From the NCBI RefSeq assembly GCF_004345565.1, contig NZ_SLWA01000008.1, positions 124,001 through 188,000 of the forward strand: a stretch of 64,000 bases of DNA, given 5' to 3'. Below the pieces are notes generated by a model. It saw only the letters and a list, made by a program, of their open reading frames with translations. It did no database searches and was not told the origin of the DNA. This stretch comes from Flavobacterium circumlabens. Lineage in GTDB: Bacteria; Bacteroidota; Bacteroidia; Flavobacteriales; Flavobacteriaceae. A program made the position numbers and the translations under genes. Below, piece after piece: positions 1-64,000 of this stretch (position 1 is the stretch's first letter; each line of letters starts with the position of its first letter).

Positions 1-2
1 TC

Positions 3-1319
3 GACAATATTGATACGCTGTATGCAATTTACAAACAGGTTATTGATGTCGCTGAAGTTTCTTTTGAAGGTGAGCCTCTGAAAGGACTGCAAATTATGGG
101 AGTCCTCGAAAGTCGTGTTCTGGATTTTGATACTATAATCGTAACTTCTATGAACGAAGGGAAATTTCCTGCCGGGAAGTCCCAAAATTCATTTATTCCG
201 TATGATGTAAAAAGAGAATTAGATTTGCCGACTTTTAAAGAAAAAGATGCTATTTATACGTATCACTTTTATCATCTGCTGCAAAGGGCAAAAAATATTT
301 ACCTGATTTATAATACCGAAAATGATGGTTTAGATGCCGGAGAGCGCAGTCGTTTTATTACGCAGCTGGAAGTCGAAAAGCAAGTAAAACATAACCTTAC
401 TTTTGATATCTATAATCCTGTTTTGCCAACAACGGCTTACCAGCCAATGGTGATTCCAAAATCTGAAGCGGTTATGGAGCGATTAAAAGAAATTGCCGTA
501 ACTGGTTTTTCTCCGTCAGCTTTAACAAGTTATATACGGAATCCGATTGAATTTTATTTTCAGAAAATCCTTCGAATCCGCGAAGTGGAAGAGGTCGAAG
601 AAAATATTGCCTTAAATACGCTGGGAACTATTATTCATGAAACTTTAAAAGCCTTATACGATCCTTTTGTGGACAAATTTATTTCTGAATCGGATATAAA
701 AAATTGCTTTAAGCTGTTGGATGACGAAGTATTAAGGCAATTTAAACTGGTGTATAAAGAAGGGGAAATTAAAAAAGGACGAAATCTTCTGGCTTTTGAA
801 GTAGCCAAACGAAATGTTTCTAACTTCCTGAAAATGGAACTGGAGTCGATTGTAAACGGAGACGCCATTAAAATCATTGCTTTGGAAAAAACATTTGAGC
901 GTCACTTCAACCATCCTGATTTGCCATTTCCTGTCTTAATTAAGGGAAATGTGGACAGAATCGAGATGCGAAACGGGAAAGTAAGAATTATCGATTATAA
1001 GACCGGAAAAGTAGAAAAAACAAATGTAGTACTGAAGTCGTGGAATGGATTGACTCAGGAGCTTAAAAACGATAAAATCATTCAGGTTCTGGCTTATGCG
1101 TTTATGTTTGAGGAAGAAGCTGGTGCTATTCCTATGGAAGCCGGCATTATTTCCTTCAAAAATTTAAAATCAGGATTTCTTCCGTTTGGGTTTAAAGAAG
1201 AGAAAGAATTGGATATTACGGTTACAAAAGAAATTCTGAACAGTTATTTAGAAGAAGTGGCTTTACTGCTAAAGGAAATTTTTGATGCCGCTATTCCATT
1301 CGAGGAAAAAATAAATTAG
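3..1319 (+). CDS. PD-(D/E)XK nuclease / AddB-like exonuclease, C-terminal part
   Basis: Partial gene: the reading frame is open to the left edge of the window, so the start lies outside; an internal ATG at 96 is not the true start. The visible 438 residues begin in the helicase-like part, where IMGVLESRVLDF and SMNEGKFP resemble the late helicase motifs of AddB/RecB-type proteins. A C-terminal nuclease domain follows, with a conserved His in LGTIIHETLK, an acidic residue in GNVDRIE and the signature IIDYKTGKVE, which matches the D-(D/E)XK catalytic core. Such proteins pair with an AddA/UvrD-like helicase in double-strand break processing. I see no cysteines that would form the iron-sulfur staple of classical AddB, so it may be the Bacteroidota variant. 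The family is clear and the exact name is not. Confidence 0.85.
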   Translation, partial: DNIDTLYAIYKQVIDVAEVSFEGEPLKGLQIMGVLESRVLDFDTIIVTSMNEGKFPAGKSQNSFIPYDVKRELDLPTFKEKDAIYTYHFYHLLQRAKNIYLIYNTENDGLDAGERSRFITQLEVEKQVKHNLTFDIYNPVLPTTAYQPMVIPKSEAVMERLKEIAVTGFSPSALTSYIRNPIEFYFQKILRIREVEEVEENIALNTLGTIIHETLKALYDPFVDKFISESDIKNCFKLLDDEVLRQFKLVYKEGEIKKGRNLLAFEVAKRNVSNFLKMELESIVNGDAIKIIALEKTFERHFNHPDLPFPVLIKGNVDRIEMRNGKVRIIDYKTGKVEKTNVVLKSWNGLTQELKNDKIIQVLAYAFMFEEEAGAIPMEAGIISFKNLKSGFLPFGFKEEKELDITVTKEILNSYLEEVALLLKEIFDAAIPFEEKIN

Positions 1320-1428
1320 ATCACTAAGCTGTAAAAAGACGATTTTATTACCGGTTGAAAAGTAAAGGATAAACAGTTTTTGTAAAGAAAAGCATATTCA
1401 ATTCGTTTTCAACAAAAAAATAAAAGAG

Positions 1429-1716
1429 GTGTGCGATGGTAAATTATGCCACTTTGAAATTAAAACAGTTCTTTTTAATCATTCAAAATTTGTTTCATCA
1501 GAAGAAACTTGCGACTCATTATCACTTGCCAGGATTGACTGGTTCAATGAACGGGTCACGGAAAATTCAAAATTTCAGGGCCTGATTATTATCAATTCAA
1601 ATTGTGAAAATGTAATCATGATTTCAACCCGGTTAATTTTATGCAAAAATGGTAAGTTGCATGCTGTAAGTAAAAAAGCGGAAATTGTTAGAGAACAATT
1701 TCCGCTTTTTTTGTAA
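1429..1716 (+). CDS. Doubtful small ORF, hypothetical
   Basis: A 95-codon open frame that can only start at GTG (1429); I recognise no family. Its last 15 codons are the two arms of a strong bidirectional terminator (1672-1712) and its stop lies just past that hairpin. A small minus-strand gene ends at 1724, directly on the other side, and explains the terminator equally well. The frame may be a by-product of the hairpin and of AT-rich sequence. Kept at low confidence because the composition is not absurd for a protein. Confidence 0.25.
   Translation: MCDGKLCHFEIKTVLFNHSKFVSSEETCDSLSLARIDWFNERVTENSKFQGLIIINSNCENVIMISTRLILCKNGKLHAVSKKAEIVREQFPLFL
1672..1712. terminator. Bidirectional intrinsic terminator
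   Basis: Perfect hairpin: GCGGAAATTGTT, loop AGAG, AACAATTTCCGC, flanked by A6 on the left and T7 on the right. It can therefore stop transcription in both directions. It serves the small minus-strand gene ending at 1724 and any transcript arriving from the left. Confidence 0.85.
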
Positions 1717-1723
1717 GTAGTTT

Positions 1724-1867
1724 TTAGCTGAATATTTTTTTAAAGAAGCCTTTCTTTTTCTGTTCCTCCGTTATAGTATTGTTTATACTTCCGTTCTCAA
1801 AACGAAATCTTCTAAACTTCATCAGTTTTACATTTAGGTCAAAGCGTAATTCGTCTACCGTTTTCAT
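1724..1867 (-). CDS. Small basic protein, 47 aa, hypothetical
   Basis: Open frame of 47 codons starting at ATG (1867-1865) and ending with TAA at 1724. The product begins MKTVDELRFDLN, continues with a basic stretch (KLMKFRRFRF) and ends EEQKKKGFFKKIFS. The charged, helix-prone composition looks like a real small cytoplasmic protein. The stop lies 12 bp before a strong terminator in the minus direction, as expected for a short monocistronic gene. No family is recognised. Confidence 0.5.
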   Translation of the reverse strand: MKTVDELRFDLNVKLMKFRRFRFENGSINNTITEEQKKKGFFKKIFS

Positions 1868-2155
1868 CTGGATAATTTTTTTGCAAATTTATGAAAAACT
1901 TCCCGTAAACCCGCTTACACCAAAGGTTAATCACGTCATTTGAATTTTATTGAACAGATTGTTGTAATTATAGTTAAATTTCTTTTTTCTGTTAATTTTT
2001 TTTGCAGAATTTATTTTAAAAATAGTTAAAAATTAAAGGATAAATAAAAGTAACTCAGGTAATTAGAAGGGCTGTTTTTTTAACAAGTGTTTAGCGCACA
2101 ATTCTGTTTATTGAAAATATCTTTGAAGATTCTTAAATTTTTTTACAACAGCAAT

Positions 2156-2476
2156 ATGATTGATTTAAATACACTGGTGGAGGAAACCGGAGCGGAATCC
2201 GGATTGGTTTTTAATATAGATGGAATTTTGATGGAGTCTGTTAATCTTGAATATGACGGGAATGTAGCGGCAATGATAGGGATGATATTGAAGATGTGTT
2301 TGGAAATGACGGAAGATGTGAATAATGGAGATTTGAAACAAGTAATGATTAAGAATAACGACGGTATCGTGGTAGCGAATAAGAATTCGGACGATAATTG
2401 TGTTGCGCTGCTTTCTAAAGATATTAGTAAAATGGGACTTCTGTTACGCAGAATGGATACCGTTTTCAACAATTAA
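2156..2476 (+). CDS. Roadblock/LC7-type domain protein
   Basis: Small protein of 106 residues from the ATG at 2156; a longer frame from 2087 adds a low-complexity hydrophobic stretch and is less likely. The pattern is that of roadblock/LC7 (MglB-like) folds: a glycine-rich strand pair (ESGLVFNIDGILME), a central helix (VAAMIGMILKM), then strands with IKNNDGIVVA and a final helix. Such proteins bind small Ras-like GTPases or form regulatory dimers. It is followed after 17 bp by a second protein of similar size and similar predicted fold (2494), suggesting a heteromeric pair. The fold assignment is an inference from pattern only. Confidence 0.65.
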   Translation: MIDLNTLVEETGAESGLVFNIDGILMESVNLEYDGNVAAMIGMILKMCLEMTEDVNNGDLKQVMIKNNDGIVVANKNSDDNCVALLSKDISKMGLLLRRMDTVFNN

Positions 2477-2493
2477 TTAAATACAATTAAAAC

Positions 2494-2868
2494 ATGTCAG
2501 ATTTTTTACAGAATTTTCAAAACGATTTAAAAGAGAATATTAATGGATTTATTGCCGTTTCAGTAACTGAGGTTGAAACAGGAATGTCTTATTGTTCACT
2601 TTCTTTAAATCCAAATTTTGACCCTGAATTAGCATCCGCTTATAATTTAGAAGTCGTAAAAGCAAAATTGAATGCCATCAAAGCTTTAGGATTAGATCAA
2701 AAAATCAATGATATCTTAATTACACTAACAGATCAGATACACATTATAGATGTTTCTGAAGATGGTAAATATTTTATTTACCTTGCGGTTGATGCTACCA
2801 AAGCAAATCTTGGATTAACAAGAGCAACTTTGGCGAAATTCAAAAAGGATATTATCTCAAAATTATAA
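2494..2868 (+). CDS. Hypothetical protein, partner of the roadblock-type protein
   Basis: Protein of 124 residues beginning MSDFLQNFQNDL. Its order of segments resembles the upstream gene: N-terminal helix, strand pair (INGFIAVSVTEVETGMSY), long central helix with many small residues (ASAYNLEVVKAKLNAIKAL), strands (DILITLTDQIHIIDVS and YFIYLAVD) and a C-terminal helix. This suggests a second roadblock-like subunit. The 17-bp gap indicates co-transcription. A terminator follows at 2893. Function unknown; polarity or GTPase regulation would be a guess based on the neighbour. Confidence 0.7.
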   Translation: MSDFLQNFQNDLKENINGFIAVSVTEVETGMSYCSLSLNPNFDPELASAYNLEVVKAKLNAIKALGLDQKINDILITLTDQIHIIDVSEDGKYFIYLAVDATKANLGLTRATLAKFKKDIISKL

Positions 2869-2892
2869 TGTAATTTTGCCCCCAATAATGAG

Positions 2893-2930
2893 AAAAAGGC
2901 TGTTTCAAAATTTTTTGAACAGCCTTTTTT
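2893..2930. terminator. Bidirectional intrinsic terminator
   Basis: AAAAAGGCTGTT pairs with AACAGCCTTTTT around a 13-nt loop. A-runs on one side and T-runs on the other allow use from both strands. It sits between two convergent genes (ends 2868 on plus, 2949 on minus). Confidence 0.85.
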
Positions 2931-2948
2931 GCTTTTGCAGGTTGTGAT

Positions 2949-3725
2949 TTATTTAAAGAAATCAGCTAATATTACTTTCAATTCTTCTTTGTTTTCAATC
3001 TGACTCATATGTCCATCGTCAAAAGAAACAAGTTCTGCAGTTGTATCTTCTATTTGTGTTATGTTTTCTTCGTAGTTTAAAACCGGATCTTTCCTGCCTA
3101 AAACCAATAAAACCGGAAAAAGATTTCCGCGTAATAGTGCCTCCCTGTCTTTTCTGATTTTCATTCCTTCTAAAGAAGCTACAATTCCCTGTAATGGAGT
3201 CTTTAAGGCCTGAATTTTAACTTTCTCAATTTCTGCTGCTAATTTTGTTCTGTTGTTTTCACTAAACAAATTCGCTATAGCGAGGCTTACAAAGGCTACA
3301 TAATTTTGTTTCACCGCTTTAATGGCGCGGGTTCTGTTTAATTTTTTCTCGGCGCTGTCTTCTTTGGCAGTAGAATTTAATAAAACTAATTTCTTAATGC
3401 TGGCCGGATATAATTCAGCCAGAGCCAAAGCAACATAACCTCCCATAGAATGTCCTGCAACAATTGCTTTTCCGATTTTTAAATGTTCTAAAACTTCCTG
3501 GACAACATGGGCATTATCTTCCATAGAATGTACATAGCCCAAAGAATCCGATTCTCCGTGGCCTAATAAATCGATTGTGACAACTCGGTATTCTTCAGAA
3601 AAAAGAGCAACATATTCCTGCCACATTGTTTTGTTTTCCAGAAAACCGTGCAGCAACACAATTGCTGTTCCTTGGCCGGAATCGGTATAAGATATTTTGG
3701 TGTTTTTGTATAATAGCGTTTTCAA
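2949..3725 (-). CDS. Alpha/beta hydrolase
   Basis: 258 residues, single alpha/beta-hydrolase fold with no signal peptide, so cytoplasmic. Visible motifs: oxyanion-hole segment LLHGFLEN after strand 3, nucleophile elbow GHSMGG, the acid in LGRKDPVL and the catalytic His in DDGHMSQIEN. Size and the HGF...GHSMGG layout resemble the MenH/esterase-like group, but substrate cannot be told from sequence and no menaquinone genes are adjacent. Monocistronic between two terminators. Confidence 0.85.
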   Translation of the reverse strand: MKTLLYKNTKISYTDSGQGTAIVLLHGFLENKTMWQEYVALFSEEYRVVTIDLLGHGESDSLGYVHSMEDNAHVVQEVLEHLKIGKAIVAGHSMGGYVALALAELYPASIKKLVLLNSTAKEDSAEKKLNRTRAIKAVKQNYVAFVSLAIANLFSENNRTKLAAEIEKVKIQALKTPLQGIVASLEGMKIRKDREALLRGNLFPVLLVLGRKDPVLNYEENITQIEDTTAELVSFDDGHMSQIENKEELKVILADFFK

Positions 3726-3779
3726 GACGTTTGATTTAAGTATAAAATTAAGGTATTATTTTAAAACGGCAGTAAAATT

Positions 3780-3815
3780 AAAACGGCTCGCATTTCTGAA
3801 AGCCGTTTGTTTTTT
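3780..3815 (-). terminator. Intrinsic terminator
   Basis: AAACGGCT at 3781-3788 pairs with AGCCGTTT at 3801-3808, followed on plus by GTTTTTT and preceded by AAATTA. The left end of the minus-strand hydrolase gene at 3814 touches the structure, so it most likely ends that gene. Confidence 0.6.
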
Positions 3816-4713
3816 ATGATTTCAAAAAGGAATTTATTTCTAGGAAAAACTTTTCCCGAGCATCCAGCCATCCATAATGTTTGGAATGTTCGAGGAAAAC
3901 CAGTTTTGAATTGGGAAGTGTCTGATGTGCCAGTTCTCCAATTTCGTTACTGATAATATCTTCTTTTCCCTGAATGATCAGCACCGGATTTCTGAATTGT
4001 TTCAATTTCGTTTTGCAGTCAAAATTCATTTTCTGCATATCACCCCATAACAGCCCGTTTATAGTCGAATTGCCTTGTGTTAATCTTTCGGCGATTATTG
4101 GGGCATATTGCTGATCGTAAACATAGGCAGGTGCCATAGCTCTTCCTCTTCCGATTCTTGCTGTGTATGAAGTATCGCCTTTTTCGATTTTAGTATTCCA
4201 GTAATTCAGGGAATCTTTTTGAGACTGATTCAGGCCCGCTTCTATAAGGTTGGCGCTTTTCAGCAAAGTCAGATCAACACCTCCGGAAGACGATAAAATT
4301 AATTTGTCGATACTTTCCGGATAAAGGGTCGCATAATAAGAAGCCAGCATTCCTCCAAAAGAATGCCCGAGAATGTTCCATTTTTTGATTTTAAGATGTT
4401 TTCTCAATGACTCGATATCACCAGCCATTAATTGCATCGAAATAGTCTTAGCGTTTAAATTTGTCAATTTTGATTTTCCCGTTCCCCTTTGGTCGTAAAT
4501 AATGGTTTCCTGATTTTCAGACAGCTTTTTGGCCATGTCTTCAAAACCATTACTGTTCATTCCCGGTCCGCCATTAATAATTAAAAGCGGTTCACCTTTT
4601 CCGAATGTTTTATAGTACGTCAGGCTGGAATCACTGTTCTTAGCATAGCCTTCCGTTTGAGCGAAAGCCTTACCAAGAAAGATCAGACAGGTAATTAGAA
4701 AAAGCTTTTTCAT
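3814..4713 (-). CDS. Secreted alpha/beta hydrolase, proline iminopeptidase-like (S33)
   Basis: 299 residues with a clear signal peptide (MKKLFLITCLIFLGKAFAQ), so exported. Features of the S33 prolyl aminopeptidase group are present: oxyanion motif GGPGMNSNG, YDQRGTGKS, nucleophile elbow GHSFGG, acid in IQGKEDIIS and His in LEHSKHYGW. Its start lies 8 bp from the end of the upstream aminopeptidase P gene (4722), and both run in the same direction, which suggests a two-gene operon for peptide turnover (Xaa-Pro bonds by PepP, N-terminal residues by this enzyme). Substrate is an inference; other S33-like hydrolases share these motifs. Confidence 0.85.
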   Translation of the reverse strand: MKKLFLITCLIFLGKAFAQTEGYAKNSDSSLTYYKTFGKGEPLLIINGGPGMNSNGFEDMAKKLSENQETIIYDQRGTGKSKLTNLNAKTISMQLMAGDIESLRKHLKIKKWNILGHSFGGMLASYYATLYPESIDKLILSSSGGVDLTLLKSANLIEAGLNQSQKDSLNYWNTKIEKGDTSYTARIGRGRAMAPAYVYDQQYAPIIAERLTQGNSTINGLLWGDMQKMNFDCKTKLKQFRNPVLIIQGKEDIISNEIGELAHQTLPNSKLVFLEHSKHYGWLDAREKFFLEINSFLKS

Positions 4714-4721
4714 TGCAATGC

Positions 4722-6014
4722 TTATGAATTCATTAAACTCTCGATTTCATCTGCTTCAATCGGAATATTGCGCATCAGGTTAAATGGCTCTCCTTTTTCC
4801 TGCACCACAACGTTGTCTTCCAAACGGATTCCGAAACCTTCTGCCGGAATGTAGATTCCTGGTTCAACCGTAAAAACCATATTGGCTTTCATGGGTTCGT
4901 GCAGCAATCCGTAATCGTGCGTGTCCAGTCCCATGTGGTGGGAAGTTCCGTGCATGAAATATTTTTTGTAGGCTGGCCATTCCGGATTTTCGTTCTGAAC
5001 ATCGGCTTTGTCAATTAAGCCCAGACCCAGTAATTCAGAAGTCATGATTTTACCTACTTCAATATGGTATTGTTTCCAAAGTGTTCCCGGAGTCAGCATT
5101 TTGGTGGCTTCGTTTTTTACTTTTAGAACCGCATTGTAAACTGCTTTTTGTCTTTCGGAATATCTCCCTGAAACCGGAATTGTTCTGGTCATATCGCTAG
5201 AATAGTTAGCATATTCAGCCGCTACATCCAGTAAAATCAAATCACCGGCTTTACATTGCTGGTTGTTTTCGATATAATGCAAAACGTTTGCACTGTTTCC
5301 TGATGCAATAATTGGGGTGTAAGCAAAACCTTTAGAACGGTTGCGAATGAATTCGTGAATCAGTTCAGCTTCGATTTCATATTCGGTCACATTTGGTTTT
5401 ACAAACGATAATAATCTTCGGAAACCTTTCTCGGTAATATCACATGCCTGCTGAATCAAATCGATTTCTTCGCTTTCTTTTACAGAACGTATGCGTTGCA
5501 AGATTGGGTTGCTTTTCGATACGTTGTGTGCCGGATAACGTTCTTTCCACCATTTTACGAAACGGGCTTCACGGGTTTCTGTTTCCACGGTAGCACGGTA
5601 ATGTTCGTTGGTGTTGATGTACATCGTGTCGGCATACGTCATCATTTCGTTCAAAATTTTATGAAAATCCTGTAACCAATACACCGTTCTGATTCCTGAA
5701 ACCTGAAAAGCGCGTTCTTTACTTAGCTTTTCACCTTCCCAAACTGCAATATGATCGTTGGTTTCTTTCAGGAAAAGAATCTCTTTTTGGTTCTCGTAAG
5801 GCGCATCCGGAAACAAAAGCAAAATACTTTCTTCCTGATCGACACCGCTCAGATAAAAAATGTCTCTGTGTTGTGCAAACGGCAAAGTACTGTCGGCACT
5901 AACGGGGTAAATGTCATTGGAATTGAAAACGGCAACACTGTTAGGTTTCATTTCTGCCGTGAATTTTCTGCGGTTTTTTACAAAAAGAGCGCTGTTTATT
6001 TGATGATATTTCAT
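4722..6014 (-). CDS. pepP: Xaa-Pro aminopeptidase (aminopeptidase P, M24B)
   Basis: 430 residues, normal length for aminopeptidase P. The N-terminal AMP_N domain (about 1-130) is followed by the pita-bread catalytic domain. The five metal ligands can be seen: Asp in LLDVAAEY, Asp in SSDMTRTIPV, His in GTSHHMGLDTHD, Glu in TVEPGIYIP and Glu in GIRLEDNVVV. It removes N-terminal residues that precede proline, using two Mn ions, in the cytoplasm. It is the first gene of a likely pair with the S33-like hydrolase downstream (8-bp gap). Confidence 0.95.
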   Translation of the reverse strand: MKYHQINSALFVKNRRKFTAEMKPNSVAVFNSNDIYPVSADSTLPFAQHRDIFYLSGVDQEESILLLFPDAPYENQKEILFLKETNDHIAVWEGEKLSKERAFQVSGIRTVYWLQDFHKILNEMMTYADTMYINTNEHYRATVETETREARFVKWWKERYPAHNVSKSNPILQRIRSVKESEEIDLIQQACDITEKGFRRLLSFVKPNVTEYEIEAELIHEFIRNRSKGFAYTPIIASGNSANVLHYIENNQQCKAGDLILLDVAAEYANYSSDMTRTIPVSGRYSERQKAVYNAVLKVKNEATKMLTPGTLWKQYHIEVGKIMTSELLGLGLIDKADVQNENPEWPAYKKYFMHGTSHHMGLDTHDYGLLHEPMKANMVFTVEPGIYIPAEGFGIRLEDNVVVQEKGEPFNLMRNIPIEADEIESLMNS

Positions 6015-6501
6015 AATAATTTCGTTTTTGAACTTCGAATTTCAAAATTACATTTTTTTACAGAAGTGGCGTATAATTGATTTATTAAAGTTTTCTTATT
6101 TGTTTGGGATTTTTTCTCTCGCAGATTTGGCGGATTAAGCAGATTTTTTCTTTTGATCTTAATAATGTTTTTTAGCCCTAAAGAACACTAGGGTTTACGC
6201 AAGTACACAAAGCTTTTACACAATCTTGTCATTTCGACGAAGGAGACTCGAGCGATAGCGAACAGACGAAGTAAATCTCAGCAAGTAGCTCTACAAAGAT
6301 TGATAAGTTTTGGGGCGTATCCCTCTGGCTTTTCGCGATAGCTATCGGGATTCGGCTATATTTTTTATTCAGTTTCACTTCACAAAAGGATATCGCCTCT
6401 ATGCCTCACGCGAAACTCGTTTTTGTGAGAAATGAAGTTTTGTGAAAATAATAAATATCTTTGAGACGAGCCTTTTTAAAAATGCTTTTTAAAATTTATA
6501 A
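6015..6501. repeat. Intergenic region with Flavobacterium-type dispersed repeats
   Basis: 487 bp without a convincing gene. From about 6226 the sequence GTCATTTCGACGAAGGAGA continues after an interruption as AATCTCAGCAAGTAGC, which I recognise as a common intergenic repeat of Flavobacterium genomes. A second segment (6311-6355) with GGGGCGTATCCCTCTGGC and GCGATAGCTATCGGGATTC looks like a decayed copy of another such repeat. From 6380 a long imperfect inverted pair (TTCACTTCACAAAA near 6385, TTTTGTGAGAAATGAA near 6421) may fold. Recognition of the families is from memory, not a search. Confidence 0.5.
6247..6273 (+). repeat. 27-bp inserted module, copy 1
   Basis: CTCGAGCGATAGCGAA followed by CAGACGAAGTA interrupts the intergenic repeat between GGAGA and AATCTC. 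A second copy (24 of 27 identical) interrupts a different repeat at 25283-25309. Removing the 27 bp restores a continuous repeat sequence in both places. Confidence 0.6.
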
Positions 6502-7443
6502 ATGGAGAAAAAAAAACATCATTATGTTTGGCGGGATTATTTACGTTCTTGGAGTTCAGGTGAATATGTTTTTACATATTCAAAAAGGCAAAATAAAATA
6601 TTTACTTCTAATTTAATGGGAGTTGCTATGGAAAAATATTTTTATGCCCTTGAAGAATTTACTCTTGAAGAAGAAATAAAGTTAAAAGAAATCGTTAAAG
6701 CTTGTAGCAATGAAGCTGTGGTTGACCTTAATTTAGAATTATATGAATCCTTTATTATTTACTCTAAAATTCTTAGGTTTCAAAAAGAGAATGCATTTGT
6801 AATTGATTCAGAAACTCAACAAGAAAAACTTGATAAAATAACAAAATTAATTAAGTCAAATCTATTTGAAGAATTTCATACAATAATTGAAAACTACGGT
6901 AGTAGAATAATTAAAATAAAAAGTTTTGAAGAGATTAGGATGTTTGACGATGGGGATAATCTATTTTTTTTCTTCATTTTTTTATGTTCTCAATTTTTAA
7001 GAACAAAAAAAATGAAGAAAAAATTAGAGTTATTGTGTGAAAAAAATGAATTAATAATCCCAAAATTTATAAATATAATTTCTTTAGTTTTTGCAAATTC
7101 ACTTGCGGTTTCACTTGCAGACAATAAAGATGTGAGATATGTTTTTTATGAAAATAAAACAGATCTTAATTTTATAACTTCTGATCAACCACTAATGAAC
7201 TTAAAATTTAATGATAAAGATAAGAATGGAAAGACTCTAGAATTTGAATTTTATTATCCTATTAATGCTAGAATTGCTATTCTTATACATTTAAAAAATC
7301 AAGAAAATAAATATGAGCATATTTTTATTGACAAAAAAAACGTGAAAGAACTAAATGATCATATATATCATTATGCTGATGATCATGTTTTTGCAAAAAC
7401 TAAAAGCCAACTAGAAGAATATATGAGTAAAGAAAAGTCATAA
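6502..7443 (+). CDS. DUF4238 domain protein
   Basis: 313 residues, cytoplasmic. The N-terminus (KKKHHYVWRDYLRSWSS) matches the HHYVP...L opening typical of DUF4238, and NFITSDQPLMNL near residue 230 matches the conserved TSD-P segment. The gene is markedly more AT-rich than its neighbours (long A and T runs, frequent AAA and ATA codons), which suggests recent transfer. It stands alone next to decayed repeats and is closed by a terminator at 7474. DUF4238 has no known activity; isolated AT-rich members are often accessory genes, but I do not assign a defence role. Confidence 0.75.
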   Translation: MEKKKHHYVWRDYLRSWSSGEYVFTYSKRQNKIFTSNLMGVAMEKYFYALEEFTLEEEIKLKEIVKACSNEAVVDLNLELYESFIIYSKILRFQKENAFVIDSETQQEKLDKITKLIKSNLFEEFHTIIENYGSRIIKIKSFEEIRMFDDGDNLFFFFIFLCSQFLRTKKMKKKLELLCEKNELIIPKFINIISLVFANSLAVSLADNKDVRYVFYENKTDLNFITSDQPLMNLKFNDKDKNGKTLEFEFYYPINARIAILIHLKNQENKYEHIFIDKKNVKELNDHIYHYADDHVFAKTKSQLEEYMSKEKS

Positions 7444-7473
7444 TTTTTCAGTTTAATCAATCACTTTTATATA

Positions 7474-7512
7474 AAAAAACCGAAGTTTCCAATTTGAAAA
7501 CTTCGGTTTTTT
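7474..7512. terminator. Bidirectional intrinsic terminator
   Basis: AAAACCGAAGTTT pairs with AAACTTCGGTTTT around TCCAATTTG, with A-run and T-run on the two sides. It lies between convergent genes ending at 7443 (plus) and 7537 (minus). Confidence 0.85.
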
Positions 7513-7536
7513 CTATAAATATATCTTTCGTATAAT

Positions 7537-7956
7537 TTATTTTTTCTCACTCAACAACTTCTCCAAAAGAGCAACTTTTTCTCTTTCAGCTTCAACCAAT
7601 CGTTCGTAAAGTTTTTCATTCTTATCAAAAGCTTCAAACATTTTATCAAACGGATTAAAAGTACAGCCATAACTAATAACTGAAGAACCATTGTTGTTGT
7701 CAATGTCGAAAGTGTTCCCAATAATATTAAAAACAGCATCTTCAGAAAAGTTTTTTATTACGTCAGATGTTACTCCTAAAGCCTCTGCGATTGCTTTTAG
7801 TTTTTCATCATCAACATTTTCACTTCCTTCAATGCTTGAAACAGTTTGCTGGCTAACGCCAATCGCAATAGCAAGTGCTTCCTGCTTCATGTCGCGAAGC
7901 TCTCTGATTCGGCTTATGTTTCGCCCGATGTGTCTTGGTTTTGGTGCTGTGCTCAT
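7537..7956 (-). CDS. XRE-family HTH transcriptional regulator
   Basis: 139 residues. An N-terminal helix-turn-helix of the Cro/C1 type spans about residues 10-66 (IGRNISRIRELRDMKQEALA, then GVSQQTVSSIEGSE). The middle (FNIIGNTFDIDNNNGSSV) and the C-terminal coiled segment (YERLVEAEREKVALLEKLL) are typical of small Flavobacterium XRE proteins and probably mediate dimerisation. Its targets are unknown; no partner toxin is adjacent. Confidence 0.85.
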   Translation of the reverse strand: MSTAPKPRHIGRNISRIRELRDMKQEALAIAIGVSQQTVSSIEGSENVDDEKLKAIAEALGVTSDVIKNFSEDAVFNIIGNTFDIDNNNGSSVISYGCTFNPFDKMFEAFDKNEKLYERLVEAEREKVALLEKLLSEKK

Positions 7957-8205
7957 AGTTCAAAGATATTTAAAATTCTTTTATGTTTTTTGGTTTTGAT
8001 TAAAAACGGATCTTTGTTTGTGGGGTGGATTTTGTAAATTGGTTTCTTAATTTTGTAAACATACAATTTTTCTTACTATTTTTAATTCTGATTGTAGATT
8101 TTTATAATCATGATAATAGAAGACAACCATTTCGTTCCCGCAATTAGACGAAATCCACTTTAGTGTCTGTGGCAAAAAGCAGTTCGATTCAATAAAAAAA
8201 TAAAA

Positions 8206-9552
8206 ATGCATAATTCAGTTTTTAAATTAATTACAATCAAAGAAGTTAAAAATCAATATTCTTTTTTAATCGATCGCGAAGGTTTCGATTATTTTGAAGA
8301 GTGGGAAGAGGAGGATTTCTTTTTGGTTGCAGCAGAAAATGTGAGTTTTGAAGGTAATTTTTACCTGGATCTTTATGAAGATAAAGAGAAAAAATGGCTT
8401 TCCACGGTCTTGAATCTTCCACTAAAAGAAATGGAAGATATAAGAATCGTCGGGATTTTAATTAATGGAAATCTCTCTGTAAGCGGAACCATCATAAATG
8501 CCGAAGGCGATTACGGGCCTTATGTTTTTATTAAAGGAAATGTAAGCTGCCAAAGTATGTTGTTGGGAGGTTCGTATGTTGAAATAGAAGGCAATGTGCG
8601 GGCGCAGGAAGTGGTGATGACCTATTACAATCATGGTAATTTTAAATGTTCCGGATGTGTGGAAGCGCCGGTTTTTATTATTAATGATCATAATACAGTA
8701 TTTTCAGAAAGAAAAAATGATTTGTTTTATTATAATGATAATGGTGATGATGTTGATCCGAAAAATGAATGTGAATATGATGATGAAACTGGCGACGAAA
8801 TTATATCAAACGAACTTCGAAAATTACTTGATAATCCGCTAATTGAGACTTTTGAAGAATTAGAGCGTGATTTGGCAAGAGGCGAGTTAGTTTTAAAACA
8901 AAACCATCCACCGGCAAAAACTTATGAATATTGGCGCGGTCGTGTTTTAGGAAATTATAGAGATCTTAAATTGGTTCCGAAAGAATTTAAAACCGAAGAG
9001 CTTTGTAATCTGGCGTTAGATATTACATATTATGCCCTGCCATTTGTGAACAAGGATTTTATTACGCCTGAACTCTGTAGAAAGTTAGTGGAGAAAGATG
9101 GTTTTGCAATTCGCGAAATTCCCGATCAGTTTATAACAGAAGAACTTTGCTGGAAAGCAGCTCAAAGCGGAACATTGATTTCATGCATTCCCACTGAGTT
9201 TTATTCTGAAGAATTAATCATAACGACTTTTAAAAATGGCAAACATGAACCTAATATTACCGACGTTCCTGCTATATTTATTACGGATATCTTATTGGTA
9301 GAATATGTGAAAATAGGCAAAGGGTTATGGCTGGATAAGGTTTGCAAAGAAAATGGAAAAGATAAATTATTGATTTTAAAACGAGTAATTGATTCGGGAA
9401 TAGAATATTTGGATAACATTTTTGGAAATCATTTCAGTAAAGAAACAGCCGAATATGCTTTTTCTGTTTATAAAAGTCAGGAGGAGTGGAATAAATATGT
9501 TCAAAAATATAAGGTTAAATTTGAACGTCTTGGGTTGAATGAATATTTTTAA
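8206..9552 (+). CDS. Hypothetical protein with bactofilin-like beta-helix and TEEL-C repeats
   Basis: 448 residues without signal peptide or membrane segment. Residues about 85-165 contain short glycine-spaced strands (ILINGNLSVSGTI, VFIKGNVSCQ, VEIEGNVRAQEVV) that look like a right-handed beta-helix as in bactofilins. An acidic linker follows (near residues 175-200). From about 255 there are repeats of about 22-25 residues with the core VPxEFxTEELC (KEFKTEELC, KDFITPELC, DQFITEELC, TEFYSEELI), a pattern seen in large repeat proteins of unknown function. The 8-bp gap to the next gene (9561) suggests co-transcription with the GNAT enzyme. Confidence 0.7.
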   Translation: MHNSVFKLITIKEVKNQYSFLIDREGFDYFEEWEEEDFFLVAAENVSFEGNFYLDLYEDKEKKWLSTVLNLPLKEMEDIRIVGILINGNLSVSGTIINAEGDYGPYVFIKGNVSCQSMLLGGSYVEIEGNVRAQEVVMTYYNHGNFKCSGCVEAPVFIINDHNTVFSERKNDLFYYNDNGDDVDPKNECEYDDETGDEIISNELRKLLDNPLIETFEELERDLARGELVLKQNHPPAKTYEYWRGRVLGNYRDLKLVPKEFKTEELCNLALDITYYALPFVNKDFITPELCRKLVEKDGFAIREIPDQFITEELCWKAAQSGTLISCIPTEFYSEELIITTFKNGKHEPNITDVPAIFITDILLVEYVKIGKGLWLDKVCKENGKDKLLILKRVIDSGIEYLDNIFGNHFSKETAEYAFSVYKSQEEWNKYVQKYKVKFERLGLNEYF

Positions 9553-9560
9553 AGTGAATT

Positions 9561-10007
9561 ATGCAATCAAAAATAAAAATTAGAAAAGTCGAAAAGCAGG
9601 ATTTAGATTTTGTGTACAAGTCAATTTGTGAACTTGAAAATGAAGAATTAGATTTTGAAGTCTTTGCGGCGATATTCAATGAAAATATTGCTAACCCTAA
9701 GAATGTTTATTTGATCGCTGAAAACGAAAACGAAAAAGAAGGTGCAGGTTTTATTAGTTTTCATACGCAGAATCTTCTGCATCATTGTGGTTTGGTTGGT
9801 GAAATTCAGGAGTTTTTTATGCATCAAAAGTACCGGGGTCAGGGCGTGGGTCGTTTACTAATTAATGAAATAAAATTTTTTTCAGAGCAGAATAATTTGA
9901 AAAGCATAGAAGTAACCACCAACCGAAGAAGAGTAGAAAATGTCCTGATTTATGAAAATCTTGGTTTTACCTTAAGCCATAATAAGTTTACGATTTATAA
10001 AGAATAA
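9561..10007 (+). CDS. GNAT family N-acetyltransferase
   Basis: 148 residues, the usual length of a single GNAT domain. The acetyl-CoA binding loop is visible as HQKYRGQGVGRLLIN (Q/R-x-x-G-x-G), followed by the beta-5 and alpha-4 segment IEVTTNRRRVENVLIYENLGF that is typical of the family. It starts 8 bp after the repeat protein gene. Substrate unknown. Confidence 0.9.
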   Translation: MQSKIKIRKVEKQDLDFVYKSICELENEELDFEVFAAIFNENIANPKNVYLIAENENEKEGAGFISFHTQNLLHHCGLVGEIQEFFMHQKYRGQGVGRLLINEIKFFSEQNNLKSIEVTTNRRRVENVLIYENLGFTLSHNKFTIYKE

Positions 10008-10025
10008 ATATCTATTTTTGACAGT

Positions 10026-10403
10026 ATGATTGACAGAGAAAAAATAATAGAAAACTATATTGCCGGTTACAATCAATTTGATATTGATAAAATGATGGCT
10101 GATTTTGATGACAAAATTGTTTTTGAGAATATTCAAAATGCCGAAGTAAACATGACTTTGTCAGGACTGAAGGAATTTAGAAATCAGGCAGAGGAAGCGA
10201 AAAAGTACTTCTCGGAAAGAGAACAAACAATTACATTATTCAGCCATTCAGAAAACCAAAGCGAAATTGCTATTGATTACCGCGCCGTTCTGGCAATGGA
10301 CTTTCCCAACGGAATGCAAAAAGGACAAGAATTAAATTTGAAAGGAAAGTCTGTTTTTGAATTTTCGAATAATAAAATTATTAGATTAGCAGATATAAGT
10401 TAA
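10026..10403 (+). CDS. NTF2-like / SnoaL-like protein
   Basis: 125 residues with the layout of a small NTF2-like cone fold: N-terminal helices (DREKIIENYIAGYNQFD), MADFDDKIVFEN, a central helical insert and C-terminal strands ending GKSVFEFSNNKIIRLAD. Members bind small ligands or act as isomerases or hydrolases; no catalytic residue can be named here. A promoter-like TATTTTTG lies just before the gene (about 10013-10020), close enough that the mRNA leader would be very short. Confidence 0.75.
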   Translation: MIDREKIIENYIAGYNQFDIDKMMADFDDKIVFENIQNAEVNMTLSGLKEFRNQAEEAKKYFSEREQTITLFSHSENQSEIAIDYRAVLAMDFPNGMQKGQELNLKGKSVFEFSNNKIIRLADIS

Positions 10404-10454
10404 GGTATTTTTTAGCTTAATGACTTTGCTATAATCAACTTTAAATAATCAGGA

Positions 10455-10826
10455 TTGAATAAACATTTAAAATACCTAATCGCACTCTTTCTGGCTTTTG
10501 TCGTGATTGCGGGCGACTGTACTTTAGATTCTCAATCCAAATCGGCAGCTTATTATCAGTCTTCGTTTGTTGTTTTAAGGAGAGAATTAAATCTTAAAAG
10601 TTCTTTTTTTTACAAATTTGGTGAAGTCGCCTCTTTCAGTAAAACAAGATTTTCAATTGTTTTAAGTTTTCTTAAAATAGAAAATATTTTTACTTTTCAA
10701 GTTAAGAAACTGCTTAAACAGCAAGATTTGCTGTACCAAAAACTAACTTCATTTATAAATCAATCTGTTTTTGTAAATGAAATAATTACTTCAAACAATT
10801 TCTACAAAAGTTTATACAGCGCTTAG
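10455..10826 (+). CDS. Hypothetical protein with N-terminal hydrophobic segment
   Basis: 123 residues from a TTG codon at 10455; there is no upstream ATG in frame. The N-terminus KHLKYLIALFLAFVVIAGDC is a hydrophobic stretch that could be a signal peptide or anchor. The rest is basic and rich in Phe, Lys and Ser (SSFFYKFGEVASFSKTRF), without a recognised family. A second small membrane-type ORF follows at 10901 after two hairpins. Start codon and reality are moderately supported. Confidence 0.5.
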   Translation: MNKHLKYLIALFLAFVVIAGDCTLDSQSKSAAYYQSSFVVLRRELNLKSSFFYKFGEVASFSKTRFSIVLSFLKIENIFTFQVKKLLKQQDLLYQKLTSFINQSVFVNEIITSNNFYKSLYSA

Positions 10827-10860
10827 AGATTTTTCTAAGCATTTATGCGTTTCAACGCAT
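10821..10860 (+). other. Two tandem small hairpins between small ORFs
   Basis: GCTTAGA (10821-10827) pairs with TCTAAGC (10834-10840), and ATGCGTT (10845-10851) pairs with AACGCAT (10854-10860). Neither is followed by a T-run, so they are not classic terminators. They could be mRNA-processing or attenuating structures between the 10455 and 10901 reading frames. Confidence 0.4.
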
Positions 10861-10900
10861 TCTATGATAAAATAATGTCTAATCATTTATTATTTTCAAA

Positions 10901-11080
10901 ATGTATAAACACAAAAATAAAACACGTTTAGAGCGATCTAAACGACCACTTCATTGGATAAAAAGAAAAATAGTTGTAATAATCACGGCTTTCATGTTAG
11001 GAATGGCAAACGGAATGAACGTGGAAGATCAAACCATTAAAATAAAACAAAATTATACGGAGCAACAAAAAAAGGATTGA
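10901..11080 (+). CDS. Small single-span membrane protein, 59 aa
   Basis: ATG at 10901 to TGA at 11078-11080. The product begins MYKHKNKTRLERSKRPLHW, has a basic region followed by one hydrophobic span (IVVIITAFMLGMANGM) and a short polar tail (QTIKIKQNYTEQQKKD). Positive-inside topology would place the tail outside. The strong alternation of a basic head and one hydrophobic span is typical of genuine small membrane proteins. Possibly linked to the preceding small gene. No family recognised. Confidence 0.55.
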   Translation: MYKHKNKTRLERSKRPLHWIKRKIVVIITAFMLGMANGMNVEDQTIKIKQNYTEQQKKD

Positions 11081-11176
11081 TTTGGTTGTTTTTTATTTTT
11101 TTTAAATAAGATATCGATTTTTAAATTTCTTACATTCGTCCACTCAAAAAAAAACACCAAAAACCAAGATTTATCT

Positions 11177-12349
11177 ATGAAAACAAAAAAATACCTTTTT
11201 CCAACGTTATTATTTTTTTCTCTTTTAATGTTCTCCTGTGTCTCTGAGGAAAAGTTGAGTGCTGAAAACACTATTCAATCTTTTAGTATAAGTAAAGGAG
11301 GCGTTACTAAAGATTTTACAGTTGTCGATAATTCAATTACTGGTAAAGTAGAAAGTACCTTTGAATTAAATGATCTAAGCTTATCAGTCTTAATTCCTAC
11401 AGGTGCAACAATAAGCCCTGAACCAAATACAATTAAATCCATTAATGGTTCATTTACTTTGGTAGTTACAGCCGAAAATGGTGATAAGAAAACTTATAAT
11501 GTAAATATAAATAGAGAGCCAAGTGTTGATAATTTTATTTTAGAATTCAATATTAAAACTCCAGACTTAATGAATGCGAGTATTAATAAAGAAACTGGAC
11601 TAGTAACAAGGAGGCTACCTGAATTCGTTGATTTAAAAAATTTAAGTGTTGACTTGAAATATTCAAAGTATGCTTCTATTTCACCAGATCCTGCAAGTAT
11701 TAAGGATTATTCATCTCCTGTAAATTTTACTGTTAAATCTGAATCGGGAATAGAAAAAATTTATCAGGTAAAATTAGAGCGTATGGATGTCAACAGAACA
11801 AGATCCTGTACAGAAGCCAATGCATGGAAATGGTTTGGTGGAGATGACAGAACTGATGCACCGGATCTTTTGCCGTATGATAGAAATGTATCGACTGGTC
11901 AGACAATTATCCTTGATAAAGATTTAGTTCCATCTGTTTTTAGTGTGAACCTTCGTGAAGGTTTTTATTATTATGAAAATAGTAAAGATTATAATCAGCC
12001 TGTAGTTCTGAAATTAATTATAAGAGATGCAAGTCTTAATGTATTAGCAACTACTACTACAGGTGTCTCAGGAGGGTTTAGTGGAGGATTTATTCCTTTT
12101 GATTTGCAAAAATTGAACCTTCTTTTAGAGGCTAATAAAACATATGTTTTTTATTGGTATCTAGTGGATGGAGAAAAATTAGGAATTACCGCGAGTAGTC
12201 CAGGTAATAATAAAAGCGGATCTGGATTCTGTTTTAACTCTGGCTACTCCGGTGAATCTAAAGTTAGTGAAAATACAAATATTGAAGATTCAAAAGTCAT
12301 GTTTGAGCACCCTTGGCATTTTAGCATAGAGTTAGAAGGCAAGGAATAA
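11177..12349 (+). CDS. Lipoprotein with two DUF5018-like beta-sandwich domains
   Basis: 390 residues with a lipoprotein signal peptide: hydrophobic core (LFPTLLFFSLLMFSC) ending in a lipobox Cys near residue 21, followed by VSEEK. Two tandem domains of about 90 residues show the pattern of DUF5018 in Bacteroidota (IQSFSISKGG, LSVLIPTGATISPEP, FTLVVTAENGDKKTYNV; then FILEFNI, YASISPDPASIK, FTVKSESGIEKIYQV). The C-terminal 180 residues form a further beta-rich module (FSVNLREGFYYYENSKDY). Probably surface- or periplasm-facing outer-membrane lipoprotein. Monocistronic, with a strong terminator at 12358. Confidence 0.75.
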   Translation: MKTKKYLFPTLLFFSLLMFSCVSEEKLSAENTIQSFSISKGGVTKDFTVVDNSITGKVESTFELNDLSLSVLIPTGATISPEPNTIKSINGSFTLVVTAENGDKKTYNVNINREPSVDNFILEFNIKTPDLMNASINKETGLVTRRLPEFVDLKNLSVDLKYSKYASISPDPASIKDYSSPVNFTVKSESGIEKIYQVKLERMDVNRTRSCTEANAWKWFGGDDRTDAPDLLPYDRNVSTGQTIILDKDLVPSVFSVNLREGFYYYENSKDYNQPVVLKLIIRDASLNVLATTTTGVSGGFSGGFIPFDLQKLNLLLEANKTYVFYWYLVDGEKLGITASSPGNNKSGSGFCFNSGYSGESKVSENTNIEDSKVMFEHPWHFSIELEGKE

Positions 12350-12357
12350 TCAGAGGT

Positions 12358-12390
12358 AAAAAAACCGAAGCAGAAATGCTTCGGTTTTTT
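12358..12390. terminator. Bidirectional intrinsic terminator
   Basis: AAAAACCGAAGCA, loop GAAA, TGCTTCGGTTTTT. GAAA tetraloop and A/T runs on both sides. It separates convergent genes ending at 12349 (plus) and 12428 (minus). Confidence 0.9.
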
Positions 12391-12427
12391 TATTTAATTT
12401 GGAATTTTTTTATTGGAATTTAAAATT

Positions 12428-13789
12428 TTATTCCACCCATTTATAATATCTCGCCCCAATCAAATTAGGGATTTCTTTTTCGATTCGGTCTAAAACCCAT
12501 TCGTTTTTAGGCGTTCGGATGCTTTCTTTTTGTTCTTTTTTGTGAAGGCTTTCGTAAGTTTTAAAATCAATTTCAACACTTTCTTTCAGGTTTTCAAAAA
12601 GTTTGGTTTTGGCTAAAGCCGATTGCCATTCGGCTTGAATGGTTCCTTCAAAAACTTTCGATTTCGATCCGCTTCCGTAGGCCAAAAATCCGAATGTAGT
12701 TCCGGAAATTTCTTGCTTAGTGTCGTAATAATGAGCCAAAGTCGATAATAATCCCATGAAAATGGATCCGGTGTAAAGATTTCCAATTAAAGAGGAAGCC
12801 AGTTCTGCAGGCTGCAATTTTTCGGTTACAAACTTTTTATATTCGTCTGATTTACCAACTTCTTTAATTTTAGATTGATAATCTGCCGATTCGATATTTT
12901 CTGAAATAATTTTATCGGCATGGTCTAAAGCATAAATCTCAGACAACATTCTGCGTCCCTGAAAAGAGTATGGAAGGTGCATGATAATGCTGTTCCAGGA
13001 ATTGTATAAAGTTTCGGTTGTGTTTTTTAATTTTTTGAAAGAGAAGTAAGCATTTCGAGTACGATCCATATAACACTGGTTCGAATACTGACCGTCAAAA
13101 ACCGGCTGATCCTTATGAATTTCGATTTCGGCTTCTAAGTTGTCAAACCACGGATCATTGTTTTCGTTTTGTGTAATGGCTTCTTTCGTGATAGTTCTGT
13201 AAGGTTTAAAAAAGTCGAAAACACCTTTGGTACTGGTAGCCCAATTTTCATCAAAAGCAATAATTCTTGGGTTGGAAGTTACTAACATTGCCAAAGCTCC
13301 GGCACCTTGTGTATATTCTCCGGTGGAGTTTAAGTCGTATTTCGCAAAATCGGTGGTCACCACAATTGCTTTTTTGGCAGGATTCAGTTTTACAAAATCA
13401 ATACAGTTTTGCAAAGCATCAACACCGCCAATGCAGGCAAACGTAAAATCGACAACGTCACATTCCGCCAGGGTATCTTCGCCAAATTTTTGTTCCATCA
13501 AACTGATTAGGAAAGAACTAATCGGTTTTGAACTGTCGATGCCGCTTTCGGTTCCGACATAAATCCGGCTGATTTCGTTTAGGTTTATTTGATTCTCAGT
13601 AATCAGTTTGGTTAAAGCGTTGGCTCCAAAAACGACTGCGTCCTGATGTACATCGGGCAGAGTCATTTTAATTAATCCAAGACCTTTTTCCAATTTTTCG
13701 GGTTCTATGTTTCTGGCAGTTGCCAAAGTTTTTATGGGTAAATGTATGTTGGCCACGTCAAAAGAAATAGCGTCAATTCCTGTTTTCAT
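12428..13789 (-). CDS. mvaS: Hydroxymethylglutaryl-CoA synthase
   Basis: 453 residues from the ATG at 13789 (KTGIDAISFDVANIHLP is the usual N-terminus; the longer frame to 13864 adds 25 atypical residues). Thiolase-fold condensing enzyme: catalytic Glu in VGTESGIDSSK, nucleophilic Cys in DFTFACIGGVDAL, and His in HLPYSFQGRRM. It joins acetyl-CoA and acetoacetyl-CoA to HMG-CoA, the first committed step of the mevalonate route to isoprenoids, which flavobacteria use. It is alone here; other mevalonate genes are not in the window. Confidence 0.9.
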   Translation of the reverse strand: MKTGIDAISFDVANIHLPIKTLATARNIEPEKLEKGLGLIKMTLPDVHQDAVVFGANALTKLITENQINLNEISRIYVGTESGIDSSKPISSFLISLMEQKFGEDTLAECDVVDFTFACIGGVDALQNCIDFVKLNPAKKAIVVTTDFAKYDLNSTGEYTQGAGALAMLVTSNPRIIAFDENWATSTKGVFDFFKPYRTITKEAITQNENNDPWFDNLEAEIEIHKDQPVFDGQYSNQCYMDRTRNAYFSFKKLKNTTETLYNSWNSIIMHLPYSFQGRRMLSEIYALDHADKIISENIESADYQSKIKEVGKSDEYKKFVTEKLQPAELASSLIGNLYTGSIFMGLLSTLAHYYDTKQEISGTTFGFLAYGSGSKSKVFEGTIQAEWQSALAKTKLFENLKESVEIDFKTYESLHKKEQKESIRTPKNEWVLDRIEKEIPNLIGARYYKWVE

Positions 13790-14046
13790 TCTGATTTTTT
13801 TTGAAGCCGATAAAGGTAAAATTATGCTGTTAAAATTCACTTGTTTTCGGTCAATAAAATTCATGATGTCTTTACTTTTGAGGAAAACAACTCAAAAAGT
13901 CCTAAAAAATAGCAATTTGGTAATTATATAAAAGTCAGGATTACGTTAAAATCGCTTGTGAAAAATTTCTATTTTCTTGTTTTTAAATAATTTGCAATAA
14001 AGTCACGGAAAGCTCTTTAAAATGATTATAAATAACAACGAAATGG

Positions 14047-14077
14047 TTGTAGTTCATTTGTAATTGCTTTATTTTTG
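14047..14077 (+). promoter_or_regulatory. Promoter of the sdhCAB operon
   Basis: TTG (14047-14049), a 20-bp spacer and TATTTTTG (14070-14077) match the Bacteroidota consensus TTG / TAnnTTTG recognised by the primary sigma factor. The start codon of sdhC follows about 34 bp later. Confidence 0.6.
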
Positions 14078-14110
14078 TATAATTTTTTAAAACAAACTAC
14101 TTAAACTCTT

Positions 14111-14776
14111 ATGGCACAATCTGCACTATTGAATGCTTCCATCTTAAAGAAAGTGGCTATGGCCCTTTCGGGAATATTCTTAATCACGTTTTTAGCGCTG
14201 CATGTTTCCTTAAATTTTATTTCTATAATTAGTGAAGATGTCTTTAATGAGGCTTCTCACTTTATGGGATACAATCCGCTAATACAATATGTAATGCAGC
14301 CTGTTTTGGCAATTGGTGTAATTTTCCACTTTATAATGGGATTTATACTAACAGCTCAGAATAGCGCGGCAAGACCAATTGCATACGCAAAATACAACGG
14401 AGCAGCTAACGCTTCCTGGTCGTCAAGAAATATGATTATTTCTGGATTGGTTATTTTGGCATTCTTAGGATTGCATTTTTATGATTTTTGGTTTCCTGAA
14501 GTAAACTATAAATACATAGTTGGTGAGGCACCAAATGCCACAAGATATTATGGAGAGTTAGTTCATAAATTTCACGATCCAATTCGTACCGGAATTTATT
14601 GTGTAGCTTTCGTTCTTTTAGGTTTCCACCTTTGGCACGGATTTGCGTCTTCTCTGCAATCAGTTGGGATGCACAATAAATACTCTCGATTCTTAAGTAA
14701 AATCGGTTATGGATTTGCGGTTGTAGTACCGGCACTTTTCATCCTAATCGCTTTAGTTCATCATTTCAATAATTAA
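14111..14776 (+). CDS. sdhC: Succinate dehydrogenase cytochrome b subunit
   Basis: 221 residues with five hydrophobic spans, the layout of the single-subunit di-heme cytochrome b of type-B succinate:quinone oxidoreductases. Candidate heme-ligand histidines occur in [27 protein letters not shown] and LLGFHLWHG. It anchors the SdhA/SdhB dimer in the inner membrane and passes electrons to menaquinone. First gene of sdhCAB, 11 bp ahead of sdhA. Confidence 0.93.
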
Positions 14777-14787
14777 TATCAATTATA

Positions 14788-16788
14788 ATGGCATTAGATT
14801 CAAAAATCCCAAAAGGTCCAATCTCGGACAAATGGACAGATTATAAAGATCACATTAATTTAGTAAACCCTGCTAATAAACGTAATTTAGATATTATTAT
14901 CGTTGGAACAGGTTTAGCTGGAGGTTCTGCTGCGGCTACTTTGGCTGAATTAGGATATAACGTAAAAGCATTTTGTTTTCAGGATTCACCAAGACGTGCA
15001 CACTCTATCGCGGCACAAGGTGGTATCAATGCTGCAAAAAATTATAAAGGAGACGGTGACTCGGTTTACAGATTGTTTTATGATACTGTAAAAGGTGGAG
15101 ATTACCGCGCCCGTGAGGCAAACGTTCACCGTTTGGCTGAAGTTTCGGCTAATATTATCGACCAGTGTGTGGCTCAGGGAGTTCCATTGGCTCGTGAATA
15201 TGGCGGACTTTTAGATAACCGTTCTTTTGGAGGAACTTTGGTTTCCCGTACTTTTTATGCACAAGGACAAACCGGACAACAATTATTGCTGGGAGCTTAT
15301 TCTGCAATGAACCGTCAGATTGGCCGTGGTAAAATAAAAATGTACAACCGTCACGAAATGCTTGATTTAGTAATCGTTAACGGAAAAGCAAGAGGTATTA
15401 TCGCCCGTAATCTAGTTACCGGAGAAATAGAAAGACACTCTGCTCATGCTGTAGTTATTGGTTCAGGAGGATACGGAAACGTATTTTTCCTTTCTACAAA
15501 TGCTATGGGAAGTAACGCAACAGCAGCCTGGAAAATTCATAAAAAAGGAGCGTTTTTCGCCAATCCTTGTTATACACAAATTCACCCAACCTGTATTCCG
15601 GTTTCAGGAGATCACCAGTCAAAACTGACTTTGATGTCTGAGTCGTTACGTAACGACGGTCGTATCTGGGTTCCTGCCAAACTGGAAGATGCTCAGGCAA
15701 TTCGTGAAGGAAAGAAAAAAGCAACTGATTTATCGGAAGCGGAAAGAGATTATTTCTTAGAAAGAAGATATCCTGCTTTTGGTAACTTAGTACCTCGTGA
15801 CGTCGCTTCACGTGCTGCAAAAGAAAGATGTGATGCCGGTTTTGGTGTTAATAAAACAGGTGAAGCCGTTTATTTGGATTTCGCAGCTGCAATTAAACGT
15901 TACGGAACGGAAGAAGCTTATGTAAAAGGTCTGGATGCAAATGATACTGCTTTAGTAACTAAATTAGGAACTGATATCGTAAAAAGTAAATACGGAAACT
16001 TATTCCAAATGTACTTGAAAATCGTTGATGAAGATCCTTATGTAACACCAATGATGATTTATCCTGCGGTTCACTACACTATGGGTGGAACATGGGTAGA
16101 TTATAACTTAATGACTACCATCCCGGGATGTTTCTCAATCGGAGAATCTAACTTCTCTGATCACGGAGCAAACAGACTAGGAGCTTCTGCTTTGATGCAA
16201 GGTTTAGCTGATGGATATTTCGTATTACCTTACACTATCGGAGATTATTTAGCTCCGGATATTAAAATGGGTGAAATTTCTACAGACTTACCGGAATTCG
16301 TGGAAGCAGAGAAAAATGTAAAAGATCAAATCGACAGATTTATCAATAATAAAGGAACTCATTCTGTAGATTATTTCCATAAGAAATTAGGGAAAATCAT
16401 GTGGGATAAAGTAGGTATGGCTCGTAATGCTAAAGGTTTAAATGAGGCTATCGAAGAAATTGCTGCTTTACGTGAAGAGTTTTACAGAGATGTAAAAGTG
16501 CCGGGAAGTGCTAACGAATTTAATCAGGAATTAGAGAAAGCGACACGTGTTGCCGATTTCTTAGAGTTAGGAGAGTTGTTCGCGAAAGATGCATTACACC
16601 GTAATGAGTCTTGTGGAGGTCACTTCCGTGAAGAATACCAAACAGAAGAAGGAGAAGCACTTCGTGATGACGAAAACTTTGCTTACGTTGCAGCCTGGGA
16701 ATACAAAGGAAAACCAAGTGATGCCGTATTACACAAAGAACCTCTGGTTTACGAAAACATTAAATTAGTTCAAAGAAGCTACAAATAG
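14788..16788 (+). CDS. sdhA: Succinate dehydrogenase flavoprotein subunit
   Basis: 666 residues. N-terminal FAD-binding motif [20 protein letters not shown], the covalent FAD-attachment His in [11 protein letters not shown], the substrate-binding motif HPTCIP and the conserved arginine region GESLRNDGR-like ([12 protein letters not shown]). The length (about 650-670) is that of the longer type-B flavoproteins. Oxidises succinate to fumarate in the TCA cycle at the inner membrane face. Expressed with sdhC and sdhB; codon use is strongly biased, consistent with high expression. Confidence 0.97.
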
Positions 16789-16837
16789 TATTTAAAGAAG
16801 TCTTGATACTTGCTTTAATGCTTAAAACTTATACAAA

Positions 16838-17584
16838 ATGAAACTTACATTAAAAATATGGCGTCAGAAAAACGCCCAGGATAAAGGAGGAATCGTTGAT
16901 TACCCAATTGACGGAATCGAACCAGATATGTCTTTCCTTGAAATGCTTGATGTTCTTAACGAACAATTGATCAATAAAGGAGAAGAGCCTGTAGCATTTG
17001 ACCACGATTGTCGTGAAGGAATCTGCGGAATGTGTTCATTATTCATCAACGGAGAAGCACACGGACCGGACAGAGGAGTTACTACTTGTCAGTTACACAT
17101 GCGTATGTTTAAAGATGGTGATACGATTTTTATCGAGCCATTCAGAGCTAAAGCTTTCCCGGTAATTAAAGATTTAGTGGTTGATAGAAGTTCTTTCGAC
17201 AGAATTCAGCATGCAGGAGGATTTGTTTCTGTAAATACTTCAGGAAATACCATTGATGCCAATACCATTCCGATTAACAAACATGATGCAGATAAATCTT
17301 TTGATGCTGCTGCGTGTATTGGTTGCGGAGCTTGTGTAGCAACTTGTAAAAACTCATCGGCTATGTTGTTCGTTGGGGCTAAAGTATCTCAATATGCATT
17401 ATTGCCTCAGGGTAAAGTTGAAGCTGTTGATCGTGTTTTAAACATGGTGCACCAAATGGATTTAGAAGGCTTTGGTAACTGTACCAACACCGGAGCTTGT
17501 GAAATAGAATGTCCTAAAGGAATTTCTCTTGAAAATATCGCACGTATGAACCGTGAGTATTTAGCGGCAAGCTTAAAAGGATAA
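16838..17584 (+). CDS. sdhB: Succinate dehydrogenase iron-sulfur subunit
   Basis: 248 residues. [2Fe-2S] ligands are in [12 protein letters not shown] plus the later Cys in VTTCQLH; the [4Fe-4S] and [3Fe-4S] ligands are in [14 protein letters not shown] and [15 protein letters not shown]. It carries electrons from the flavin in SdhA to the hemes in SdhC. Last gene of the operon, 49 bp after sdhA, followed by a terminator. Confidence 0.97.
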
Positions 17585-17608
17585 TTTTAAGAAAATAGTT
17601 TTAAATAG

Positions 17609-17639
17609 AAAAATGGGGTTTTAGGACCCCATTTTTTTT
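17609..17639 (+). terminator. Terminator of sdhCAB
   Basis: AAAATGGGGT, six-base loop, ACCCCATTTT followed by more T residues, 25 bp after the sdhB stop. Confidence 0.9.
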
Positions 17640-17814
17640 GTTTATACCGTTTCGAGATACTGCCTTTGGCAAGGAAATCTCACAAATTAAACTTAAGAAA
17701 GATAAAATTGTAAAGGCCTAAGATTTTCTTTTGATAAAAAGGTTTTAATTCTGCAATGTGGCAAAATTGAAATTAAATTAAATTTGCCACACTTTCCGTG
17801 GCAAAAAGAAAATT

Positions 17815-17843
17815 TTAAAAAAAATGCCACGCTTTTTGTGGCA
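17815..17843 (-). terminator. Terminator region for the minus-strand hexosaminidase gene
   Basis: Between 17640 and 17943 there is no gene. On the minus strand TGCCAC, loop, GTGGCA is followed by a run of eight T (plus-strand A run at 17815-17824). A second, related hairpin with TTTGCCAC / GTGGCAAA lies at 17783-17805, and a third half-copy TTTGCCAC at 17873. These similar GCCAC/GTGGC hairpins look like tandem copies of an intergenic repeat that also work as back-up terminators. Confidence 0.6.
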
Positions 17844-17943
17844 AAAAAAAAGAAAAATCACATTTGCCACAAAACTATATTATACAAGCGCTGTAAATTC
17901 TCGCGAGGATCAATGTCATAGAAATGCTTTTTATTCCGGGCGT

Positions 17944-20247
17944 TTACTCGTAATACAATTGAGAAGCCTTTATTTCCTGTTTCCCTTTTCCTTCCTGTTG
18001 TATAAAACAACTTAAAGTAGTACCGCCAATCTGATCAAAATAGTTAATGTTGATTTTATGAAAACCTTTTTCAAGTTTTGCAACACCATACGCTTCGTTA
18101 AGCCAATGAATGCCGTCATTATTGACGATTAATTCATTATCGATAAAAAGCTTCGATCCGTCATCTGAAAGCGTCGAAATGGTATAGTTTCCCGTTTCCG
18201 GAATATAGAGGTATCCGTCGAATTTTAAGCCAATATAACGCTCTGTTTTCGATTTCCATTTTTCACTGCTGACCGCTCCTTCAAAAATTCCTGAATTCAC
18301 AGGTTTTGCCAGTTCTAAATCCTGAACCTGCTGAAATAATTTTCCAGTGAAATACTCATATTTTAAACCTTGTTTGGTTGGGTTTACTGCTAATGCTGCT
18401 TTTAAATCCGGATTTTTAACCAATATTTTATTGATAGAACTTTTTCTTCCGCTTGGGCTAATCTGAACCGTTTTGATAGTTCGGTATTCTCCTTTCGGAA
18501 TATTTATAGTTACTGGCTTTTCATAAAGTTCTGCCGTTTCATCCGGATTGTAACCATCGATGGTATAAAAAATCTGTCCGTTTTTGATCGTTGGTTTTAA
18601 ATCTAAAACATATTTTGAGGCAATCAAAGCGGTTTCATCAGAACCAAAAGGAGTTGGAACTTTATACAATCTTTTTTGTGCTTCCAGTTTTTCCAAATGA
18701 TGCGGCATTCTGTTAAGGACAAAATTGTTGTAATTTTTATTTTGAGGCTGCGTCCAGGCAATTTCTGCCAAAGCAAATACCCTTGGATACAGTTGATAAT
18801 TCAATTTAGCGGGGCTTGTGAGGTATTCCGACCAAAGATTAGATTGAACGCCCATGATATATTTTTGCTCGTCAACCGTTAAACTGTCAACAGGAGTTGG
18901 ATTGTAATGGTATATTTTGTCTACTGTAATTAACCTTCCAACGGTTAAAGGTTCATTTGGCGAATAGCCCTGATTGTAATCTAAATATAAAACCTGTTCC
19001 GGATTCATGATCACAAAATGCTTTTGTTTCGCGGCACTAATTCCTCCGGCTTCTCCGCGCCAGGACATTACAGCAGCATTTGGAGCGAGTCCGCCTTCCA
19101 GCATTTCATCCCAGCCCAGAATTTGCCTTCCATTGGCATTCAGGAATTTCTCTATTCGAGTGGTGAGGTAGCTTTGTAGTTGGTGCTCGTCTTTTAAGCC
19201 TAAAGCTGCAATTCTTTTCTGGCAATTCGGGCAGGCTTTCCATCTTGCTTTCGGACATTCATCGCCTCCGATATGAATATATTTACTGGGGAATAAAGCG
19301 ATAACTTCTGTTAAAACATCTTCCAGAAAAGTAAAAGTCTCTTCTTTTCCGGCACAGAAAATATCTTCAAAAACACCCCATGATTCAATAACCTTATACG
19401 GACGATCCGGAAAACAGGATAAATTGGGGTAAGCAGTAACGGCTGCCGTTGCATGGCCGGGCATTTCAATTTCAGGAATGATATTTACGTAATGTTCCTC
19501 GGCAAATCTTACAACGTCCTTAATTTCTTCCTGTGTATAAAAACCTCCGTACGGATTTCCATCAAAGAACATTGGCGATCGTTCAAATTTATTTCCAACT
19601 AAAGTCTGCGCTCTTTTAGAACCGACTTCAGTTAATTTTGGATATTTTTTGATTTCAATTCTCCAGCCCTGATCGTCTGTCAGGTGCCAGTGAAAGTTGT
19701 TTAGCTTATAACTGGACATTTGTGTGATAAAATCTTTTATAACATCAACCGGAAAAAAATGACGGCAAACATCCAGATGAAGCCCGCGGTAGCTGTATCT
19801 GGGCTCGTCTTCGATGGTTACGCAAGGCATTTTTATTTCCTGATATTTTGTTTTATTCGGCAGCAGCTGCAGCAGACTCTGAACAGCATAAAATAATCCT
19901 TCTTCAGTACCTGTAACGGTGATTTTTTTGAAAGTAATATTGATTTTGTACGCTTCTTTATTGAATGAGGCTGAAGGATTTTTAGCAATAAACACCACTT
20001 CAACAGTTCCTTTTTTTGAAGGTAGATTTCCATTAACGGCAGCTTCAAAAATTTGTGCCGTTTTAAGTTCTTGCGCACTGAATTTATTATTTTCAAAAAC
20101 AACTTTTATCCTTCCGTTGAAACGAATGCTGTCTCCTGTTGCTTTGTAGGAGTTTGGAGCAGGAATGATCGAATTGTTTTCAGAAAAAGTTTGGGCATTT
20201 CCGAAAGAAAAACAAAATATTAAAAAGAGGAATAGACTTTTTTGCAT
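17944..20247 (-). CDS. Secreted beta-N-acetylhexosaminidase (GH20) with PA14 domain
   Basis: 767 residues with a signal peptide ending near GNAQ. Domain order: N-terminal GH20b-type domain (about 25-150), GH20 barrel with the catalytic Asp-Glu pair in HIGGDECPK, substrate-site tryptophans in FHWHLTDDQGW and MSWRGE, a small beta domain (about 535-620), then a C-terminal PA14 domain (GLKYEYFTGKLFQ ... SDDGSKLFIDNELIVNN) of the kind that binds glycans. It removes terminal beta-linked GlcNAc from chitooligosaccharides or glycans in the periplasm or outside. It is divergent from the DeoR regulator and belongs to the adjacent sugar-acid locus. Confidence 0.93.
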   Translation of the reverse strand: MQKSLFLFLIFCFSFGNAQTFSENNSIIPAPNSYKATGDSIRFNGRIKVVFENNKFSAQELKTAQIFEAAVNGNLPSKKGTVEVVFIAKNPSASFNKEAYKINITFKKITVTGTEEGLFYAVQSLLQLLPNKTKYQEIKMPCVTIEDEPRYSYRGLHLDVCRHFFPVDVIKDFITQMSSYKLNNFHWHLTDDQGWRIEIKKYPKLTEVGSKRAQTLVGNKFERSPMFFDGNPYGGFYTQEEIKDVVRFAEEHYVNIIPEIEMPGHATAAVTAYPNLSCFPDRPYKVIESWGVFEDIFCAGKEETFTFLEDVLTEVIALFPSKYIHIGGDECPKARWKACPNCQKRIAALGLKDEHQLQSYLTTRIEKFLNANGRQILGWDEMLEGGLAPNAAVMSWRGEAGGISAAKQKHFVIMNPEQVLYLDYNQGYSPNEPLTVGRLITVDKIYHYNPTPVDSLTVDEQKYIMGVQSNLWSEYLTSPAKLNYQLYPRVFALAEIAWTQPQNKNYNNFVLNRMPHHLEKLEAQKRLYKVPTPFGSDETALIASKYVLDLKPTIKNGQIFYTIDGYNPDETAELYEKPVTINIPKGEYRTIKTVQISPSGRKSSINKILVKNPDLKAALAVNPTKQGLKYEYFTGKLFQQVQDLELAKPVNSGIFEGAVSSEKWKSKTERYIGLKFDGYLYIPETGNYTISTLSDDGSKLFIDNELIVNNDGIHWLNEAYGVAKLEKGFHKININYFDQIGGTTLSCFIQQEGKGKQEIKASQLYYE

Positions 20248-20437
20248 GGTTGTTTTTTTGGTTTGTTGAACAAATTTAGGATTTGTAAATTACTTTGCAT
20301 TTTTTTTGCAAAAGAGTTTGGTGTTTAAATGTCTTTAAAATAGATGAATTAACTTTTTTATTACTTTGTGTTATAATTTGTTTCGCAATAATATTGCATT
20401 TATTGTTTACATTTGCTCCTAACAAAATTGAACTTGC
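20248..20437. promoter_or_regulatory. Divergent promoter region of GH20 and DeoR genes
   Basis: Minus-strand -7 box TAAATTTG (20278-20271) for the GH20 gene and plus-strand -7 box TACATTTG (20408-20415) for the regulator. Between them are TTTGCATTTTTTTTGCA at 20294-20310, a motif found identically upstream of the SusC gene, and a perfect 13-bp palindrome GCAATAATATTGC at 20385-20397. These are candidate operators for the DeoR-type regulator. Confidence 0.55.
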
Positions 20438-21214
20438 ATGAGTAATGATAATGAAGTGGTTAATTACACTAAGGAAGAACGTAAAAATCTTATTTTAAAA
20501 GAGATTAACTTGCACACCCGTGTAAGTTTTGAAACGCTTTCGGCCAAATTGTTTGTTTCAGAAGATACGGTCAGACGTGATATTAATGAACTTGAATCAG
20601 AATCTTTATTGATTAAAGTAAAGGGTGGTGCGATGACAAAAGCCTATCACCATTCTTCATCAAATCAGACTTATGCAGGCGAAGCGAAACAGGTTATTGC
20701 ACAAAAAACGTTAGGTTTACTTCATGATGGCATGGTTTTGTTAATTGGCGGCGGAACGACCATCAGAGAGTTCATACGCTTGATTCCAAATGATTTAAAT
20801 CTTACTATTTTTACGGTTACCGTTCTTTCCGCAGTAGAACTTCTGGACAAACCCAATGTTAAAATTATCATGATTGGCGGCAGCATTTCTTCTTACAGCC
20901 AAATGTGCGTGAGCGGCGATGTTTACAATCAACTGGCCAACATTAAAGTTGACTTACTGATTTTAGGAACCAATGCTTTAGATATCGAAGGTGGCTTCTC
21001 TGATTCTGACTGGGAAACCGTTCAGGTAAAAAAAGCAATGATTCAGGCTTCCGAAAAAACAGCCATTCTGACTATTTCCGAAAAACTGGATACCGTTTTG
21101 AAAATGAAAATTGCCAGCTTATCCGAGGTTGATTATGTGGTTACCGAAGTTAATCCCGATCACGAAAAATTACAATCGTATAAGAAGGCAGTTCCAAGTT
21201 TAGTTTTTATTTAA
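20438..21214 (+). CDS. DeoR/GlpR-family transcriptional regulator
   Basis: 258 residues. The N-terminal winged HTH is clear (ERKNLILKEINLHTRVSFET, then LFVSEDTVRRDINELES). The C-terminal sensor domain has the GGGTT motif (LLIGGGTTIREF), the IMIGGSIS segment and the closing GTNALDIEGGFS...E, which are typical of regulators that sense phosphorylated sugars. Expected to be a repressor of the surrounding utilisation locus, relieved by a phosphorylated intermediate such as KDPG. Its stop overlaps that of the convergent M19 gene by 4 bp. Confidence 0.9.
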   Translation: MSNDNEVVNYTKEERKNLILKEINLHTRVSFETLSAKLFVSEDTVRRDINELESESLLIKVKGGAMTKAYHHSSSNQTYAGEAKQVIAQKTLGLLHDGMVLLIGGGTTIREFIRLIPNDLNLTIFTVTVLSAVELLDKPNVKIIMIGGSISSYSQMCVSGDVYNQLANIKVDLLILGTNALDIEGGFSDSDWETVQVKKAMIQASEKTAILTISEKLDTVLKMKIASLSEVDYVVTEVNPDHEKLQSYKKAVPSLVFI

Positions 21215-22281
21215 TGCCAGTTTTTCATTAAAAAATTAATCCAGTTCTGATGAAAGATACTTTTTAAATCTTCATCCGAATAACCGTTGTTTTTAAAAAT
21301 CAACACCAATTTTTGTAAATCTGCAATCGTATCTAAATCATACGGACCTTGTTCTGTGCCAAAAGCACCATCCAGATCGGAACCTATACCAATATGACTG
21401 GCATTTCCGGCCAACTGGCAAATGTGATCCATGTGTTTGAAAACCGTTTCCAGATTACATTGTGTCCCCAAAGGTGTCGAAACGCCTCTTTCCCAGTTCG
21501 GAACCAGCATCCAGGCATCTAAAGCACCACCAATGACAGCTCCTCTCGAAATTAAGGCCTTAATCATTTCGTCGCTGTACTGTCTGTTATGATCGACAAG
21601 ACTTCTGCAATTGTTATGGCTCGCCCAAACGGGGCCGTTATAGTGATCTAAAGCCTGCCAAAAAGCATCGTCGCATAAATGTGTGGCATCCAGAATAATA
21701 TTCAGGCGCTCCATTTCTTTCAATAAATCAAGACCATTCTGATTCATTTTTCCGGTGGCATCTGTTCCGTTTGCGTAACGTCCGGGACCATAGTGGGCAG
21801 GGCCGATCGCTCGTAAACCGTAATTATAGGCTTTTTCTAAATAGGAAATATCAACTATCGAATCGGCGCCTTCTAAACTTAAAATATAACCAATTGGCTT
21901 TTTATCGTTTGGAGTTCCGTCATTCAATACCTCAATTTGTTTTTGGAGTGATTTTTTATCGGTAATCGCCACTATTTCTCCGGCTTCTTCCATGGTTTTG
22001 TACCATGTCAGTTGTCCCTGCGTTTGTGCCCAGGCCTGTTCGGGAGAATTCCAGCCCGGAATGATACTGCCCGGTTTTACAAAACGCGCGATCTGAGTCG
22101 CTACCACAATACCAATATTGCCTCTTCGCAAATCAGGAAACGAAACCGTGGCGCGCTCGCGGTCTGGTTTGTCAGTCATTCCTTTTTCTAAATGGCGCAA
22201 TGTTTTTACATCATTTCTTAAATCTCTGTTCCATTCCATCGCATTCATGCTCAGGTCTAAATGGGCGTCTATTATAAACAT
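21211..22281 (-). CDS. M19-family amidohydrolase (membrane dipeptidase type)
   Basis: 356 residues, no signal peptide, so probably cytoplasmic. Metal ligands of the M19 family are visible: His-x-Asp in IIDAHLDLSM, bridging Glu in SLEGADSI, His in LDATHLCDDAFW, His in WASHNNCRSL and Asp in GIGSDLDGAFG. M19 enzymes cleave dipeptides with a D-residue and some deacylate N-acyl-D-amino acids. In this operon a plausible substrate is N-acetyl-D-glucosaminate, which is an N-acyl D-alpha-amino acid; that is an inference. Last gene of the SusC-led operon, after a 129-bp gap with a low-complexity repeat. Confidence 0.88.
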   Translation of the reverse strand: MFIIDAHLDLSMNAMEWNRDLRNDVKTLRHLEKGMTDKPDRERATVSFPDLRRGNIGIVVATQIARFVKPGSIIPGWNSPEQAWAQTQGQLTWYKTMEEAGEIVAITDKKSLQKQIEVLNDGTPNDKKPIGYILSLEGADSIVDISYLEKAYNYGLRAIGPAHYGPGRYANGTDATGKMNQNGLDLLKEMERLNIILDATHLCDDAFWQALDHYNGPVWASHNNCRSLVDHNRQYSDEMIKALISRGAVIGGALDAWMLVPNWERGVSTPLGTQCNLETVFKHMDHICQLAGNASHIGIGSDLDGAFGTEQGPYDLDTIADLQKLVLIFKNNGYSDEDLKSIFHQNWINFLMKNWH

Positions 22282-22410
22282 AGTATTTTTTTTTAAGGCA
22301 CAAAGGTCAAAGGCTCAGAGGTTCTCTAGACAAGTGTTATTATGAGGTCTATTCTCTTTCTTCTTCGCTCTTTTTTCTATTCTTTTTTCTTTATTCTCCT
22401 TTTTCTGCTG
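22282..22410. repeat. Short intergenic purine repeat
   Basis: At about 22296-22330 the sequence AAGGCACAAAGGTCAAAGG continues as CTCAGAGGTTCTC. It resembles the AAAGGTTCAGAGG-type low-complexity repeat that is frequent between flavobacterial genes. A pyrimidine-rich stretch follows. No gene is seen. Confidence 0.35.
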
Positions 22411-23526
22411 CTAGATATTAATTTTTCTGCTGCGGGCCGCCACCTGCCATTGATCGCAAATTTCATGGGCTGCATTTACAACCTGAACCGAATCGTAAAG
22501 CGCGCAGGTGGGGCAGACATGATAGGGCTGGGCGTAAATCGTATCGCCGATAGCATACTCGTTTTTTCCTCTGTTTTCTATAATTAAGTGCTCTTCTGAA
22601 TGTGCCGTCGGGATTAGGTTTTCATCATTTAAAAGCACTAATCTTTTGTCGATCGGGTTTTCGGAAGCTACGGCTTTGTATCCGATATCAATACAAAATG
22701 TGGTACTTGTAGGTTTTGAAATAATAGTTCCGACAATAACCAGAGCAGGCTCAAAATTTTGTTCGGGTAAATGAATCTGGTAATTCGAATCCCAAAAAAC
22801 AAAAGTTCCGGGACTGCATTCTAAGTTGTTCTGAGTGGCATAAAACGGAAATGTATTCGATCCGCCGGCAACAATTTTTAGTGCGTAACCCAGCTTTTCC
22901 TGAAGGGTTTCGACTGCTTCATTGATACTGAAAAACAAGTTGGAAGCGGCAGCAACGCGGTGTTCTAAATCACCTTTCAAATGACCATCGTAAATATGAA
23001 TTCCGGCGAAATGAATGTTTTTTAAGGTAACAATTTCTTCTATTAAAGCTATCCAGTTTTTAGAAATGGAGACTCCCGTTCGATTCATTCCGGTATTCAG
23101 GTCCAGATAAACCGTAAGTTGTAAACTGTTTTGCTGCGCAATTTCATTCAAAGCTTTTGCTGATTCGATATTGTCAACAATCGTCGAAAAAGCAGTGCTG
23201 GGATATTTTTTTAGTAATGAAATCCATCTCTCTTTTTTAACTCCGACAGGCTGATAGGCGAGAAGTACATCTGAAATTTCGTGTATCGCTGCCAATTCCG
23301 CTTCGGCAATAGTGGCGCATTTTATTTTTTGGATGCCGTAGGTTTTAAATAAATCGAGGATCTCACCAATTTTATGTGTCTTGATATGGGGTCTTAATTT
23401 TTGAACATCACCATTTACGAATTCAATCAGACGCTCAATATTCGACTGGATACGATCTTCGTAAACAGCTAAAAAAGGAGTGTCAATAAGGGTTTCGGAA
23501 TTAATTTTCCACCAATCTTTTTGCAT
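22411..23526 (-). CDS. D-threonine aldolase-like PLP enzyme, candidate D-glucosaminate ammonia-lyase
   Basis: 371 residues, fold-type III PLP enzyme. PLP-binding Lys49 is in RPHIKTHK, typical of D-threonine aldolase and D-serine dehydratase-like enzymes. The alanine-racemase-like barrel continues with VYLDLNTGMNRTG and IHIYDGHLKG; the C-terminal domain has the metal-binding PYHVCPTCALYD. These enzymes act on beta-hydroxy D-alpha-amino acids. D-glucosaminate is such a compound, and the adjacent KDG kinase and KDPG aldolase fit its ammonia-lyase product, 2-keto-3-deoxygluconate. D-threonine aldolase or D-serine dehydratase remain possible. It lies 3 bp from the aldolase gene. Confidence 0.85.
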   Translation of the reverse strand: MQKDWWKINSETLIDTPFLAVYEDRIQSNIERLIEFVNGDVQKLRPHIKTHKIGEILDLFKTYGIQKIKCATIAEAELAAIHEISDVLLAYQPVGVKKERWISLLKKYPSTAFSTIVDNIESAKALNEIAQQNSLQLTVYLDLNTGMNRTGVSISKNWIALIEEIVTLKNIHFAGIHIYDGHLKGDLEHRVAAASNLFFSINEAVETLQEKLGYALKIVAGGSNTFPFYATQNNLECSPGTFVFWDSNYQIHLPEQNFEPALVIVGTIISKPTSTTFCIDIGYKAVASENPIDKRLVLLNDENLIPTAHSEEHLIIENRGKNEYAIGDTIYAQPYHVCPTCALYDSVQVVNAAHEICDQWQVAARSRKINI

Positions 23527-23529
23527 ACT

Positions 23530-24177
23530 CTAGTTTTTGGTTTTTTCAACAACTTCAATTAAATTCTGAAAAGCTTCAACTGATTTTTCAAACGTCAGTT
23601 GGGCCAACAGTTCCTTTGAAAATAAATTAGATCCGATTCCGACACAAACCACACCAACTTTAAACCAGGATCTTAAGTTGCTTTCTTCTAGAGTCACGCC
23701 TCCGGTTGGCATTAATTTTAAATTCGGAAAAGGGGCTTTGATCGCTTTTACATATCCGGGTCCGCCAATTTTATCGGCAGGGAACAATTTGACAACTTCT
23801 GCGCCTAATTTATTGGCATGCAGCACCTCGTTTAGAGTAGCTGCTCCGGGAATCCAGTACACATTATTCTTAAAACAATAATTGCCTATTTCTAAATCGG
23901 TATGCGGACAAACGATGCAGTCGGCTCCCAATTGATGGTAAGCTTCCGCATCAGTAACGGTTAAAATAGAGCCAACCGCAATTTTTATATCTAATTTATT
24001 AGCATTTCTAAACGCAATCATCTGGCTGAAAACTTCCTTTGCATCATTGGAGCGCGCTGCAAACTCAATGATTTTAATACCAGTTGCCGCAGCTGATTTC
24101 AATATGATTTCGGCAGTTTGAATGTTGATTTGAGTGACTAACGGAAGTACGCCTTGTGCTTTTAAAATGCTGTACAT
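23530..24177 (-). CDS. KDPG/KHG-type aldolase (2-dehydro-3-deoxy-phosphogluconate aldolase)
   Basis: 215 residues, class-I aldolase barrel. Active-site Glu lies in IKIIEFAARS, the Schiff-base Lys in EVVKLFPADKIGG, and the phosphate-binding loop in MPTGGVTLEES. It splits 2-keto-3-deoxy-6-phosphogluconate into pyruvate and glyceraldehyde-3-phosphate. It is 12 bp downstream of the kinase gene, so the kinase and aldolase form a KDG-to-triose module. Confidence 0.9.
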   Translation of the reverse strand: MYSILKAQGVLPLVTQINIQTAEIILKSAAATGIKIIEFAARSNDAKEVFSQMIAFRNANKLDIKIAVGSILTVTDAEAYHQLGADCIVCPHTDLEIGNYCFKNNVYWIPGAATLNEVLHANKLGAEVVKLFPADKIGGPGYVKAIKAPFPNLKLMPTGGVTLEESNLRSWFKVGVVCVGIGSNLFSKELLAQLTFEKSVEAFQNLIEVVEKTKN

Positions 24178-24189
24178 ATTTGGGGAAAT

Positions 24190-25242
24190 TTATCTGTTAA
24201 TTCTGTTACTGGAGCCATTTTTGATAAAATGACTTATTTCTGCTGGATTGCTGATCGCAAAGTCTCCGGGAATACTCTGTTTGATCACCCCGCAGGCTGT
24301 GGCCCAATCGATACATTCCTGGCCTGAAAAGGTATGGGCCAATCCGTAAAGCAAACCTGCTGTAAAAGCATCACCGGAACCAATCTGATCCGTTACCAGA
24401 TGTATTTTTTGTTCTTTTGTTTCATGAAAATTGCCTTCATGCAAAAGCAATCCTTTGTATAAATGTGCCGGTCCGTCTGATTTTCTAAAACTCATGGCCA
24501 GTGTTTTTAGAGAAGGCATTTTTATTTTTAATAATTCGAATGTTTGCTGAAAACGATTGGTATCGGATTCTTTTGCATCAGTCGTGATTCCGAAATAAAT
24601 GGCTACGGCATCTAAATCCGCGACCGTGATGGTGCTGTACTGAAGCAAATCGGGCATGATTTCGGAAGGATGTTTTCCGTATTGCCATAATTTAGATCTG
24701 AAATTAAAATCAGAAGAAATAGGAATTCCTTTTTTGTGTGCGGAAAGGATTGCTTCTTTACAAGCTAAACCTGCTTCAAGTGATACGCCCGGGCTTATTC
24801 CTGACCAGTGAAAATGCGTGACATCGGCCAAAGCCAAATCCCAGTTAATCTGATCTTTTTGTATGGTGGCGAAAGAAGAATTACTTCGGTCGTAAATCAC
24901 CTGCGACTGCCTGATCTGATTTCCGGCTTCGACAAAATACAATCCCAGACGTTCTCCGCCATACACACATTTTGAGGTACTTACTTTGTATTTCTGAAGT
25001 TCGTTTAACGCCAGTTGCGCCAGATCATTTTCCGGTAATCTCGTAATATAATCAGTCTGAATGCCAAGTTGGGAAAGTAATACACAAACATTGGCTTCGG
25101 CTCCGCCTACATGAACGCGCATTTCACTGGCTTGCGTAAAGCGATAGCCATCGATAACATTCATTCGAAGTAATAATTCGCCAAAAGTTGCAATTCTGGT
25201 TTTTGAGGTTTTTGTATTCATTGTTGTGTTTTTTTTTGCCAC
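24190..25242 (-). CDS. kdgK: PfkB-family sugar kinase, probable 2-keto-3-deoxygluconate kinase
   Basis: 350 residues (the start may be the Met at residue 8). PfkB signatures: the N-terminal substrate-site glycines (HVGGAEANVCVLLSQLG) and the C-terminal anion hole with catalytic Asp in DQIGSGDAFTAGLLYG. FGELLLRMN and RLGLYFVEAGNQIRQSQ with YDR resemble KDG kinases. Phosphorylates KDG to KDPG, the substrate of the next gene product. It is the first gene after a 263-bp repeat-filled gap in an otherwise tight operon. Confidence 0.85.
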   Translation of the reverse strand: MAKKNTTMNTKTSKTRIATFGELLLRMNVIDGYRFTQASEMRVHVGGAEANVCVLLSQLGIQTDYITRLPENDLAQLALNELQKYKVSTSKCVYGGERLGLYFVEAGNQIRQSQVIYDRSNSSFATIQKDQINWDLALADVTHFHWSGISPGVSLEAGLACKEAILSAHKKGIPISSDFNFRSKLWQYGKHPSEIMPDLLQYSTITVADLDAVAIYFGITTDAKESDTNRFQQTFELLKIKMPSLKTLAMSFRKSDGPAHLYKGLLLHEGNFHETKEQKIHLVTDQIGSGDAFTAGLLYGLAHTFSGQECIDWATACGVIKQSIPGDFAISNPAEISHFIKNGSSNRINR

Positions 25243-25505
25243 AGATTATAGAGATTTATAAACGTTGTGTTTTTTGCCACGACTCGAGCGATAGCGAATA
25301 GGCGAAGCAATTACACGAATTTTCACGAATTTCTTTACGCACTGATTCGCATAAATTCGTGGCTAAAAAAATCATTTTAATCTGTGCAATCTGTGGCAGA
25401 ACTTTTTTAAATAATTCCAAAACGGTTAAGCGAGCTGATTCGTGTAAATTCGTGCAATTTATCGCAAGAAAATCATTTCAATCCTGTAATCCGTGGCATA
25501 ACTTT
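25225..25505. repeat. Intergenic palindromic repeat of the GCCACAGATT type
   Basis: About 260 bp between the kinase and RidA genes are filled with a flavobacterial type of repeat: TTGCCACAGATTATAGAGA, GCCACGA/ATTACACGAATTTTC, AAATTCGTGGCTAAAAAAAT, TCTGTGCAATCTGTGGCAG, GATTCGTGTAAATTCGTGC and TGTAATCCGTGGCA. Two or more copies lie in opposite orientation, so the transcript can fold. It interrupts the operon and may tune expression of the downstream genes. Recognition as a repeat family is from memory. Confidence 0.6.
25283..25309 (+). repeat. 27-bp inserted module, copy 2
   Basis: CTCGAGCGATAGCGAA followed by TAGGCGAAGCA interrupts the repeat between GCCACGA and ATTACACGAAT. It matches the module at 6247-6273 in 24 of 27 positions, although the surrounding repeats are unrelated. 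Confidence 0.6.
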
Positions 25506-25973
25506 TTAATATAATTCAAAAACGGCTTCTACTTCAACAGGAATATTGTCCGGTAGTGAGCCCATTCCAACGGCGCTTCGTACGCCGATTCCGTTTTCCT
25601 GTCCCCAAACTTCGGCAAACAATTCACTGCAGCCGTTGATTACGTAGGGATGTCTCAGGAAATCACCATTACAATTTACCATTCCCAGTACTTTTACAAC
25701 TCTTTTTACTTTGTCCAGGCTTCCAAAATTGGTTACGATGGTAGAAAGCATGGTCAGTCCAACTTGTCTTGCGGCTAGTTTTCCTTCTTCAATATCCATG
25801 TCATCACCGATTCTTCCGATGATTAAGGATTTGTCATCCCGAACAGGGCCGTGTCCCGACAGGTATAAATATTTACCATCAACTAAATAAGGTTTGTAGA
25901 TACCAAGCGGTTGGGGTGCCGGAGGTAGTGATAAACCTAATGTTTCAAATTTTTCCTGTGGTAATAAATTCAT
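25506..25973 (-). CDS. RidA/YjgF-family protein
   Basis: 155 residues, one RidA domain. The conserved arginine is in GIGVRSAVGMGSLPDNIPVE; YLSGHGP and VKVLGMVNC are the other family segments. RidA proteins hydrolyse reactive enamine/imine intermediates released by PLP-dependent ammonia-lyases. Its place in the same operon as a D-threonine-aldolase-like PLP enzyme fits release of an enamine from a beta-hydroxy D-amino acid. It lies 4 bp from the GntP permease gene. Confidence 0.92.
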   Translation of the reverse strand: MNLLPQEKFETLGLSLPPAPQPLGIYKPYLVDGKYLYLSGHGPVRDDKSLIIGRIGDDMDIEEGKLAARQVGLTMLSTIVTNFGSLDKVKRVVKVLGMVNCNGDFLRHPYVINGCSELFAEVWGQENGIGVRSAVGMGSLPDNIPVEVEAVFELY

Positions 25974-25977
25974 GATA

Positions 25978-27297
25978 TTAATGTATAATTGAGTTTAAAA
26001 TAAAAACGAAAATGATTCCTAAAACCGATACTAAAGATTCCATGACGGTCCATGATTTAAAAGTATCTTTCAGGCTGATATTAAAATATTCTTTAAACAT
26101 CCAGAAACTCGGATCGTTTACGTGGGAGCACATCAGACTTCCGGCTCCTACAGCTAAAACTAACAGATTGGGGTCGAGTCCGTTAGTTTGTAGTAAAGGT
26201 AGTAAAACGCTGGCAGTCATTAATCCGGCAGCGGTTGCAGAGCCCACACAAACCCGAATTATCGCGGCCATTATCCAGGCCAGCAAATAAGGGTGAATGT
26301 TCGTCTGTGTTAAAGTCGCTACGATAGTTTCGTTTACACCGCTTACAATCATCACTTCTTTCAGGCTTCCCGCTCCGCCGACAATCAAAACAATCAGTGC
26401 CACGTCTTTAATCGCGATCGCATAATCATCCATAACAGAAGTCAGGCTTCGGTTCATTCGTATGCCTAAAGTGTAGGTACAAATAAGCAACGAAATGAGC
26501 ATAATCATACTGGGTTCACCAACTGTTTTACAGAGCTTTAGTAACGTTTCATTTGTTGAAATCAGGGGCAATAAGGATGTTAGGGTTAAACCAAAAACAG
26601 GAAATAAGGCAGAGAATAAGCTAATCGAAAAACTTGGAAGTGTGCCCGGATTAGCGATTTCTTCTACATTTAAAATTTCATGATTCGATTCGGTTTTGAT
26701 ATTTTTAAGCAAATTCGAAAATAATAAACCCGCGATAAAAATAGTCGGTATGGCGATGATAATTCCATAAACCAGCACCAGTCCGATATCGGCATTTAAA
26801 ATACTGCTCAATGCCATTGGAGACGGATGCGGGGGCAAAAAACCGTGTGCCACTGAAAGCGACGCCAGCATAGGAATTCCCAAATATACCTTTGACAGTT
26901 TAAATTGATGGGCTACTGAAAAGATCAGCGGTACTAACAAAACAAATCCAACACTGTAAAACAGTGGTATCCCAACAATAAACCCGGTAATCATAAGGCC
27001 TAAGCGAACGTATTTTTTGCCCGTCCATCCCATCACTGTTTTCGCAATAACATTTGCTGCTCCGGACGAAACGGTAAGTTTACCAATGCAGGTTCCAAAA
27101 ACAATAATCAGTGTAATAGAACCCAGCATTTCGCCCAGCCCTTTTTGCACGGTTTGTGACAAAGTGTTTATCGGCAGGCCTAAAAAAAGACCTGCTAATA
27201 AAGCTGTTATGATGAATGCAATAAAAGGATTGATTTTAAACCAGGCTATTTGCAGGATTAAAAAAGCAATGCATGCAGTAAGAATTAAAATGCTCAT
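25978..27297 (-). CDS. GntP-family permease (gluconate:H+ symporter type)
   Basis: 439 residues with about 12 hydrophobic segments in the inner membrane. Family motifs include FIVGIPLFYSVGFVLLVPL, HGFLPPHPSPMA and the C-terminal GAGSLMCSHVNDPSFWMFKEY. GntP/DsdX members import gluconate, other sugar acids or D-serine. In this locus an amino-sugar acid (N-acetyl-D-glucosaminate or D-glucosaminate) is the best-fitting cargo; that is an inference from the enzymes. Placed between SusD and RidA with gaps of 14 and 4 bp. Confidence 0.9.
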   Translation of the reverse strand: MSILILTACIAFLILQIAWFKINPFIAFIITALLAGLFLGLPINTLSQTVQKGLGEMLGSITLIIVFGTCIGKLTVSSGAANVIAKTVMGWTGKKYVRLGLMITGFIVGIPLFYSVGFVLLVPLIFSVAHQFKLSKVYLGIPMLASLSVAHGFLPPHPSPMALSSILNADIGLVLVYGIIIAIPTIFIAGLLFSNLLKNIKTESNHEILNVEEIANPGTLPSFSISLFSALFPVFGLTLTSLLPLISTNETLLKLCKTVGEPSMIMLISLLICTYTLGIRMNRSLTSVMDDYAIAIKDVALIVLIVGGAGSLKEVMIVSGVNETIVATLTQTNIHPYLLAWIMAAIIRVCVGSATAAGLMTASVLLPLLQTNGLDPNLLVLAVGAGSLMCSHVNDPSFWMFKEYFNISLKDTFKSWTVMESLVSVLGIIFVFILNSIIH

Positions 27298-27311
27298 TTA
27301 TCTCTTGTGTT

Positions 27312-28841
27312 TTATTTATCCCACCAGATTTTTGTGGTGAAAGTATCCTGGCCTTGGCGTTTGATCGCTTCAGCTAAGTTAGCGGAATTCACTGAATATT
27401 CGCTTGTCGGATATTTGAAACGTCTTGGAATTGTGCCGTTTGTAACATTCCCAGGGAAGTTTACAGGAATCAAAACCGGATAACCTGTTCTTCTCCAGTT
27501 GGCATACACTTCCTGCTCGTCTACAAATAAAGCAATCCAAATCTGCGTGTGTATCTGATTCATTTTTTGGTCTAATGATCCGGCAGCATTAAAAGGATTT
27601 GCCGTTAAATAAGGCGTAGCATCGGCAATGGTGTAACCTGCTCCGTAAATTCCCATATTCAGGAAGGATGCTTTTACGCCTTTCTCATATAAATCTTTAT
27701 CGGTTTCCGTTGTATACCATCTTCTTGCTGCAGCTTCCGCCAGGTACAGATTGGTTTCTGCGTTGCTAATCAGTACCAGTGGCGCATCGTATTTAAAAAC
27801 GGTACTTTGGTTGGGTTCCGAATACTTAGCCTGCTCCGTTGGAGTAGGTGCTGTTTTAAGTCCGTTCGGGAAACCTTTTTGTACCGCCAGTGTTGTGTTT
27901 TGGGCTGTTCCCTGCCAAACTCCGGCATAAACACTAATTCTTGGATCTGCGGTGGCTTGCAATAAATCAATGAACGTTTTAGCCAGTTTTCCGCCTTCCA
28001 CATTTTTCTGACCAAATGATCCCTGGGTAAAGTCTTGTCTTCTGGAATCAAGTCCAACCGGATTTCTGTTGAAATCATTCGGACCGTCTGTGTATTTCAT
28101 GATCGCATTATCGGTGCCGTTTAGGATTACTCCACCGGCAATCGCTTTGGTTACCCATGTTTTGGAAAGATTAGCGTCTACTTTTGATAATCTTAATCCA
28201 AGACGAAGCATTAACGAATACGAGAATTTTTTCCATTTTGTGATATCGCCGTCATAAATGAAATCGGCTTTGCCAAAACTTGGTTTAGAAGCATCAAGTG
28301 CAGTTGCAGCTTCATCCAGTTCTTTTAACAGGTCTTTATAAATCGCTTCCTGAGAATCATATTTCGGAAGAAAAACCTGCGTACTATTTGCTTTCGCAGC
28401 TTCAAAATAAGGAATGTCTCCGTACAAATCAGTAATTCGGTGGTACAAGTACGCTTTCCAGATTCGGGCAATATTAAATTTGTTGCTTTCATTAGGACTA
28501 TTTTTCAGGGTCTCAATTACAATTTCAACTTCATTTACACCGGTTGGATAGGCCTGGTTAAAATAAGCGGAATAATACACTTCATTGCTCAGGTATTTAT
28601 CACCGGCACCCGAAGCTTCTTTGTAGGTTGCATAATGTTGCAGCATTCCGCCGCATTCCAGAATATTGGTGGCAAAATAATTATTGTTTAAACCGTCTAA
28701 TTGCGATTTGCTGAAAATAAAATTCGGAGTGGGTTTCTCAACAACATTCGGATTCGTATTTATTTCTTCGAAATCCTTGGTACAGGCGGTCATACTTGCT
28801 AAAAGTATTCCTGTGATATATAATATGGTTCTCTTTTTCAT
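27312..28841 (-). CDS. SusD/RagB-family outer-membrane lipoprotein
   Basis: 509 residues with a lipobox Cys near residue 20 (LLASMTACTKDFEEIN). Of the SusD-like_2 type: EINTNPNVVEKPTPNF, YLYHRITDLYGDIPYFEA, KWKKFSYSLMLRLGLRLS and the C-terminal EVYANWRRTGYPVLIP are characteristic. It is the surface lid that captures glycan for the SusC channel. The 10-bp gap to the SusC gene gives the classical susCD pair, here with the lid specific for an unknown, probably GlcNAc-derived, ligand. Confidence 0.93.
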   Translation of the reverse strand: MKKRTILYITGILLASMTACTKDFEEINTNPNVVEKPTPNFIFSKSQLDGLNNNYFATNILECGGMLQHYATYKEASGAGDKYLSNEVYYSAYFNQAYPTGVNEVEIVIETLKNSPNESNKFNIARIWKAYLYHRITDLYGDIPYFEAAKANSTQVFLPKYDSQEAIYKDLLKELDEAATALDASKPSFGKADFIYDGDITKWKKFSYSLMLRLGLRLSKVDANLSKTWVTKAIAGGVILNGTDNAIMKYTDGPNDFNRNPVGLDSRRQDFTQGSFGQKNVEGGKLAKTFIDLLQATADPRISVYAGVWQGTAQNTTLAVQKGFPNGLKTAPTPTEQAKYSEPNQSTVFKYDAPLVLISNAETNLYLAEAAARRWYTTETDKDLYEKGVKASFLNMGIYGAGYTIADATPYLTANPFNAAGSLDQKMNQIHTQIWIALFVDEQEVYANWRRTGYPVLIPVNFPGNVTNGTIPRRFKYPTSEYSVNSANLAEAIKRQGQDTFTTKIWWDK

Positions 28842-28851
28842 GTCTTTTAAT

Positions 28852-31800
28852 TTAAAATTTAACGTTTAAACTTAAACCAAAACTTCTTGTTTTTGGCACT
28901 CCGAATTGTTCTACACCCTGAGCATTTCCGGCACTAAATACAGATTCCGGATCTACGTTTGGTGTTTTCTTGTAAAGAATGAATAAGTTTCTTGCCACAA
29001 ATGAAACAGAAGCTCCCTGAAGTTTAGATAATCCTCTTATTTTTTCGATTGGCAGCTGATAACCAAAAATTACCTGTCTTAGTTTTACAAAACTCGCATC
29101 ATAAACAAACGTTGACGATATGTTTCTTAATCCGTCATAGTAGGTTCTCAGGTTTTCCGGGGCAATAACCATGTTAACCGGATTTCCGTTGGTATCTACA
29201 CCTGAAATCGGTAATCCGTTTTCACGACCTTCCAGGGTAAGTTTTGTTAATCCCATACGCGTTCCGTACAAATCGGTTCCGGAATATAAGCTTCCGCCAA
29301 ATTTTCCGTCAATTAAAAAGCTGAAGGATAAAGCTTTGTATTTAAATTCATTGCTAATACCCGCTGACCATGGGTGAACTCCCTGACCCAATTCCTCAAG
29401 AGGACCTTGTGCGATAGTGGCCGATCCGCCGCTTACGTTGTAAACCGTATTGCCATTGGCATCTTTACGGGGTTTGTATCCTTTTATAATGCTGTACGGA
29501 CGACCAACATCACTGGTAATCGTAACGTAACCATTTACAGAAGTTGCCATTGTAATCGAGTTTAGCTGATCGGTAAGGGCTTCAACTGTATTTTCATTGT
29601 AGGATCCGTTGAAGCTGGCTTCCCAGGAGAAATTTTCATTGTTGATTATTTTTCCGCTAAGCAAAAGCTCAATTCCTTTATTTCTCATCTTTCCAAGATT
29701 CAGTAAAGCCGTGTTTGCTCCTGAAGCGTTAGAGATTGTAGTTTCAACAATATCATTGGTGGTAGCGCGGTTGTACCAGGCCACATCAAGATTCAGGCGA
29801 TTGTTGAAAAAGCCTAAATCGGTACCAATTTCAAATGTAGTGGAAGTTAACGGACTTAAAGTCGCATTTGGTACTCTTGAACTTGTGGGTCCCTGTAATT
29901 GTTGTCCGTTATGTCCGCCCTGAATCATGGAATAAGACGGGTTCAGGGCATACGGATCCGGAGTGGCTCCACCTACCTGAGCCCATGAAGTTCTTAGTTT
30001 GGTGAAAGAAACCCATTCCGGCATTTTTATGATATCCGAAAGGATGATACTGGTTCCGATCGAAGGATAAAATACGGTGTTGTTTTCTTTAGATAAGGTA
30101 GAAAACCAATCCTGACGTCCCGTTAAGTTTAAGAAAATAATGTTTTTGTAATCTAAATCTACTGCACCGTAAACGGAGTTTGTTTTGGTTTTTCCGTAGG
30201 GATACGTATACGTCAGGGTAGATAAATTGCTTAAGGCATAGAAATCATCTAACACAAAATTCGATCCTTCCACTTTGGTTTCGTCTCTTAAAGTCGTGCG
30301 GGAATTGACTCCAACCAGAGCATTTAAAGAGAAATCCTGGAAAATGTTTTTCTTGGTATAATTCAGAATTGCTTCCGAATTCAGGTTTTGTAATTTTACT
30401 TTAGAACCTTGTGCGTATCCAACCGGATTGTTTAAAGTTGTTTTTGGAATATATCCGAAGAAATCATAATTCGTATAATCTTGTCCGATTCGTCCCTGAA
30501 GGAACAAGTCCGGTGTGAAGTTCAATTTTACGTTCAACATTCCGATGAAACGGTTTTTGGTATCGCTGTTTTTAATTTTATTGATCACATAATAAGGATT
30601 TGTAGCCACTGCAACAGGATTCCATGCTTGTTCAATGCCGTTGGCATCATAACCCGGAGCAAGATTTCTAATATCGACCGTATTACCAATCATATAAGTT
30701 CCCCAGTTTGGATTGGCTTCTGCATCAGAAACGGTTACCCTGTTGTTTGCTTTGTCAATGTTGTACTGCGCGACTACATCAAATTTTAACCAGTTGGTTA
30801 AGTTGACGTTTGTTGCAATGTTTACACTTTTACGATTAAAATCTGAATTCGGTACAACACCTTCGTTATCCATGTTCATGAAAGAAAGACGCCCTGTTGC
30901 TTTTTCTGTTCCTCCGGATAAAGCGATAGAGTTAATGTAAGTGGTTCCGGTCTGATAAAAGTTTTTAATGTTGTTTTTTTGAGGAGAGTACGGTCTTGCC
31001 ACTCCGTCAAACTGAATCACATCTGTACCATCCATTTTGGCTCCCCAGGACCAACGTCCGGCGGCTATAGCTTCGGCTTGTGTGGTTGGTTTTTTGCCTA
31101 GTGAGCCTGAACCGTATTCGTACTGCCAGTCCGGTGTAATAGACGGAGTTTCGAAAGTAAAGGAGGAGTTGTAATCTACCCCAATACCTTTTTGGGCGGC
31201 ACCTCTTTTGGTCTGAATCAGAATAACTCCATTGGCAGCACTTGCACCGTAAAGCGCGGCTGCTGTTCCTCCTTTAAGAACGGTAATGGTTTTAATATCA
31301 TCAGGGTTGATGACAGAAGTTCCGTCACCTCGGTCTACATTGATTCTGGTGGATCCCGCTCCGTTACCAATTCCCGGTAAATTAAGCTGGGTATTGTCTA
31401 TTGGTAAATCATTTACCACATACATCGGCTGGTTGTTTCCATTAAGGGAGCCATTACCACGAATCACGACGCGGGTTGATCCGTTTGGACCCGTTGAGGT
31501 ACTGCTTACATTTACACCGGCAATTTTACCTACCAGCGCATTGGCGATATTGGTTTCTTTCGCCTTTGTAAATTCTGTTCCTTTAAGTTCCGTTACTGCG
31601 TATGCAATTGATTTACTGCTTTTTTTAACACCAAGTGCCGTTACTACAACCTGATCCAGAACATTTTCTGCCGGTTTTAGTCTAATCGTTAAACTTGTAG
31701 TTTTAATTAAAGCAAATGATAAAGTTTCGTAGCCCATATAGGTTACAATAATGTGGACTTCGTTTTCAGGAACATTTAATTTAAATTTTCCGTTTTCGTC

Positions 31801-32007
31801 AGAAATTGTTACTAATTTATTATTGCTTTCCGCATAAATAGTAGCTCCGGCAATTGGCATTCCGTCATCCTGGCCTAATACCTGACCTGAAATTTCGACC
31901 TGATTGCTTGTTTGTTCAAAAAGAGGCTTTTTAATTGCAGTCTCTTTTGCGCTTGCGGAAAGGATTATCCCTCCCATAAGCACGAATGAAATTAGCTTTG
32001 TTTTCAT
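28852..32007 (-). CDS. SusC/RagA-family TonB-dependent outer-membrane transporter
   Basis: 1051 residues: signal peptide (1-20), carboxypeptidase-D-like regulatory domain (about 38-115, VEISGQVLGQDDGMPIAGAT), TonB-box region (DQVVVTALGVKKSSKS), plug with the SusC signature ITVLKGGTAAALYGASAANG, and a large beta-barrel ending in the aromatic RSFGLSLNVKF. Imports oligosaccharide with TonB energy. It leads the long minus-strand operon SusC-SusD-GntP-RidA-kinase-aldolase-PLP enzyme-M19. Confidence 0.95.
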   Translation of the reverse strand: MKTKLISFVLMGGIILSASAKETAIKKPLFEQTSNQVEISGQVLGQDDGMPIAGATIYAESNNKLVTISDENGKFKLNVPENEVHIIVTYMGYETLSFALIKTTSLTIRLKPAENVLDQVVVTALGVKKSSKSIAYAVTELKGTEFTKAKETNIANALVGKIAGVNVSSTSTGPNGSTRVVIRGNGSLNGNNQPMYVVNDLPIDNTQLNLPGIGNGAGSTRINVDRGDGTSVINPDDIKTITVLKGGTAAALYGASAANGVILIQTKRGAAQKGIGVDYNSSFTFETPSITPDWQYEYGSGSLGKKPTTQAEAIAAGRWSWGAKMDGTDVIQFDGVARPYSPQKNNIKNFYQTGTTYINSIALSGGTEKATGRLSFMNMDNEGVVPNSDFNRKSVNIATNVNLTNWLKFDVVAQYNIDKANNRVTVSDAEANPNWGTYMIGNTVDIRNLAPGYDANGIEQAWNPVAVATNPYYVINKIKNSDTKNRFIGMLNVKLNFTPDLFLQGRIGQDYTNYDFFGYIPKTTLNNPVGYAQGSKVKLQNLNSEAILNYTKKNIFQDFSLNALVGVNSRTTLRDETKVEGSNFVLDDFYALSNLSTLTYTYPYGKTKTNSVYGAVDLDYKNIIFLNLTGRQDWFSTLSKENNTVFYPSIGTSIILSDIIKMPEWVSFTKLRTSWAQVGGATPDPYALNPSYSMIQGGHNGQQLQGPTSSRVPNATLSPLTSTTFEIGTDLGFFNNRLNLDVAWYNRATTNDIVETTISNASGANTALLNLGKMRNKGIELLLSGKIINNENFSWEASFNGSYNENTVEALTDQLNSITMATSVNGYVTITSDVGRPYSIIKGYKPRKDANGNTVYNVSGGSATIAQGPLEELGQGVHPWSAGISNEFKYKALSFSFLIDGKFGGSLYSGTDLYGTRMGLTKLTLEGRENGLPISGVDTNGNPVNMVIAPENLRTYYDGLRNISSTFVYDASFVKLRQVIFGYQLPIEKIRGLSKLQGASVSFVARNLFILYKKTPNVDPESVFSAGNAQGVEQFGVPKTRSFGLSLNVKF

Positions 32008-32240
32008 AATTCTTTGGTTTTCATGTTTTTTTGGTTTTTGTTGGCGATCAAATATAAATATTTATTTTTCACGTTTGCATTTTTTTTGCACAAAATGCAT
32101 ATTTTTTGCAATATTTTTTGCTGAAGTATTTTTAAATTCTAAAAGAAGTACTGTTTTTGAAGGTATTTTGAGATTTTTTTGCATAAAGTGTTTTAGTATT
32201 GCAAAAATAAATTTTGGCTGAAAATTCGTATTTTTGAAGT
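32008..32240. promoter_or_regulatory. SusC upstream region with repeated TTTGCA motifs
   Basis: TTTGCATTTTTTTTGCA at 32074-32090 is identical to the motif in the GH20/DeoR divergent region (20294-20310). Further TTTGCA copies lie at 32105-32110 and 32178-32183, and a TGCAAA at 32200-32205. This clustering upstream of the lead gene suggests operator sites for the locus regulator. For the plus-strand gene at 32241 a TATTTTTG box (32229-32236) lies only four bases before the start codon, so its mRNA would be nearly leaderless if the box is used. Confidence 0.5.
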
Positions 32241-33011
32241 ATGAAAATTGCACTTATTCAATCCGATCTTTATTGGGAAGACGCTTCTAAGAATAGAAAT
32301 AACTTCGAATCGAAAATAAATCAACTCGATTCAGAAGTGAATTTAGTGGTGCTTCCTGAAATGTTTTCCACTGGTTTTACCATGAATGCCAGCGAAGTAG
32401 CCGAAACCATGCAGGGAGAAACGGTGCTTTGGATGCAGTCTTTGGCAAGGCAGAAAAAAATGGCCATTGCGGGCAGTGTCATTATTTCAGAAGAGGAGAA
32501 GTATTACAACCGCATGCTGTTTGTTTTTCCGAATGGACAAATACAACAGTATAATAAACGCCATTTGTTTTCACTGGCCGGAGAAGATAAGTACTACGAG
32601 GCCGGAACTCAGAAAGTAATCGTGGAGTATTTAGACTGGAAAATCTGTCTTCAGATTTGTTATGATTTAAGATTTCCTGTTTTTGCAAGAAATGTAGAAA
32701 ATTATGACTTGCTTTTATACGTAGCCAATTGGCCGAAAGTTCGCACGAATGCCTGGGATGCTTTGCTGAAAGCGCGTGCCATTGAAAACCTGAGTTATGT
32801 AGTCGCCGTAAACAGGGTCGGACTGGATGCGAATGCGTATGAGCATATTGGTCATTCGCAGGTTGTTGATTTTCTTGGAAATCCAGTTTTGGATCCCCAG
32901 GAAAACGAAGGTGTTTTTATAGTTGAAATCGATAAAAAACCAATGCTGGAAACGCGTAAAAAGCTGGATTTTTTAAGTGACAGGGATCAGTTTGAAATTA
33001 AAATACTATAA
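32241..33011 (+). CDS. Nitrilase-family omega-amidase
   Basis: 256 residues, cytoplasmic. The catalytic triad of the carbon-nitrogen hydrolase family is complete: Glu in VVLPEMFSTGF, Lys in YNKRHLFSLAGE and Cys in CLQICYDLRFP. The length and the RHLF...GEDKYYEAG segment match YafV/omega-amidase, which repairs alpha-ketoglutaramate and related omega-amides. Its end overlaps the convergent Coa1-like gene by 6 bp. Confidence 0.9.
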   Translation: MKIALIQSDLYWEDASKNRNNFESKINQLDSEVNLVVLPEMFSTGFTMNASEVAETMQGETVLWMQSLARQKKMAIAGSVIISEEEKYYNRMLFVFPNGQIQQYNKRHLFSLAGEDKYYEAGTQKVIVEYLDWKICLQICYDLRFPVFARNVENYDLLLYVANWPKVRTNAWDALLKARAIENLSYVVAVNRVGLDANAYEHIGHSQVVDFLGNPVLDPQENEGVFIVEIDKKPMLETRKKLDFLSDRDQFEIKIL

Positions 33012-33440
33012 ATTAGATTTTAAAACTGTAATTTCTTCTTTTGAGTTTTTGGTACGAACGGTAATTTTTTTGTACTCCCATTCAGTCCCTTTTTTGATAG
33101 CGGAAATATTTAATTTCCCTCTGCCTTTTGAACCCTCTATTCTAACAGATAAATCAACAGAATTATTATTGTTGGAATAGGAAGCATTTCCTTCTATAAT
33201 GGCTAATTTATCAATTTGCTTGATTTCGCCCATAACTTCAAGGATTCTGGTATTTGAGTTTGCCTGATGTATTGCATTTTTATAAAGTGAGTTTTCTGTA
33301 TAGGCCTGAGCCATATCACTAATCCCTTTTCCGGAATTTACAGATATTGAAACTATAAACAGTACAAAAAGGCATCCCGCTGAAAACCATTTCCAGTTTT
33401 TCTTTATCCAGCTTTCTTTTTGAACTACATCATTATCCAT
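33006..33440 (-). CDS. Coa1-like membrane protein
   Basis: 144 residues with one N-terminal transmembrane span (WFSAGCLFVLFIVSISV) and a C-terminal domain of about 100 residues with a helix-then-sheet pattern (YTENSLYKNAIHQANSN, EVMGEI, GNASYSNNNNSVDLSVRIEGSKGRG), as in the Coa1/Tim21-type cytochrome-oxidase assembly domain. No oxidase gene is adjacent, so the role is by similarity only. It starts 9 bp after the end of the Ig-like lipoprotein gene on the same strand. Confidence 0.7.
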   Translation of the reverse strand: MDNDVVQKESWIKKNWKWFSAGCLFVLFIVSISVNSGKGISDMAQAYTENSLYKNAIHQANSNTRILEVMGEIKQIDKLAIIEGNASYSNNNNSVDLSVRIEGSKGRGKLNISAIKKGTEWEYKKITVRTKNSKEEITVLKSNL

Positions 33441-33449
33441 TTTTACGGT

Positions 33450-35138
33450 TTAAAAAGCTTTCCTTTTCTTGGCGTCCTCTTTTTTCTTTTTGTCTTCCAG
33501 TTTTTTCTCCACTTCAGGGCTGAAAGGAATGCTTAAATCTACTGTTTCATTTCGGTCCCAATTGGCTCGGACATCAAATTCCTGCTGATAATAGTAAACT
33601 TCCTCGGCAAGTCTTTTTTCCAGAAAACTTCCGGGATCGTATATTTTGTTTTTGTTATCATCGTAAATAACGCGAATTGTAAACGCATTAGGCTCTATCA
33701 GATTGAATTCAATTTTGGTCTCGCCTTCAGAATAAGCCTCCGCCAATATGATGTCTCCTTTTTTATTGGTCAATTGTACAATTATAGGAAAACGTTTTAC
33801 ATTTTTCAGATTCAATATTAAATTTCCGTAATCCGCCAGTTCTTTTGTAGTTAGCTTATACGATAACGTATCGTTTGCCTTTTCGTAAAAATCCGTTAAA
33901 GCGCCCGGAAAAAAGGTAAAATGATATTTTTCTAAAGGCTCTTTCTTGAAATCAACATACATTTTTTGGTCAAATTCATCGTACTCTGTTGTGAAATCTA
34001 CGGCTACGGAATCTTTATTGACTAATTTGATTTTAGATTTATCAAATTTCACCAAAGGCGTTTCGGTCTCTAAAGTGAAACGGTCCCTGAAATTGATAAT
34101 TCCGTTTTGTACGGCCTTTATGTTTAAGGTGTCTTTTTTCTGGTCTTTAATTTTAACAGTAAACCTCTTTTTATAACTTTCTCTTTCTACTTCTAAAGAT
34201 AAGGAGTCGGCTTTTAGGGGTTTATACCAAACCTGTAACGAATCTTTTTTTGGAAATTGGGTTACGATAGTCTCGAGAACTTCAGTATTGTTCTTCAGGA
34301 CAATTTTTGGTTTCGAATTCTTAAAGTTTTGTTTGCCTTCATACGGAAGCAACAATCTGTTACCGGAAGCCTGTATGGGTTTGAAGGTTTTTAACGGAAG
34401 GGTTTCCTTAAATAATTCTACCTCAAAAACCGAGTCGTTGGGCACAGTGATGTAACTTTTAAGAAATCCGATTTTATCATCCTTCGGATTAAATTTATTG
34501 TTGCTCCCCTTGTCCTTTAAGGCAAGCAAAAGATATTTTCCGGCTTTTAAATTTTCAAATTTAAAAGTTCTCATACTGTCTAATGTATTCGTAATATATC
34601 TTGGGTTTTCTTTGTAAATAACCGAATCTTTAAATTTGTCATTCACCTCATAAAGCATTACCGAAACAAAATTGTCTACATTTTTTTCGTAAGCATCTTT
34701 GATTTTTCCGTTAAGGCTAAGCGAGTCGATGTAAGATCCTGTCGAGAAAACATATTTGAACTGGTTATAAGCATTTCCTTCATTATTATCTGTGATGCCC
34801 TGGCCAAAGTTCAGACTGTAGGTCGTGTTCGGCTGTAAAGTATCTCTCAGTTTAATTGTGATAAATCTGCTGACATTTGTTGGAGTAATCAGCGGCTCAT
34901 GTTTCATTGGAGGTGAAATAATCAGCTGCTTATTTATGTTTTTAAGCTTTATATATTCATCAAATGTCAAAGTGATTTCATCTCCTTTAAAATCAGTACT
35001 AAGGTTTTTAGGGGAACTGGAGATCAGAACCGGAGCAAGAGTATCTTTTAATCCACCAGTAATACTGCCCCTCTTGGCGCAGCTCATCATTAGTAACAAC
35101 AATAAAAATGAAATATATTTCAGTGTGTTTTTCAACAT
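33450..35138 (-). CDS. Lipoprotein with N-terminal SbsA-type Ig-like domain
   Basis: 562 residues. Lipobox Cys near residue 20 (LLLLLMMSCAKRGSITGG). Residues about 35-135 form a Big_5/SbsA Ig-like domain (APVLISSSPKNLSTDF, ITLTFDEYIKL, TTYSLNFGQGITDNNEG). The remainder is beta-rich and ends in a lysine-rich tail (EKKLEDKKKKEDAKKRKAF). Families of this design in Bacteroidota are outer-membrane lipoproteins of unknown role. Operon with the Coa1-like gene downstream (9-bp gap). Confidence 0.85.
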   Translation of the reverse strand: MLKNTLKYISFLLLLLMMSCAKRGSITGGLKDTLAPVLISSSPKNLSTDFKGDEITLTFDEYIKLKNINKQLIISPPMKHEPLITPTNVSRFITIKLRDTLQPNTTYSLNFGQGITDNNEGNAYNQFKYVFSTGSYIDSLSLNGKIKDAYEKNVDNFVSVMLYEVNDKFKDSVIYKENPRYITNTLDSMRTFKFENLKAGKYLLLALKDKGSNNKFNPKDDKIGFLKSYITVPNDSVFEVELFKETLPLKTFKPIQASGNRLLLPYEGKQNFKNSKPKIVLKNNTEVLETIVTQFPKKDSLQVWYKPLKADSLSLEVERESYKKRFTVKIKDQKKDTLNIKAVQNGIINFRDRFTLETETPLVKFDKSKIKLVNKDSVAVDFTTEYDEFDQKMYVDFKKEPLEKYHFTFFPGALTDFYEKANDTLSYKLTTKELADYGNLILNLKNVKRFPIIVQLTNKKGDIILAEAYSEGETKIEFNLIEPNAFTIRVIYDDNKNKIYDPGSFLEKRLAEEVYYYQQEFDVRANWDRNETVDLSIPFSPEVEKKLEDKKKKEDAKKRKAF

Positions 35139-35308
35139 AACAGGTTTTGAATTTTATTCCACAAAATAACAATTATATTTGCTTTAATAGAAATTTTTTA
35201 TGCCTTTATTAGTATTTACAGTTTTTATCTTTCACGGTTTCTTTGCCTGCAGATCCGAAAATGCGTTATAATTTCTTACTTTTGGTTTTGTTTTTAATTT
35301 AACTGGTT

Positions 35309-36313
35309 TTGAAAAAGAATATTATAGTGGGTTTCGTGTTTTTTTTGCTGCTGTCCTGTAGTAAAAAAGAAGCGCCGGTTGTCTCTTTTTATTATTGGAA
35401 AACCATTTTTAAATTATCCGAAACAGAAAAAGAAGTTTTAAAGGACAATGATGTCCGTAAACTTTATATTCGTTATTTCGATATTGGTTTACATCCTCAG
35501 AATCAGGAGCCCATTCCGATTTCCCCCATTCGTTTTCAGGAAAATGCGAGCCGTTTTACGGTCGTTCCGGTCGTTTTTATCAAAAATAAAGTCCTGTTAA
35601 AACAGAATCTCGATATTGATGATCTGGTTGAAAAAACATTTCGACTGATTGCCGAAATCAATAAAAAAAACAAAATGGATTGTCAGGAAATCCAGATCGA
35701 TTGTGACTGGACACTTTCGAGTAAAGACAATTATCTGAAATTTATTGAAAAATTTAAAAAGCGTTCACAAAAGAAACTTTCGGCTACGATTCGGCTGCAT
35801 CAGGTGAAATATTTTAAAAAGACAAAAATTCCAAACGTCGATTCCGGAGTTTTGATGTATTACAACATGGGTTCAATTGCACCTGATTCGCTAAACTCGG
35901 TATACGATTCCAAAATCGCAGCACGATATTTGAAGAGTCTGAAAAACTATCCGCTCCCTCTTGATTTTGCTTTGCCGGTCTATTCCTGGGGCGTTCATAT
36001 CAGGAATCAAAAGGTAATTGGCCTGCGTTCGAAAATGAATGTGAATGGACTGAAGAACGATAAAAATTTTGAACAAACGAGTGCTGTATTTTTTAAGGCC
36101 AAACATTCCAATTATAAAAACGGGATCTTTTACGAAGAAAATGACCTGCTGAAAATTGAGGCAATCAGGGCAGAAGATTTAAAACAAATGGGCAAAGAGC
36201 TGCAGGAGAACATAGTGCAACAGCCAAAAGAAATTATATTTTACGATTTAGACGAATTCAATTTAAAAAACTATGAAAAGAATATTTTTGAACAAGTTAT
36301 TTCTTGTTTCTAG
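35309..36313 (+). CDS. Hypothetical lipoprotein, 334 aa
   Basis: Starts at TTG (35309) directly followed by KKNIIVGFVFFLLLSCSKKE, a lipoprotein signal with lipobox Cys near residue 17. The body shows alternating strands and helices (VRKLYIRYFDIG, CQEIQIDCDWT, KLSATIRLHQVKY, SGVLMYYNMG, LDFALPVYSWGVH) in the style of a glycosidase-like TIM barrel, without a family I can name. It overlaps the next gene by 41 bp, so the two are translated together and probably work together at the cell envelope. Confidence 0.8.
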   Translation: MKKNIIVGFVFFLLLSCSKKEAPVVSFYYWKTIFKLSETEKEVLKDNDVRKLYIRYFDIGLHPQNQEPIPISPIRFQENASRFTVVPVVFIKNKVLLKQNLDIDDLVEKTFRLIAEINKKNKMDCQEIQIDCDWTLSSKDNYLKFIEKFKKRSQKKLSATIRLHQVKYFKKTKIPNVDSGVLMYYNMGSIAPDSLNSVYDSKIAARYLKSLKNYPLPLDFALPVYSWGVHIRNQKVIGLRSKMNVNGLKNDKNFEQTSAVFFKAKHSNYKNGIFYEENDLLKIEAIRAEDLKQMGKELQENIVQQPKEIIFYDLDEFNLKNYEKNIFEQVISCF

Positions 36314-38630
36314 TGCCTCTTTACTTTTTGTATACGGAATAATTTACGCCTGTGGAGGCGGAGACGATTGGGATTATTTTGGTTACAATTCGAATTTTAC
36401 GCCGGAAACATTTGCAGATAAATCCTATACGCCACTTTTTTTATCAGGCGGAATATTTTACGGAATTGATTATGATACACAACATAATTCCCGTTTTAAT
36501 GAAGATATAAAAACAGACTGGCAAACTTATCTGAAAGGAAAAGCAGCTGCGGCAACGGTAAATTATTTCCTGATTGGTCCGGATCAGCCAGCTTCTTATG
36601 AAGACAGAGGTAAAACCCCGGAAAATAAACCCGAAATAGAACAGCTTCATGTTTTTTATAAAACTAAAAAAGAAAATAAGACTTCGTTGAAATGGGGTAA
36701 AAAAATCAGCCTGAAAGACGATAAAATCAAAAATTTCATTGAATTTCTATACCTGGCGCAAAAAATAGAAACCGTTTCTATCGGTGATGATTACTGGAGT
36801 TATGATCCTGTGGTCGCAAAAACATTCGATGATCCAAAGCTGATTCAGTCTATTGAAAATGTTTATAATACAACCTCAGATCCCTTCCTGAAAAACAGAT
36901 ATTGGTTCCTGACCGTAAAAGCGCGTTTTTACAGTAATGACAAGCAAAAGGCAGTTTTGTTTTTTAATAAAACCGAGGCTTCAGTTCCTAAAAACACCTT
37001 GTATTACAGGGCACTTTCGTATGTGGCCGGAATCAATTACAAGCAAAAAAAATATGCAGTTTCCAATTATTTATACGCTCAGGTGTTTGATAAATGCCCT
37101 GCAATGCGAGTGGTGACTGCGTATAGTTTTCATCCGCAAAACGATGCAGACTGGAATAAATCTCTGGCAATGGCCAAAAACAATAAAGAAAAAGCCGCGC
37201 TTTGGGCCATTCACGGCTATTATAAGGATGAGAAACAAGCGATCGAGAAGATTTACGAATTAGATCCGAAAAGCGAACATCTGAATTATCTGGTCACACG
37301 ATTGGTAAACAAACAAGAGCAGGAAATCAATAATTCTTTTCAGCAAAAGGCAGAAGAGAATGTTCCGTTGAAACAGCAGACCATTGCAGAGAACAAATCG
37401 GAGAACCAGGCTAAGCTGAATAAAAGTGCTTTTGACTTAATTTCGAAAATTTCGGCTGCAGGAAATACAGAGCGTCCGTACGTGTGGGATTTAGTGCTGG
37501 GATATTTACAGACTTTAAAAGGTGATTATGCAAACGCTGACAAGAATTTTGACAAAGCCGAAAAAATCCTGCCAAAAACAGAATTGGCAGGGTATCAGTT
37601 GAGGTTGCTTCGTTTTGTAAATAACATGAGTAAAATTGACAAACTCACCGATAAAAACGAAAAGACAATCCTGGCCGATCTGAACTGGCTGTATTACGAA
37701 CTTCCAAAAACCTATAAAGGACAGGAATTTCGATACCAAAATGCAGTCTCGTGGAGCAGAAGTTATTTGTCGACCCTTTACAAGGAAAAAGGAAATCCGG
37801 TCATGGCTGAGATATTTGGCGAATCCCGCTATAGTTATTGGAACGAAGGAAATGCTTTTTATGATAATGAAAAGGTTTTGTTGGATATGAAAGCATTTTT
37901 AGTCAAACCTAATAAAACGGAAATTGAGAATATTGGCGCAGGAGTCTATAGTCTGAAATTAAAAGATATTAATAATTTTCAGGCGGTTCAGGCGACTTTC
38001 AAAAATAAAATTCCGGAAGCAATTGCTTTTTTACAGCAAACAGATTCTGTTCAGTATAGTCAATTCTTGGGAAATCCGTTTAACGGAAGTATAAAAGATT
38101 GTCACGATTGTGATCATGTGGCGTATCAGAAAAAGAAATATTCTCAAATTGATTTTCTAACTACCGTAAAGTCCATGCAGGATAAACTCGCTCAGAAAGA
38201 GGATGTTTACACCAATAGTTTGCTGCTTGGGAATGCCTTCTATAATATCACTCATTTTGGGAACGGCAGGACTTTTTACGAAACAAGTATTGTAGGTTCT
38301 GGTTCCAGTCCGTATACGTTCAGGGACTCCATGAAAAAGATGATCACCAATTGTGATATTCCAAAAATGTATTATCAAAAAGCATTCGAGGCTGCCACAA
38401 CAAAAGAACAAAAGGCGAAATGTATTTACATGATAGCGAAATGCGAACGCAATGCCTATTATAATAACAAGTACAACAATTTGAAAAATTGGTGGGAAGC
38501 TGATGACGATAAAATCAATTTTATTGCCTGGAACGGTTTTAAAACCCTGAAAAAAGAATATTCGGATACCAAATACTATCAGGACGTAATTGCTGAATGT
38601 GGTTATTTCAATACGTATGTGAGTCAATAA
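36273..38630 (+). CDS. Hypothetical exported TPR-like protein, 785 aa
   Basis: Signal sequence (FLNKLFLVSSASLLFVYGII) followed by YACGGGDDWDYFGYNSNF; the Cys near residue 27 may be lipidated. The rest is helical with TPR-like spacing (NRYWFLTVKARFYSN, YYRALSYVAGINYKQKKYAV, LGYLQTLKGDYANADKNFD) and Tyr/Lys-rich helices; near the C-terminus a CHDCDHV motif is present. Such proteins occur next to the upstream lipoprotein in this lineage, but function is unknown. The 41-bp overlap with the upstream gene indicates coupling. Confidence 0.8.
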   Translation: MKRIFLNKLFLVSSASLLFVYGIIYACGGGDDWDYFGYNSNFTPETFADKSYTPLFLSGGIFYGIDYDTQHNSRFNEDIKTDWQTYLKGKAAAATVNYFLIGPDQPASYEDRGKTPENKPEIEQLHVFYKTKKENKTSLKWGKKISLKDDKIKNFIEFLYLAQKIETVSIGDDYWSYDPVVAKTFDDPKLIQSIENVYNTTSDPFLKNRYWFLTVKARFYSNDKQKAVLFFNKTEASVPKNTLYYRALSYVAGINYKQKKYAVSNYLYAQVFDKCPAMRVVTAYSFHPQNDADWNKSLAMAKNNKEKAALWAIHGYYKDEKQAIEKIYELDPKSEHLNYLVTRLVNKQEQEINNSFQQKAEENVPLKQQTIAENKSENQAKLNKSAFDLISKISAAGNTERPYVWDLVLGYLQTLKGDYANADKNFDKAEKILPKTELAGYQLRLLRFVNNMSKIDKLTDKNEKTILADLNWLYYELPKTYKGQEFRYQNAVSWSRSYLSTLYKEKGNPVMAEIFGESRYSYWNEGNAFYDNEKVLLDMKAFLVKPNKTEIENIGAGVYSLKLKDINNFQAVQATFKNKIPEAIAFLQQTDSVQYSQFLGNPFNGSIKDCHDCDHVAYQKKKYSQIDFLTTVKSMQDKLAQKEDVYTNSLLLGNAFYNITHFGNGRTFYETSIVGSGSSPYTFRDSMKKMITNCDIPKMYYQKAFEAATTKEQKAKCIYMIAKCERNAYYNNKYNNLKNWWEADDDKINFIAWNGFKTLKKEYSDTKYYQDVIAECGYFNTYVSQ

Positions 38631-38650
38631 TTATAATTGAATTAAGAGAA

Positions 38651-39055
38651 ATGGTAAATAAAATAGAACATATCGGAATTGCAGTTAAAAACATGGAGGA
38701 CGCCAATGTGCTGTTCGAAAAATTATTAGGCGTTCCGTCTTACAAAATGGAATCGGTCGAAAGTGAAGGAGTCCTGACTTCGTTTTTTCAAACCGGAACC
38801 AATAAAATCGAGCTGCTGATGGCAACTAATCCGGAAAGTCCGATTGCAAAATTTTTAGAGAAAAAAGGAGAAGGAATTCATCACATCGCTTTTGATGTCG
38901 AAGATATTCGGGCGGAGATTACCCGCCTGAAAAATGAGGGTTTTGTATTGATAAACGAAGTTCCGAAAAGGGGCGCAGACAACAAACTGGTTGTTTTTTT
39001 GCATCCAAAGAATACAAATGGAGTTTTAGTGGAGCTTTGTCAGGAAATTAAATAA
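38651..39055 (+). CDS. mce: Methylmalonyl-CoA epimerase
   Basis: 134 residues from ATG 38651 (a longer frame from 38597 lacks similarity and overlaps the upstream gene). Vicinal-oxygen-chelate fold: metal ligands His in KIEHIGIAVKN, Glu in KIELLMATN, His in GIHHIAFDVED and Glu in GVLVELCQE. Interconverts R- and S-methylmalonyl-CoA for propionate or branched-chain metabolism. No mutase gene lies nearby. Confidence 0.92.
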   Translation: MVNKIEHIGIAVKNMEDANVLFEKLLGVPSYKMESVESEGVLTSFFQTGTNKIELLMATNPESPIAKFLEKKGEGIHHIAFDVEDIRAEITRLKNEGFVLINEVPKRGADNKLVVFLHPKNTNGVLVELCQEIK

Positions 39056-39158
39056 AAAAAACCTTTTTCCCACATTAAATAAGGTGTTGAAAATCAATTG
39101 TGTTCTTGAAAATACGCCGGCCTATTTGAAATTAAATAAAAATCATACTGTAAAATAT

Positions 39159-39189
39159 TTGCAGTGAATAAAAAATAGTAGTAATATTG
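39159..39189 (+). promoter_or_regulatory. Promoter of the tRNA gene
   Basis: TTG (39159-39161), 20-bp spacer and TAATATTG (39182-39189), a variant of the TTG/TAnnTTTG consensus, 13 bp before the mature tRNA 5' end. Confidence 0.45.
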
Positions 39190-39201
39190 CATCCTCAAAC
39201 C

Positions 39202-39275
39202 GGTCCTATAGCTCAGCTGGTTAGAGCACCTGACTCATAATCAGGTGGTCCCTGGTTCGAGCCCAGGTGGGACCA
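39202..39275 (+). tRNA. tRNA with CAT anticodon (Met, or Ile2 if lysidine-modified)
   Basis: 74-nt cloverleaf: acceptor GGTCCTA/TGGGACC with one G-T pair, D arm GCTC...GAGC, anticodon stem CCTGA/TCAGG with loop CTCATAA, T arm CCTGG-TTCGAGC-CCAGG, discriminator A; CCA is not encoded. The anticodon CAT fits elongator Met or the Ile2 tRNA read by TilS modification; sequence alone does not decide. The gene hosts an integrated element: its 3' 47 bp recur at 52013-52059. Confidence 0.93.
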
Positions 39276-39276
39276 C
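39230..39276 (+). repeat. attL, 47-bp direct repeat inside the tRNA
   Basis: Runs from CTGACTCATAATCAGG in the anticodon arm to TGGGACCAC one base past the tRNA end. Identical to 52013-52059. Together they define the core site of integrase-mediated insertion. Confidence 0.95.
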
Positions 39277-39286
39277 TAGTAAAATC

Positions 39287-39316
39287 AAGCCTTCGCAAAT
39301 ATGTGAAGGCTTTTTT
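39287..39316 (+). terminator. Element-encoded terminator behind the tRNA
   Basis: AAGCCTTC (39287-39294), 10-nt loop, GAAGGCTT (39305-39312) followed by T4. It lies inside the element and replaces the host terminator that was displaced to 52074, which has the similar stem AAGCCTTA/TAAGGCTT. Confidence 0.85.
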
Positions 39317-39323
39317 GTTTTAA

Positions 39324-39344
39324 TCGACGAACATTTGACGAACA
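39324..39344 (+). other. Candidate integrase arm sites, left end
   Basis: TCGACGAACA (39324-39333) and TTGACGAACA (39335-39344) are spaced 11 bp apart, 48 bp inside attL. The same pair with the same spacing and orientation occurs near the right end (51882-51902). Tyrosine recombinases commonly use such paired arm-type sites. Confidence 0.55.
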
Positions 39345-39425
39345 TTTTTAAAAAATGATGTAAAAAAAGACTTGCTTTATTTTTAATTAGTTTTGCTTAT
39401 TTTTATCGAAGCTAACTAATTGAAC

Positions 39426-40244
39426 ATGGAAATTTATATCTACATCATAACGTTTGTGTTATTTTTTGCAAAGATTGGTTTTCCCGTGTTCTTACTTTTT
39501 AGATTATTTTTCATTGTCAAACCTCTTTTGATAAATTTATACGCTGAAGAAAAATTTACTTATTATATCGGAATTAATAAAAGTAGATTGATAATCTTGT
39601 GTTCACTTTTCCTGTTATCTTGTTTTTTAGGAATCGTCTTTGGAAATGAAATTTCGAAGAATTCAGATATTTATAATCAAACATTTTATACCTTTCTACT
39701 TGTTTTGATTCAATTCATTTTGCTTTATCTGTTTGAAATAAAAACTCCAGTACATATTTTAAAAATTTTAAATGAGTATATTCTAAACCCTAAAGAAATA
39801 TTTAAAGAAAGGAAAGTAGTTTTTGAAGAAAGCAAAGCTATTTCGTCAATTCAAAATGGTGTCAGTTTTAAAGATGTGATAAATTTATCTAATGGAGATA
39901 TTATTAAACAGATTGACTCAAGAGAATTTGAATTGATTATAGAAAAACATAAGGATGTTTTTCAAGACCAATTTTCGATTGATAATCTTTATAAACTTTG
40001 TAATGGAATAAAAATAAAAGAAGGATCAATTGCTATAAAAATTGACAACAAAAGAAATTCCAAACAGAATATAGTTGAAATATTAGCTTCACTTTTCAAT
40101 ATTCAGAAGAACTGGAATTCTCAAATAAAAGATAGATCCAATACCAAAATCATTGATTTTCTGAATATGTTTATCATAATAAACCAAAAAGAGAAAATAT
40201 TACACAGTAATGATTTTACCCGATTATTTGAAAAATTAGACTAA
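39426..40244 (+). CDS. Hypothetical membrane protein of the element
   Basis: 272 residues from ATG 39426 (a TTG two codons upstream is also possible). The first 115 residues hold three to four hydrophobic spans (IITFVLFFAKIGFPVFLLFR, IILCSLFLLSCFLGIVFG, FYTFLLVLIQFILLYLF); the C-terminal 150 residues are soluble and charged. It is the first gene inside the left boundary. A TAGTTTTG box at 39388 may be its promoter. No family recognised. Confidence 0.7.
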   Translation: MEIYIYIITFVLFFAKIGFPVFLLFRLFFIVKPLLINLYAEEKFTYYIGINKSRLIILCSLFLLSCFLGIVFGNEISKNSDIYNQTFYTFLLVLIQFILLYLFEIKTPVHILKILNEYILNPKEIFKERKVVFEESKAISSIQNGVSFKDVINLSNGDIIKQIDSREFELIIEKHKDVFQDQFSIDNLYKLCNGIKIKEGSIAIKIDNKRNSKQNIVEILASLFNIQKNWNSQIKDRSNTKIIDFLNMFIIINQKEKILHSNDFTRLFEKLD

Positions 40245-40421
40245 CCTAATTGTAAAATTTTATTACTGCAATCTGATTTTTCAAATAAAGTAAGTTATAA
40301 TGATTTACCCTACTTGGGTATTAATCAGTATGGTTTATTTTAGATGTGTAAAATGTTTTTACACGATTTTTTACTTCATCAAACCTCTGTACACTTGTCT
40401 CTTAATTCAAAAAATAGAATC

Positions 40422-40757
40422 ATGGACACAAGTAATTTTACTTCAAAAATTGATCGATTAGAATTGATCGTACAGGAACTAGCGAACAAACAAGATGCTT
40501 TTATTAAGAAAGCATTAATGAAATTATCTTTAAATAGTAAAGATGTTTATTCCTCTGAAGAAGCTGCCGAGTTTTTATCGATTGAGGTCAAATACATTTA
40601 TCAACTCACCCACCAACGAAAAATTAGATATTCCAAGAAAAAAGGTCAGAAGAAAATCTATTTTAGAAAAGAGGATCTTCTGGATTATTTAAACGGAGAA
40701 ATCATAAATACTACCGAAGATCTTGAAAATAAAAATGCTGCTTTTTGGAAAAAATAA
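40422..40757 (+). CDS. Helix-turn-helix (excisionase-type) DNA-binding protein
   Basis: 111 residues from ATG 40422; the longer frame adds 26 unlikely residues. N-terminal coiled segment (IDRLELIVQELANKQDAFIKKA), then a winged-helix HTH_17 domain: VYSSEEAAEFLSIEVKYIYQ, RKIRYSKKKGQKKIYFRKED, LLDYLNGE. Proteins of this kind in Bacteroides/Flavobacterium mobilizable elements act as excision or replication accessory factors. Confidence 0.85.
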   Translation: MDTSNFTSKIDRLELIVQELANKQDAFIKKALMKLSLNSKDVYSSEEAAEFLSIEVKYIYQLTHQRKIRYSKKKGQKKIYFRKEDLLDYLNGEIINTTEDLENKNAAFWKK

Positions 40758-40850
40758 TGCGTTTAACTCTCACAAATAAAACGCATAAAAATTTGTTGTC
40801 TTTTAATCAAATCCTTACGACAAAACTGGAAGGATTGTAATTTGAATCTT

Positions 40851-42083
40851 ATGAACCTAGATATTCCTTATATCCGAGTAGGGACTTCCTACTTCAAAAT
40901 TATAGACAAGCCTTTGATTTCAGGTGATAAAGTAAAAGTAATGGTTCGATGGAATCGGGAAACAATCATTACCGATCACGGAAAATCATTTTTAAACGAT
41001 ATATCCAAATTAGATGGCTTTTGTTGTATCCCTAACCATTTTGGATACGAACAAATCGTAGCTGATTTTTATAATACCTATCATGAACTGCCAAATCAAC
41101 CAATAGATAAAGATTTTTCAATAGATGAATTGGAAAAATTAATTCCGAATTCTTTGAAGTTTATCCACCATATTTTTGGAGAACAAAGTGAATTGGGCTT
41201 AGACTATGTAAAGCTTTTATATGAAAAACCTACGCAAACGTTACCAATTCTCTGTTTAGTAAGCAAAGAGCGATCGACTGGAAAAAGTTCTTTCATAAAG
41301 TGGTTAAAATCAATTTTTGGAATGAATATGACTTACATAAAAGGGGATTCATTTGGCTCGCAGTTTAATTCTGATTGGGCAAGTATGTTACTTGTGGCAA
41401 TTGATGAAGTCTTTTTTGATAAAAAAGAAATTACAGAACGTTTAAAATATCTTTCAACAACCGACAAAGATAAAGTAGAAGCAAAAGGAAAGGATCGGCA
41501 AGAAATCGAATTCTTTGCAAAATTTATCCTTTGTTCTAATAATGAAGACAATTTTATCCAAATCGACGAAGAAGAAATCCGTTTTTGGATTCGTAAGATT
41601 CGCACTATAAATACAGAAGATGTATTCTTTCTTAAAAAACTGAACAAAGAAATTCCGTATTTCTTAAAGTATCTGCAAATGAGAAATTATTTTTCCGAGC
41701 AAAAAACTAGAATGTGGTTTAAACCCGAGCAGATTATGACACCCTCTCTATTAAAGCTTGTAAATCGAAATAAAGAAGAAATACTAATGCTTGAATTGAT
41801 TCATGAATGTTTTGAAAAAATGGAAGATGATGAGTTGAAATTAGCTCCTAATGATCTTTTTATTCTACTGAGAAAGCAAAATAACAGAATGGATATTTCT
41901 GCTAATGAAATAAGAAATATTCTCAAACGATGGGGTTTTACGCCTGAAGACAATACGAAGTCTTATTGTGGAATTGAATTATTGTCGCATGGTGAGTATA
42001 TAAAAATAGATCGAAGAGGGCGCTTTTATACCATTAAAAAGATTTTGTTTTATAAAATATTTGATGCTTTGATGCGAAATTAG
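40851..42083 (+). CDS. SF3-type ATPase/helicase (DUF5906-like) of the element
   Basis: 410 residues from ATG 40851; a TTG at 40842 with AGGA upstream could also be used. The ATPase core has a Walker A loop (KERSTGKSSFIKWLK), Walker B (ASMLLVAIDEVFF) and a sensor motif ending in Asn (AKFILCSNNEDN), as in superfamily-3 replication helicases and DUF5906 proteins. A C-terminal winged-helix segment (ISANEIRNILKRWGF) may bind DNA. Together with the primase it probably initiates element replication from the nearby TGATGC cluster. Confidence 0.8.
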   Translation: MNLDIPYIRVGTSYFKIIDKPLISGDKVKVMVRWNRETIITDHGKSFLNDISKLDGFCCIPNHFGYEQIVADFYNTYHELPNQPIDKDFSIDELEKLIPNSLKFIHHIFGEQSELGLDYVKLLYEKPTQTLPILCLVSKERSTGKSSFIKWLKSIFGMNMTYIKGDSFGSQFNSDWASMLLVAIDEVFFDKKEITERLKYLSTTDKDKVEAKGKDRQEIEFFAKFILCSNNEDNFIQIDEEEIRFWIRKIRTINTEDVFFLKKLNKEIPYFLKYLQMRNYFSEQKTRMWFKPEQIMTPSLLKLVNRNKEEILMLELIHECFEKMEDDELKLAPNDLFILLRKQNNRMDISANEIRNILKRWGFTPEDNTKSYCGIELLSHGEYIKIDRRGRFYTIKKILFYKIFDALMRN

Positions 42084-42257
42084 TGTAAAGTCTTGTAATT
42101 GAGCTAAACAGATCTGCATCAAAGCTTGCATCAAACTAAAAAACAATCTTTTTTGATGCAAAACTGATGCAGGACAAAAATAAAGTGATGCACTGATGCA
42201 GTTATTGATGCGATTTAATGTTAACGTAGTCAGTCAGTTAGATGATATTTGCATCAA
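42061..42257. other. Cluster of ten TGATGC repeats, candidate origin
   Basis: TGATGC occurs forward near 42062, 42070, 42154, 42165, 42186, 42194 and 42206 and inverted (GCATCA) at 42116, 42128 and 42251, ten copies in under 200 bp of AT-rich DNA. The first two are inside the end of the ATPase gene. The cluster lies between the ATPase and primase genes, the usual place for an iteron-type origin. No other part of the window shows this density by eye. Confidence 0.5.
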
Positions 42258-42354
42258 AATATCAAAAAAAGCAAAAATTATAGTTATTTTTTTTCATCAG
42301 CAAATGAACAAACTTGTTCGAAATCAAATAGAAGATTTATTAAAAAAAGCAATT

Positions 42355-43287
42355 ATGGAAAAGTTCAATTGTAAAATTGCAAATCAAATTGATTTGGTCA
42401 ATTATCTTGAAACATTAGGACATGAGCCATCAAAAATAAAAAATCAGGATCATTGGTATCTATCGCCATTTCGAAATGAAAATACACCCTCTTTCAAAGT
42501 GAATCAAAAACTTAATTTATGGTATGACCATGGATTAGGCAAGGGAGGAAATGTAGTTGATTTTGGAATTGAATATTTTAGATGTACAGTTTCTGAATTT
42601 TTACAGCTTTTAAATGGCAGTAGTATTTCCTCAGGGATAAGTTTATCTTCTAAGAATGAGAATCGACAATCTTCAAATCAAAGAATTGTAAATGACAAAA
42701 AAGCTAATGTCCATGACAAAATTGTTATTGTTGATGTACGCACATTAGAAAATAAGTTCCTTATGGCTTATTTAAATAGCCGAAGCATTTCGCATGAGAT
42801 AGCAAGACAACATTGTAAAGAAGTTGATTTTTGTTTAAATAATCGAAAGTATACTGCTATTGGATTTCAGAATATTTCAGGAGGATACGAACTCAGAAAT
42901 GAATATTTTAAAGGCAGCAGCTCACCAAAAGATATCACTTTCATAGATAGGCAAGCAAAATCAGTAGCCGTTTTCGAGGGCTTTTTTGACTACCTCTCTT
43001 ATAAAATGATGAATCAAAAATCGGTTAACCTACAAACAAATTTCCTGATACTAAATTCTCTATCTTTTTTTAAGAAGTCTCTAGAATTAATGGAAAAACA
43101 TGAGACAGTTGATCTCTATTTAGACAGAGATACGGGAGGTATAAAATGTACTTGCGAAGCCCTACAAAGAGATTCTGCAAAATATATCGACCAAAGTTTA
43201 TTATATGAGAAAAAGAAAGATTTAAACGAATGGTTAAACCAGAAACAGCAAGTTAAACGAGGTCATAGTTTTAGGCGATCTATATGA
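42355..43287 (+). CDS. TOPRIM primase of the mobilizable element
   Basis: 310 residues from ATG 42355 (preceded by an A7 tract; upstream ATGs at 42304 and 42196 are possible). The N-terminus CKIANQIDLVNYLETLGHEP, then WYLSPFRNENTPSFKVN and LWYDHGLGKGGNVVDF is the zinc-finger-like domain of Bacteroides element primases. The TOPRIM core follows: acidic residue in VAVFEGFFDYLSY and DxD in VDLYLDRDTGG. Like PrmN1 of NBU1, it likely makes primers for replication after mobilisation. Confidence 0.88.
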   Translation: MEKFNCKIANQIDLVNYLETLGHEPSKIKNQDHWYLSPFRNENTPSFKVNQKLNLWYDHGLGKGGNVVDFGIEYFRCTVSEFLQLLNGSSISSGISLSSKNENRQSSNQRIVNDKKANVHDKIVIVDVRTLENKFLMAYLNSRSISHEIARQHCKEVDFCLNNRKYTAIGFQNISGGYELRNEYFKGSSSPKDITFIDRQAKSVAVFEGFFDYLSYKMMNQKSVNLQTNFLILNSLSFFKKSLELMEKHETVDLYLDRDTGGIKCTCEALQRDSAKYIDQSLLYEKKKDLNEWLNQKQQVKRGHSFRRSI

Positions 43288-43299
43288 CGTTCGAGTGGT

Positions 43300-43387
43300 A
43301 GCCAGCTATGTTTTGGTAAAACCAAAACGCTGGCTCCCCTCATGCTATCGCATTCGTTGAGAGGATTTTTTTCATGCTGCCGCATTC
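43300..43387 (+). other. Candidate oriT
   Basis: In the gap before mobC: AGCCAGC-TAT-GTTTTGGT (43300-43317), loop AAA, ACCAAAAC-GCTGGCT (43321-43335), a long hairpin with one 3-nt bulge. It is followed by a 16-bp direct repeat TCATGCTATCGCATTC (43340-43355) and TCATGCTGCCGCATTC (43372-43387). Hairpin plus repeats just upstream of mobC and relaxase genes is the expected layout of a transfer origin. Confidence 0.55.
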
Positions 43388-43409
43388 AAAAAATAAATGA
43401 TGAAAGATT

Positions 43410-43790
43410 ATGGAACAACAGAATGAAACTAAAAAAAATACAGGAGGCAGACCGAAAAAGGCGATAAAAAGAGACCAACTTATGGCAATTAAATGTACAC
43501 TCTACGAGCGTAAAATAATTGAATCTAAAGCTAAAAAAGTAAATCTAACCGTTTCCGAATACCTTCGTGAAATTGGACTCACGGGAAAGATTGATTATAA
43601 AAATAAAGCCCTTCCAAAAGAAATTCTAAGTTTTACAGGAATGCTCAACCACATGGCTGCCAACCTGAACCAAATCGCTAAAAAGAGAAACAGTAACGAT
43701 GAATTAAACCCCCTTGAACGGGCAGAATTAAAAGTACAGTCAGGTCAGGTTAAAGATCTTGCTGTCCAAATTAAAAACTTTATATCATGA
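43410..43790 (+). CDS. mobC: Mobilization accessory protein, MobC-like
   Basis: 126 residues. The basic N-terminus (GGRPKKAIKRDQ) is followed by a ribbon-helix-helix domain (MAIKCTLYERKIIESKAKKV, NLTVSEYLREIGL) and a helical C-terminus with LNHMAANLNQIAKKRN, typical of the MobC relaxosome family. It would bind oriT and help the relaxase. Its end overlaps the relaxase start by 4 bp (ATGA). Confidence 0.9.
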   Translation: MEQQNETKKNTGGRPKKAIKRDQLMAIKCTLYERKIIESKAKKVNLTVSEYLREIGLTGKIDYKNKALPKEILSFTGMLNHMAANLNQIAKKRNSNDELNPLERAELKVQSGQVKDLAVQIKNFIS

Positions 43791-44806
43791 TAGGTCATGT
43801 AAGCATAGGCAGCTCTTTTTATCATTGCATTAGCTACTGTCTGGAAGATAAAAAAGAATTGTCTGAGGAGAAAAAACTTGGACTTGCAATGCAAGACCAT
43901 TTGCAGCATAAAGAACGAGCAGAAGTATTAGAATATAATAAATGCTTTGGCAACAAGTATGAGCTTACAGAGCAGTTTAAAGATGTTAGGAGATTAAGCA
44001 GGCGTGTTGAAAAACCAATGTTGCATCTCACCTTACGTCTAGCCCCGGAAGATATATTGACCAAAGAACAATTAAGAGAAGTTGGAAGAGAATGCGCCAA
44101 GGAGTTTGGTATAGCAGACAACCAATATATTTGTGTGCTACATAAGGATACCAAAGAACAGCATATTCACATTGCAGCCAATCGAGTTGGCTTTGATGGT
44201 AAGGTTGCCAATGATAGCAATAGCTATAAACGCATGGCTGAACTTTGTCGTCGGCTTGAAAAAAAATACGATCTTCAAGAAGTATTGAGTCCAAGAGCAT
44301 TCCTTTCTCCTAAAGATAGACTACTGCCTCGCCATGACAGCAGGAAAGAAAAACTTAAAGAAAATATTCAACAGACATTAAAATATGCCAGTTCCTATTT
44401 AGAATTTGAAATACATATGAGGGAGTTGGGTTATAAAGTTCTTAAGGGCAGGGGAATTTCTTTTATAGATGATAAAAAAGTAAAAATAAAAGGAAGCGAA
44501 GTTGGTTTTTCATTGATGAAAATTGAAAAGATATTACATCAGAAACAACATTATGCCATCAGAAATGCTGGTGAAGAAAAAAATTATGATAGAGATAGTC
44601 AGTCAATATCTAATTCTTTTAACACTGAAAAACAAAACAAAGAAAAGCAAAGCTATAGTTTAGATAGACCAGGAGAAACAGTTGTTAAAGAGGTTTTAGG
44701 AGCTATAGGACAATTAATGAATTCTGAATATGAGCCGGATTATATCGATCCTGAATTACAGAGAATTCCTCAAAAGAAAAAGAAGAAATCAGCATTAAGG
44801 AGATGA
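43787..44806 (+). CDS. mobA: Relaxase/mobilization nuclease (MobA/BmgA type)
   Basis: 339 residues. N-terminal relaxase domain with the conserved opening MIGHVSIGSSFYHCISYCLED and the HUH-type metal motif in HKDTKEQHIHIAANRVG (motif III). It nicks oriT, becomes covalently attached to DNA and leads it into a recipient through a helper conjugation system. The C-terminal third is basic (KKKKKSALRR) and may bind DNA. Translationally coupled to mobC. Confidence 0.92.
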   Translation: MIGHVSIGSSFYHCISYCLEDKKELSEEKKLGLAMQDHLQHKERAEVLEYNKCFGNKYELTEQFKDVRRLSRRVEKPMLHLTLRLAPEDILTKEQLREVGRECAKEFGIADNQYICVLHKDTKEQHIHIAANRVGFDGKVANDSNSYKRMAELCRRLEKKYDLQEVLSPRAFLSPKDRLLPRHDSRKEKLKENIQQTLKYASSYLEFEIHMRELGYKVLKGRGISFIDDKKVKIKGSEVGFSLMKIEKILHQKQHYAIRNAGEEKNYDRDSQSISNSFNTEKQNKEKQSYSLDRPGETVVKEVLGAIGQLMNSEYEPDYIDPELQRIPQKKKKKSALRR

Positions 44807-44824
44807 TATTAAAAGATAAAAAAT

Positions 44825-45382
44825 ATGGAAACAAATTCAAATACAGACAAAGGACATATAGAAAGAGAGACCTTACAATTAGTACTGGAGGAATTTACAC
44901 TGGAACAGAAAACAAACAATCAGCATATTGAGGCGCTTATTACTGCAGTTAAGAATGTAGAGGATAAAATCGATGTGTTTAAAAAGGAACATAGAATAGA
45001 AAAAAATGTTTCAGAACAATTGGATATTAAGCAAATTGAAGCTATTCTTCAAAAAGGTTTTCTAGACATAAAATATATGATTGGCAGGCAGCCAAAAAAT
45101 ATCGTTAAGAAATTCCAGATTTTGTTATTTCCGGAACAGGATGCGAAATTGTTTTATAAAATTGTTTTCAGCAGGTGGTTTTTATGGCTTGCTATAATGG
45201 TAGCCCTAAGCAATCTTTATAACTGGGGAATACATTATAGCGACAATAACAAAGAAATTGAAATACAACAAATTCAAAATGATAGGTTAAGAAAAGCTTG
45301 GGAGTATATGTATGATAATAACAATAAAGAAACTAAAAAACTTATGAAAAAAGCTTATATAAACTCATTAGAAAATAAATAA
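44825..45382 (+). CDS. Coiled-coil protein with one membrane span
   Basis: 185 residues. The N-terminal 90 residues are predicted helical and charged (LEEFTLEQKTNNQHIEALI, AVKNVEDKIDVFKKEH), followed by one hydrophobic span (WFLWLAIMVALSNLYNWGI) and a helical tail. It sits 18 bp after the relaxase gene and is likely the last gene of the mob operon, as in BfmC-type proteins of Bacteroides elements. Role unknown. Confidence 0.75.
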   Translation: METNSNTDKGHIERETLQLVLEEFTLEQKTNNQHIEALITAVKNVEDKIDVFKKEHRIEKNVSEQLDIKQIEAILQKGFLDIKYMIGRQPKNIVKKFQILLFPEQDAKLFYKIVFSRWFLWLAIMVALSNLYNWGIHYSDNNKEIEIQQIQNDRLRKAWEYMYDNNNKETKKLMKKAYINSLENK

Positions 45383-45577
45383 TAGTCAATAAGTGATTTT
45401 TTTAATGATTATTAATATAACTTATTAAGATTTTAGTCTTAATGAATAGGAAAGAACTTTTTTTATTAAGTTAATATCTCATAAAATGCTTAAAAGATGC
45501 ATTTTTAAGTTATATTTATTTCGTAAAAGTTCTTATGTTTGTTGGGTAGAGGCTGATTAGTTTATTATCCTTTTGGA
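45383..45577. other. Gap before the first orphan Rhs module
   Basis: 195 bp of AT-rich sequence with no ORF. The Rhs-like coding similarity starts only at about 45560 (Y-Y-P-F-G), after an in-frame TGA at 45554-45556. So the Rhs core is missing rather than frameshifted within this gap. Confidence 0.6.
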
Positions 45578-46534
45578 ATGCTGGTACCCAATCGTCATGC
45601 CGACACCGAAGAATACCGTTATGGGTTCCAGGGGCAGGAGAAAGACAAGGAACTAAAAGGGGAAGGGAATTCAATTAATTATACTTTTAGAATGCATGAT
45701 CCAAGGATTGGACGTTTCTTTGCAGTGGACCCTTTGTTTAAAAAATATCCTCATAATTCGCCATACGCATTTAGTGAAAATAGTGTTATAGCATTTATTG
45801 AATTAGAAGGTTTAGAGAAATATAGTGTTGTTGGTCGTAGTTTTGCTCCTCGGGGATCATTTGAAGGATCAATACTTTTTGAAGGTAAAGCGGATGATAG
45901 AACCAAATTTCAAATAGCAAATTATAAAAAAATCTCTGCAAGAATTCATGTTAAATTAGATATTGATTTAGATAAATTTACATTAGGAAAGGAAATTAGT
46001 TCACAAGCCTCCACTGCTTCTATTGGTGGTAGTAAATGGGAAATAACTAATCAAAGTATTGAAGCTAAGGGGTATGGCAATAAGAAATCTAAAAACATGA
46101 TGGTTCAAGGATCTTATAAAGCTAAAAATGGGATGAATGTTGGACCTCCTATTGATATCCAATTTAAAATTGAAATTAATAAAATTGATAATTCGAATAA
46201 TGTTAAAATTGATGCCACCATCACAGGCAACGTGTTTCCAGCTCAAGAAACTATTATTTTTGATTCAGTTGGAAATGGTCTTTTCTTAGGAACTTCGACT
46301 GCAAATGGAGGTCCATTAACAGATGTTTATGGTGATGGAAAGGATAATATTTTAAGTAAAAGATCATTGCTTATTTCAACAGATAAAGATGGTAATTTTT
46401 TAGGAGTTTTCACTCAAGATAAAAATGGTCAACAAAAATTACAATCATTAGACGATTGGAATAAGCAATTCGAGGATAAAAAAGTATGGAATAAACAAGA
46501 TGATAGAGAGGATTATAAAGAGAAAAAAAAATAA
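45578..46534 (+). CDS. Orphan Rhs C-terminal module 1 (candidate toxin)
   Basis: 318 residues from the ATG within the conserved core segment [12 protein letters not shown]. Residues 1-60 are the end of an RHS-repeat-associated core ([55 protein letters not shown]). From about residue 62 a variable region follows with no family I recognise; it is beta-rich ([35 protein letters not shown]). In full Rhs proteins this variable region is the toxin. No repeat core lies upstream, so this is an orphan toxin module. A lipoprotein gene overlaps its end by 35 bp and is the likely immunity gene. Confidence 0.75.
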
Positions 46535-47003
46535 TGTTTTAGGAGTTATAATATTACTACTCCTGAGTTCGTGTAACTCTGAAATACTTGTATATTCTAT
46601 TAATAAAGATTTTACGGGTGTATGTGCGGTCTTTATATTTGACGATTTAACAAATACTGAACTTGTTAAAATTAATAATGATGGTCTTTCTCATATATCA
46701 GAAACAGACATGAATAAGAATTTTATTTTTATACAAAATAAGGTAGAAATTGAATGTGTGCCCATTGGTTCAAAAACAGATTTGAGGGATTCACATCGTT
46801 ATATTTTTCAATTAACAAATAATACTATTAGTTCTAAATGTGTAGATTCTGACATAAAAGTCATTACTTTTTTTATTGGAACAAATAAGGATTTTTTGGA
46901 ATGGAGTAATATGAATAAAGGTGAACTTGAATACTTAAGTGATCTAGGAATAGATTGGTGTTCATATTATAAAGAATTACTCGATGTCCGAAGAGTTAAA
47001 TAA
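46500..47003 (+). CDS. Lipoprotein, candidate immunity protein for module 1
   Basis: 167 residues with a lipoprotein signal ([18 protein letters not shown], Cys near residue 25). The rest is soluble and beta-rich ([48 protein letters not shown]). It overlaps the orphan Rhs module by 35 bp, the usual arrangement of an immunity gene. An outer-membrane or periplasmic immunity protein would suggest a toxin acting in the envelope. Pairing is inferred from position. Confidence 0.6.
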
Positions 47004-47051
47004 CAAATCTTGTCTTGTGTGTGGTAAATGTCACCCCAATGTTTGAAGAGT

Positions 47052-47114
47052 TCTTTAAAAATAATAAATTTATCGTGTGGCTGTGCGAATGTCTCCTGAC
47101 TTCGCACCCGCAAC
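47052..47114 (+). repeat. Conserved cassette tail, copy 1
   Basis: Starts TCTTTAAAAATAATAAATTT, continues through ATCGTGTGGC and ends AATGTCTCCTGACTTCGCAC CCGCAAC. An inverted copy lies at 48684-48745. The left part matches at about 22 of 24 positions and the right part at 25 of 27, with a diverged 11-12 bp centre. It lies 48 bp after the candidate immunity gene. Confidence 0.75.
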
Positions 47115-47154
47115 GATAATACTCAAAAGGCATTGATTAAAACAAGAAAACAAT

Positions 47155-47189
47155 AAAAACTACAACCCTAAAAAAGTTGTAGTTTTTTT
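47155..47189 (+). terminator. Intrinsic terminator
   Basis: AAAAACTACAAC, loop CCTAAAAAA, GTTGTAGTTTTTTT. It ends transcription after module 1 and separates it from the integrase remnant. Confidence 0.88.
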
Positions 47190-47259
47190 ATTTATGCGTA
47201 TCCATAGTTTCACTTTCACCTAAAATTGTATTTTTGGCACAAACCACAAAACCACAACC

Positions 47260-48305
47260 ATGAAAAAAACGAGTCCCATTATTCCGCTTTTCAAACAGTT
47301 CATCAGAGAAACGGAAACGGGTAAGCCACTCAAAAAAAATGGTGAAAAAATAAAATCCAGTTCGATAGATAATTATAAATATGTCTTACAAAATTTAATT
47401 CAGTTTTCGAGTGACACTAAGTTTGAACTGCGTATTTGTGATGCCGCAAAACTGGATAAAAGGGAACTAACTTCCGAGAAAAGCTATTGGAAAAAATTCT
47501 ATCAGAAGTTTACTGATTTCCTTTATAAAAAGGGCTGTCACGACAATTATGTGGGGGCTAATATAAAAGTGATCCGGGTCTTTTTTAATTACCTGAAAAA
47601 CGACAAGGATTTAAATACGGGTGATTTTCAGCGTCTGTTTTATGTAAGAAAAGAAGAAATCGAAATCTTTGTTTTATCACCGGAACAACTTAAGTTTTTA
47701 ATTCACGACAAAGAATTTGAACAAACCCTTATTCCGAGTTACAAACGAATCAAAGACATCTTTGTGTTTGGTTGTACCACTGGTTTACGGTATTCCGATA
47801 TTTTTTTACTGACCAATAAAAACTTCGAAAAAATGGAAGACGATTGGTACCTGAAGCTTAAATCCAAGAAAACCAAAACCTTTAGTTTTATCAAACTTTC
47901 TGCTTATGCCGTAACTATTTTTCAGCATTATGCAACGACCAACAATAAAACGCCGCTTTTTGGAAATACCAGTTTATTCAATTTTAATAAAAGCCTAAAA
48001 CAAATTGGGGAACTAGCCGGCTTTACAGCGCCAATAGAAGTTTCCCGCGAAAAACAAGGTAAAACACAACGTATTACAAAAAAACAGATCTGGTTAAAAA
48101 TAGGTTTTGCGATAAAATGAGTTCCCACATGATGCGGCGAACTGCCATTACCACTTTATTAATTTTAGGGATGCCGGAACATTTGGTGCGAAAAATTAGC
48201 GGACACAGTCATGCCAGCACTTCTTTTAATAGATACGTACATTATGCGCAGGCTTATATGGACAAAGAGATTGAAAAAGTGCATAGTAAACTGGAAAGTT
48301 ATTAA
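47260..48305 (+). pseudogene. Second tyrosine recombinase, broken by a one-base frameshift
   Basis: Frame 1 (47260-48120) carries the N-terminal SAM-like domain and the first part of the catalytic domain, with the first catalytic Arg in FGCTTGLRYSDIF. Frame 2 (to 48305) carries the rest: SSHMMRRTAITTL (His-x-x-Arg), ISGHSHAST and FNRYVHY with the Tyr nucleophile. At 48096-48100 there are five A; a sixth A would give the continuous reading LKNRFCDKMSSHMMRR, which looks like the ancestral sequence. So one A was lost in a homopolymer (or misread). The full protein would have about 348 residues. Confidence 0.8.
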
Positions 48306-48433
48306 TTGGACCTAATACTGCTAATAAAGAAAATGACGATTTAACCGGTGATAAAATCACAATTCAGGCTACTGATTTGACTGACAATCTGACTGAAAAA
48401 GAGCAAATGCTCTAAAAATCTCAAAAAAAGTTT

Positions 48434-48488
48434 GGACGGAGGAGTGACGGAAGAGTGACGGTACGGTGACGGAGAAATGACGGGTTCG
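48434..48488 (+). repeat. Five iteron-like 11-bp tandem repeats
   Basis: Units GGACGGAGGAG, TGACGGAAGAG, TGACGGTACGG, TGACGGAGAAA, TGACGGGTTCG. The core TGACGG recurs at exact 11-bp spacing, about one helical turn, so a protein could bind all copies on one face. It lies 128 bp after the frameshifted integrase and could be its arm-site array, or an origin/regulatory iteron set. Confidence 0.7.
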
Positions 48489-48612
48489 AAAATAATGTCA
48501 AACTGCCAGAATTAAGGTTAAAAATCATGATTTGTCGTTCCCCCCTCTCTATAACTTTTAGTATGAGTTTTCTTTTGGTTAAGGTTTAAGGAGTTATAAA
48601 GAGTTAAAAAAG

Positions 48613-48653
48613 AAAAACCTGGTGCCAGAATCATATCTGATACCAGGTTTTTT
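48613..48653. terminator. Intrinsic terminator
   Basis: AAAAACCTGGT (48613-48623) pairs with ACCAGGTTTTTTT (48642-48654), with an 18-nt apical part that itself contains CAGA/TCTG. A and T runs on both sides allow use in either direction. Confidence 0.8.
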
Positions 48654-48683
48654 TATTAGGATCGATGCTGTCTTCGGATCAGT

Positions 48684-48745
48684 GTTGCGTGTGCGAAGTC
48701 AAGAGACATTCACAGCGCATGCGATAAATTTAATATTTGTAAAGA
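48684..48745 (-). repeat. Conserved cassette tail, copy 2 (inverted)
   Basis: Read on the minus strand it starts TCTTTACAAATATTAAATTT and ends AATGTCTCTTGACTTCGCAC ACGCAAC, the inverted counterpart of 47052-47114. It lies 33 bp beyond the stop of the minus-strand candidate immunity gene, at the same relative place as copy 1 behind module 1. Confidence 0.75.
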
Positions 48746-48778
48746 CCTTTCGGAAAATTGCTGTTTTTAGCTAGTAAA

Positions 48779-49327
48779 TCATAATCTTATATTAGCTCCA
48801 TTAGGATTGAAAAAACATACAATTGCTTTCATTTCATTATCGTTAAAAATGGGAATATTTTTGTATTTAGATCTAAGAAAATCAATTTTTATTTTCAGAT
48901 CACTTAAACTTTCTTTTTTTATTTTCCCAAATTCACTATTAAAATAAGGATCCAAATATTTGTTAAATAAATATCTTCCATTATCATAATTTATTTTTTC
49001 AAAATCAGCACACTTTTTTTCTTCTAACAGTTTTCCGTTTATGTAATATGCATCATAAATTATCTTACCATTCCTGCTATATTGTTTAATTGACAAGTTA
49101 TTGGAATCGTTAAACTCTAACTCTAAAATTAATTTTTCCTTATCATTATAGAACGTCCACAGCCCGTATGGTAATGTATCGTTTTTCATTTGACCAGATA
49201 GCAATAGTACACCGCTATTATTTTTAATTTTAACTTTTTCAATAGGTGACTTTAATTTTTCCTCACTGTTTGAACAGCTAATTAAAAACAAAACAAAAAA
49301 CAAATTTAAATAAAATAAAATTTTCAT
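48779..49327 (-). CDS. Lipoprotein, candidate immunity protein for module 2
   Basis: 182 residues with a lipoprotein signal (ILFYLNLFFVLFLISCSNSE, Cys near residue 18). The body has a MORN/YwqK-like pattern (GQMKNDTLPYGLWTFYNDKE, IKQYSRNGKIIYDAYYINGK) and a helical C-terminus. It follows the orphan Rhs module with a 6-bp gap, so it is the probable immunity gene. Like its counterpart at 46500 it is lipidated, which points to an envelope-acting toxin. Confidence 0.65.
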   Translation of the reverse strand: MKILFYLNLFFVLFLISCSNSEEKLKSPIEKVKIKNNSGVLLLSGQMKNDTLPYGLWTFYNDKEKLILELEFNDSNNLSIKQYSRNGKIIYDAYYINGKLLEEKKCADFEKINYDNGRYLFNKYLDPYFNSEFGKIKKESLSDLKIKIDFLRSKYKNIPIFNDNEMKAIVCFFNPNGANIRL

Positions 49328-49333
49328 AAATAT

Positions 49334-50368
49334 TTATAGTTTAGGAGTTGCTATACTATTTGAGCTTAACTTGGCTGTTGTTGATGTTTTCGCACTTTCA
49401 GATGAGTGGTAAGTATTGTCTATGTTATATTTATCAGCAAATCTAAATAGGAAAGCGAGAAATTGATTTTTTTGACCAAAATTTATACTTTTATAATTGG
49501 AATTTCCCATGGTATTCTTTTCAAATCCTTTATTAGGAATGCCAGTACCTGTATACTGATCTTCTAAACTGAATTGATGACCTAACTCATGATTAATGAC
49601 ATTACTTATTCTTCTGACAGCCTCTCCTCCACCGTTAAAATCGTATCTTCCATTACTGTTCAATTTAGCACCCAAATTTTTAATGTCTAGTATCATCACT
49701 TGGCCTTCCAAATCAGTATAAGCTGGTGGGTTAATATTAGTCCCCTTATATGTTACAGCTTTTAATCTATCGTCCCCAAGTATTATAACGTAATCATTTG
49801 CTTTTATTTGCCCTAATGATGTAATCATTTCATAGGAAGTTTTTACTTTACTAGTTACTGTATAATTATAAAAAATCCCTCCTTTATTTACATTAACTTT
49901 TTTGCCTTTGAAATTCGTCAATCCTAATTGTGTTCCTGTTCCTGTGAGATCAGAATATGTTTTCATAATGTTGAGCTGAGCTTGTTCTATTACTTTTTCA
50001 AAGCCTTCTACCTTAACACCTGTTGCATTCAGAACCTTAAAATGAATATCTGTGTTAAAAACCATCGTTATTTTTGATGAAGTGCTATTTATTTTTTCAG
50101 AACTTGATACAGTAGTTGATATTTTCATCTCTAGTCCATCCAAGTCTATAGCCATAATTGGAGAGTTTCCGGCAAATTGATAAGGACTATAAAATGGATA
50201 ATCTTTAGTTAGAGGATCTTGTGACAAGAATTTTCCAATTCTAGGATCATAAACTCTGAATCCGTAGTCATACTGTAATCCTCCCCCTTTAATTTCATCA
50301 TCTTTTTCCTTTCCATTAAAACCATAGCGATACTCTTTCGAGCTTTCATGACGGTTTGGTACCAGCAT
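49334..50368 (-). CDS. Orphan Rhs C-terminal module 2 with zinc-metallopeptidase toxin domain
   Basis: 344 residues from the ATG in the core motif [10 protein letters not shown]. Residues 1-60 are Rhs core end (EYRYGFNGKEKDDEIKGGG, VYDPRIGKFLSQDPLT, SPYQFAGNSPIMAIDLDGLE). The variable part contains an HExxH zinc site (VINHELGHQFSLEDQYTG) about residue 250 and, some 30 residues later, NTMGNS, which resembles a Met-turn. This predicts a secreted metallopeptidase-type toxin. The frame upstream closes at a TAA (50402-50404), so the Rhs core is missing. Inverted relative to module 1. Confidence 0.78.
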   Translation of the reverse strand: MLVPNRHESSKEYRYGFNGKEKDDEIKGGGLQYDYGFRVYDPRIGKFLSQDPLTKDYPFYSPYQFAGNSPIMAIDLDGLEMKISTTVSSSEKINSTSSKITMVFNTDIHFKVLNATGVKVEGFEKVIEQAQLNIMKTYSDLTGTGTQLGLTNFKGKKVNVNKGGIFYNYTVTSKVKTSYEMITSLGQIKANDYVIILGDDRLKAVTYKGTNINPPAYTDLEGQVMILDIKNLGAKLNSNGRYDFNGGGEAVRRISNVINHELGHQFSLEDQYTGTGIPNKGFEKNTMGNSNYKSINFGQKNQFLAFLFRFADKYNIDNTYHSSESAKTSTTAKLSSNSIATPKL

Positions 50369-50588
50369 TCCAAAAGAAGGGTGATATTTTTGCTGGAATA
50401 GTTAATATATGAAAGAACATAATGTAATTAATAAAAGATGTAAAGAAAGTCTTCAATTTCTTTATTGTAAAAATATACAAAATAACTTAACATTTGTAAA
50501 TTAATGAAATTTGAAGTTTTGAATAATGTTATCATTTATGATTTTAATAATCGATTTTTTAAAAAAAAATAAAAAACAAGACATTTAT

Positions 50589-51800
50589 TTAAAAAATAAT
50601 ATCATCAATCATTTTATCTAAAGTGTTACTTGGAAGTGTATTTAAGTAAGACATAGTGGATTTAATATCTTTATGACCCAAAGCTTCTTTAATAATATCT
50701 ACAGAGATATTATTAAATTTCAGTATTGTAGCAAATGTATGTCTTGCACAATAGTAAGTGATGTTTTTGTGAATACCCAAGTCGTTGATGATTTTTTTAA
50801 TAGGCTTGTTTATATAAAGTTTTAGGAATTTTTCCTTTCTGTTATTTATATAGGTTTTAGAATCTTGATTATTGTGAATGATATTGAATATATATAAAGA
50901 GTCAACAGGAGAGGCATATTCTCTAATTTTTTGTTTCCAGAAATCATTTAATTTAAAATTTACAATTACTCCTGTTTTACTTCTTTTATAAGTAATAGTC
51001 TCTTTATACAAGTCCCTTTTCTTTAATTGTATAAGGTCAATGAAATTAATGCCTCTTCCATAATAGCTTAGTAAAAACATATCTCTAGCAATAATATCAT
51101 TGTTTTCAGATAAATTTGCTTTTTTCAGTAAATCGAGTTCTTCTTCAGACAAGTATTCTTTTTTACCACTTTCCTTAATCTTTGATACTTTGAATTTAGT
51201 AAAAGGATACATAGAAGCAGGAATGATTTCCCTCTTAATTGCTTTATTAAAAACCGATCTTAGAGTTCGAATTCTTATACCAATGGTGCTCTGGCTATTT
51301 TTATTGGCATTTAAAAAGGATTGGTATTTATAGATTGTATCTACAGATAAATCTCTAAAAGTGATCTCGGTTCTGCCCAAAAAGCGTTGTATTGATTTTA
51401 GTGTATCCTTTTCAATGCTACTAGTTGACAGCTTTCCTTCATTTTTAATTTCTTCAATTAAATTCTCATGAAAATAAGTATAACTCAAAGCTTTCTGTTT
51501 ACCTGATTTCTTTTTGAATTCAGTTATGATATCTTTTATTGTAAATGGAGTTTCGTCCGATTCAAAATCATAAATTATTTCGTTAATTCGATTGGAATAC
51601 TTCTCTATTAGTTCATTAATCTGTTTGTATTCTTTGTGCGTTTTTTTTAGTCGTTGGGTGTCAAAAGACCAATCTTCATATTTACATTTTTTATTAATTG
51701 ATAAAGTAGAGTTTACCCGATCTTTAACAAAGGCGAGATTAATTGAGTATTCTGCTTGTGTATTTGTAGTAGCTTTTATTATAAATTTGTAAGAAATCAT
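50589..51800 (-). CDS. int: Tyrosine recombinase, integrase of the element
   Basis: 403 residues, normal length. N-terminal arm-binding domain (about 1-90), SAM-like core-binding domain (about 105-200), catalytic domain with Arg in YYGRGINFIDLIQL, basic strand (TYKRSKTGV), YCARHTFATIL (Arg and His), LGHKDIKSTMSYLNTL (His and the Tyr nucleophile). It lies 213 bp inside the right tRNA repeat, the usual position for the integrase that recognises it. It should insert and excise the element at the tRNA. Confidence 0.93.
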   Translation of the reverse strand: MISYKFIIKATTNTQAEYSINLAFVKDRVNSTLSINKKCKYEDWSFDTQRLKKTHKEYKQINELIEKYSNRINEIIYDFESDETPFTIKDIITEFKKKSGKQKALSYTYFHENLIEEIKNEGKLSTSSIEKDTLKSIQRFLGRTEITFRDLSVDTIYKYQSFLNANKNSQSTIGIRIRTLRSVFNKAIKREIIPASMYPFTKFKVSKIKESGKKEYLSEEELDLLKKANLSENNDIIARDMFLLSYYGRGINFIDLIQLKKRDLYKETITYKRSKTGVIVNFKLNDFWKQKIREYASPVDSLYIFNIIHNNQDSKTYINNRKEKFLKLYINKPIKKIINDLGIHKNITYYCARHTFATILKFNNISVDIIKEALGHKDIKSTMSYLNTLPSNTLDKMIDDIIF

Positions 51801-51881
51801 CTTGTTTTAAGGTTTAATTTATAAATTTGACGAATATTTGAAGATAAATTGCCTTATAATACTAGAAAAACATGTAAAAAA

Positions 51882-51902
51882 TCGACGAACAATCGACGAA
51901 CA
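51882..51902 (+). other. Candidate integrase arm sites, right end
   Basis: TCGACGAACA at 51882-51891 and again at 51893-51902, 11 bp apart, in the same orientation as the left-end pair (39324-39344). A weaker copy TTGACGAATA lies at 51827-51836. They are 111 bp inside attR. Confidence 0.55.
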
Positions 51903-52012
51903 AATCTACAAATATTATCATTTATAATGATATATTTTATAATTTAATTTTCATAAAACACTGATTTACAGATATAATAAGCAAAAATAAATTATTCTAA
52001 AATAACTTAAAA

Positions 52013-52059
52013 CTGACTCATAATCAGGTGGTCCCTGGTTCGAGCCCAGGTGGGACCAC
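52013..52059 (+). repeat. attR, 47-bp direct repeat of the tRNA 3' half
   Basis: Identical to 39230-39276. It is not a complete tRNA gene (no acceptor 5' strand or D arm), so it marks the displaced end of the original tRNA gene. To its right is host DNA. Confidence 0.95.
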
Positions 52060-52073
52060 AGTCAATTCTTCAG

Positions 52074-52108
52074 AAGCCTTATAAACATTTTGTTTGTAAG
52101 GCTTTTTT
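52074..52108 (+). terminator. Original host terminator of the tRNA gene
   Basis: AAGCCTTATAAAC, loop ATTTT, GTTTGTAAGGCTT followed by T residues. It lies 15 bp beyond attR and was separated from the tRNA by the insertion. Sequence from here to 52330 holds no gene. Confidence 0.8.
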
Positions 52109-52330
52109 ATTTTCAAGACGAAAATTTTGGTATCAAGTTATCTTATACTTTTTAAATTCTGCTGATTTTATTTCTTTCAATGGACGCTTTTCAACCATAT
52201 TAAATTTTTATTAAATTTGCTAAAACTGTATTTTTTTCTGAAACCAAATAAGTAAAATTGCCGTATGTTTAACTAATACGATTTCGTTAAAGTGTTTTGT
52301 TTTAAAACTTTATTTTTTTTGTTTTAAAAC

Positions 52331-52360
52331 TTGCATTTGAATGAAAATCTTATACATTTG
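52331..52360 (+). promoter_or_regulatory. Promoter of the PID-CTERM gene
   Basis: TTG (52331-52333), 19-bp spacer, TACATTTG (52353-52360). This is a full match to the Bacteroidota TTG / TAnnTTTG consensus, about 97 bp before the start codon. Confidence 0.6.
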
Positions 52361-52457
52361 TCAAGAATTTGAGCATAAAGCGTTGTTTTTGTGAGAATTG
52401 TAATAAGGAAAATGATTTTAATAATATATTATGCTGTTTTTCAGCAAATTAAAAATT

Positions 52458-52691
52458 ATGAAGATATCAAAAACTATTTTTTTTGTGTTTTTTATAACCT
52501 TGATTAGTGTTTCAAGTGTTACTGCAGGTACTAATGCCCCTCCTAAGCCAGTAATGGCTAAATCGGCAGCTACACCAAAACCGCCTGGTGTTCCTATTGA
52601 TCAGAGTTTAACATTTCTGATAATGGCTGCATTATTATTCGGAACCTATACTTTATACCAATATAATTTAAAAAGAAAAGCTTCAGTTTAA
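52458..52691 (+). CDS. Small PID-CTERM sorting-signal protein
   Basis: 77 residues from ATG 52458 (the longer frame from 52431 is unlikely). Signal peptide (ISKTIFFVFFITLISVSSVTA), a short proline-rich exposed part (NAPPKPVMAKSAATPKPPG), then the tripartite C-terminal sorting signal PGVPIDQSLTFLIMAALLFG, hydrophobic span and a basic tail (NLKRKAS). The Pro-Ile-Asp motif is that of the PID-CTERM family of flavobacteria, thought to be processed by a dedicated sorting system. The stop codon lies inside a 40-bp palindromic terminator. Confidence 0.8.
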   Translation: MKISKTIFFVFFITLISVSSVTAGTNAPPKPVMAKSAATPKPPGVPIDQSLTFLIMAALLFGTYTLYQYNLKRKASV

Positions 52692-52709
52692 ACTGAAGCT
52701 TTTCTTTTT
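52670..52709. terminator. 40-bp perfect palindrome acting as bidirectional terminator
   Basis: AAAAAGAAAAGCTTCAGTTT is followed directly by its exact reverse complement. The TAA of the upstream gene occupies the centre. A and T runs at the ends fit termination for both the plus-strand small gene and the minus-strand riboflavin synthase gene. Confidence 0.85.
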
Positions 52710-52724
52710 AATAGAATTTTGTAA

Positions 52725-53315
52725 CTATTTGTTTATAGAATAGAGTCTGGAAATGTATTTTCCTACGACATCAAATTCTAAATTAATTTTAGTTCCGATT
52801 TTAAAATCTTTGAAGTTGGTATTTTCAAAAGTGTAAGGAATTATGGACACGCTAAATTCATTTGTTTTTGAATTTACGACCGTAAGACTTACTCCGTTTA
52901 CCGTTATAGATCCTTTTTCTATAGTGATGTTATTTAAGTTTTTGTCGTATTCGAAAGTGTAATTCCAGCTTCCGTTGGCTTCCTGGATGTTACTACAGGT
53001 TCCTGTCTGGTCTACGTGGCCTTGTACAATATGTCCGTCAAGACGATCTCCGAGTTTCATTCCTCTTTCCAGATTTACAATATCATTGACTTTCCAGTCG
53101 CCTATATTGGTTTTCAGGATCGTTTCATCAATTGCCGTTACGGTATAAAAGTTGTCTTTTATAGCAACAACTGTAAGGCAGATTCCGTTATGTGATACGC
53201 TTTGATCAATTTTTAATTCATTAGTGAAAGAAGATTCAACGGTGACATGAAGGTTGCTTTGTTCTTTTTGTATTTCGTGAATCCTTCCTAGGGTTTCTAT
53301 AATTCCTGTAAACAT
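52725..53315 (-). CDS. ribE: Riboflavin synthase, alpha subunit
   Basis: 196 residues, two homologous lumazine-binding halves of about 95. N-terminal MFTGIIETLG, first-half SVSHNGICLTVV, LERGMKLGDRLDGHIVQGHVD and second-half GSITVNGVSLTVV with VSIIPYTFENTNF are the family signatures. Converts two molecules of dimethyl-ribityl-lumazine to riboflavin. It is divergent from pdxA, another coenzyme gene, with 57 bp between starts. Confidence 0.96.
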   Translation of the reverse strand: MFTGIIETLGRIHEIQKEQSNLHVTVESSFTNELKIDQSVSHNGICLTVVAIKDNFYTVTAIDETILKTNIGDWKVNDIVNLERGMKLGDRLDGHIVQGHVDQTGTCSNIQEANGSWNYTFEYDKNLNNITIEKGSITVNGVSLTVVNSKTNEFSVSIIPYTFENTNFKDFKIGTKINLEFDVVGKYISRLYSINK

Positions 53316-53372
53316 TGTTGTTTTATTTTACTAAATTTGCACATCAAAATTAGTAATAAATAAACTGAGCAC
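53316..53372. promoter_or_regulatory. Divergent ribE/pdxA promoter region
   Basis: 57 bp separate the two start codons. On the plus strand TAAATTTG (about 53332-53339) fits the -7 box for pdxA. No FMN-riboswitch-like structure is possible in so short a region. Confidence 0.45.
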
Positions 53373-54422
53373 ATGAATAAAAAAGCAGAAAATATTATTG
53401 TTGGAATTTCAATAGGAGATTTAAACGGTATTGGAAGCGAAGTTATACTGAAAACATTCGAAGATTCCCGCATGTTAGAACTGTGTACTCCGGTTATTTT
53501 TGCAAATGCCAAAATACTTTCGTTCGTAAAAAAAAGTGTTACCTCTGCCATTCAGTTTCACGGAGTGGATAAATTAGATCAGGTTGTGCCCGGAAAAGTC
53601 AATGTCTTTAATCTTTGGAAAGAAGGTGTTGATGTTAACTTTGGAGTCAATGATGTGAAAACGGGGGAATATGCGATAAAATCTTTTGTGGCGGCAACCA
53701 AAGCCTTAAAAGAGGGACAGATTGATGTTTTGGTTACGGCTCCTGTAAATAAGTATAATATTCAGTCTGAAGAATTTAAATTTCCGGGGCATACTGATTA
53801 TCTGGATCAGGAACTGGAAGGAAATGCGCTGATGATGATGGTTCAGGATAATCTTAGGGTGGGTCTGCTTACGGATCATGTGCCTCTGAATGAAGTTTCA
53901 TCACATTTGACAGAAGAATTGATTACGCGAAAAATAGAAACGGTAAGAAAGTCCCTAATAGAGGATTTTAGTATTGTAAAGCCAAAAATCGCTGTTTTGG
54001 GATTAAATCCACATGCAGGAGATGGTGGTGTAATCGGTAAAGAAGATGATTTGATTCTAAAGCCTGTCCTGAAAAAAATATTTGAAAAAGGAACCATGGT
54101 TTTTGGTCCATTTCCGGCAGATGGCTTTTTTGGAAGCGGCCAATATGAAAAATATGATGCTGTCGTGGCAGCTTATCATGATCAGGGACTTATTCCTTTT
54201 AAAACATTATCATTCGGAAAAGGGGTGAATTATACAGCAGGTTTAAACAAGATCAGAACTTCGCCGGATCACGGTACAGCCTATGATATTGCTGGGAAAG
54301 ACATCGCAGATTATAATTCATTTAAGGAGGCCGTTTATCTGGCAATTGATATTTTTCGCTCTCGTAATCTGTATGAGGAGATTAGTCAAAAACCTCTTAA
54401 AATAAAAGAAAAACAGTTATAA
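53373..54422 (+). CDS. pdxA: 4-hydroxythreonine-4-phosphate dehydrogenase
   Basis: 349 residues. Opening IIVGISIGDLNGIGSEV, metal and substrate residues in FPGHTDYLDQE, the motif LGLNPHAGDGGVIGKED, AYHDQGLIPFK with the metal His, and GLNKIRTSPDHGTAYDIAGK are all characteristic of PdxA. It oxidises 4-phosphohydroxy-L-threonine in DXP-dependent pyridoxal-5-phosphate synthesis. Confidence 0.97.
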   Translation: MNKKAENIIVGISIGDLNGIGSEVILKTFEDSRMLELCTPVIFANAKILSFVKKSVTSAIQFHGVDKLDQVVPGKVNVFNLWKEGVDVNFGVNDVKTGEYAIKSFVAATKALKEGQIDVLVTAPVNKYNIQSEEFKFPGHTDYLDQELEGNALMMMVQDNLRVGLLTDHVPLNEVSSHLTEELITRKIETVRKSLIEDFSIVKPKIAVLGLNPHAGDGGVIGKEDDLILKPVLKKIFEKGTMVFGPFPADGFFGSGQYEKYDAVVAAYHDQGLIPFKTLSFGKGVNYTAGLNKIRTSPDHGTAYDIAGKDIADYNSFKEAVYLAIDIFRSRNLYEEISQKPLKIKEKQL

Positions 54423-54465
54423 ACAAAAAAAGGTGAATAAGATTATTAGTTTTATAATAATTTTA

Positions 54466-54473
54466 TATCTTTG
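54466..54473 (+). promoter_or_regulatory. -7 box of the DUF177-rpmF promoter
   Basis: TATCTTTG followed by CACCCC, a strong match to TAnnTTTG, 55 bp before the DUF177 gene. The -33 element is degenerate (TTA at 54446). Confidence 0.6.
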
Positions 54474-54528
54474 CACCCCAATTCAGGTATCTGAGTTTTA
54501 GATAGCGATTGGACAAATTGATGTTGAA

Positions 54529-55071
54529 ATGAGCAAAACAAAAGAATTTTTAATTCCTTTCGCAGGATTAAAGCTGGGAAAACACCATTTTGAGTATCAA
54601 ATAAGTAATGCGTTCTTTGAGAACTTTGATTACGACGAATTTCAAAGTTCGGATATCAAAGTAAATTTAGTTTTAGATAAGAAAAGCAACATGATGGAGT
54701 TGGATTTCAAACACAAAGGAACAGTAAATGTGCCTTGTGATCTGACAAGCGAAGATTTTGATTTGCCCTTAAAAGGAAAAATGAAATTGATTGTTCGCTT
54801 TGGAGATGAGTTCAACAATGATAATGAAGAGTTGTTGATTTTGCCACACGGAGAGCATGAAATAGATGTAGTACAATACATTTATGAAATGATTGCACTT
54901 TCGGTGCCGCTAAAACGGGTTCATCCAGGAGTAAAAGACGGAAGTTTACAAACCGAAGCCTTGACAAAACTGAACGAACTAACAGTAAAAGAACAAAAAC
55001 AAGAGAGTAAACAAGAAGAAGATATTGACCCGCGTTGGGACAAATTAAAAAAACTATTAACGGATAAATAA
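54529..55071 (+). CDS. DUF177/YceD-family protein
   Basis: 180 residues. The N-terminal IPFAGLKLGKHHFEYQISNAF, the central GTVNVPCDLTSEDFDLPL with one Cys, DEFNNDNEELLILPHGEHEIDV and YEMIALSVPLKRVHP are the DUF177 signature. The family is encoded almost invariably just before rpmF (10 bp here) and is linked to 23S rRNA accumulation. The final residues are charged (KQESKQEEDIDPRWDKLKKL). Confidence 0.92.
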   Translation: MSKTKEFLIPFAGLKLGKHHFEYQISNAFFENFDYDEFQSSDIKVNLVLDKKSNMMELDFKHKGTVNVPCDLTSEDFDLPLKGKMKLIVRFGDEFNNDNEELLILPHGEHEIDVVQYIYEMIALSVPLKRVHPGVKDGSLQTEALTKLNELTVKEQKQESKQEEDIDPRWDKLKKLLTDK

Positions 55072-55080
55072 TATAGTAAA

Positions 55081-55275
55081 ATGGCACATCCTAAGAGAAA
55101 AATCTCGAAAACAAGAAGAGATAAGAGAAGAACACATTATAAAGCTACTGTAGCTCAAATCGCTACATGTCCAATTACTGGAGAAGCACATTTATACCAC
55201 AGAGCTTACTGGCATGAAGGTAAAATGTATTACAGAGGGCAAGTTGTTATCGATAAATCTGTAGCGGTTGCTTAA
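55081..55275 (+). CDS. rpmF: 50S ribosomal protein L32
   Basis: 64 residues beginning [20 protein letters not shown], followed by [20 protein letters not shown], a standard L32. The second Cys pair of zinc-binding L32 proteins is absent (only [11 protein letters not shown] remains), as is common for the zinc-free form. Followed by its own terminator. Confidence 0.97.
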
Positions 55276-55298
55276 TACGTTTTTGTAAATAATACTGG

Positions 55299-55327
55299 AA
55301 CTCTCACATAGTGAGAGTTTTTTTTGT
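55299..55327 (+). terminator. Terminator behind rpmF
   Basis: AACTCTCAC, loop ATA, GTGAGAGTT followed by a T9-run. It separates rpmF from the fatty-acid genes, so fabH must have its own promoter or rely on read-through. Confidence 0.88.
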
Positions 55328-55447
55328 TGGTTATAACTTTCGTTTTTTAAGAAAACAGATACAAATTCGCTTTGTTTTTTTTTGTAATTTTCAAGTCTTT
55401 TAAAAATTTTTCAAATAGAAATATTTGAAAGGAAATAATAGAATATA

Positions 55448-56446
55448 ATGAATACAATCACAGCCGCAATTACCGCTGTTGGAGCTTATGTTCCTGACTT
55501 TGTGCTTTCAAACAAAGTATTGGAAACAATGGTTGATACCAATGACGAATGGATTACCACTCGTACCGGAATAAAAGAAAGAAGAATTCTTAAAGATGCT
55601 GATAAAGGAACATCTTTTCTTGCCATAAAAGCAGCACAGGATTTAATAGCGAAAGCTAACATTGATCCGTTAGAGATTGATATGGTTATAATGGCAACAG
55701 CCACAGCAGATATGCCGGTAGCCTCTACAGGAGTTTTTGTTGCAACAGAAATTGGCGCTACAAATGCATTTGCATACGATTTACAGGCTGCATGTTCCAG
55801 TTTTTTATACGGTATGTCTACCGCTGCAGCTTATATACAATCAGGACGTTATAAAAAAGTACTGTTAATTGGTGCTGATAAAATGTCGTCAATTGTAGAT
55901 TATACAGACAGGGCAACTTGTATTATCTTTGGTGATGGAGGCGGAGCCGTTTTATTCGAACCAAATTATGAAGGTTTAGGTTTACAGGATGAATATTTAA
56001 GAAGTGATGGTGTAGGACGCGATTTTCTGAAAATCTCTGCCGGAGGTTCTCTGATCCCGACTACATTAGAAACAGTTCAGAACAAACAGCACAATATCAT
56101 TCAGGACGGAAAAACTGTTTTTAAATACGCAGTGACTAATATGGCAGATGCCAGCGAATTGATTCTGAAAAGAAACAATTTGACTAATGAAGATGTAAAT
56201 TGGCTAGTGCCGCATCAGGCTAACAAACGTATTATTGATGCGACGGCAAGCAGAATGGAATTGGAAGATTCTAAAGTATTAATGAATATCGAAAGATATG
56301 GTAATACAACTTCAGCTACATTGCCATTAGTATTAAGCGACTTTGAACACTTGTTTAAAAAAGGAGATAATATTATTTTCGCCGCTTTTGGTGGTGGATT
56401 CACTTGGGGATCTATTTACCTAAAATGGGCTTACGATAAAAAATAA
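55448..56446 (+). CDS. fabH: Beta-ketoacyl-ACP synthase III
   Basis: 332 residues. Catalytic triad: Cys in LQAACSSFLYGM, His in VPHQANKRIID and Asn in ERYGNTTSATLPL. N-terminal AYVPDFVLSNKVLE and NDEWITTRTGIKERR are typical. It condenses acetyl-CoA (or branched primers) with malonyl-ACP to start fatty-acid synthesis. Co-directional with accB (22-bp gap) and accC, which supply malonyl-CoA. Confidence 0.96.
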   Translation: MNTITAAITAVGAYVPDFVLSNKVLETMVDTNDEWITTRTGIKERRILKDADKGTSFLAIKAAQDLIAKANIDPLEIDMVIMATATADMPVASTGVFVATEIGATNAFAYDLQAACSSFLYGMSTAAAYIQSGRYKKVLLIGADKMSSIVDYTDRATCIIFGDGGGAVLFEPNYEGLGLQDEYLRSDGVGRDFLKISAGGSLIPTTLETVQNKQHNIIQDGKTVFKYAVTNMADASELILKRNNLTNEDVNWLVPHQANKRIIDATASRMELEDSKVLMNIERYGNTTSATLPLVLSDFEHLFKKGDNIIFAAFGGGFTWGSIYLKWAYDKK

Positions 56447-56468
56447 ATTAAACTAAAATCGAATCATT

Positions 56469-56957
56469 ATGGATTTAAAAGAAATTCAAAACCTAATCAA
56501 ATTTGTTGCAAATTCGGGAGTTGCAGAAGTGAAGTTGGAAATGGATGATGTAAAAATCACTATCAGAACAACATTGGAAACAAATGTAACAGAAGCTACT
56601 TACGTGCAACAATTACCTGCTCAGCCTGCATTGCAGCAAGCAGTTGCCCCTCAGCAAACAGCTCCGGTTGTTGTAAATGTTAACACTGAAGCACCAGCTG
56701 TGTCAGAGGATTCTAAATATATAACTATAAAATCTCCAATAATTGGAACTTTTTATAGAAAACCTTCTCCGGACAAATCCGTTTTCACTGAAGTGGGAAG
56801 TACTATTGCAAAAGGTGATGTTCTATGTGTAATTGAAGCAATGAAATTATTCAACGAAATCGAATCAGAAGTTTCAGGTAAAATTGTAAAAATTCTGGTA
56901 GACGATATGTCTCCTGTAGAATTTGACCAACCTTTATTTTTAGTTGATCCATCATAA
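56469..56957 (+). CDS. accB: Biotin carboxyl carrier protein of acetyl-CoA carboxylase
   Basis: 162 residues: N-terminal helix region, an Ala/Pro/Gln-rich linker (about 45-80), then the biotinyl domain with the biotinylated Lys in CVIEAMKLFNEIE. Carries CO2 from AccC to the carboxyltransferase. Located 22 bp after fabH and 110 bp before accC. Confidence 0.96.
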   Translation: MDLKEIQNLIKFVANSGVAEVKLEMDDVKITIRTTLETNVTEATYVQQLPAQPALQQAVAPQQTAPVVVNVNTEAPAVSEDSKYITIKSPIIGTFYRKPSPDKSVFTEVGSTIAKGDVLCVIEAMKLFNEIESEVSGKIVKILVDDMSPVEFDQPLFLVDPS

Positions 56958-57010
56958 ATAAATTTAGATTTTAGATTTTAGGTTTTAGAAGGATTCACAA
57001 TCAAAAATTT

Positions 57011-57062
57011 GTTAATCATCTAGAATTATCTAATTATCAAATTGTCTAATTATCTAATTAAA
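57011..57062 (+). repeat. Low-complexity TCTAATTATC repeat in the accB-accC gap
   Basis: After a TTTTAGATTTTAGGTTTTAG stretch (56965-56990), ATTATCTAATTATCAAATTG and TCTAATTATCTAATTA follow. Such repeats of about 10 bp are frequent between flavobacterial genes. It separates two genes of one enzyme without an obvious terminator, so co-transcription remains likely. Confidence 0.45.
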
Positions 57063-57067
57063 ATAAG

Positions 57068-58414
57068 ATGTTTAAAAAAATATTAATTGCGAATAGAGGA
57101 GAAATTGCACTTCGTGTAATTCGTACATGTAAAGAGATGGGAATTAAAACTGTAGCAATTTACTCTACAGCCGATGCTGAAAGTCTACATGTTAAGTTTG
57201 CTGACGAAGCGGTTTGTATTGGACCTCCTCCAAGTAACTTATCGTATTTGAAAATGTCAAATATCATTGCTGCTGCAGAAATTACCAATGCAGACGCAAT
57301 ACACCCGGGTTATGGATTTCTTTCTGAGAATGCTAAATTCTCAAAAATTTGTCAGGAACACGGAATCAAATTTATTGGTGCTGCACCGGAAATGATTGAT
57401 AAAATGGGTGATAAAGCTTCTGCCAAGGCTACGATGAAAGCTGCAGGAGTTCCATGTGTACCAGGTTCCGAAGGATTATTAGAATCTTTCGAACAGACAC
57501 AAAAATTAGCTAAAGAATTCGGTTACCCGGTGATGCTTAAAGCTACTGCAGGTGGTGGTGGAAAAGGAATGCGTGCTGTCTGGAAAGAAGAAGAGCTTTT
57601 GAAAGCCTGGGAAAGTGCACGTCAGGAAGCTTCCGCAGCATTTGGAAATGACGGAATGTACATGGAGAAACTTATTGAAGAACCACGTCATATCGAAATT
57701 CAGGTGGTTGGAGATTCATACGGAAAAGCATGTCACCTTTCAGAAAGAGACTGCTCGGTACAACGTCGTCACCAAAAACTTACTGAAGAAACTCCTTCCC
57801 CTTTCATGACCGATGAATTGCGTAATGCAATGGGAGCAGCAGCCGTAAAAGCAGCTGAGTTCATTAAATACGAAGGAGCCGGAACAGTAGAATTTTTGGT
57901 TGACAAACACAGAAACTTCTATTTCATGGAAATGAATACCCGTATTCAGGTAGAGCATCCGATTACAGAACAAGTTATTGATTATGATTTGATCCGTGAG
58001 CAGATTATGGTAGCAGCCGGAATTCCAATTTCAGGAAAAAACTACTTACCGGAACTACACGCTATCGAATGTCGTATTAATGCTGAGGATCCTTATAACG
58101 ATTTTCGCCCTTCACCGGGAAAAATTACTACGCTTCATATGCCGGGAGGTCATGGAGTACGTTTAGATACACACGTTTATTCAGGTTATACGATTCCGCC
58201 AAATTACGATTCGATGATTGCGAAGTTAATTACAACAGCACAATCACGTGAAGAAGCCATTAGCAAAATGCGAAGAGCTTTAGATGAATTCGTTATCGAA
58301 GGGGTGAAAACTACAATACCTTTCCATAGACAATTAATGGATGATCCGAGATATATTGCAGGAGATTATACCACTGCATTTATGGATACTTTTAAAATGA
58401 ATCCAATAGAATAA
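57068..58414 (+). CDS. accC: Biotin carboxylase of acetyl-CoA carboxylase
   Basis: 448 residues, usual length. N-terminal [23 protein letters not shown]-grasp glycine loop [46 protein letters not shown] and [12 protein letters not shown] are all present. It carboxylates the biotin on AccB with ATP and bicarbonate. Terminator 6 bp later. Confidence 0.97.
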
Positions 58415-58419
58415 AGATA

Positions 58420-58447
58420 AAGGCTGTCGATTTCGACAGCCTTTTTT
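58420..58447 (+). terminator. Terminator behind accC
   Basis: AAAGGCTGTCGA pairs with TCGACAGCCTTTTTT across a two-base turn (TT), just after the accC stop. Confidence 0.9.
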
Positions 58448-58466
58448 CGTTTACAGCCTTTTTTTT

Positions 58467-58498
58467 AAACCCGACAGGTTTTAAAACCTGTCGGGTTT
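58467..58498. repeat. 32-bp perfect palindrome of the CCCGACAGG type
   Basis: AAACCCGACAGGTTTT directly followed by its reverse complement AAAACCTGTCGGGTTT. I recognise it as a palindromic element that recurs between genes in Flavobacterium and relatives. It could double as a back-up terminator. Confidence 0.6.
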
Positions 58499-58717
58499 CT
58501 GATCGTAAATACCGAAGTAAACACTTTTTGTGTATACTTTTTACACACTATTTCGTAATAGTATACAGTTTTTTACAGTTCTAAATTTTGGCACATTTAG
58601 CTTAATGCTTTGTTTTAAAGGGCTTAAGGGGTTTGTTGGGCGATTTTGAAGTTGCGGCACAATAATTTCATTATCTAAAGCGTAAAACAACTATTAAATA
58701 ATTTAAATATATACATT
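58499..58717 (+). promoter_or_regulatory. Region upstream of the five-paralogue cluster
   Basis: Contains TGTATAC (58531-58537) and GTATACA (58561-58567) as an inverted pair with 23 bp between, and a perfect small hairpin ACTATT-TCGT-AATAGT at 58547-58562. These are candidate operator or sensor structures for the small secreted proteins. I found no convincing -24/-12 (sigma-54) box, though the adjacent regulator is sigma-54 dependent. Confidence 0.3.
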
Positions 58718-59014
58718 ATGAAAAATTTATTTTTATCAGCCGCAATCGTTTTGGGAGGTTTAACTTCATTTGCTTCAACTTCTCCGATAACTACTACAAT
58801 CGTAAAAACAATCTCAGTTCAGGATGAATATACTGAAATCAAATTAGAAGAATTGCCAGCTGCAGTTACAGAAGCTTTGAAAAAAGCATACCCGGATGCA
58901 GTACTTTCTAAAGCATACAAAAATGCAAAATCAGAATACAAACTGGACGTTACCGTAGGAGACAAAACAGGTAATCTTTTCGCTAACGCAGACGGAACCT
59001 GGATTAAAAAATAA
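58718..59014 (+). CDS. Small secreted PepSY-like protein, paralogue 1
   Basis: 98 residues with a signal peptide (NLFLSAAIVLGGLTSFAS) and one domain of about 65 residues: EIKLEELPAAVTEALKKAYP, DAVLSKAYKNAKSEYKLDV, GNLFANADGTWIKK. The pattern (helix with LP-AV-x-ALKKAYPDA, then strands with an EYK core) matches the PepSY-like/beta-lactamase-inhibitor-like family (DUF2874). Exported; function unknown, probably periplasmic. First of five tandem copies. Confidence 0.85.
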   Translation: MKNLFLSAAIVLGGLTSFASTSPITTTIVKTISVQDEYTEIKLEELPAAVTEALKKAYPDAVLSKAYKNAKSEYKLDVTVGDKTGNLFANADGTWIKK

Positions 59015-59084
59015 TTTAGTGTTCCCGTGAAAATTCAAATCAAGAATACTAAGATCAAATTAACAATATTAAAATATAACTACC

Positions 59085-59381
59085 ATGAAAAATTTATTTT
59101 TATCAGCCGCAATCGTTTTGGGAGGTTTAACATCATTTGCCTCAACCTCGCCAATCACAAATACAATCGTAAAAACAATCTCGATTCAGGAAGAATATAC
59201 TGAAATCAAATTAGAGGAAGTTCCGGCAGCAATTACTGATGCTCTTAAAAAAGCATATCCGGATGCAGTACTTTCCAAAGCATATAAAAATGCAAGTTCG
59301 CAATACAAACTAGACGTTACAGTTGGTGATAAAGTAGGATCTCTTTTTGCAAATGCAGACGGATCCTGGATCAAAAAATAA
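59085..59381 (+). CDS. Small secreted PepSY-like protein, paralogue 2
   Basis: 98 residues, nearly identical to paralogue 1: the first 30 residues differ by one (SPITNTIV for SPITTTIV) and the first 60 bases are almost the same, so this is a recent tandem duplication. The differences are concentrated in the mature domain (KNASSQYKLDV for KNAKSEYKLDV). 70 bp after paralogue 1. Confidence 0.85.
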   Translation: MKNLFLSAAIVLGGLTSFASTSPITNTIVKTISIQEEYTEIKLEEVPAAITDALKKAYPDAVLSKAYKNASSQYKLDVTVGDKVGSLFANADGSWIKK

Positions 59382-59407
59382 CCAACTTAACTAAAAAACT
59401 ATAGATT

Positions 59408-59698
59408 ATGAAAAAATTAATTTTATCTGCGGCAATAGTTCTGGGAACTATGTCAATGCAGGCTGGAAACACTTATGTTAAAAGTGCTGTTATTCAGTCA
59501 GAAATCACACAGGACGAATATAAAGAAATTGATGCTGTTCCGGCAGCTATTAAAACAGCTTTAGATAATGCTTACCCTGGAGTAAAGCTGGAGAAAGCTT
59601 ATGTTAACGAAAAGAAAGAATACAAAATTGACATTATTGTAAGAGAAGAAAAATCTACTGTTTACACGGATGCCAAAGGAAATATTCTTAAAAAATAA
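59408..59698 (+). CDS. Small secreted PepSY-like protein, paralogue 3
   Basis: 96 residues. Signal peptide (KLILSAAIVLGTMSMQA) and domain IDAVPAAIKTALDNAYPGVK, KAYVNEKKEYKIDIIVREEK. It belongs to a second subgroup that shares LEKAYVNEKKEYK with paralogue 4. 26 bp after paralogue 2. Confidence 0.83.
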   Translation: MKKLILSAAIVLGTMSMQAGNTYVKSAVIQSEITQDEYKEIDAVPAAIKTALDNAYPGVKLEKAYVNEKKEYKIDIIVREEKSTVYTDAKGNILKK

Positions 59699-59730
59699 AC
59701 TAATTATCAATAACCCACAAAACAATCATT

Positions 59731-60030
59731 ATGAAAAAGTTACTAGTATCAACAGCAATCGTTTTAGGAAGTTTAACTGTTAACGCAGCTACAGCTCCGG
59801 TAATAAAAACTTCAGTGAATCAATCGGTAACAATTCAGGATGAGTTTACTGAGGTTAGTGCAGATGCTGTTCCGGCAGCCGTAAAGTCAACAGTTGAAAA
59901 ATCTTTTCCGGGTACAAAACTTGAAAAAGCGTATGTAAACGAGAAGAAAGAGTATAAACTTGAAATCTCTAAAGGAGATAAAAAATACACCGTATTCACA
60001 GATGCTGCAGGAAACATCATTAAAAAATAA
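59731..60030 (+). CDS. Small secreted PepSY-like protein, paralogue 4
   Basis: 99 residues. Signal peptide (LLVSTAIVLGSLTVNAA), domain with ADAVPAAVKSTVEKSFPGTK and KAYVNEKKEYKLEISKGDKK. Closest to paralogues 3 and 5. 32 bp after paralogue 3; the stop is 5 bp before paralogue 5. Confidence 0.83.
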   Translation: MKKLLVSTAIVLGSLTVNAATAPVIKTSVNQSVTIQDEFTEVSADAVPAAVKSTVEKSFPGTKLEKAYVNEKKEYKLEISKGDKKYTVFTDAAGNIIKK

Positions 60031-60035
60031 ATAAG

Positions 60036-60332
60036 ATGAAAAAGATAGTTTTATCAGCAGCAATCGTTTTAGGAAGTTTGTCTATTTACGCCACATCAAT
60101 GGTACATTCAGAAGAAGTAAAAATTGAGGCAGAGTACCAGACTGAATATACGGAGATCGGAGCAGATACTGTTCCGGTGCCAGTCAAAAAAGCACTGGAG
60201 ACTGCTTACCCGGGTGCTAAATTGGTTAAAGCTTACGTAAACGATAAAAAAGAATACAAATTAGATATAGCAGTTGGTGACCAAAAGGCTACTGTTTACT
60301 CAGATGTCAATGGCAATTGGTTGAAAATATAA
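60036..60332 (+). CDS. Small secreted PepSY-like protein, paralogue 5
   Basis: 98 residues. Signal peptide (KIVLSAAIVLGSLSIYA), domain TVPVPVKKALETAYPGAKLV, KAYVNDKKEYKLDIAVGDQK and end NWLKI. The other four copies end in two Lys, this one in LKI. Last gene before a terminator. Confidence 0.83.
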   Translation: MKKIVLSAAIVLGSLSIYATSMVHSEEVKIEAEYQTEYTEIGADTVPVPVKKALETAYPGAKLVKAYVNDKKEYKLDIAVGDQKATVYSDVNGNWLKI

Positions 60333-60364
60333 TTAGGTGAATTAGATTTATGTTTTTGGTGAAA

Positions 60365-60398
60365 AAGAGATTGTTTAAATAACAATCTCTTTTTTTTT
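60365..60398 (+). terminator. Terminator of the paralogue cluster
   Basis: AAAGAGATTGTT, loop TAAA(T), AACAATCTCTTT followed by further T residues, about 32 bp after paralogue 5. Confidence 0.88.
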
Positions 60399-60461
60399 GC
60401 AAAATTTTGTGAAAATACAAGTTTAATAGTATTATTTTAGCAAAAAAGTACCAAAAAGCAA

Positions 60462-61805
60462 ATGCCAAAGATATTACTAATAGAAGATGATATTTCATTC
60501 TGCAAATTATTAGAGAAGTTTCTGATAAAAAAAGAGTATGAAGTTATTGTTGCTTTTTCAGCAGCAGAAGCCCGGTTAGCAATTAAAAATCAATCTTTTG
60601 ATTTGATTTTGACGGATCTTCGTTTGCCTGATTCTGATGGCATTGGACTGATGGCTGAATTTAAGGCCTCCAACCCTGAAACACCTGTAATATTGATGAC
60701 AGGCTATTCGGATGTAAATACGGCGGTAAAAGCGATCAAAAACGGTGCTGCCGACTATATTTCCAAACCGTTTAATCCGGATGAGGTTTTGCTGGTAATT
60801 ACAAATGCGTTACAGACTCCGCAGACAGAAGCTCCCGCCAAAGAAAAGAAACCAATTAGGAAACCAAATAATACAAGCGAAAACGAATTTGTAAAAGGAA
60901 TTTCTATTGCTTCCAAAAAACTATTGGACCACATTCAATTGGTCAGCCCTACCGATATGTCGGTTTTGATTATTGGAGAAAGTGGGACAGGTAAAGAAAT
61001 CATCGCGAAAAGTATTCATGAGCAAAGTAACAGAAAAAACAATAATTTTATTGCTGTTGATTGTGGTGCCATTCCGAAAGAACTGGCGGCAAGCGAATTT
61101 TTCGGACACCTGAAAGGATCTTTTACCGGAGCAATCAGCGATAAAATGGGCTATTTTGAAGCCGCTAACGGAGGAACTCTTTTCCTGGATGAAATAGGGA
61201 ATCTTTCTTATGAAAATCAGATACAGCTGCTAAGAGCACTTCAGGAAAGAAAGATTAAACCCGTTGGAAGTAATAAAGAAATAAACGTCGATATCAGAAT
61301 CATTACGGCAACTAATGAAGATTTACGCGAAGCAGTCAAAAATGGTGATTTCCGTGAAGATTTATACCACAGGATTAATGAGTTTTCGATTCAGTCTCCT
61401 TCACTGACCGACAGAGGAGAAGATTTGATGGTTTTCGCCGATTATTTTCTGGAGAAAGCCAATCAGCAATTAAATAAGGAAATTATCGGTTTTGCACCGG
61501 AAGTAGTCCAGATTTTTCAGAACTACAGCTGGCCCGGAAATTTACGTGAACTTCAGAATTGCGTAAAACGTGCCACTTTATTGTCTCGAGGCGATTTTAT
61601 TGAAAGTGACGTATTGCCGGCCGAATTTTTTCAGATTCAGAAGCAGCAAACTGCGACAGGGAATTTCTCCTTGTCCGATAACGAGAAAGAAACTATCATT
61701 CATGCGTTATCAAAAGCACAGAACAATAAATCCGAAGCCGCAAAAATGCTTAAAATTACCAGAAAAACACTTTACAATAAATTAAAGCAGTACAATATAG
61801 ATTAA
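60462..61805 (+). CDS. Sigma-54-dependent response regulator (NtrC family)
   Basis: 447 residues. Receiver domain (about 1-115) with phospho-acceptor Asp52 in LILTDLRLP, acidic pocket ED at 8-10 and Lys102 in SKPF. Sigma-54 AAA+ domain with Walker A GESGTGKE (172-179), the sigma-54 contact loop written GSFTGA (219-224; GAFTGA is most common), Walker B FLDEIG, then a Fis-type HTH at the C-terminus (NKSEAAKMLKITRKTLYNKL). It activates RpoN promoters after phosphorylation. Convergent with the hybrid kinase gene (4-bp overlap of stops), which may be its partner. Confidence 0.95.
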   Translation: MPKILLIEDDISFCKLLEKFLIKKEYEVIVAFSAAEARLAIKNQSFDLILTDLRLPDSDGIGLMAEFKASNPETPVILMTGYSDVNTAVKAIKNGAADYISKPFNPDEVLLVITNALQTPQTEAPAKEKKPIRKPNNTSENEFVKGISIASKKLLDHIQLVSPTDMSVLIIGESGTGKEIIAKSIHEQSNRKNNNFIAVDCGAIPKELAASEFFGHLKGSFTGAISDKMGYFEAANGGTLFLDEIGNLSYENQIQLLRALQERKIKPVGSNKEINVDIRIITATNEDLREAVKNGDFREDLYHRINEFSIQSPSLTDRGEDLMVFADYFLEKANQQLNKEIIGFAPEVVQIFQNYSWPGNLRELQNCVKRATLLSRGDFIESDVLPAEFFQIQKQQTATGNFSLSDNEKETIIHALSKAQNNKSEAAKMLKITRKTLYNKLKQYNID

Positions 61806-64000
61806 ACGATTTCCTGTTTTAAAGAGGTGAACAGGATCTCCGTTTTGGTTTTTAATTTTTCCAAAACACCTTTCAGATCCTCCTTTTTATATTCCTCTTT
61901 CTCTAACGCTTTTAGAATATTCGCAATTTCATTCGACTGAATCTGCTTAAACATGGGCGCAATTCTGTGGGCAATAGCACCAATTTGCGCGGTGTTGTTT
62001 TCAATAATAGCAGTGTCTAAATAAACCAGATTTTCTTCTGTACTCTCAATAAAGGAGTTTATAACATCCTTTAAGGATTCATTGTCATTTCCTAAAAACT
62101 CTTTCAGGGTTTCTAAGGAATAAAGTTGTGTATAGGAAATTTCTTCAATAGGTTTAATTGCATCCATTGGAAGAGGATTGTGCGCTAAAATTTGATGAAT
62201 TGTTTCCAATAACACTTTTGGCGAATAGGGTTTTTTAATAACACTTGTAAACCCGGCATTGCTGTAAACAGAAAAATCCAGATCGGTTCGTCCCGTCAGT
62301 GCAATAACCGGTTGGTTTTTGAATGTAGTAGTATTGGTGCTTTTTAATTTTTCAATAAACATAAAGCCATCCATTTCCGGCATCTGAATATCGGTAATGA
62401 TAAAATCGAAATTGGTAGTAGCAATAGTGTCTAATGCTTTCGATGCCCTGTTGAAAGATAAAACATGATGTTTTTCCTGTTTTAAAACCCCGCTCGTTAA
62501 ATTCAGTAGATTAATATCATCATCAATTACAATAAAAGTCTGTTTTTTCATCTTAGTGAAAACGGGCTGCTTTTTAATTTCTGGAGGAGTATAGGGACTA
62601 TTGTCAAATAATAAGGGAAGTCTGATTTCAAAAGTACTTCCTTCTCCAAAAGTACTTTCAAGGGTTAGATTTCCTCCCAGAATTGTTATTATTTTTTGAC
62701 AGATCGAAAGACCAAGACCGGTTCCTCCATATTTTTTTTCGATGTTTTCGTTGGCCTGGGCAAATTCCTCAAAGACCAGTTGTTGATTTGCTTTTTCAAT
62801 TCCGATTCCGGTGTCTTCTATGGTAATCACAAAAAAAGCATCATCACTCACATAAGAACTGATTTTTATAAAACCTTCTTCTGTAAATTTATATGCATTT
62901 CCCACAAGGTTGGTCAGGATCTGTTTCAGACGAAACGGATCTCCGACAATCTTGCTGTTCAGTTTTTCATCAACATTAATAATAAGATCGATGTTTTTGT
63001 TTTTATAAACAGTCTGTATATTTCTGGCTGCATCCTCAATCACTTCCGGTAACACGAAAGGTACTTTTTCGATGCTGATTTTTCCGGCTTCGATTTGAGA
63101 AAAATCCAGTAAATCCTGAACTAACTGTGAAATATATTCAGAGGAGTTTTTTATGTTTTTAACGAAATACGATTGTTTGGTATTGACATCCGAATTGCCC
63201 AAAAGTTCGGTGTAACCTACAATGGTGCTCAAAGGTGTTTTTAAATCATGGCTCACGGTCGAAATTAGCTGTTCCCGGCTTTTAAGCAGGTTTTTGGTTT
63301 TGAAGTTCGCAATTTCCAGCTGTTTTTTGTAAAGCTGTGATTTGGAGTAATCACTCACAATTAAGATAGAGAAGAATACCGTTAAAAACAGCCCGATAAT
63401 AGCAGAAACCGTTACAATTTCGTTGACTTTTTTAAGTGATTTTTCTTTTAGTAAATTGTTTTTTATCGAGTTAATGATAATTTCTCTTTCAATAATACGA
63501 AGTACTTTCCGGAGTTGTTCCGATATGGCAATTTCATTTTTAAGCAGTTTGTTTTCTTCGAAATTCAGGGATTCCTTTTTCTTTTCTGCCTTTAGTTTTA
63601 CGTTGCTCAACAGCTTTTTCGAATTGGCCAGAATAGAGTCAGAGGCTTGTTTGCTCAGCGTATTAGTGCTGTCGTCCGGAATATTCTGATTCAGGTAATC
63701 GACATATTTCTGGAGCACATTTCGTTGGTAACTGCCTAAATCATTCGGATTTTTGTTAAAATCCCGTAGTTCTAATTTACGCAGTTTAAACTCCATTTTA
63801 GTAATTTCGTTAATAGCCGTATTCACCGAAACTTCATCCTCGGCTTTGCTTTTTATGGCTTTTAACTGTTTTATATTATCTGTTTTTTCAGATAAGAAAT
63901 ACGTGACACTATCTAATAATACTTTCTGATATTCGGTAGTGACAATTTGTTTTAAGGTATCTATTCTGGATTTTAAGGAATCCGTTTCGATCAGGTAACT
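61802..64000 (-). CDS. Hybrid sensor histidine kinase, N-terminus outside the window
   Basis: The frame is open to the right edge, so the start is missing; a GTG at 63826 is internal. Visible order from the N-terminal side: helical sensory region, one membrane span (VSAIIGLFLTVFFSILIVSD), linker, HisKA with phospho-His in STVSHDLKTPLSTIVGYTEL, HATPase (LKQILTNLVGNAYKFTEEG, ITIEDTGIGIEKANQ, YGGTGLGLSICQKI), receiver domain with Asp in FIITDIQMPEMDGF, and a C-terminal Hpt domain with His in IGAIAHRIAPMF. A complete phosphorelay in one protein. Only one span is seen; a second may lie in the missing part. Confidence 0.93.
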   Translation of the reverse strand, partial: SYLIETDSLKSRIDTLKQIVTTEYQKVLLDSVTYFLSEKTDNIKQLKAIKSKAEDEVSVNTAINEITKMEFKLRKLELRDFNKNPNDLGSYQRNVLQKYVDYLNQNIPDDSTNTLSKQASDSILANSKKLLSNVKLKAEKKKESLNFEENKLLKNEIAISEQLRKVLRIIEREIIINSIKNNLLKEKSLKKVNEIVTVSAIIGLFLTVFFSILIVSDYSKSQLYKKQLEIANFKTKNLLKSREQLISTVSHDLKTPLSTIVGYTELLGNSDVNTKQSYFVKNIKNSSEYISQLVQDLLDFSQIEAGKISIEKVPFVLPEVIEDAARNIQTVYKNKNIDLIINVDEKLNSKIVGDPFRLKQILTNLVGNAYKFTEEGFIKISSYVSDDAFFVITIEDTGIGIEKANQQLVFEEFAQANENIEKKYGGTGLGLSICQKIITILGGNLTLESTFGEGSTFEIRLPLLFDNSPYTPPEIKKQPVFTKMKKQTFIVIDDDINLLNLTSGVLKQEKHHVLSFNRASKALDTIATTNFDFIITDIQMPEMDGFMFIEKLKSTNTTTFKNQPVIALTGRTDLDFSVYSNAGFTSVIKKPYSPKVLLETIHQILAHNPLPMDAIKPIEEISYTQLYSLETLKEFLGNDNESLKDVINSFIESTEENLVYLDTAIIENNTAQIGAIAHRIAPMFKQIQSNEIANILKALEKEEYKKEDLKGVLEKLKTKTEILFTSLKQEIV

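Follow-up and report, generated by a model that had tools for sequence, protein, structure and literature searches.

ZraPSR is a sigma-54 two-component system with a small periplasmic protein, ZraP, which, like CpxP, holds its kinase off until stress titrates it away. Small RNAs, too, can come under sigma-54 control, as in GlmY/GlrR and Qrr/LuxO, where enhancer-binding regulators serve as activators. For cpxP/CpxQ, one article describes a single transcript that specifies both a periplasmic protein and a 3′ UTR-derived sRNA (PMC4817254). For the PF11396 proteins, PMC2954215 proposes an inhibitory function, gives two domain copies per protein as usual and counts no member as biochemically characterised as of 2010; the words ‘operon’ and ‘two-component’ are absent from its main text. 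A study of Flavobacterium psychrophilum assigns envelope-stress functions, chaperones, exported proteins of unknown function and the sRNA Rfp36 to the sigma-54 regulon, and has the conserved sRNA Rfp18 affecting two protease mRNAs (PMC9723704). Also in print are a Bizionia protein with a PepSY domain and an F. columnare protein of the PepSY-TM type. Our literature searches returned no publication on the locus treated here and, within those searches, its two-component module is undescribed.

The window, i.e. the whole analysed stretch of 64,000 nucleotides from Flavobacterium circumlabens, holds five open reading frames head to tail on the + strand between 58718 and 60332, with intergenic gaps of 70, 26, 32 and 5 nt (Table 1). 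Genes 1 and 2 share 89% identity, and genes 3–5, which have the motif KAYVN[ED]KKEYK in common, are 43–46% identical to gene 1. All five proteins begin with a segment that looks by eye like a signal peptide, all lack cysteine, and each amounts to 8.5–8.7 kDa beyond residue 20. The response regulator gene starts 129 nt after the array's last stop codon. A preliminary description of this DNA had reported five small secreted tandem paralogues in two subgroups, the first two nearly identical, with a sigma-54 regulator and a hybrid kinase directly downstream; these observations are confirmed, save that the kinase, although adjoining, lies on the opposite strand and converges on the regulator.

Table 1. 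Features of the array and its neighbourhood (window coordinates)
Feature	Position	Strand	Basis
ORF upstream of the array, taken to be accC from its sequence	57068-58414		ORF list
Terminator-like hairpin 3′ of the presumed accC, upstream of the array	58419..58444	+	Terminator scan
Upstream palindrome TGTGTA-N7-TACACA, candidate UAS of the response regulator	58529..58547	.	Conservation
Second conserved half-site-like element, reading TATACAG in the window and TTACACAC in many related loci	58562..58569	.	Column conservation
Sigma-54-like −24/−12 box CGGCAC-N5-TTTC	58655..58669	+	Conservation across loci
PepSY_like paralogue 1, 98 aa, orthologous group 1	58718..59014	+	
PepSY_like paralogue 2, 98 aa, orthologous group 1	59085..59381	+	
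PepSY_like paralogue 3, 96 aa, orthologous group 4	59408..59698	+	
PepSY_like paralogue 4, 99 aa, orthologous group 3	59731..60030	+	
PepSY_like paralogue 5, 98 aa, orthologous group 5; subject of the AlphaFold model	60036..60332	+	
36-nt 3′ UTR, candidate 3′ UTR-derived small RNA	60333..60368	+	Conservation
Terminator-like hairpin with T run at the end of the array	60361..60398	+	Fold; not reported by the terminator scan
NtrC-type response regulator: receiver, AAA+ sigma-54 interaction domain, Fis-type HTH	60462..61805	+	Pfam
Hybrid histidine kinase, C-terminal part in window	61802..64000	-	Domains from Pfam

The proposal that these proteins are PepSY-like is borne out by a profile search and a predicted fold, the former carrying much of the assignment. 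Genes 3, 4 and 5 score 18.9, 27.6 and 19.0 bits against PF11396, so that no window gene reaches its curated cut-off of 28.3, and Pfam gave no match to it at E ≤ 0.01 in genes 1 and 2; among 43 diverse homologues, 30 match at E ≤ 0.01 (best 7.2e-7). A profile of the 43 finds the solved structures 3u1w (E 5.9e-7 summed over repeats, 0.0099 for the best single stretch), 3due (1.9e-6) and 3db7 (5.7e-5). An AlphaFold model of gene 5, built with 62 sequences (mean pLDDT 74.9, pTM 0.51, blocks from residue 41 on 82–89), has one helix and a small sheet; its top Foldseek matches belong to the same family at weak E values (best 0.016, 3u1w). VIA-align superposes it on 3u1w with Z 8.9 (rmsd 1.7 over 62 residues) and on 4hbr and 4k61 with Z 8.0, followed by cystatins and others at Z 4–6, and these Z values stand at or just above the level common for models without a clear match. 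By sequence and predicted fold, then, the array proteins are divergent single-domain relatives of the PepSY_like (DUF2874/BLIP-like) superfamily rather than members of PF11396 itself. Neither the five window proteins nor the 43 aligned homologues gave a CpxP/ZraP-type Pfam match at E ≤ 0.01. Two other genes of the genome belong to PF11396 (C2:569110 and C7:68127), and no sigma-54 regulator adjoins either.

The regulator is of the NtrC type, with a receiver, a Sigma54_activat domain and a Fis-type HTH all above cut-off (REC 95.8, Sigma54_activat 227.2 and HTH_8 51.0 bits). Its AAA+ loop reads GSFTGA, the consensus for sigma-54 activators being GAFTGA, and its best NCBIfam model is ZraR, at 394.5 bits against a cut-off of 760. 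The genome has one copy of rpoN. The kinase gene, tail to tail with that of the regulator, starts about 240 nt beyond the window end (as seen in locus L090), so the window copy is cut N-terminally. The whole protein has two hydrophobic segments (approximately residues 7–33 and 273–301) about 250 residues apart, followed through the Pfam domains HisKA, HATPase_c and receiver by a weak Hpt match (14.3 bits, below the cut-off of 24.6).

How firmly the three parts belong together can be judged from 199 genomes of the same genus, 69 of which match the five-protein profile, 86 the regulator (E ≤ 1e-120) and 67 the kinase (E ≤ 1e-110). Every one of the 56 genomes with a regulator of at least 71% identity, the window's own included, also has PepSY and kinase matches (Fisher 2.7e-37, related genomes not being independent); for 55 of the 56, fetched loci show the PepSY genes immediately preceding the regulator, and for G004 listed coordinates do. 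The other 13 PepSY genomes divide into eight with a regulator of 59–62% identity and five that lack such a regulator and whose PepSY matches are weak (1.9e-5 to 8.7e-4). Loci were fetched from 80 of the 85 other regulator-bearing genomes (all but G004, G027, G084, G144 and G172), giving 81 with the window: 63 have one to six PepSY genes directly before the regulator, and the regulator falls below 71% identity in 26. The remaining 18 have no PepSY gene there, which indicates that the regulator can work without an adjacent one. Beyond the genus, a wider profile matches 47 of 296 genomes drawn from the order, and the order PepSY, regulator, convergent kinase recurs in seven of twelve fetched PepSY loci: L322–L326, from four other genera of the same family, and L335 and L337, from a second family. 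Of the other five, L327, L328 and L329 show no regulator beside their PepSY gene, L336 stops at a contig edge and L339 showed no PepSY ORF. On these comparisons, array, regulator and kinase are inherited together as one module.

A chance arrangement is ruled out by comparison with 79 named loci that carry such an array (the best 80 of 185 places), with five copies in 52, six in 19, four in seven and three in one. Contig ends may cut some of these arrays, and low-copy relatives are under-represented because the best 80 of the 185 places were kept; within this set, all labels are Flavobacterium or Flavobacteriaceae except one [Flexibacter] sp.

The control region is shared as well. A box of the form GG[CT]A[CT]-N5-TT[TC][CT] lies 30–85 nt before the first gene in all 61 loci with enough upstream sequence (two of 63 were too short), where shuffles average 0.5 and reach 3 at most, and a palindrome pattern occurs farther upstream in 45 of the 61 against a shuffle mean of 1.2, being missing in 16; both patterns were drawn from the tested loci, which are related and hence not independent. 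Columns of the palindrome are conserved in the window clade, and the named loci (the best 80 of 185) have the box in 79 of 79 and the palindrome in 73 of 79. The sigma-54 promoter consensus has a GG-N10-GC core with a −12 element TTGC; the window has GG-N10-TC with TTTC at −12, and we therefore call the box sigma-54-like. Searching the genome with TTGG[CT]AC-N5-TT[GT]C[AT]T gave four matches, all with TTTC, against three in the control. In L322, L324 and L326, from other genera, later copies have a box of their own, judged by pattern alone without a shuffle control.

Within the genome, a longer promoter core built from these loci matches exactly at the array only; seven further sites match with one mismatch, against two for the reversed pattern. 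GTGT-N8-TACACA occurs at four places (control 2), three of them in unrelated settings, and an ORF listing put no PepSY-like gene behind either these three or the seven near-matches to the core. From the single exact core and the unrelated settings of the other palindromes, the regulator looks dedicated to the array operon, although weaker sites would be missed.

We consider it likely, on this basis, that the neighbouring two-component system has the array as its dedicated output, the whole forming an envelope-response module in which the regulator acts through the sigma-54-like box on one transcript for exported proteins and a probable RNA. Co-inheritance, order, box, palindrome and the constraint on proteins and 3′ UTR described below come from comparison; envelope signal, phosphorelay, sigma-54 dependence, binding target and RNA processing are what we infer. 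Further points in favour are the predicted fold, the rpoN gene and the envelope-stress functions in the F. psychrophilum sigma-54 regulon (PMC9723704); against it count the TTTC at −12, the 16 loci missing the palindrome pattern, the weak best Foldseek E value, the 18 loci without an adjacent PepSY gene, the five loci outside the genus in which the full arrangement was not seen, and the Hpt match below cut-off. The membrane kinase would sense the state of the envelope via its extracytoplasmic region and, to judge from the domains, phosphate would pass from HisKA through the receiver and Hpt to the NtrC-type regulator. The latter may bind the upstream palindrome, as its conservation suggests, and would drive sigma-54 RNA polymerase at the conserved −24/−12-like box. 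A single transcript presumably spans all five genes, since there is one conserved promoter-like box, the gaps are only 5–70 nt and a terminator-like hairpin stands at the end. The small domains of predicted BLIP/PepSY fold would then be exported and, by analogy with the PepSY/BLIP superfamily, might bind and restrain a periplasmic partner, be it a protease, a misfolded protein or, as feedback, the kinase's own sensor.

If the last of these were their main role, the PepSY proteins would chiefly be ligands of the kinase's extracytoplasmic region that hold the kinase off until stress titrates them, and extra copies would tune sensitivity or read several stress clients. This is possible, though less likely than not. 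PepSY and kinase occur together in all 56 genomes with a regulator of at least 71% identity, and both are missing from the fetched stretch in eight of the 12 loci described below that have the RNA but no linked PepSY gene, as well as in the orphan loci L189, L191 and L192; yet in seven loci (L172, L173, L175, L183, L186, L187 and L195) the kinase has been kept although no PepSY gene is linked to it.

Dedicated output of the two-component system, the reading we prefer, probably extends to RNA, with the conserved 3′ UTR as a second product of the array transcript. Across the 37 genomes of the window clade, the mean majority fraction is 0.99 in the 36-nt 3′ UTR, 0.88 in the hairpin and 0.90 in the stretch beyond, and the fold of 60330–60400 has a z of −3.92, two of 200 shuffles being as good. 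Among the named loci (best 80 of 185 places), 72 of 79 show the 36-nt pattern. The array thus has one mark of a CpxQ-type sRNA gene, a conserved 3′ UTR segment that ends in a terminator.

Also relevant are 12 loci without a linked PepSY gene (L175, L182, L183, L184, L186, L187, L188, L190, L193, L194, L196 and L197), whose regulators are about 55–60% identical to that of the window. A conserved non-coding stretch with a terminator at its end precedes the regulator in each, and those loci that were read for ORFs revealed no conserved one within it. Ten of them align into three stems, with changes on both sides in 9 of 25 pairs, a number reached by none of 500 shuffles and by slid controls only to the extent of 0–3; the second stem has no such changes, leaving paired changes in two of the three, and the number of pair types was reached by 83 of 500 shuffles. 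The core of this RNA consists of TATAGTAAGGTGATT, a stem GAAGAAT/ATTCTTC and the terminator, and constitutes the 3′ UTR of a single PepSY gene in L174, L177, L179, L180, L181 and L331; in L176 and L178, which belong to the same clade, stem and terminator are present but AGTAAGGTGA is missing. An 11-nt segment, TAGTAAGGTGA, is invariant in 16 aligned sequences (17 were extracted, and L331, a near copy of L181, was omitted). A covariance model finds the RNA in 15 of 199 genomes, ten of which had supplied it; this leaves five as independent, namely G041 (63.9 bits; read in L197), G087 (L175), G033 and G191, both in a PepSY 3′ UTR, and G144, on a separate short contig.

Box and palindrome persist in most of these loci. 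Scanning 11 of them (without L197) gave box scores of 9–10 out of 10 in seven, where 0–8% of shuffles score as high, and of 8 in L187, L193 and L196, where 18–34% do; in L183 the pattern found no sigma-54-like box. A loose palindrome-like pattern, composed after the loci had been seen, occurs in 11 of 11 against a shuffle expectation of 2.3.

A regulator tree of 90 sequences, midpoint-rooted and with several long branches meeting, places the RNA-only loci in two places, with L175 (which begins at a contig end 402 nt before the regulator) and L186 nested among PepSY-bearing loci (supports 97/97 and 95/82). Were PepSY ancestral, four losses of the linked gene would be needed, two of them keeping the RNA; the nine outgroup and relative loci on the tree were picked for having PepSY matches and are, by themselves, no proof of the ancestral state. 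Together these data suggest a dual protein and RNA output of one sigma-54 two-component system: the 3′ UTR of the PepSY operon would be a regulatory sRNA, and two Flavobacterium lineages would have lost the protein genes while keeping the sRNA and, in most loci, box and palindrome. We hold this tentatively, at just short of an even chance.

The 3′ UTR might instead be a mere strong terminator or stability element without any regulatory RNA, a reading that is possible but somewhat doubtful. The weakness of box and palindrome in some RNA-only loci raised its probability and lowered that of a dual output. It would account for the terminator-like hairpin at the end of the 3′ UTR, and it fits both the lack of any Rfam family at gathering score and the fact that the window's 36-nt element has AGGTGA alone in common with the RNA core of the sister loci, homology between the two being a guess. 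Against it, the 36 nt before the hairpin are better conserved than either the hairpin or the stretch that follows, and the sister-loci RNA occurs without a PepSY gene and with paired changes in its stems. Two Rfam matches to Flavo-1, in L183 and L186, lie outside the aligned RNA, and matches of the RNA model in the window at 17562 and 17599 (E 0.0014 and 0.15) are taken as chance, as they overlap a terminator-like hairpin.

Copy number, whose comparison between strains had been proposed, does vary. On the regulator tree, deep PepSY-bearing Flavobacterium branches have one gene and intermediate ones mostly two, while 38 loci in a group of 44 (support 100/99) have four to six, as does the window clade of 37 genomes. 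That clade has four main orthologous groups in a kept order, 1-1-4-3-5 in 21 of the 37, 1-1-4-3-2-5 in six and 1-1-1-4-3-5 in five, the remaining five genomes showing four other orders. Stepwise tandem duplication would have enlarged the array into specialised copies, to which the distinct conserved groups point. Purifying selection acts on the mature domains: the group medians of dN/dS are 0.146, 0.163, 0.156, 0.159 and 0.224, and none of 4273 pairs exceeds 1 (pairs at dS 0.2–1.5, two single proteins excluded, group 1 mixing copies 1 and 2). Gene conversion between copies left little sign, the likeness of mature nucleotides being hardly higher within than across genomes (0.588 against 0.585 for copy 1 and the last, 0.775 against 0.762 for copies 1 and 2), which implies little homogenisation. 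Purifying selection, stable order and scant homogenisation combined argue for old, specialised, constrained copies and not for ongoing diversification.

That the copies are equivalent and were amplified solely for more protein is therefore unlikely: copies 1 and 2 do share one group, with a third such copy in five of 37 genomes, but the four main groups in stable order and the little homogenisation between paralogues of one genome speak against it. The preliminary description was half right in its interpretation, as co-inheritance and the conserved −24/−12-like box support its link to the adjacent sigma-54 regulator, whereas the antigenic-like diversification that it read from tandem paralogues of varying number is very improbable and is rejected for the mature domain as a whole because dN/dS is low and gene order stable, the fold being that of solved periplasmic proteins, even if site-specific positive selection could revive it.

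The tandem expansion as such is of an ordinary kind, but it is part of a conserved two-component module with a likely RNA output, and it ties PepSY_like proteins to one sensor-regulator pair. With one such pair and one exact promoter-core match, both signal and role could come to light from one reporter and a small number of deletions, and the presence of the module in F. johnsoniae strain CI04 (L276) makes it directly testable.

Among described systems, ZraPSR, Cpx/CpxP and cpxP/CpxQ are, on our best reading, the nearest working analogues, albeit with another protein fold here. As in ZraPSR, an NtrC-type sigma-54 regulator, a membrane kinase and a small secreted protein are encoded together; unlike there, the secreted proteins have a predicted PepSY/BLIP fold, come in one to six copies and lack cysteine in the window, and the kinase is hybrid and convergent. 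With the regulator below the ZraR cut-off and no ZraP/CpxP-type match, the module is not a ZraPSR member. PF11396/DUF2874 (BVU2987, 3due) shares sequence superfamily and, as predicted here, fold and periplasmic location, yet in the array each protein has one short domain and the genes stand in tandem. Rfp36 resembles the candidate RNA as an sRNA behind a −24/−12 promoter; what sets the latter apart from Rfp36, GlmY and Qrr is that relatives have, in the same position, a protein gene to whose 3′ UTR it is homologous. With CpxP/CpxQ, the locus has in common an envelope output of a two-component system and, as predicted here, probably a periplasmic protein and a 3′ UTR RNA on one transcript; it differs in its fold, its sigma-54-like control, its tandem copies and the apparent dropping of the protein by sister lineages. 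If the 3′ UTR is an sRNA, the module would be the equivalent of cpxP/CpxQ in Bacteroidota, assembled from unrelated components, and a natural example of a dual transcript that has lost its coding half and retained its non-coding one, evolution having separated the RNA arm of an envelope response from its protein arm.

In 12 loci that carry a relative of the array's sigma-54-type response regulator without a linked PepSY gene, the position held by the PepSY genes is occupied by a conserved structured non-coding RNA followed by a terminator, and a sigma-54-like box precedes this RNA in most of them. Since eight of these 12 RNA-only loci have no kinase relative in the fetched stretch (tblastn, E<=1e-30), the PepSY genes and the kinase may have been lost successively.

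Two loci, L172 and L173, retain both the regulator (65% identity) and the kinase (42-43%), with a gene for a ~500-aa membrane-protein-like product lying upstream in place of PepSY. Neither a PepSY gene nor a kinase was found in the fetched stretches of L189, L191 and L192, nor was a clear promoter box; their regulators are orphans.

Where the array is present, the spacer between the last PepSY gene and the regulator is long in seven loci (211-385 nt) and contains what appear by eye to be decayed PepSY coding remnants, pointing to genes having been lost from the array. Upstream of the window's own array, a perfect palindrome showed no conservation within the window's clade. The same genome encodes another, weakly PepSY_like protein of 157 aa, positioned behind a different two-component-like pair, namely a 345-aa membrane protein and a 232-aa response regulator (LytTR-like by eye).

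Away from the usual place, the covariance model of the RNA gave three weak matches (37-38 bits), which are either second copies or chance hits. No Rfam family reached its gathering score in the ten aligned RNA-only loci searched (all except L175 and L197). Rfam Flavo-1 RNAs lie close to two RNA-only loci.

Features of the array, its relatives and the structured RNA
Feature	Locus or genome	Position
RNA-only loci	L175, L182, L183, L184, L186, L187, L188, L190, L193, L194, L196, L197	
RNA-only, no kinase relative	L182, L184, L188, L190, L193, L194, L196, L197	
Long spacer	L156, L157, L158, L166, L168, L170, L198	
Palindrome CCCGACAGGTTTTAAAACCTGTCGGG, between accC and array	window	58470-58495
Other weakly PepSY_like gene with its two-component-like pair	L341 (G000 C7:63500-73000)	2617-4915
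Weak RNA-model match	G193	C47:9933
Weak RNA-model match	G033	C3:172032
Weak RNA-model match	G144	C362:2030
Flavo-1 RNA	L186	4782-4862
Flavo-1 RNA	L183	8965-9043
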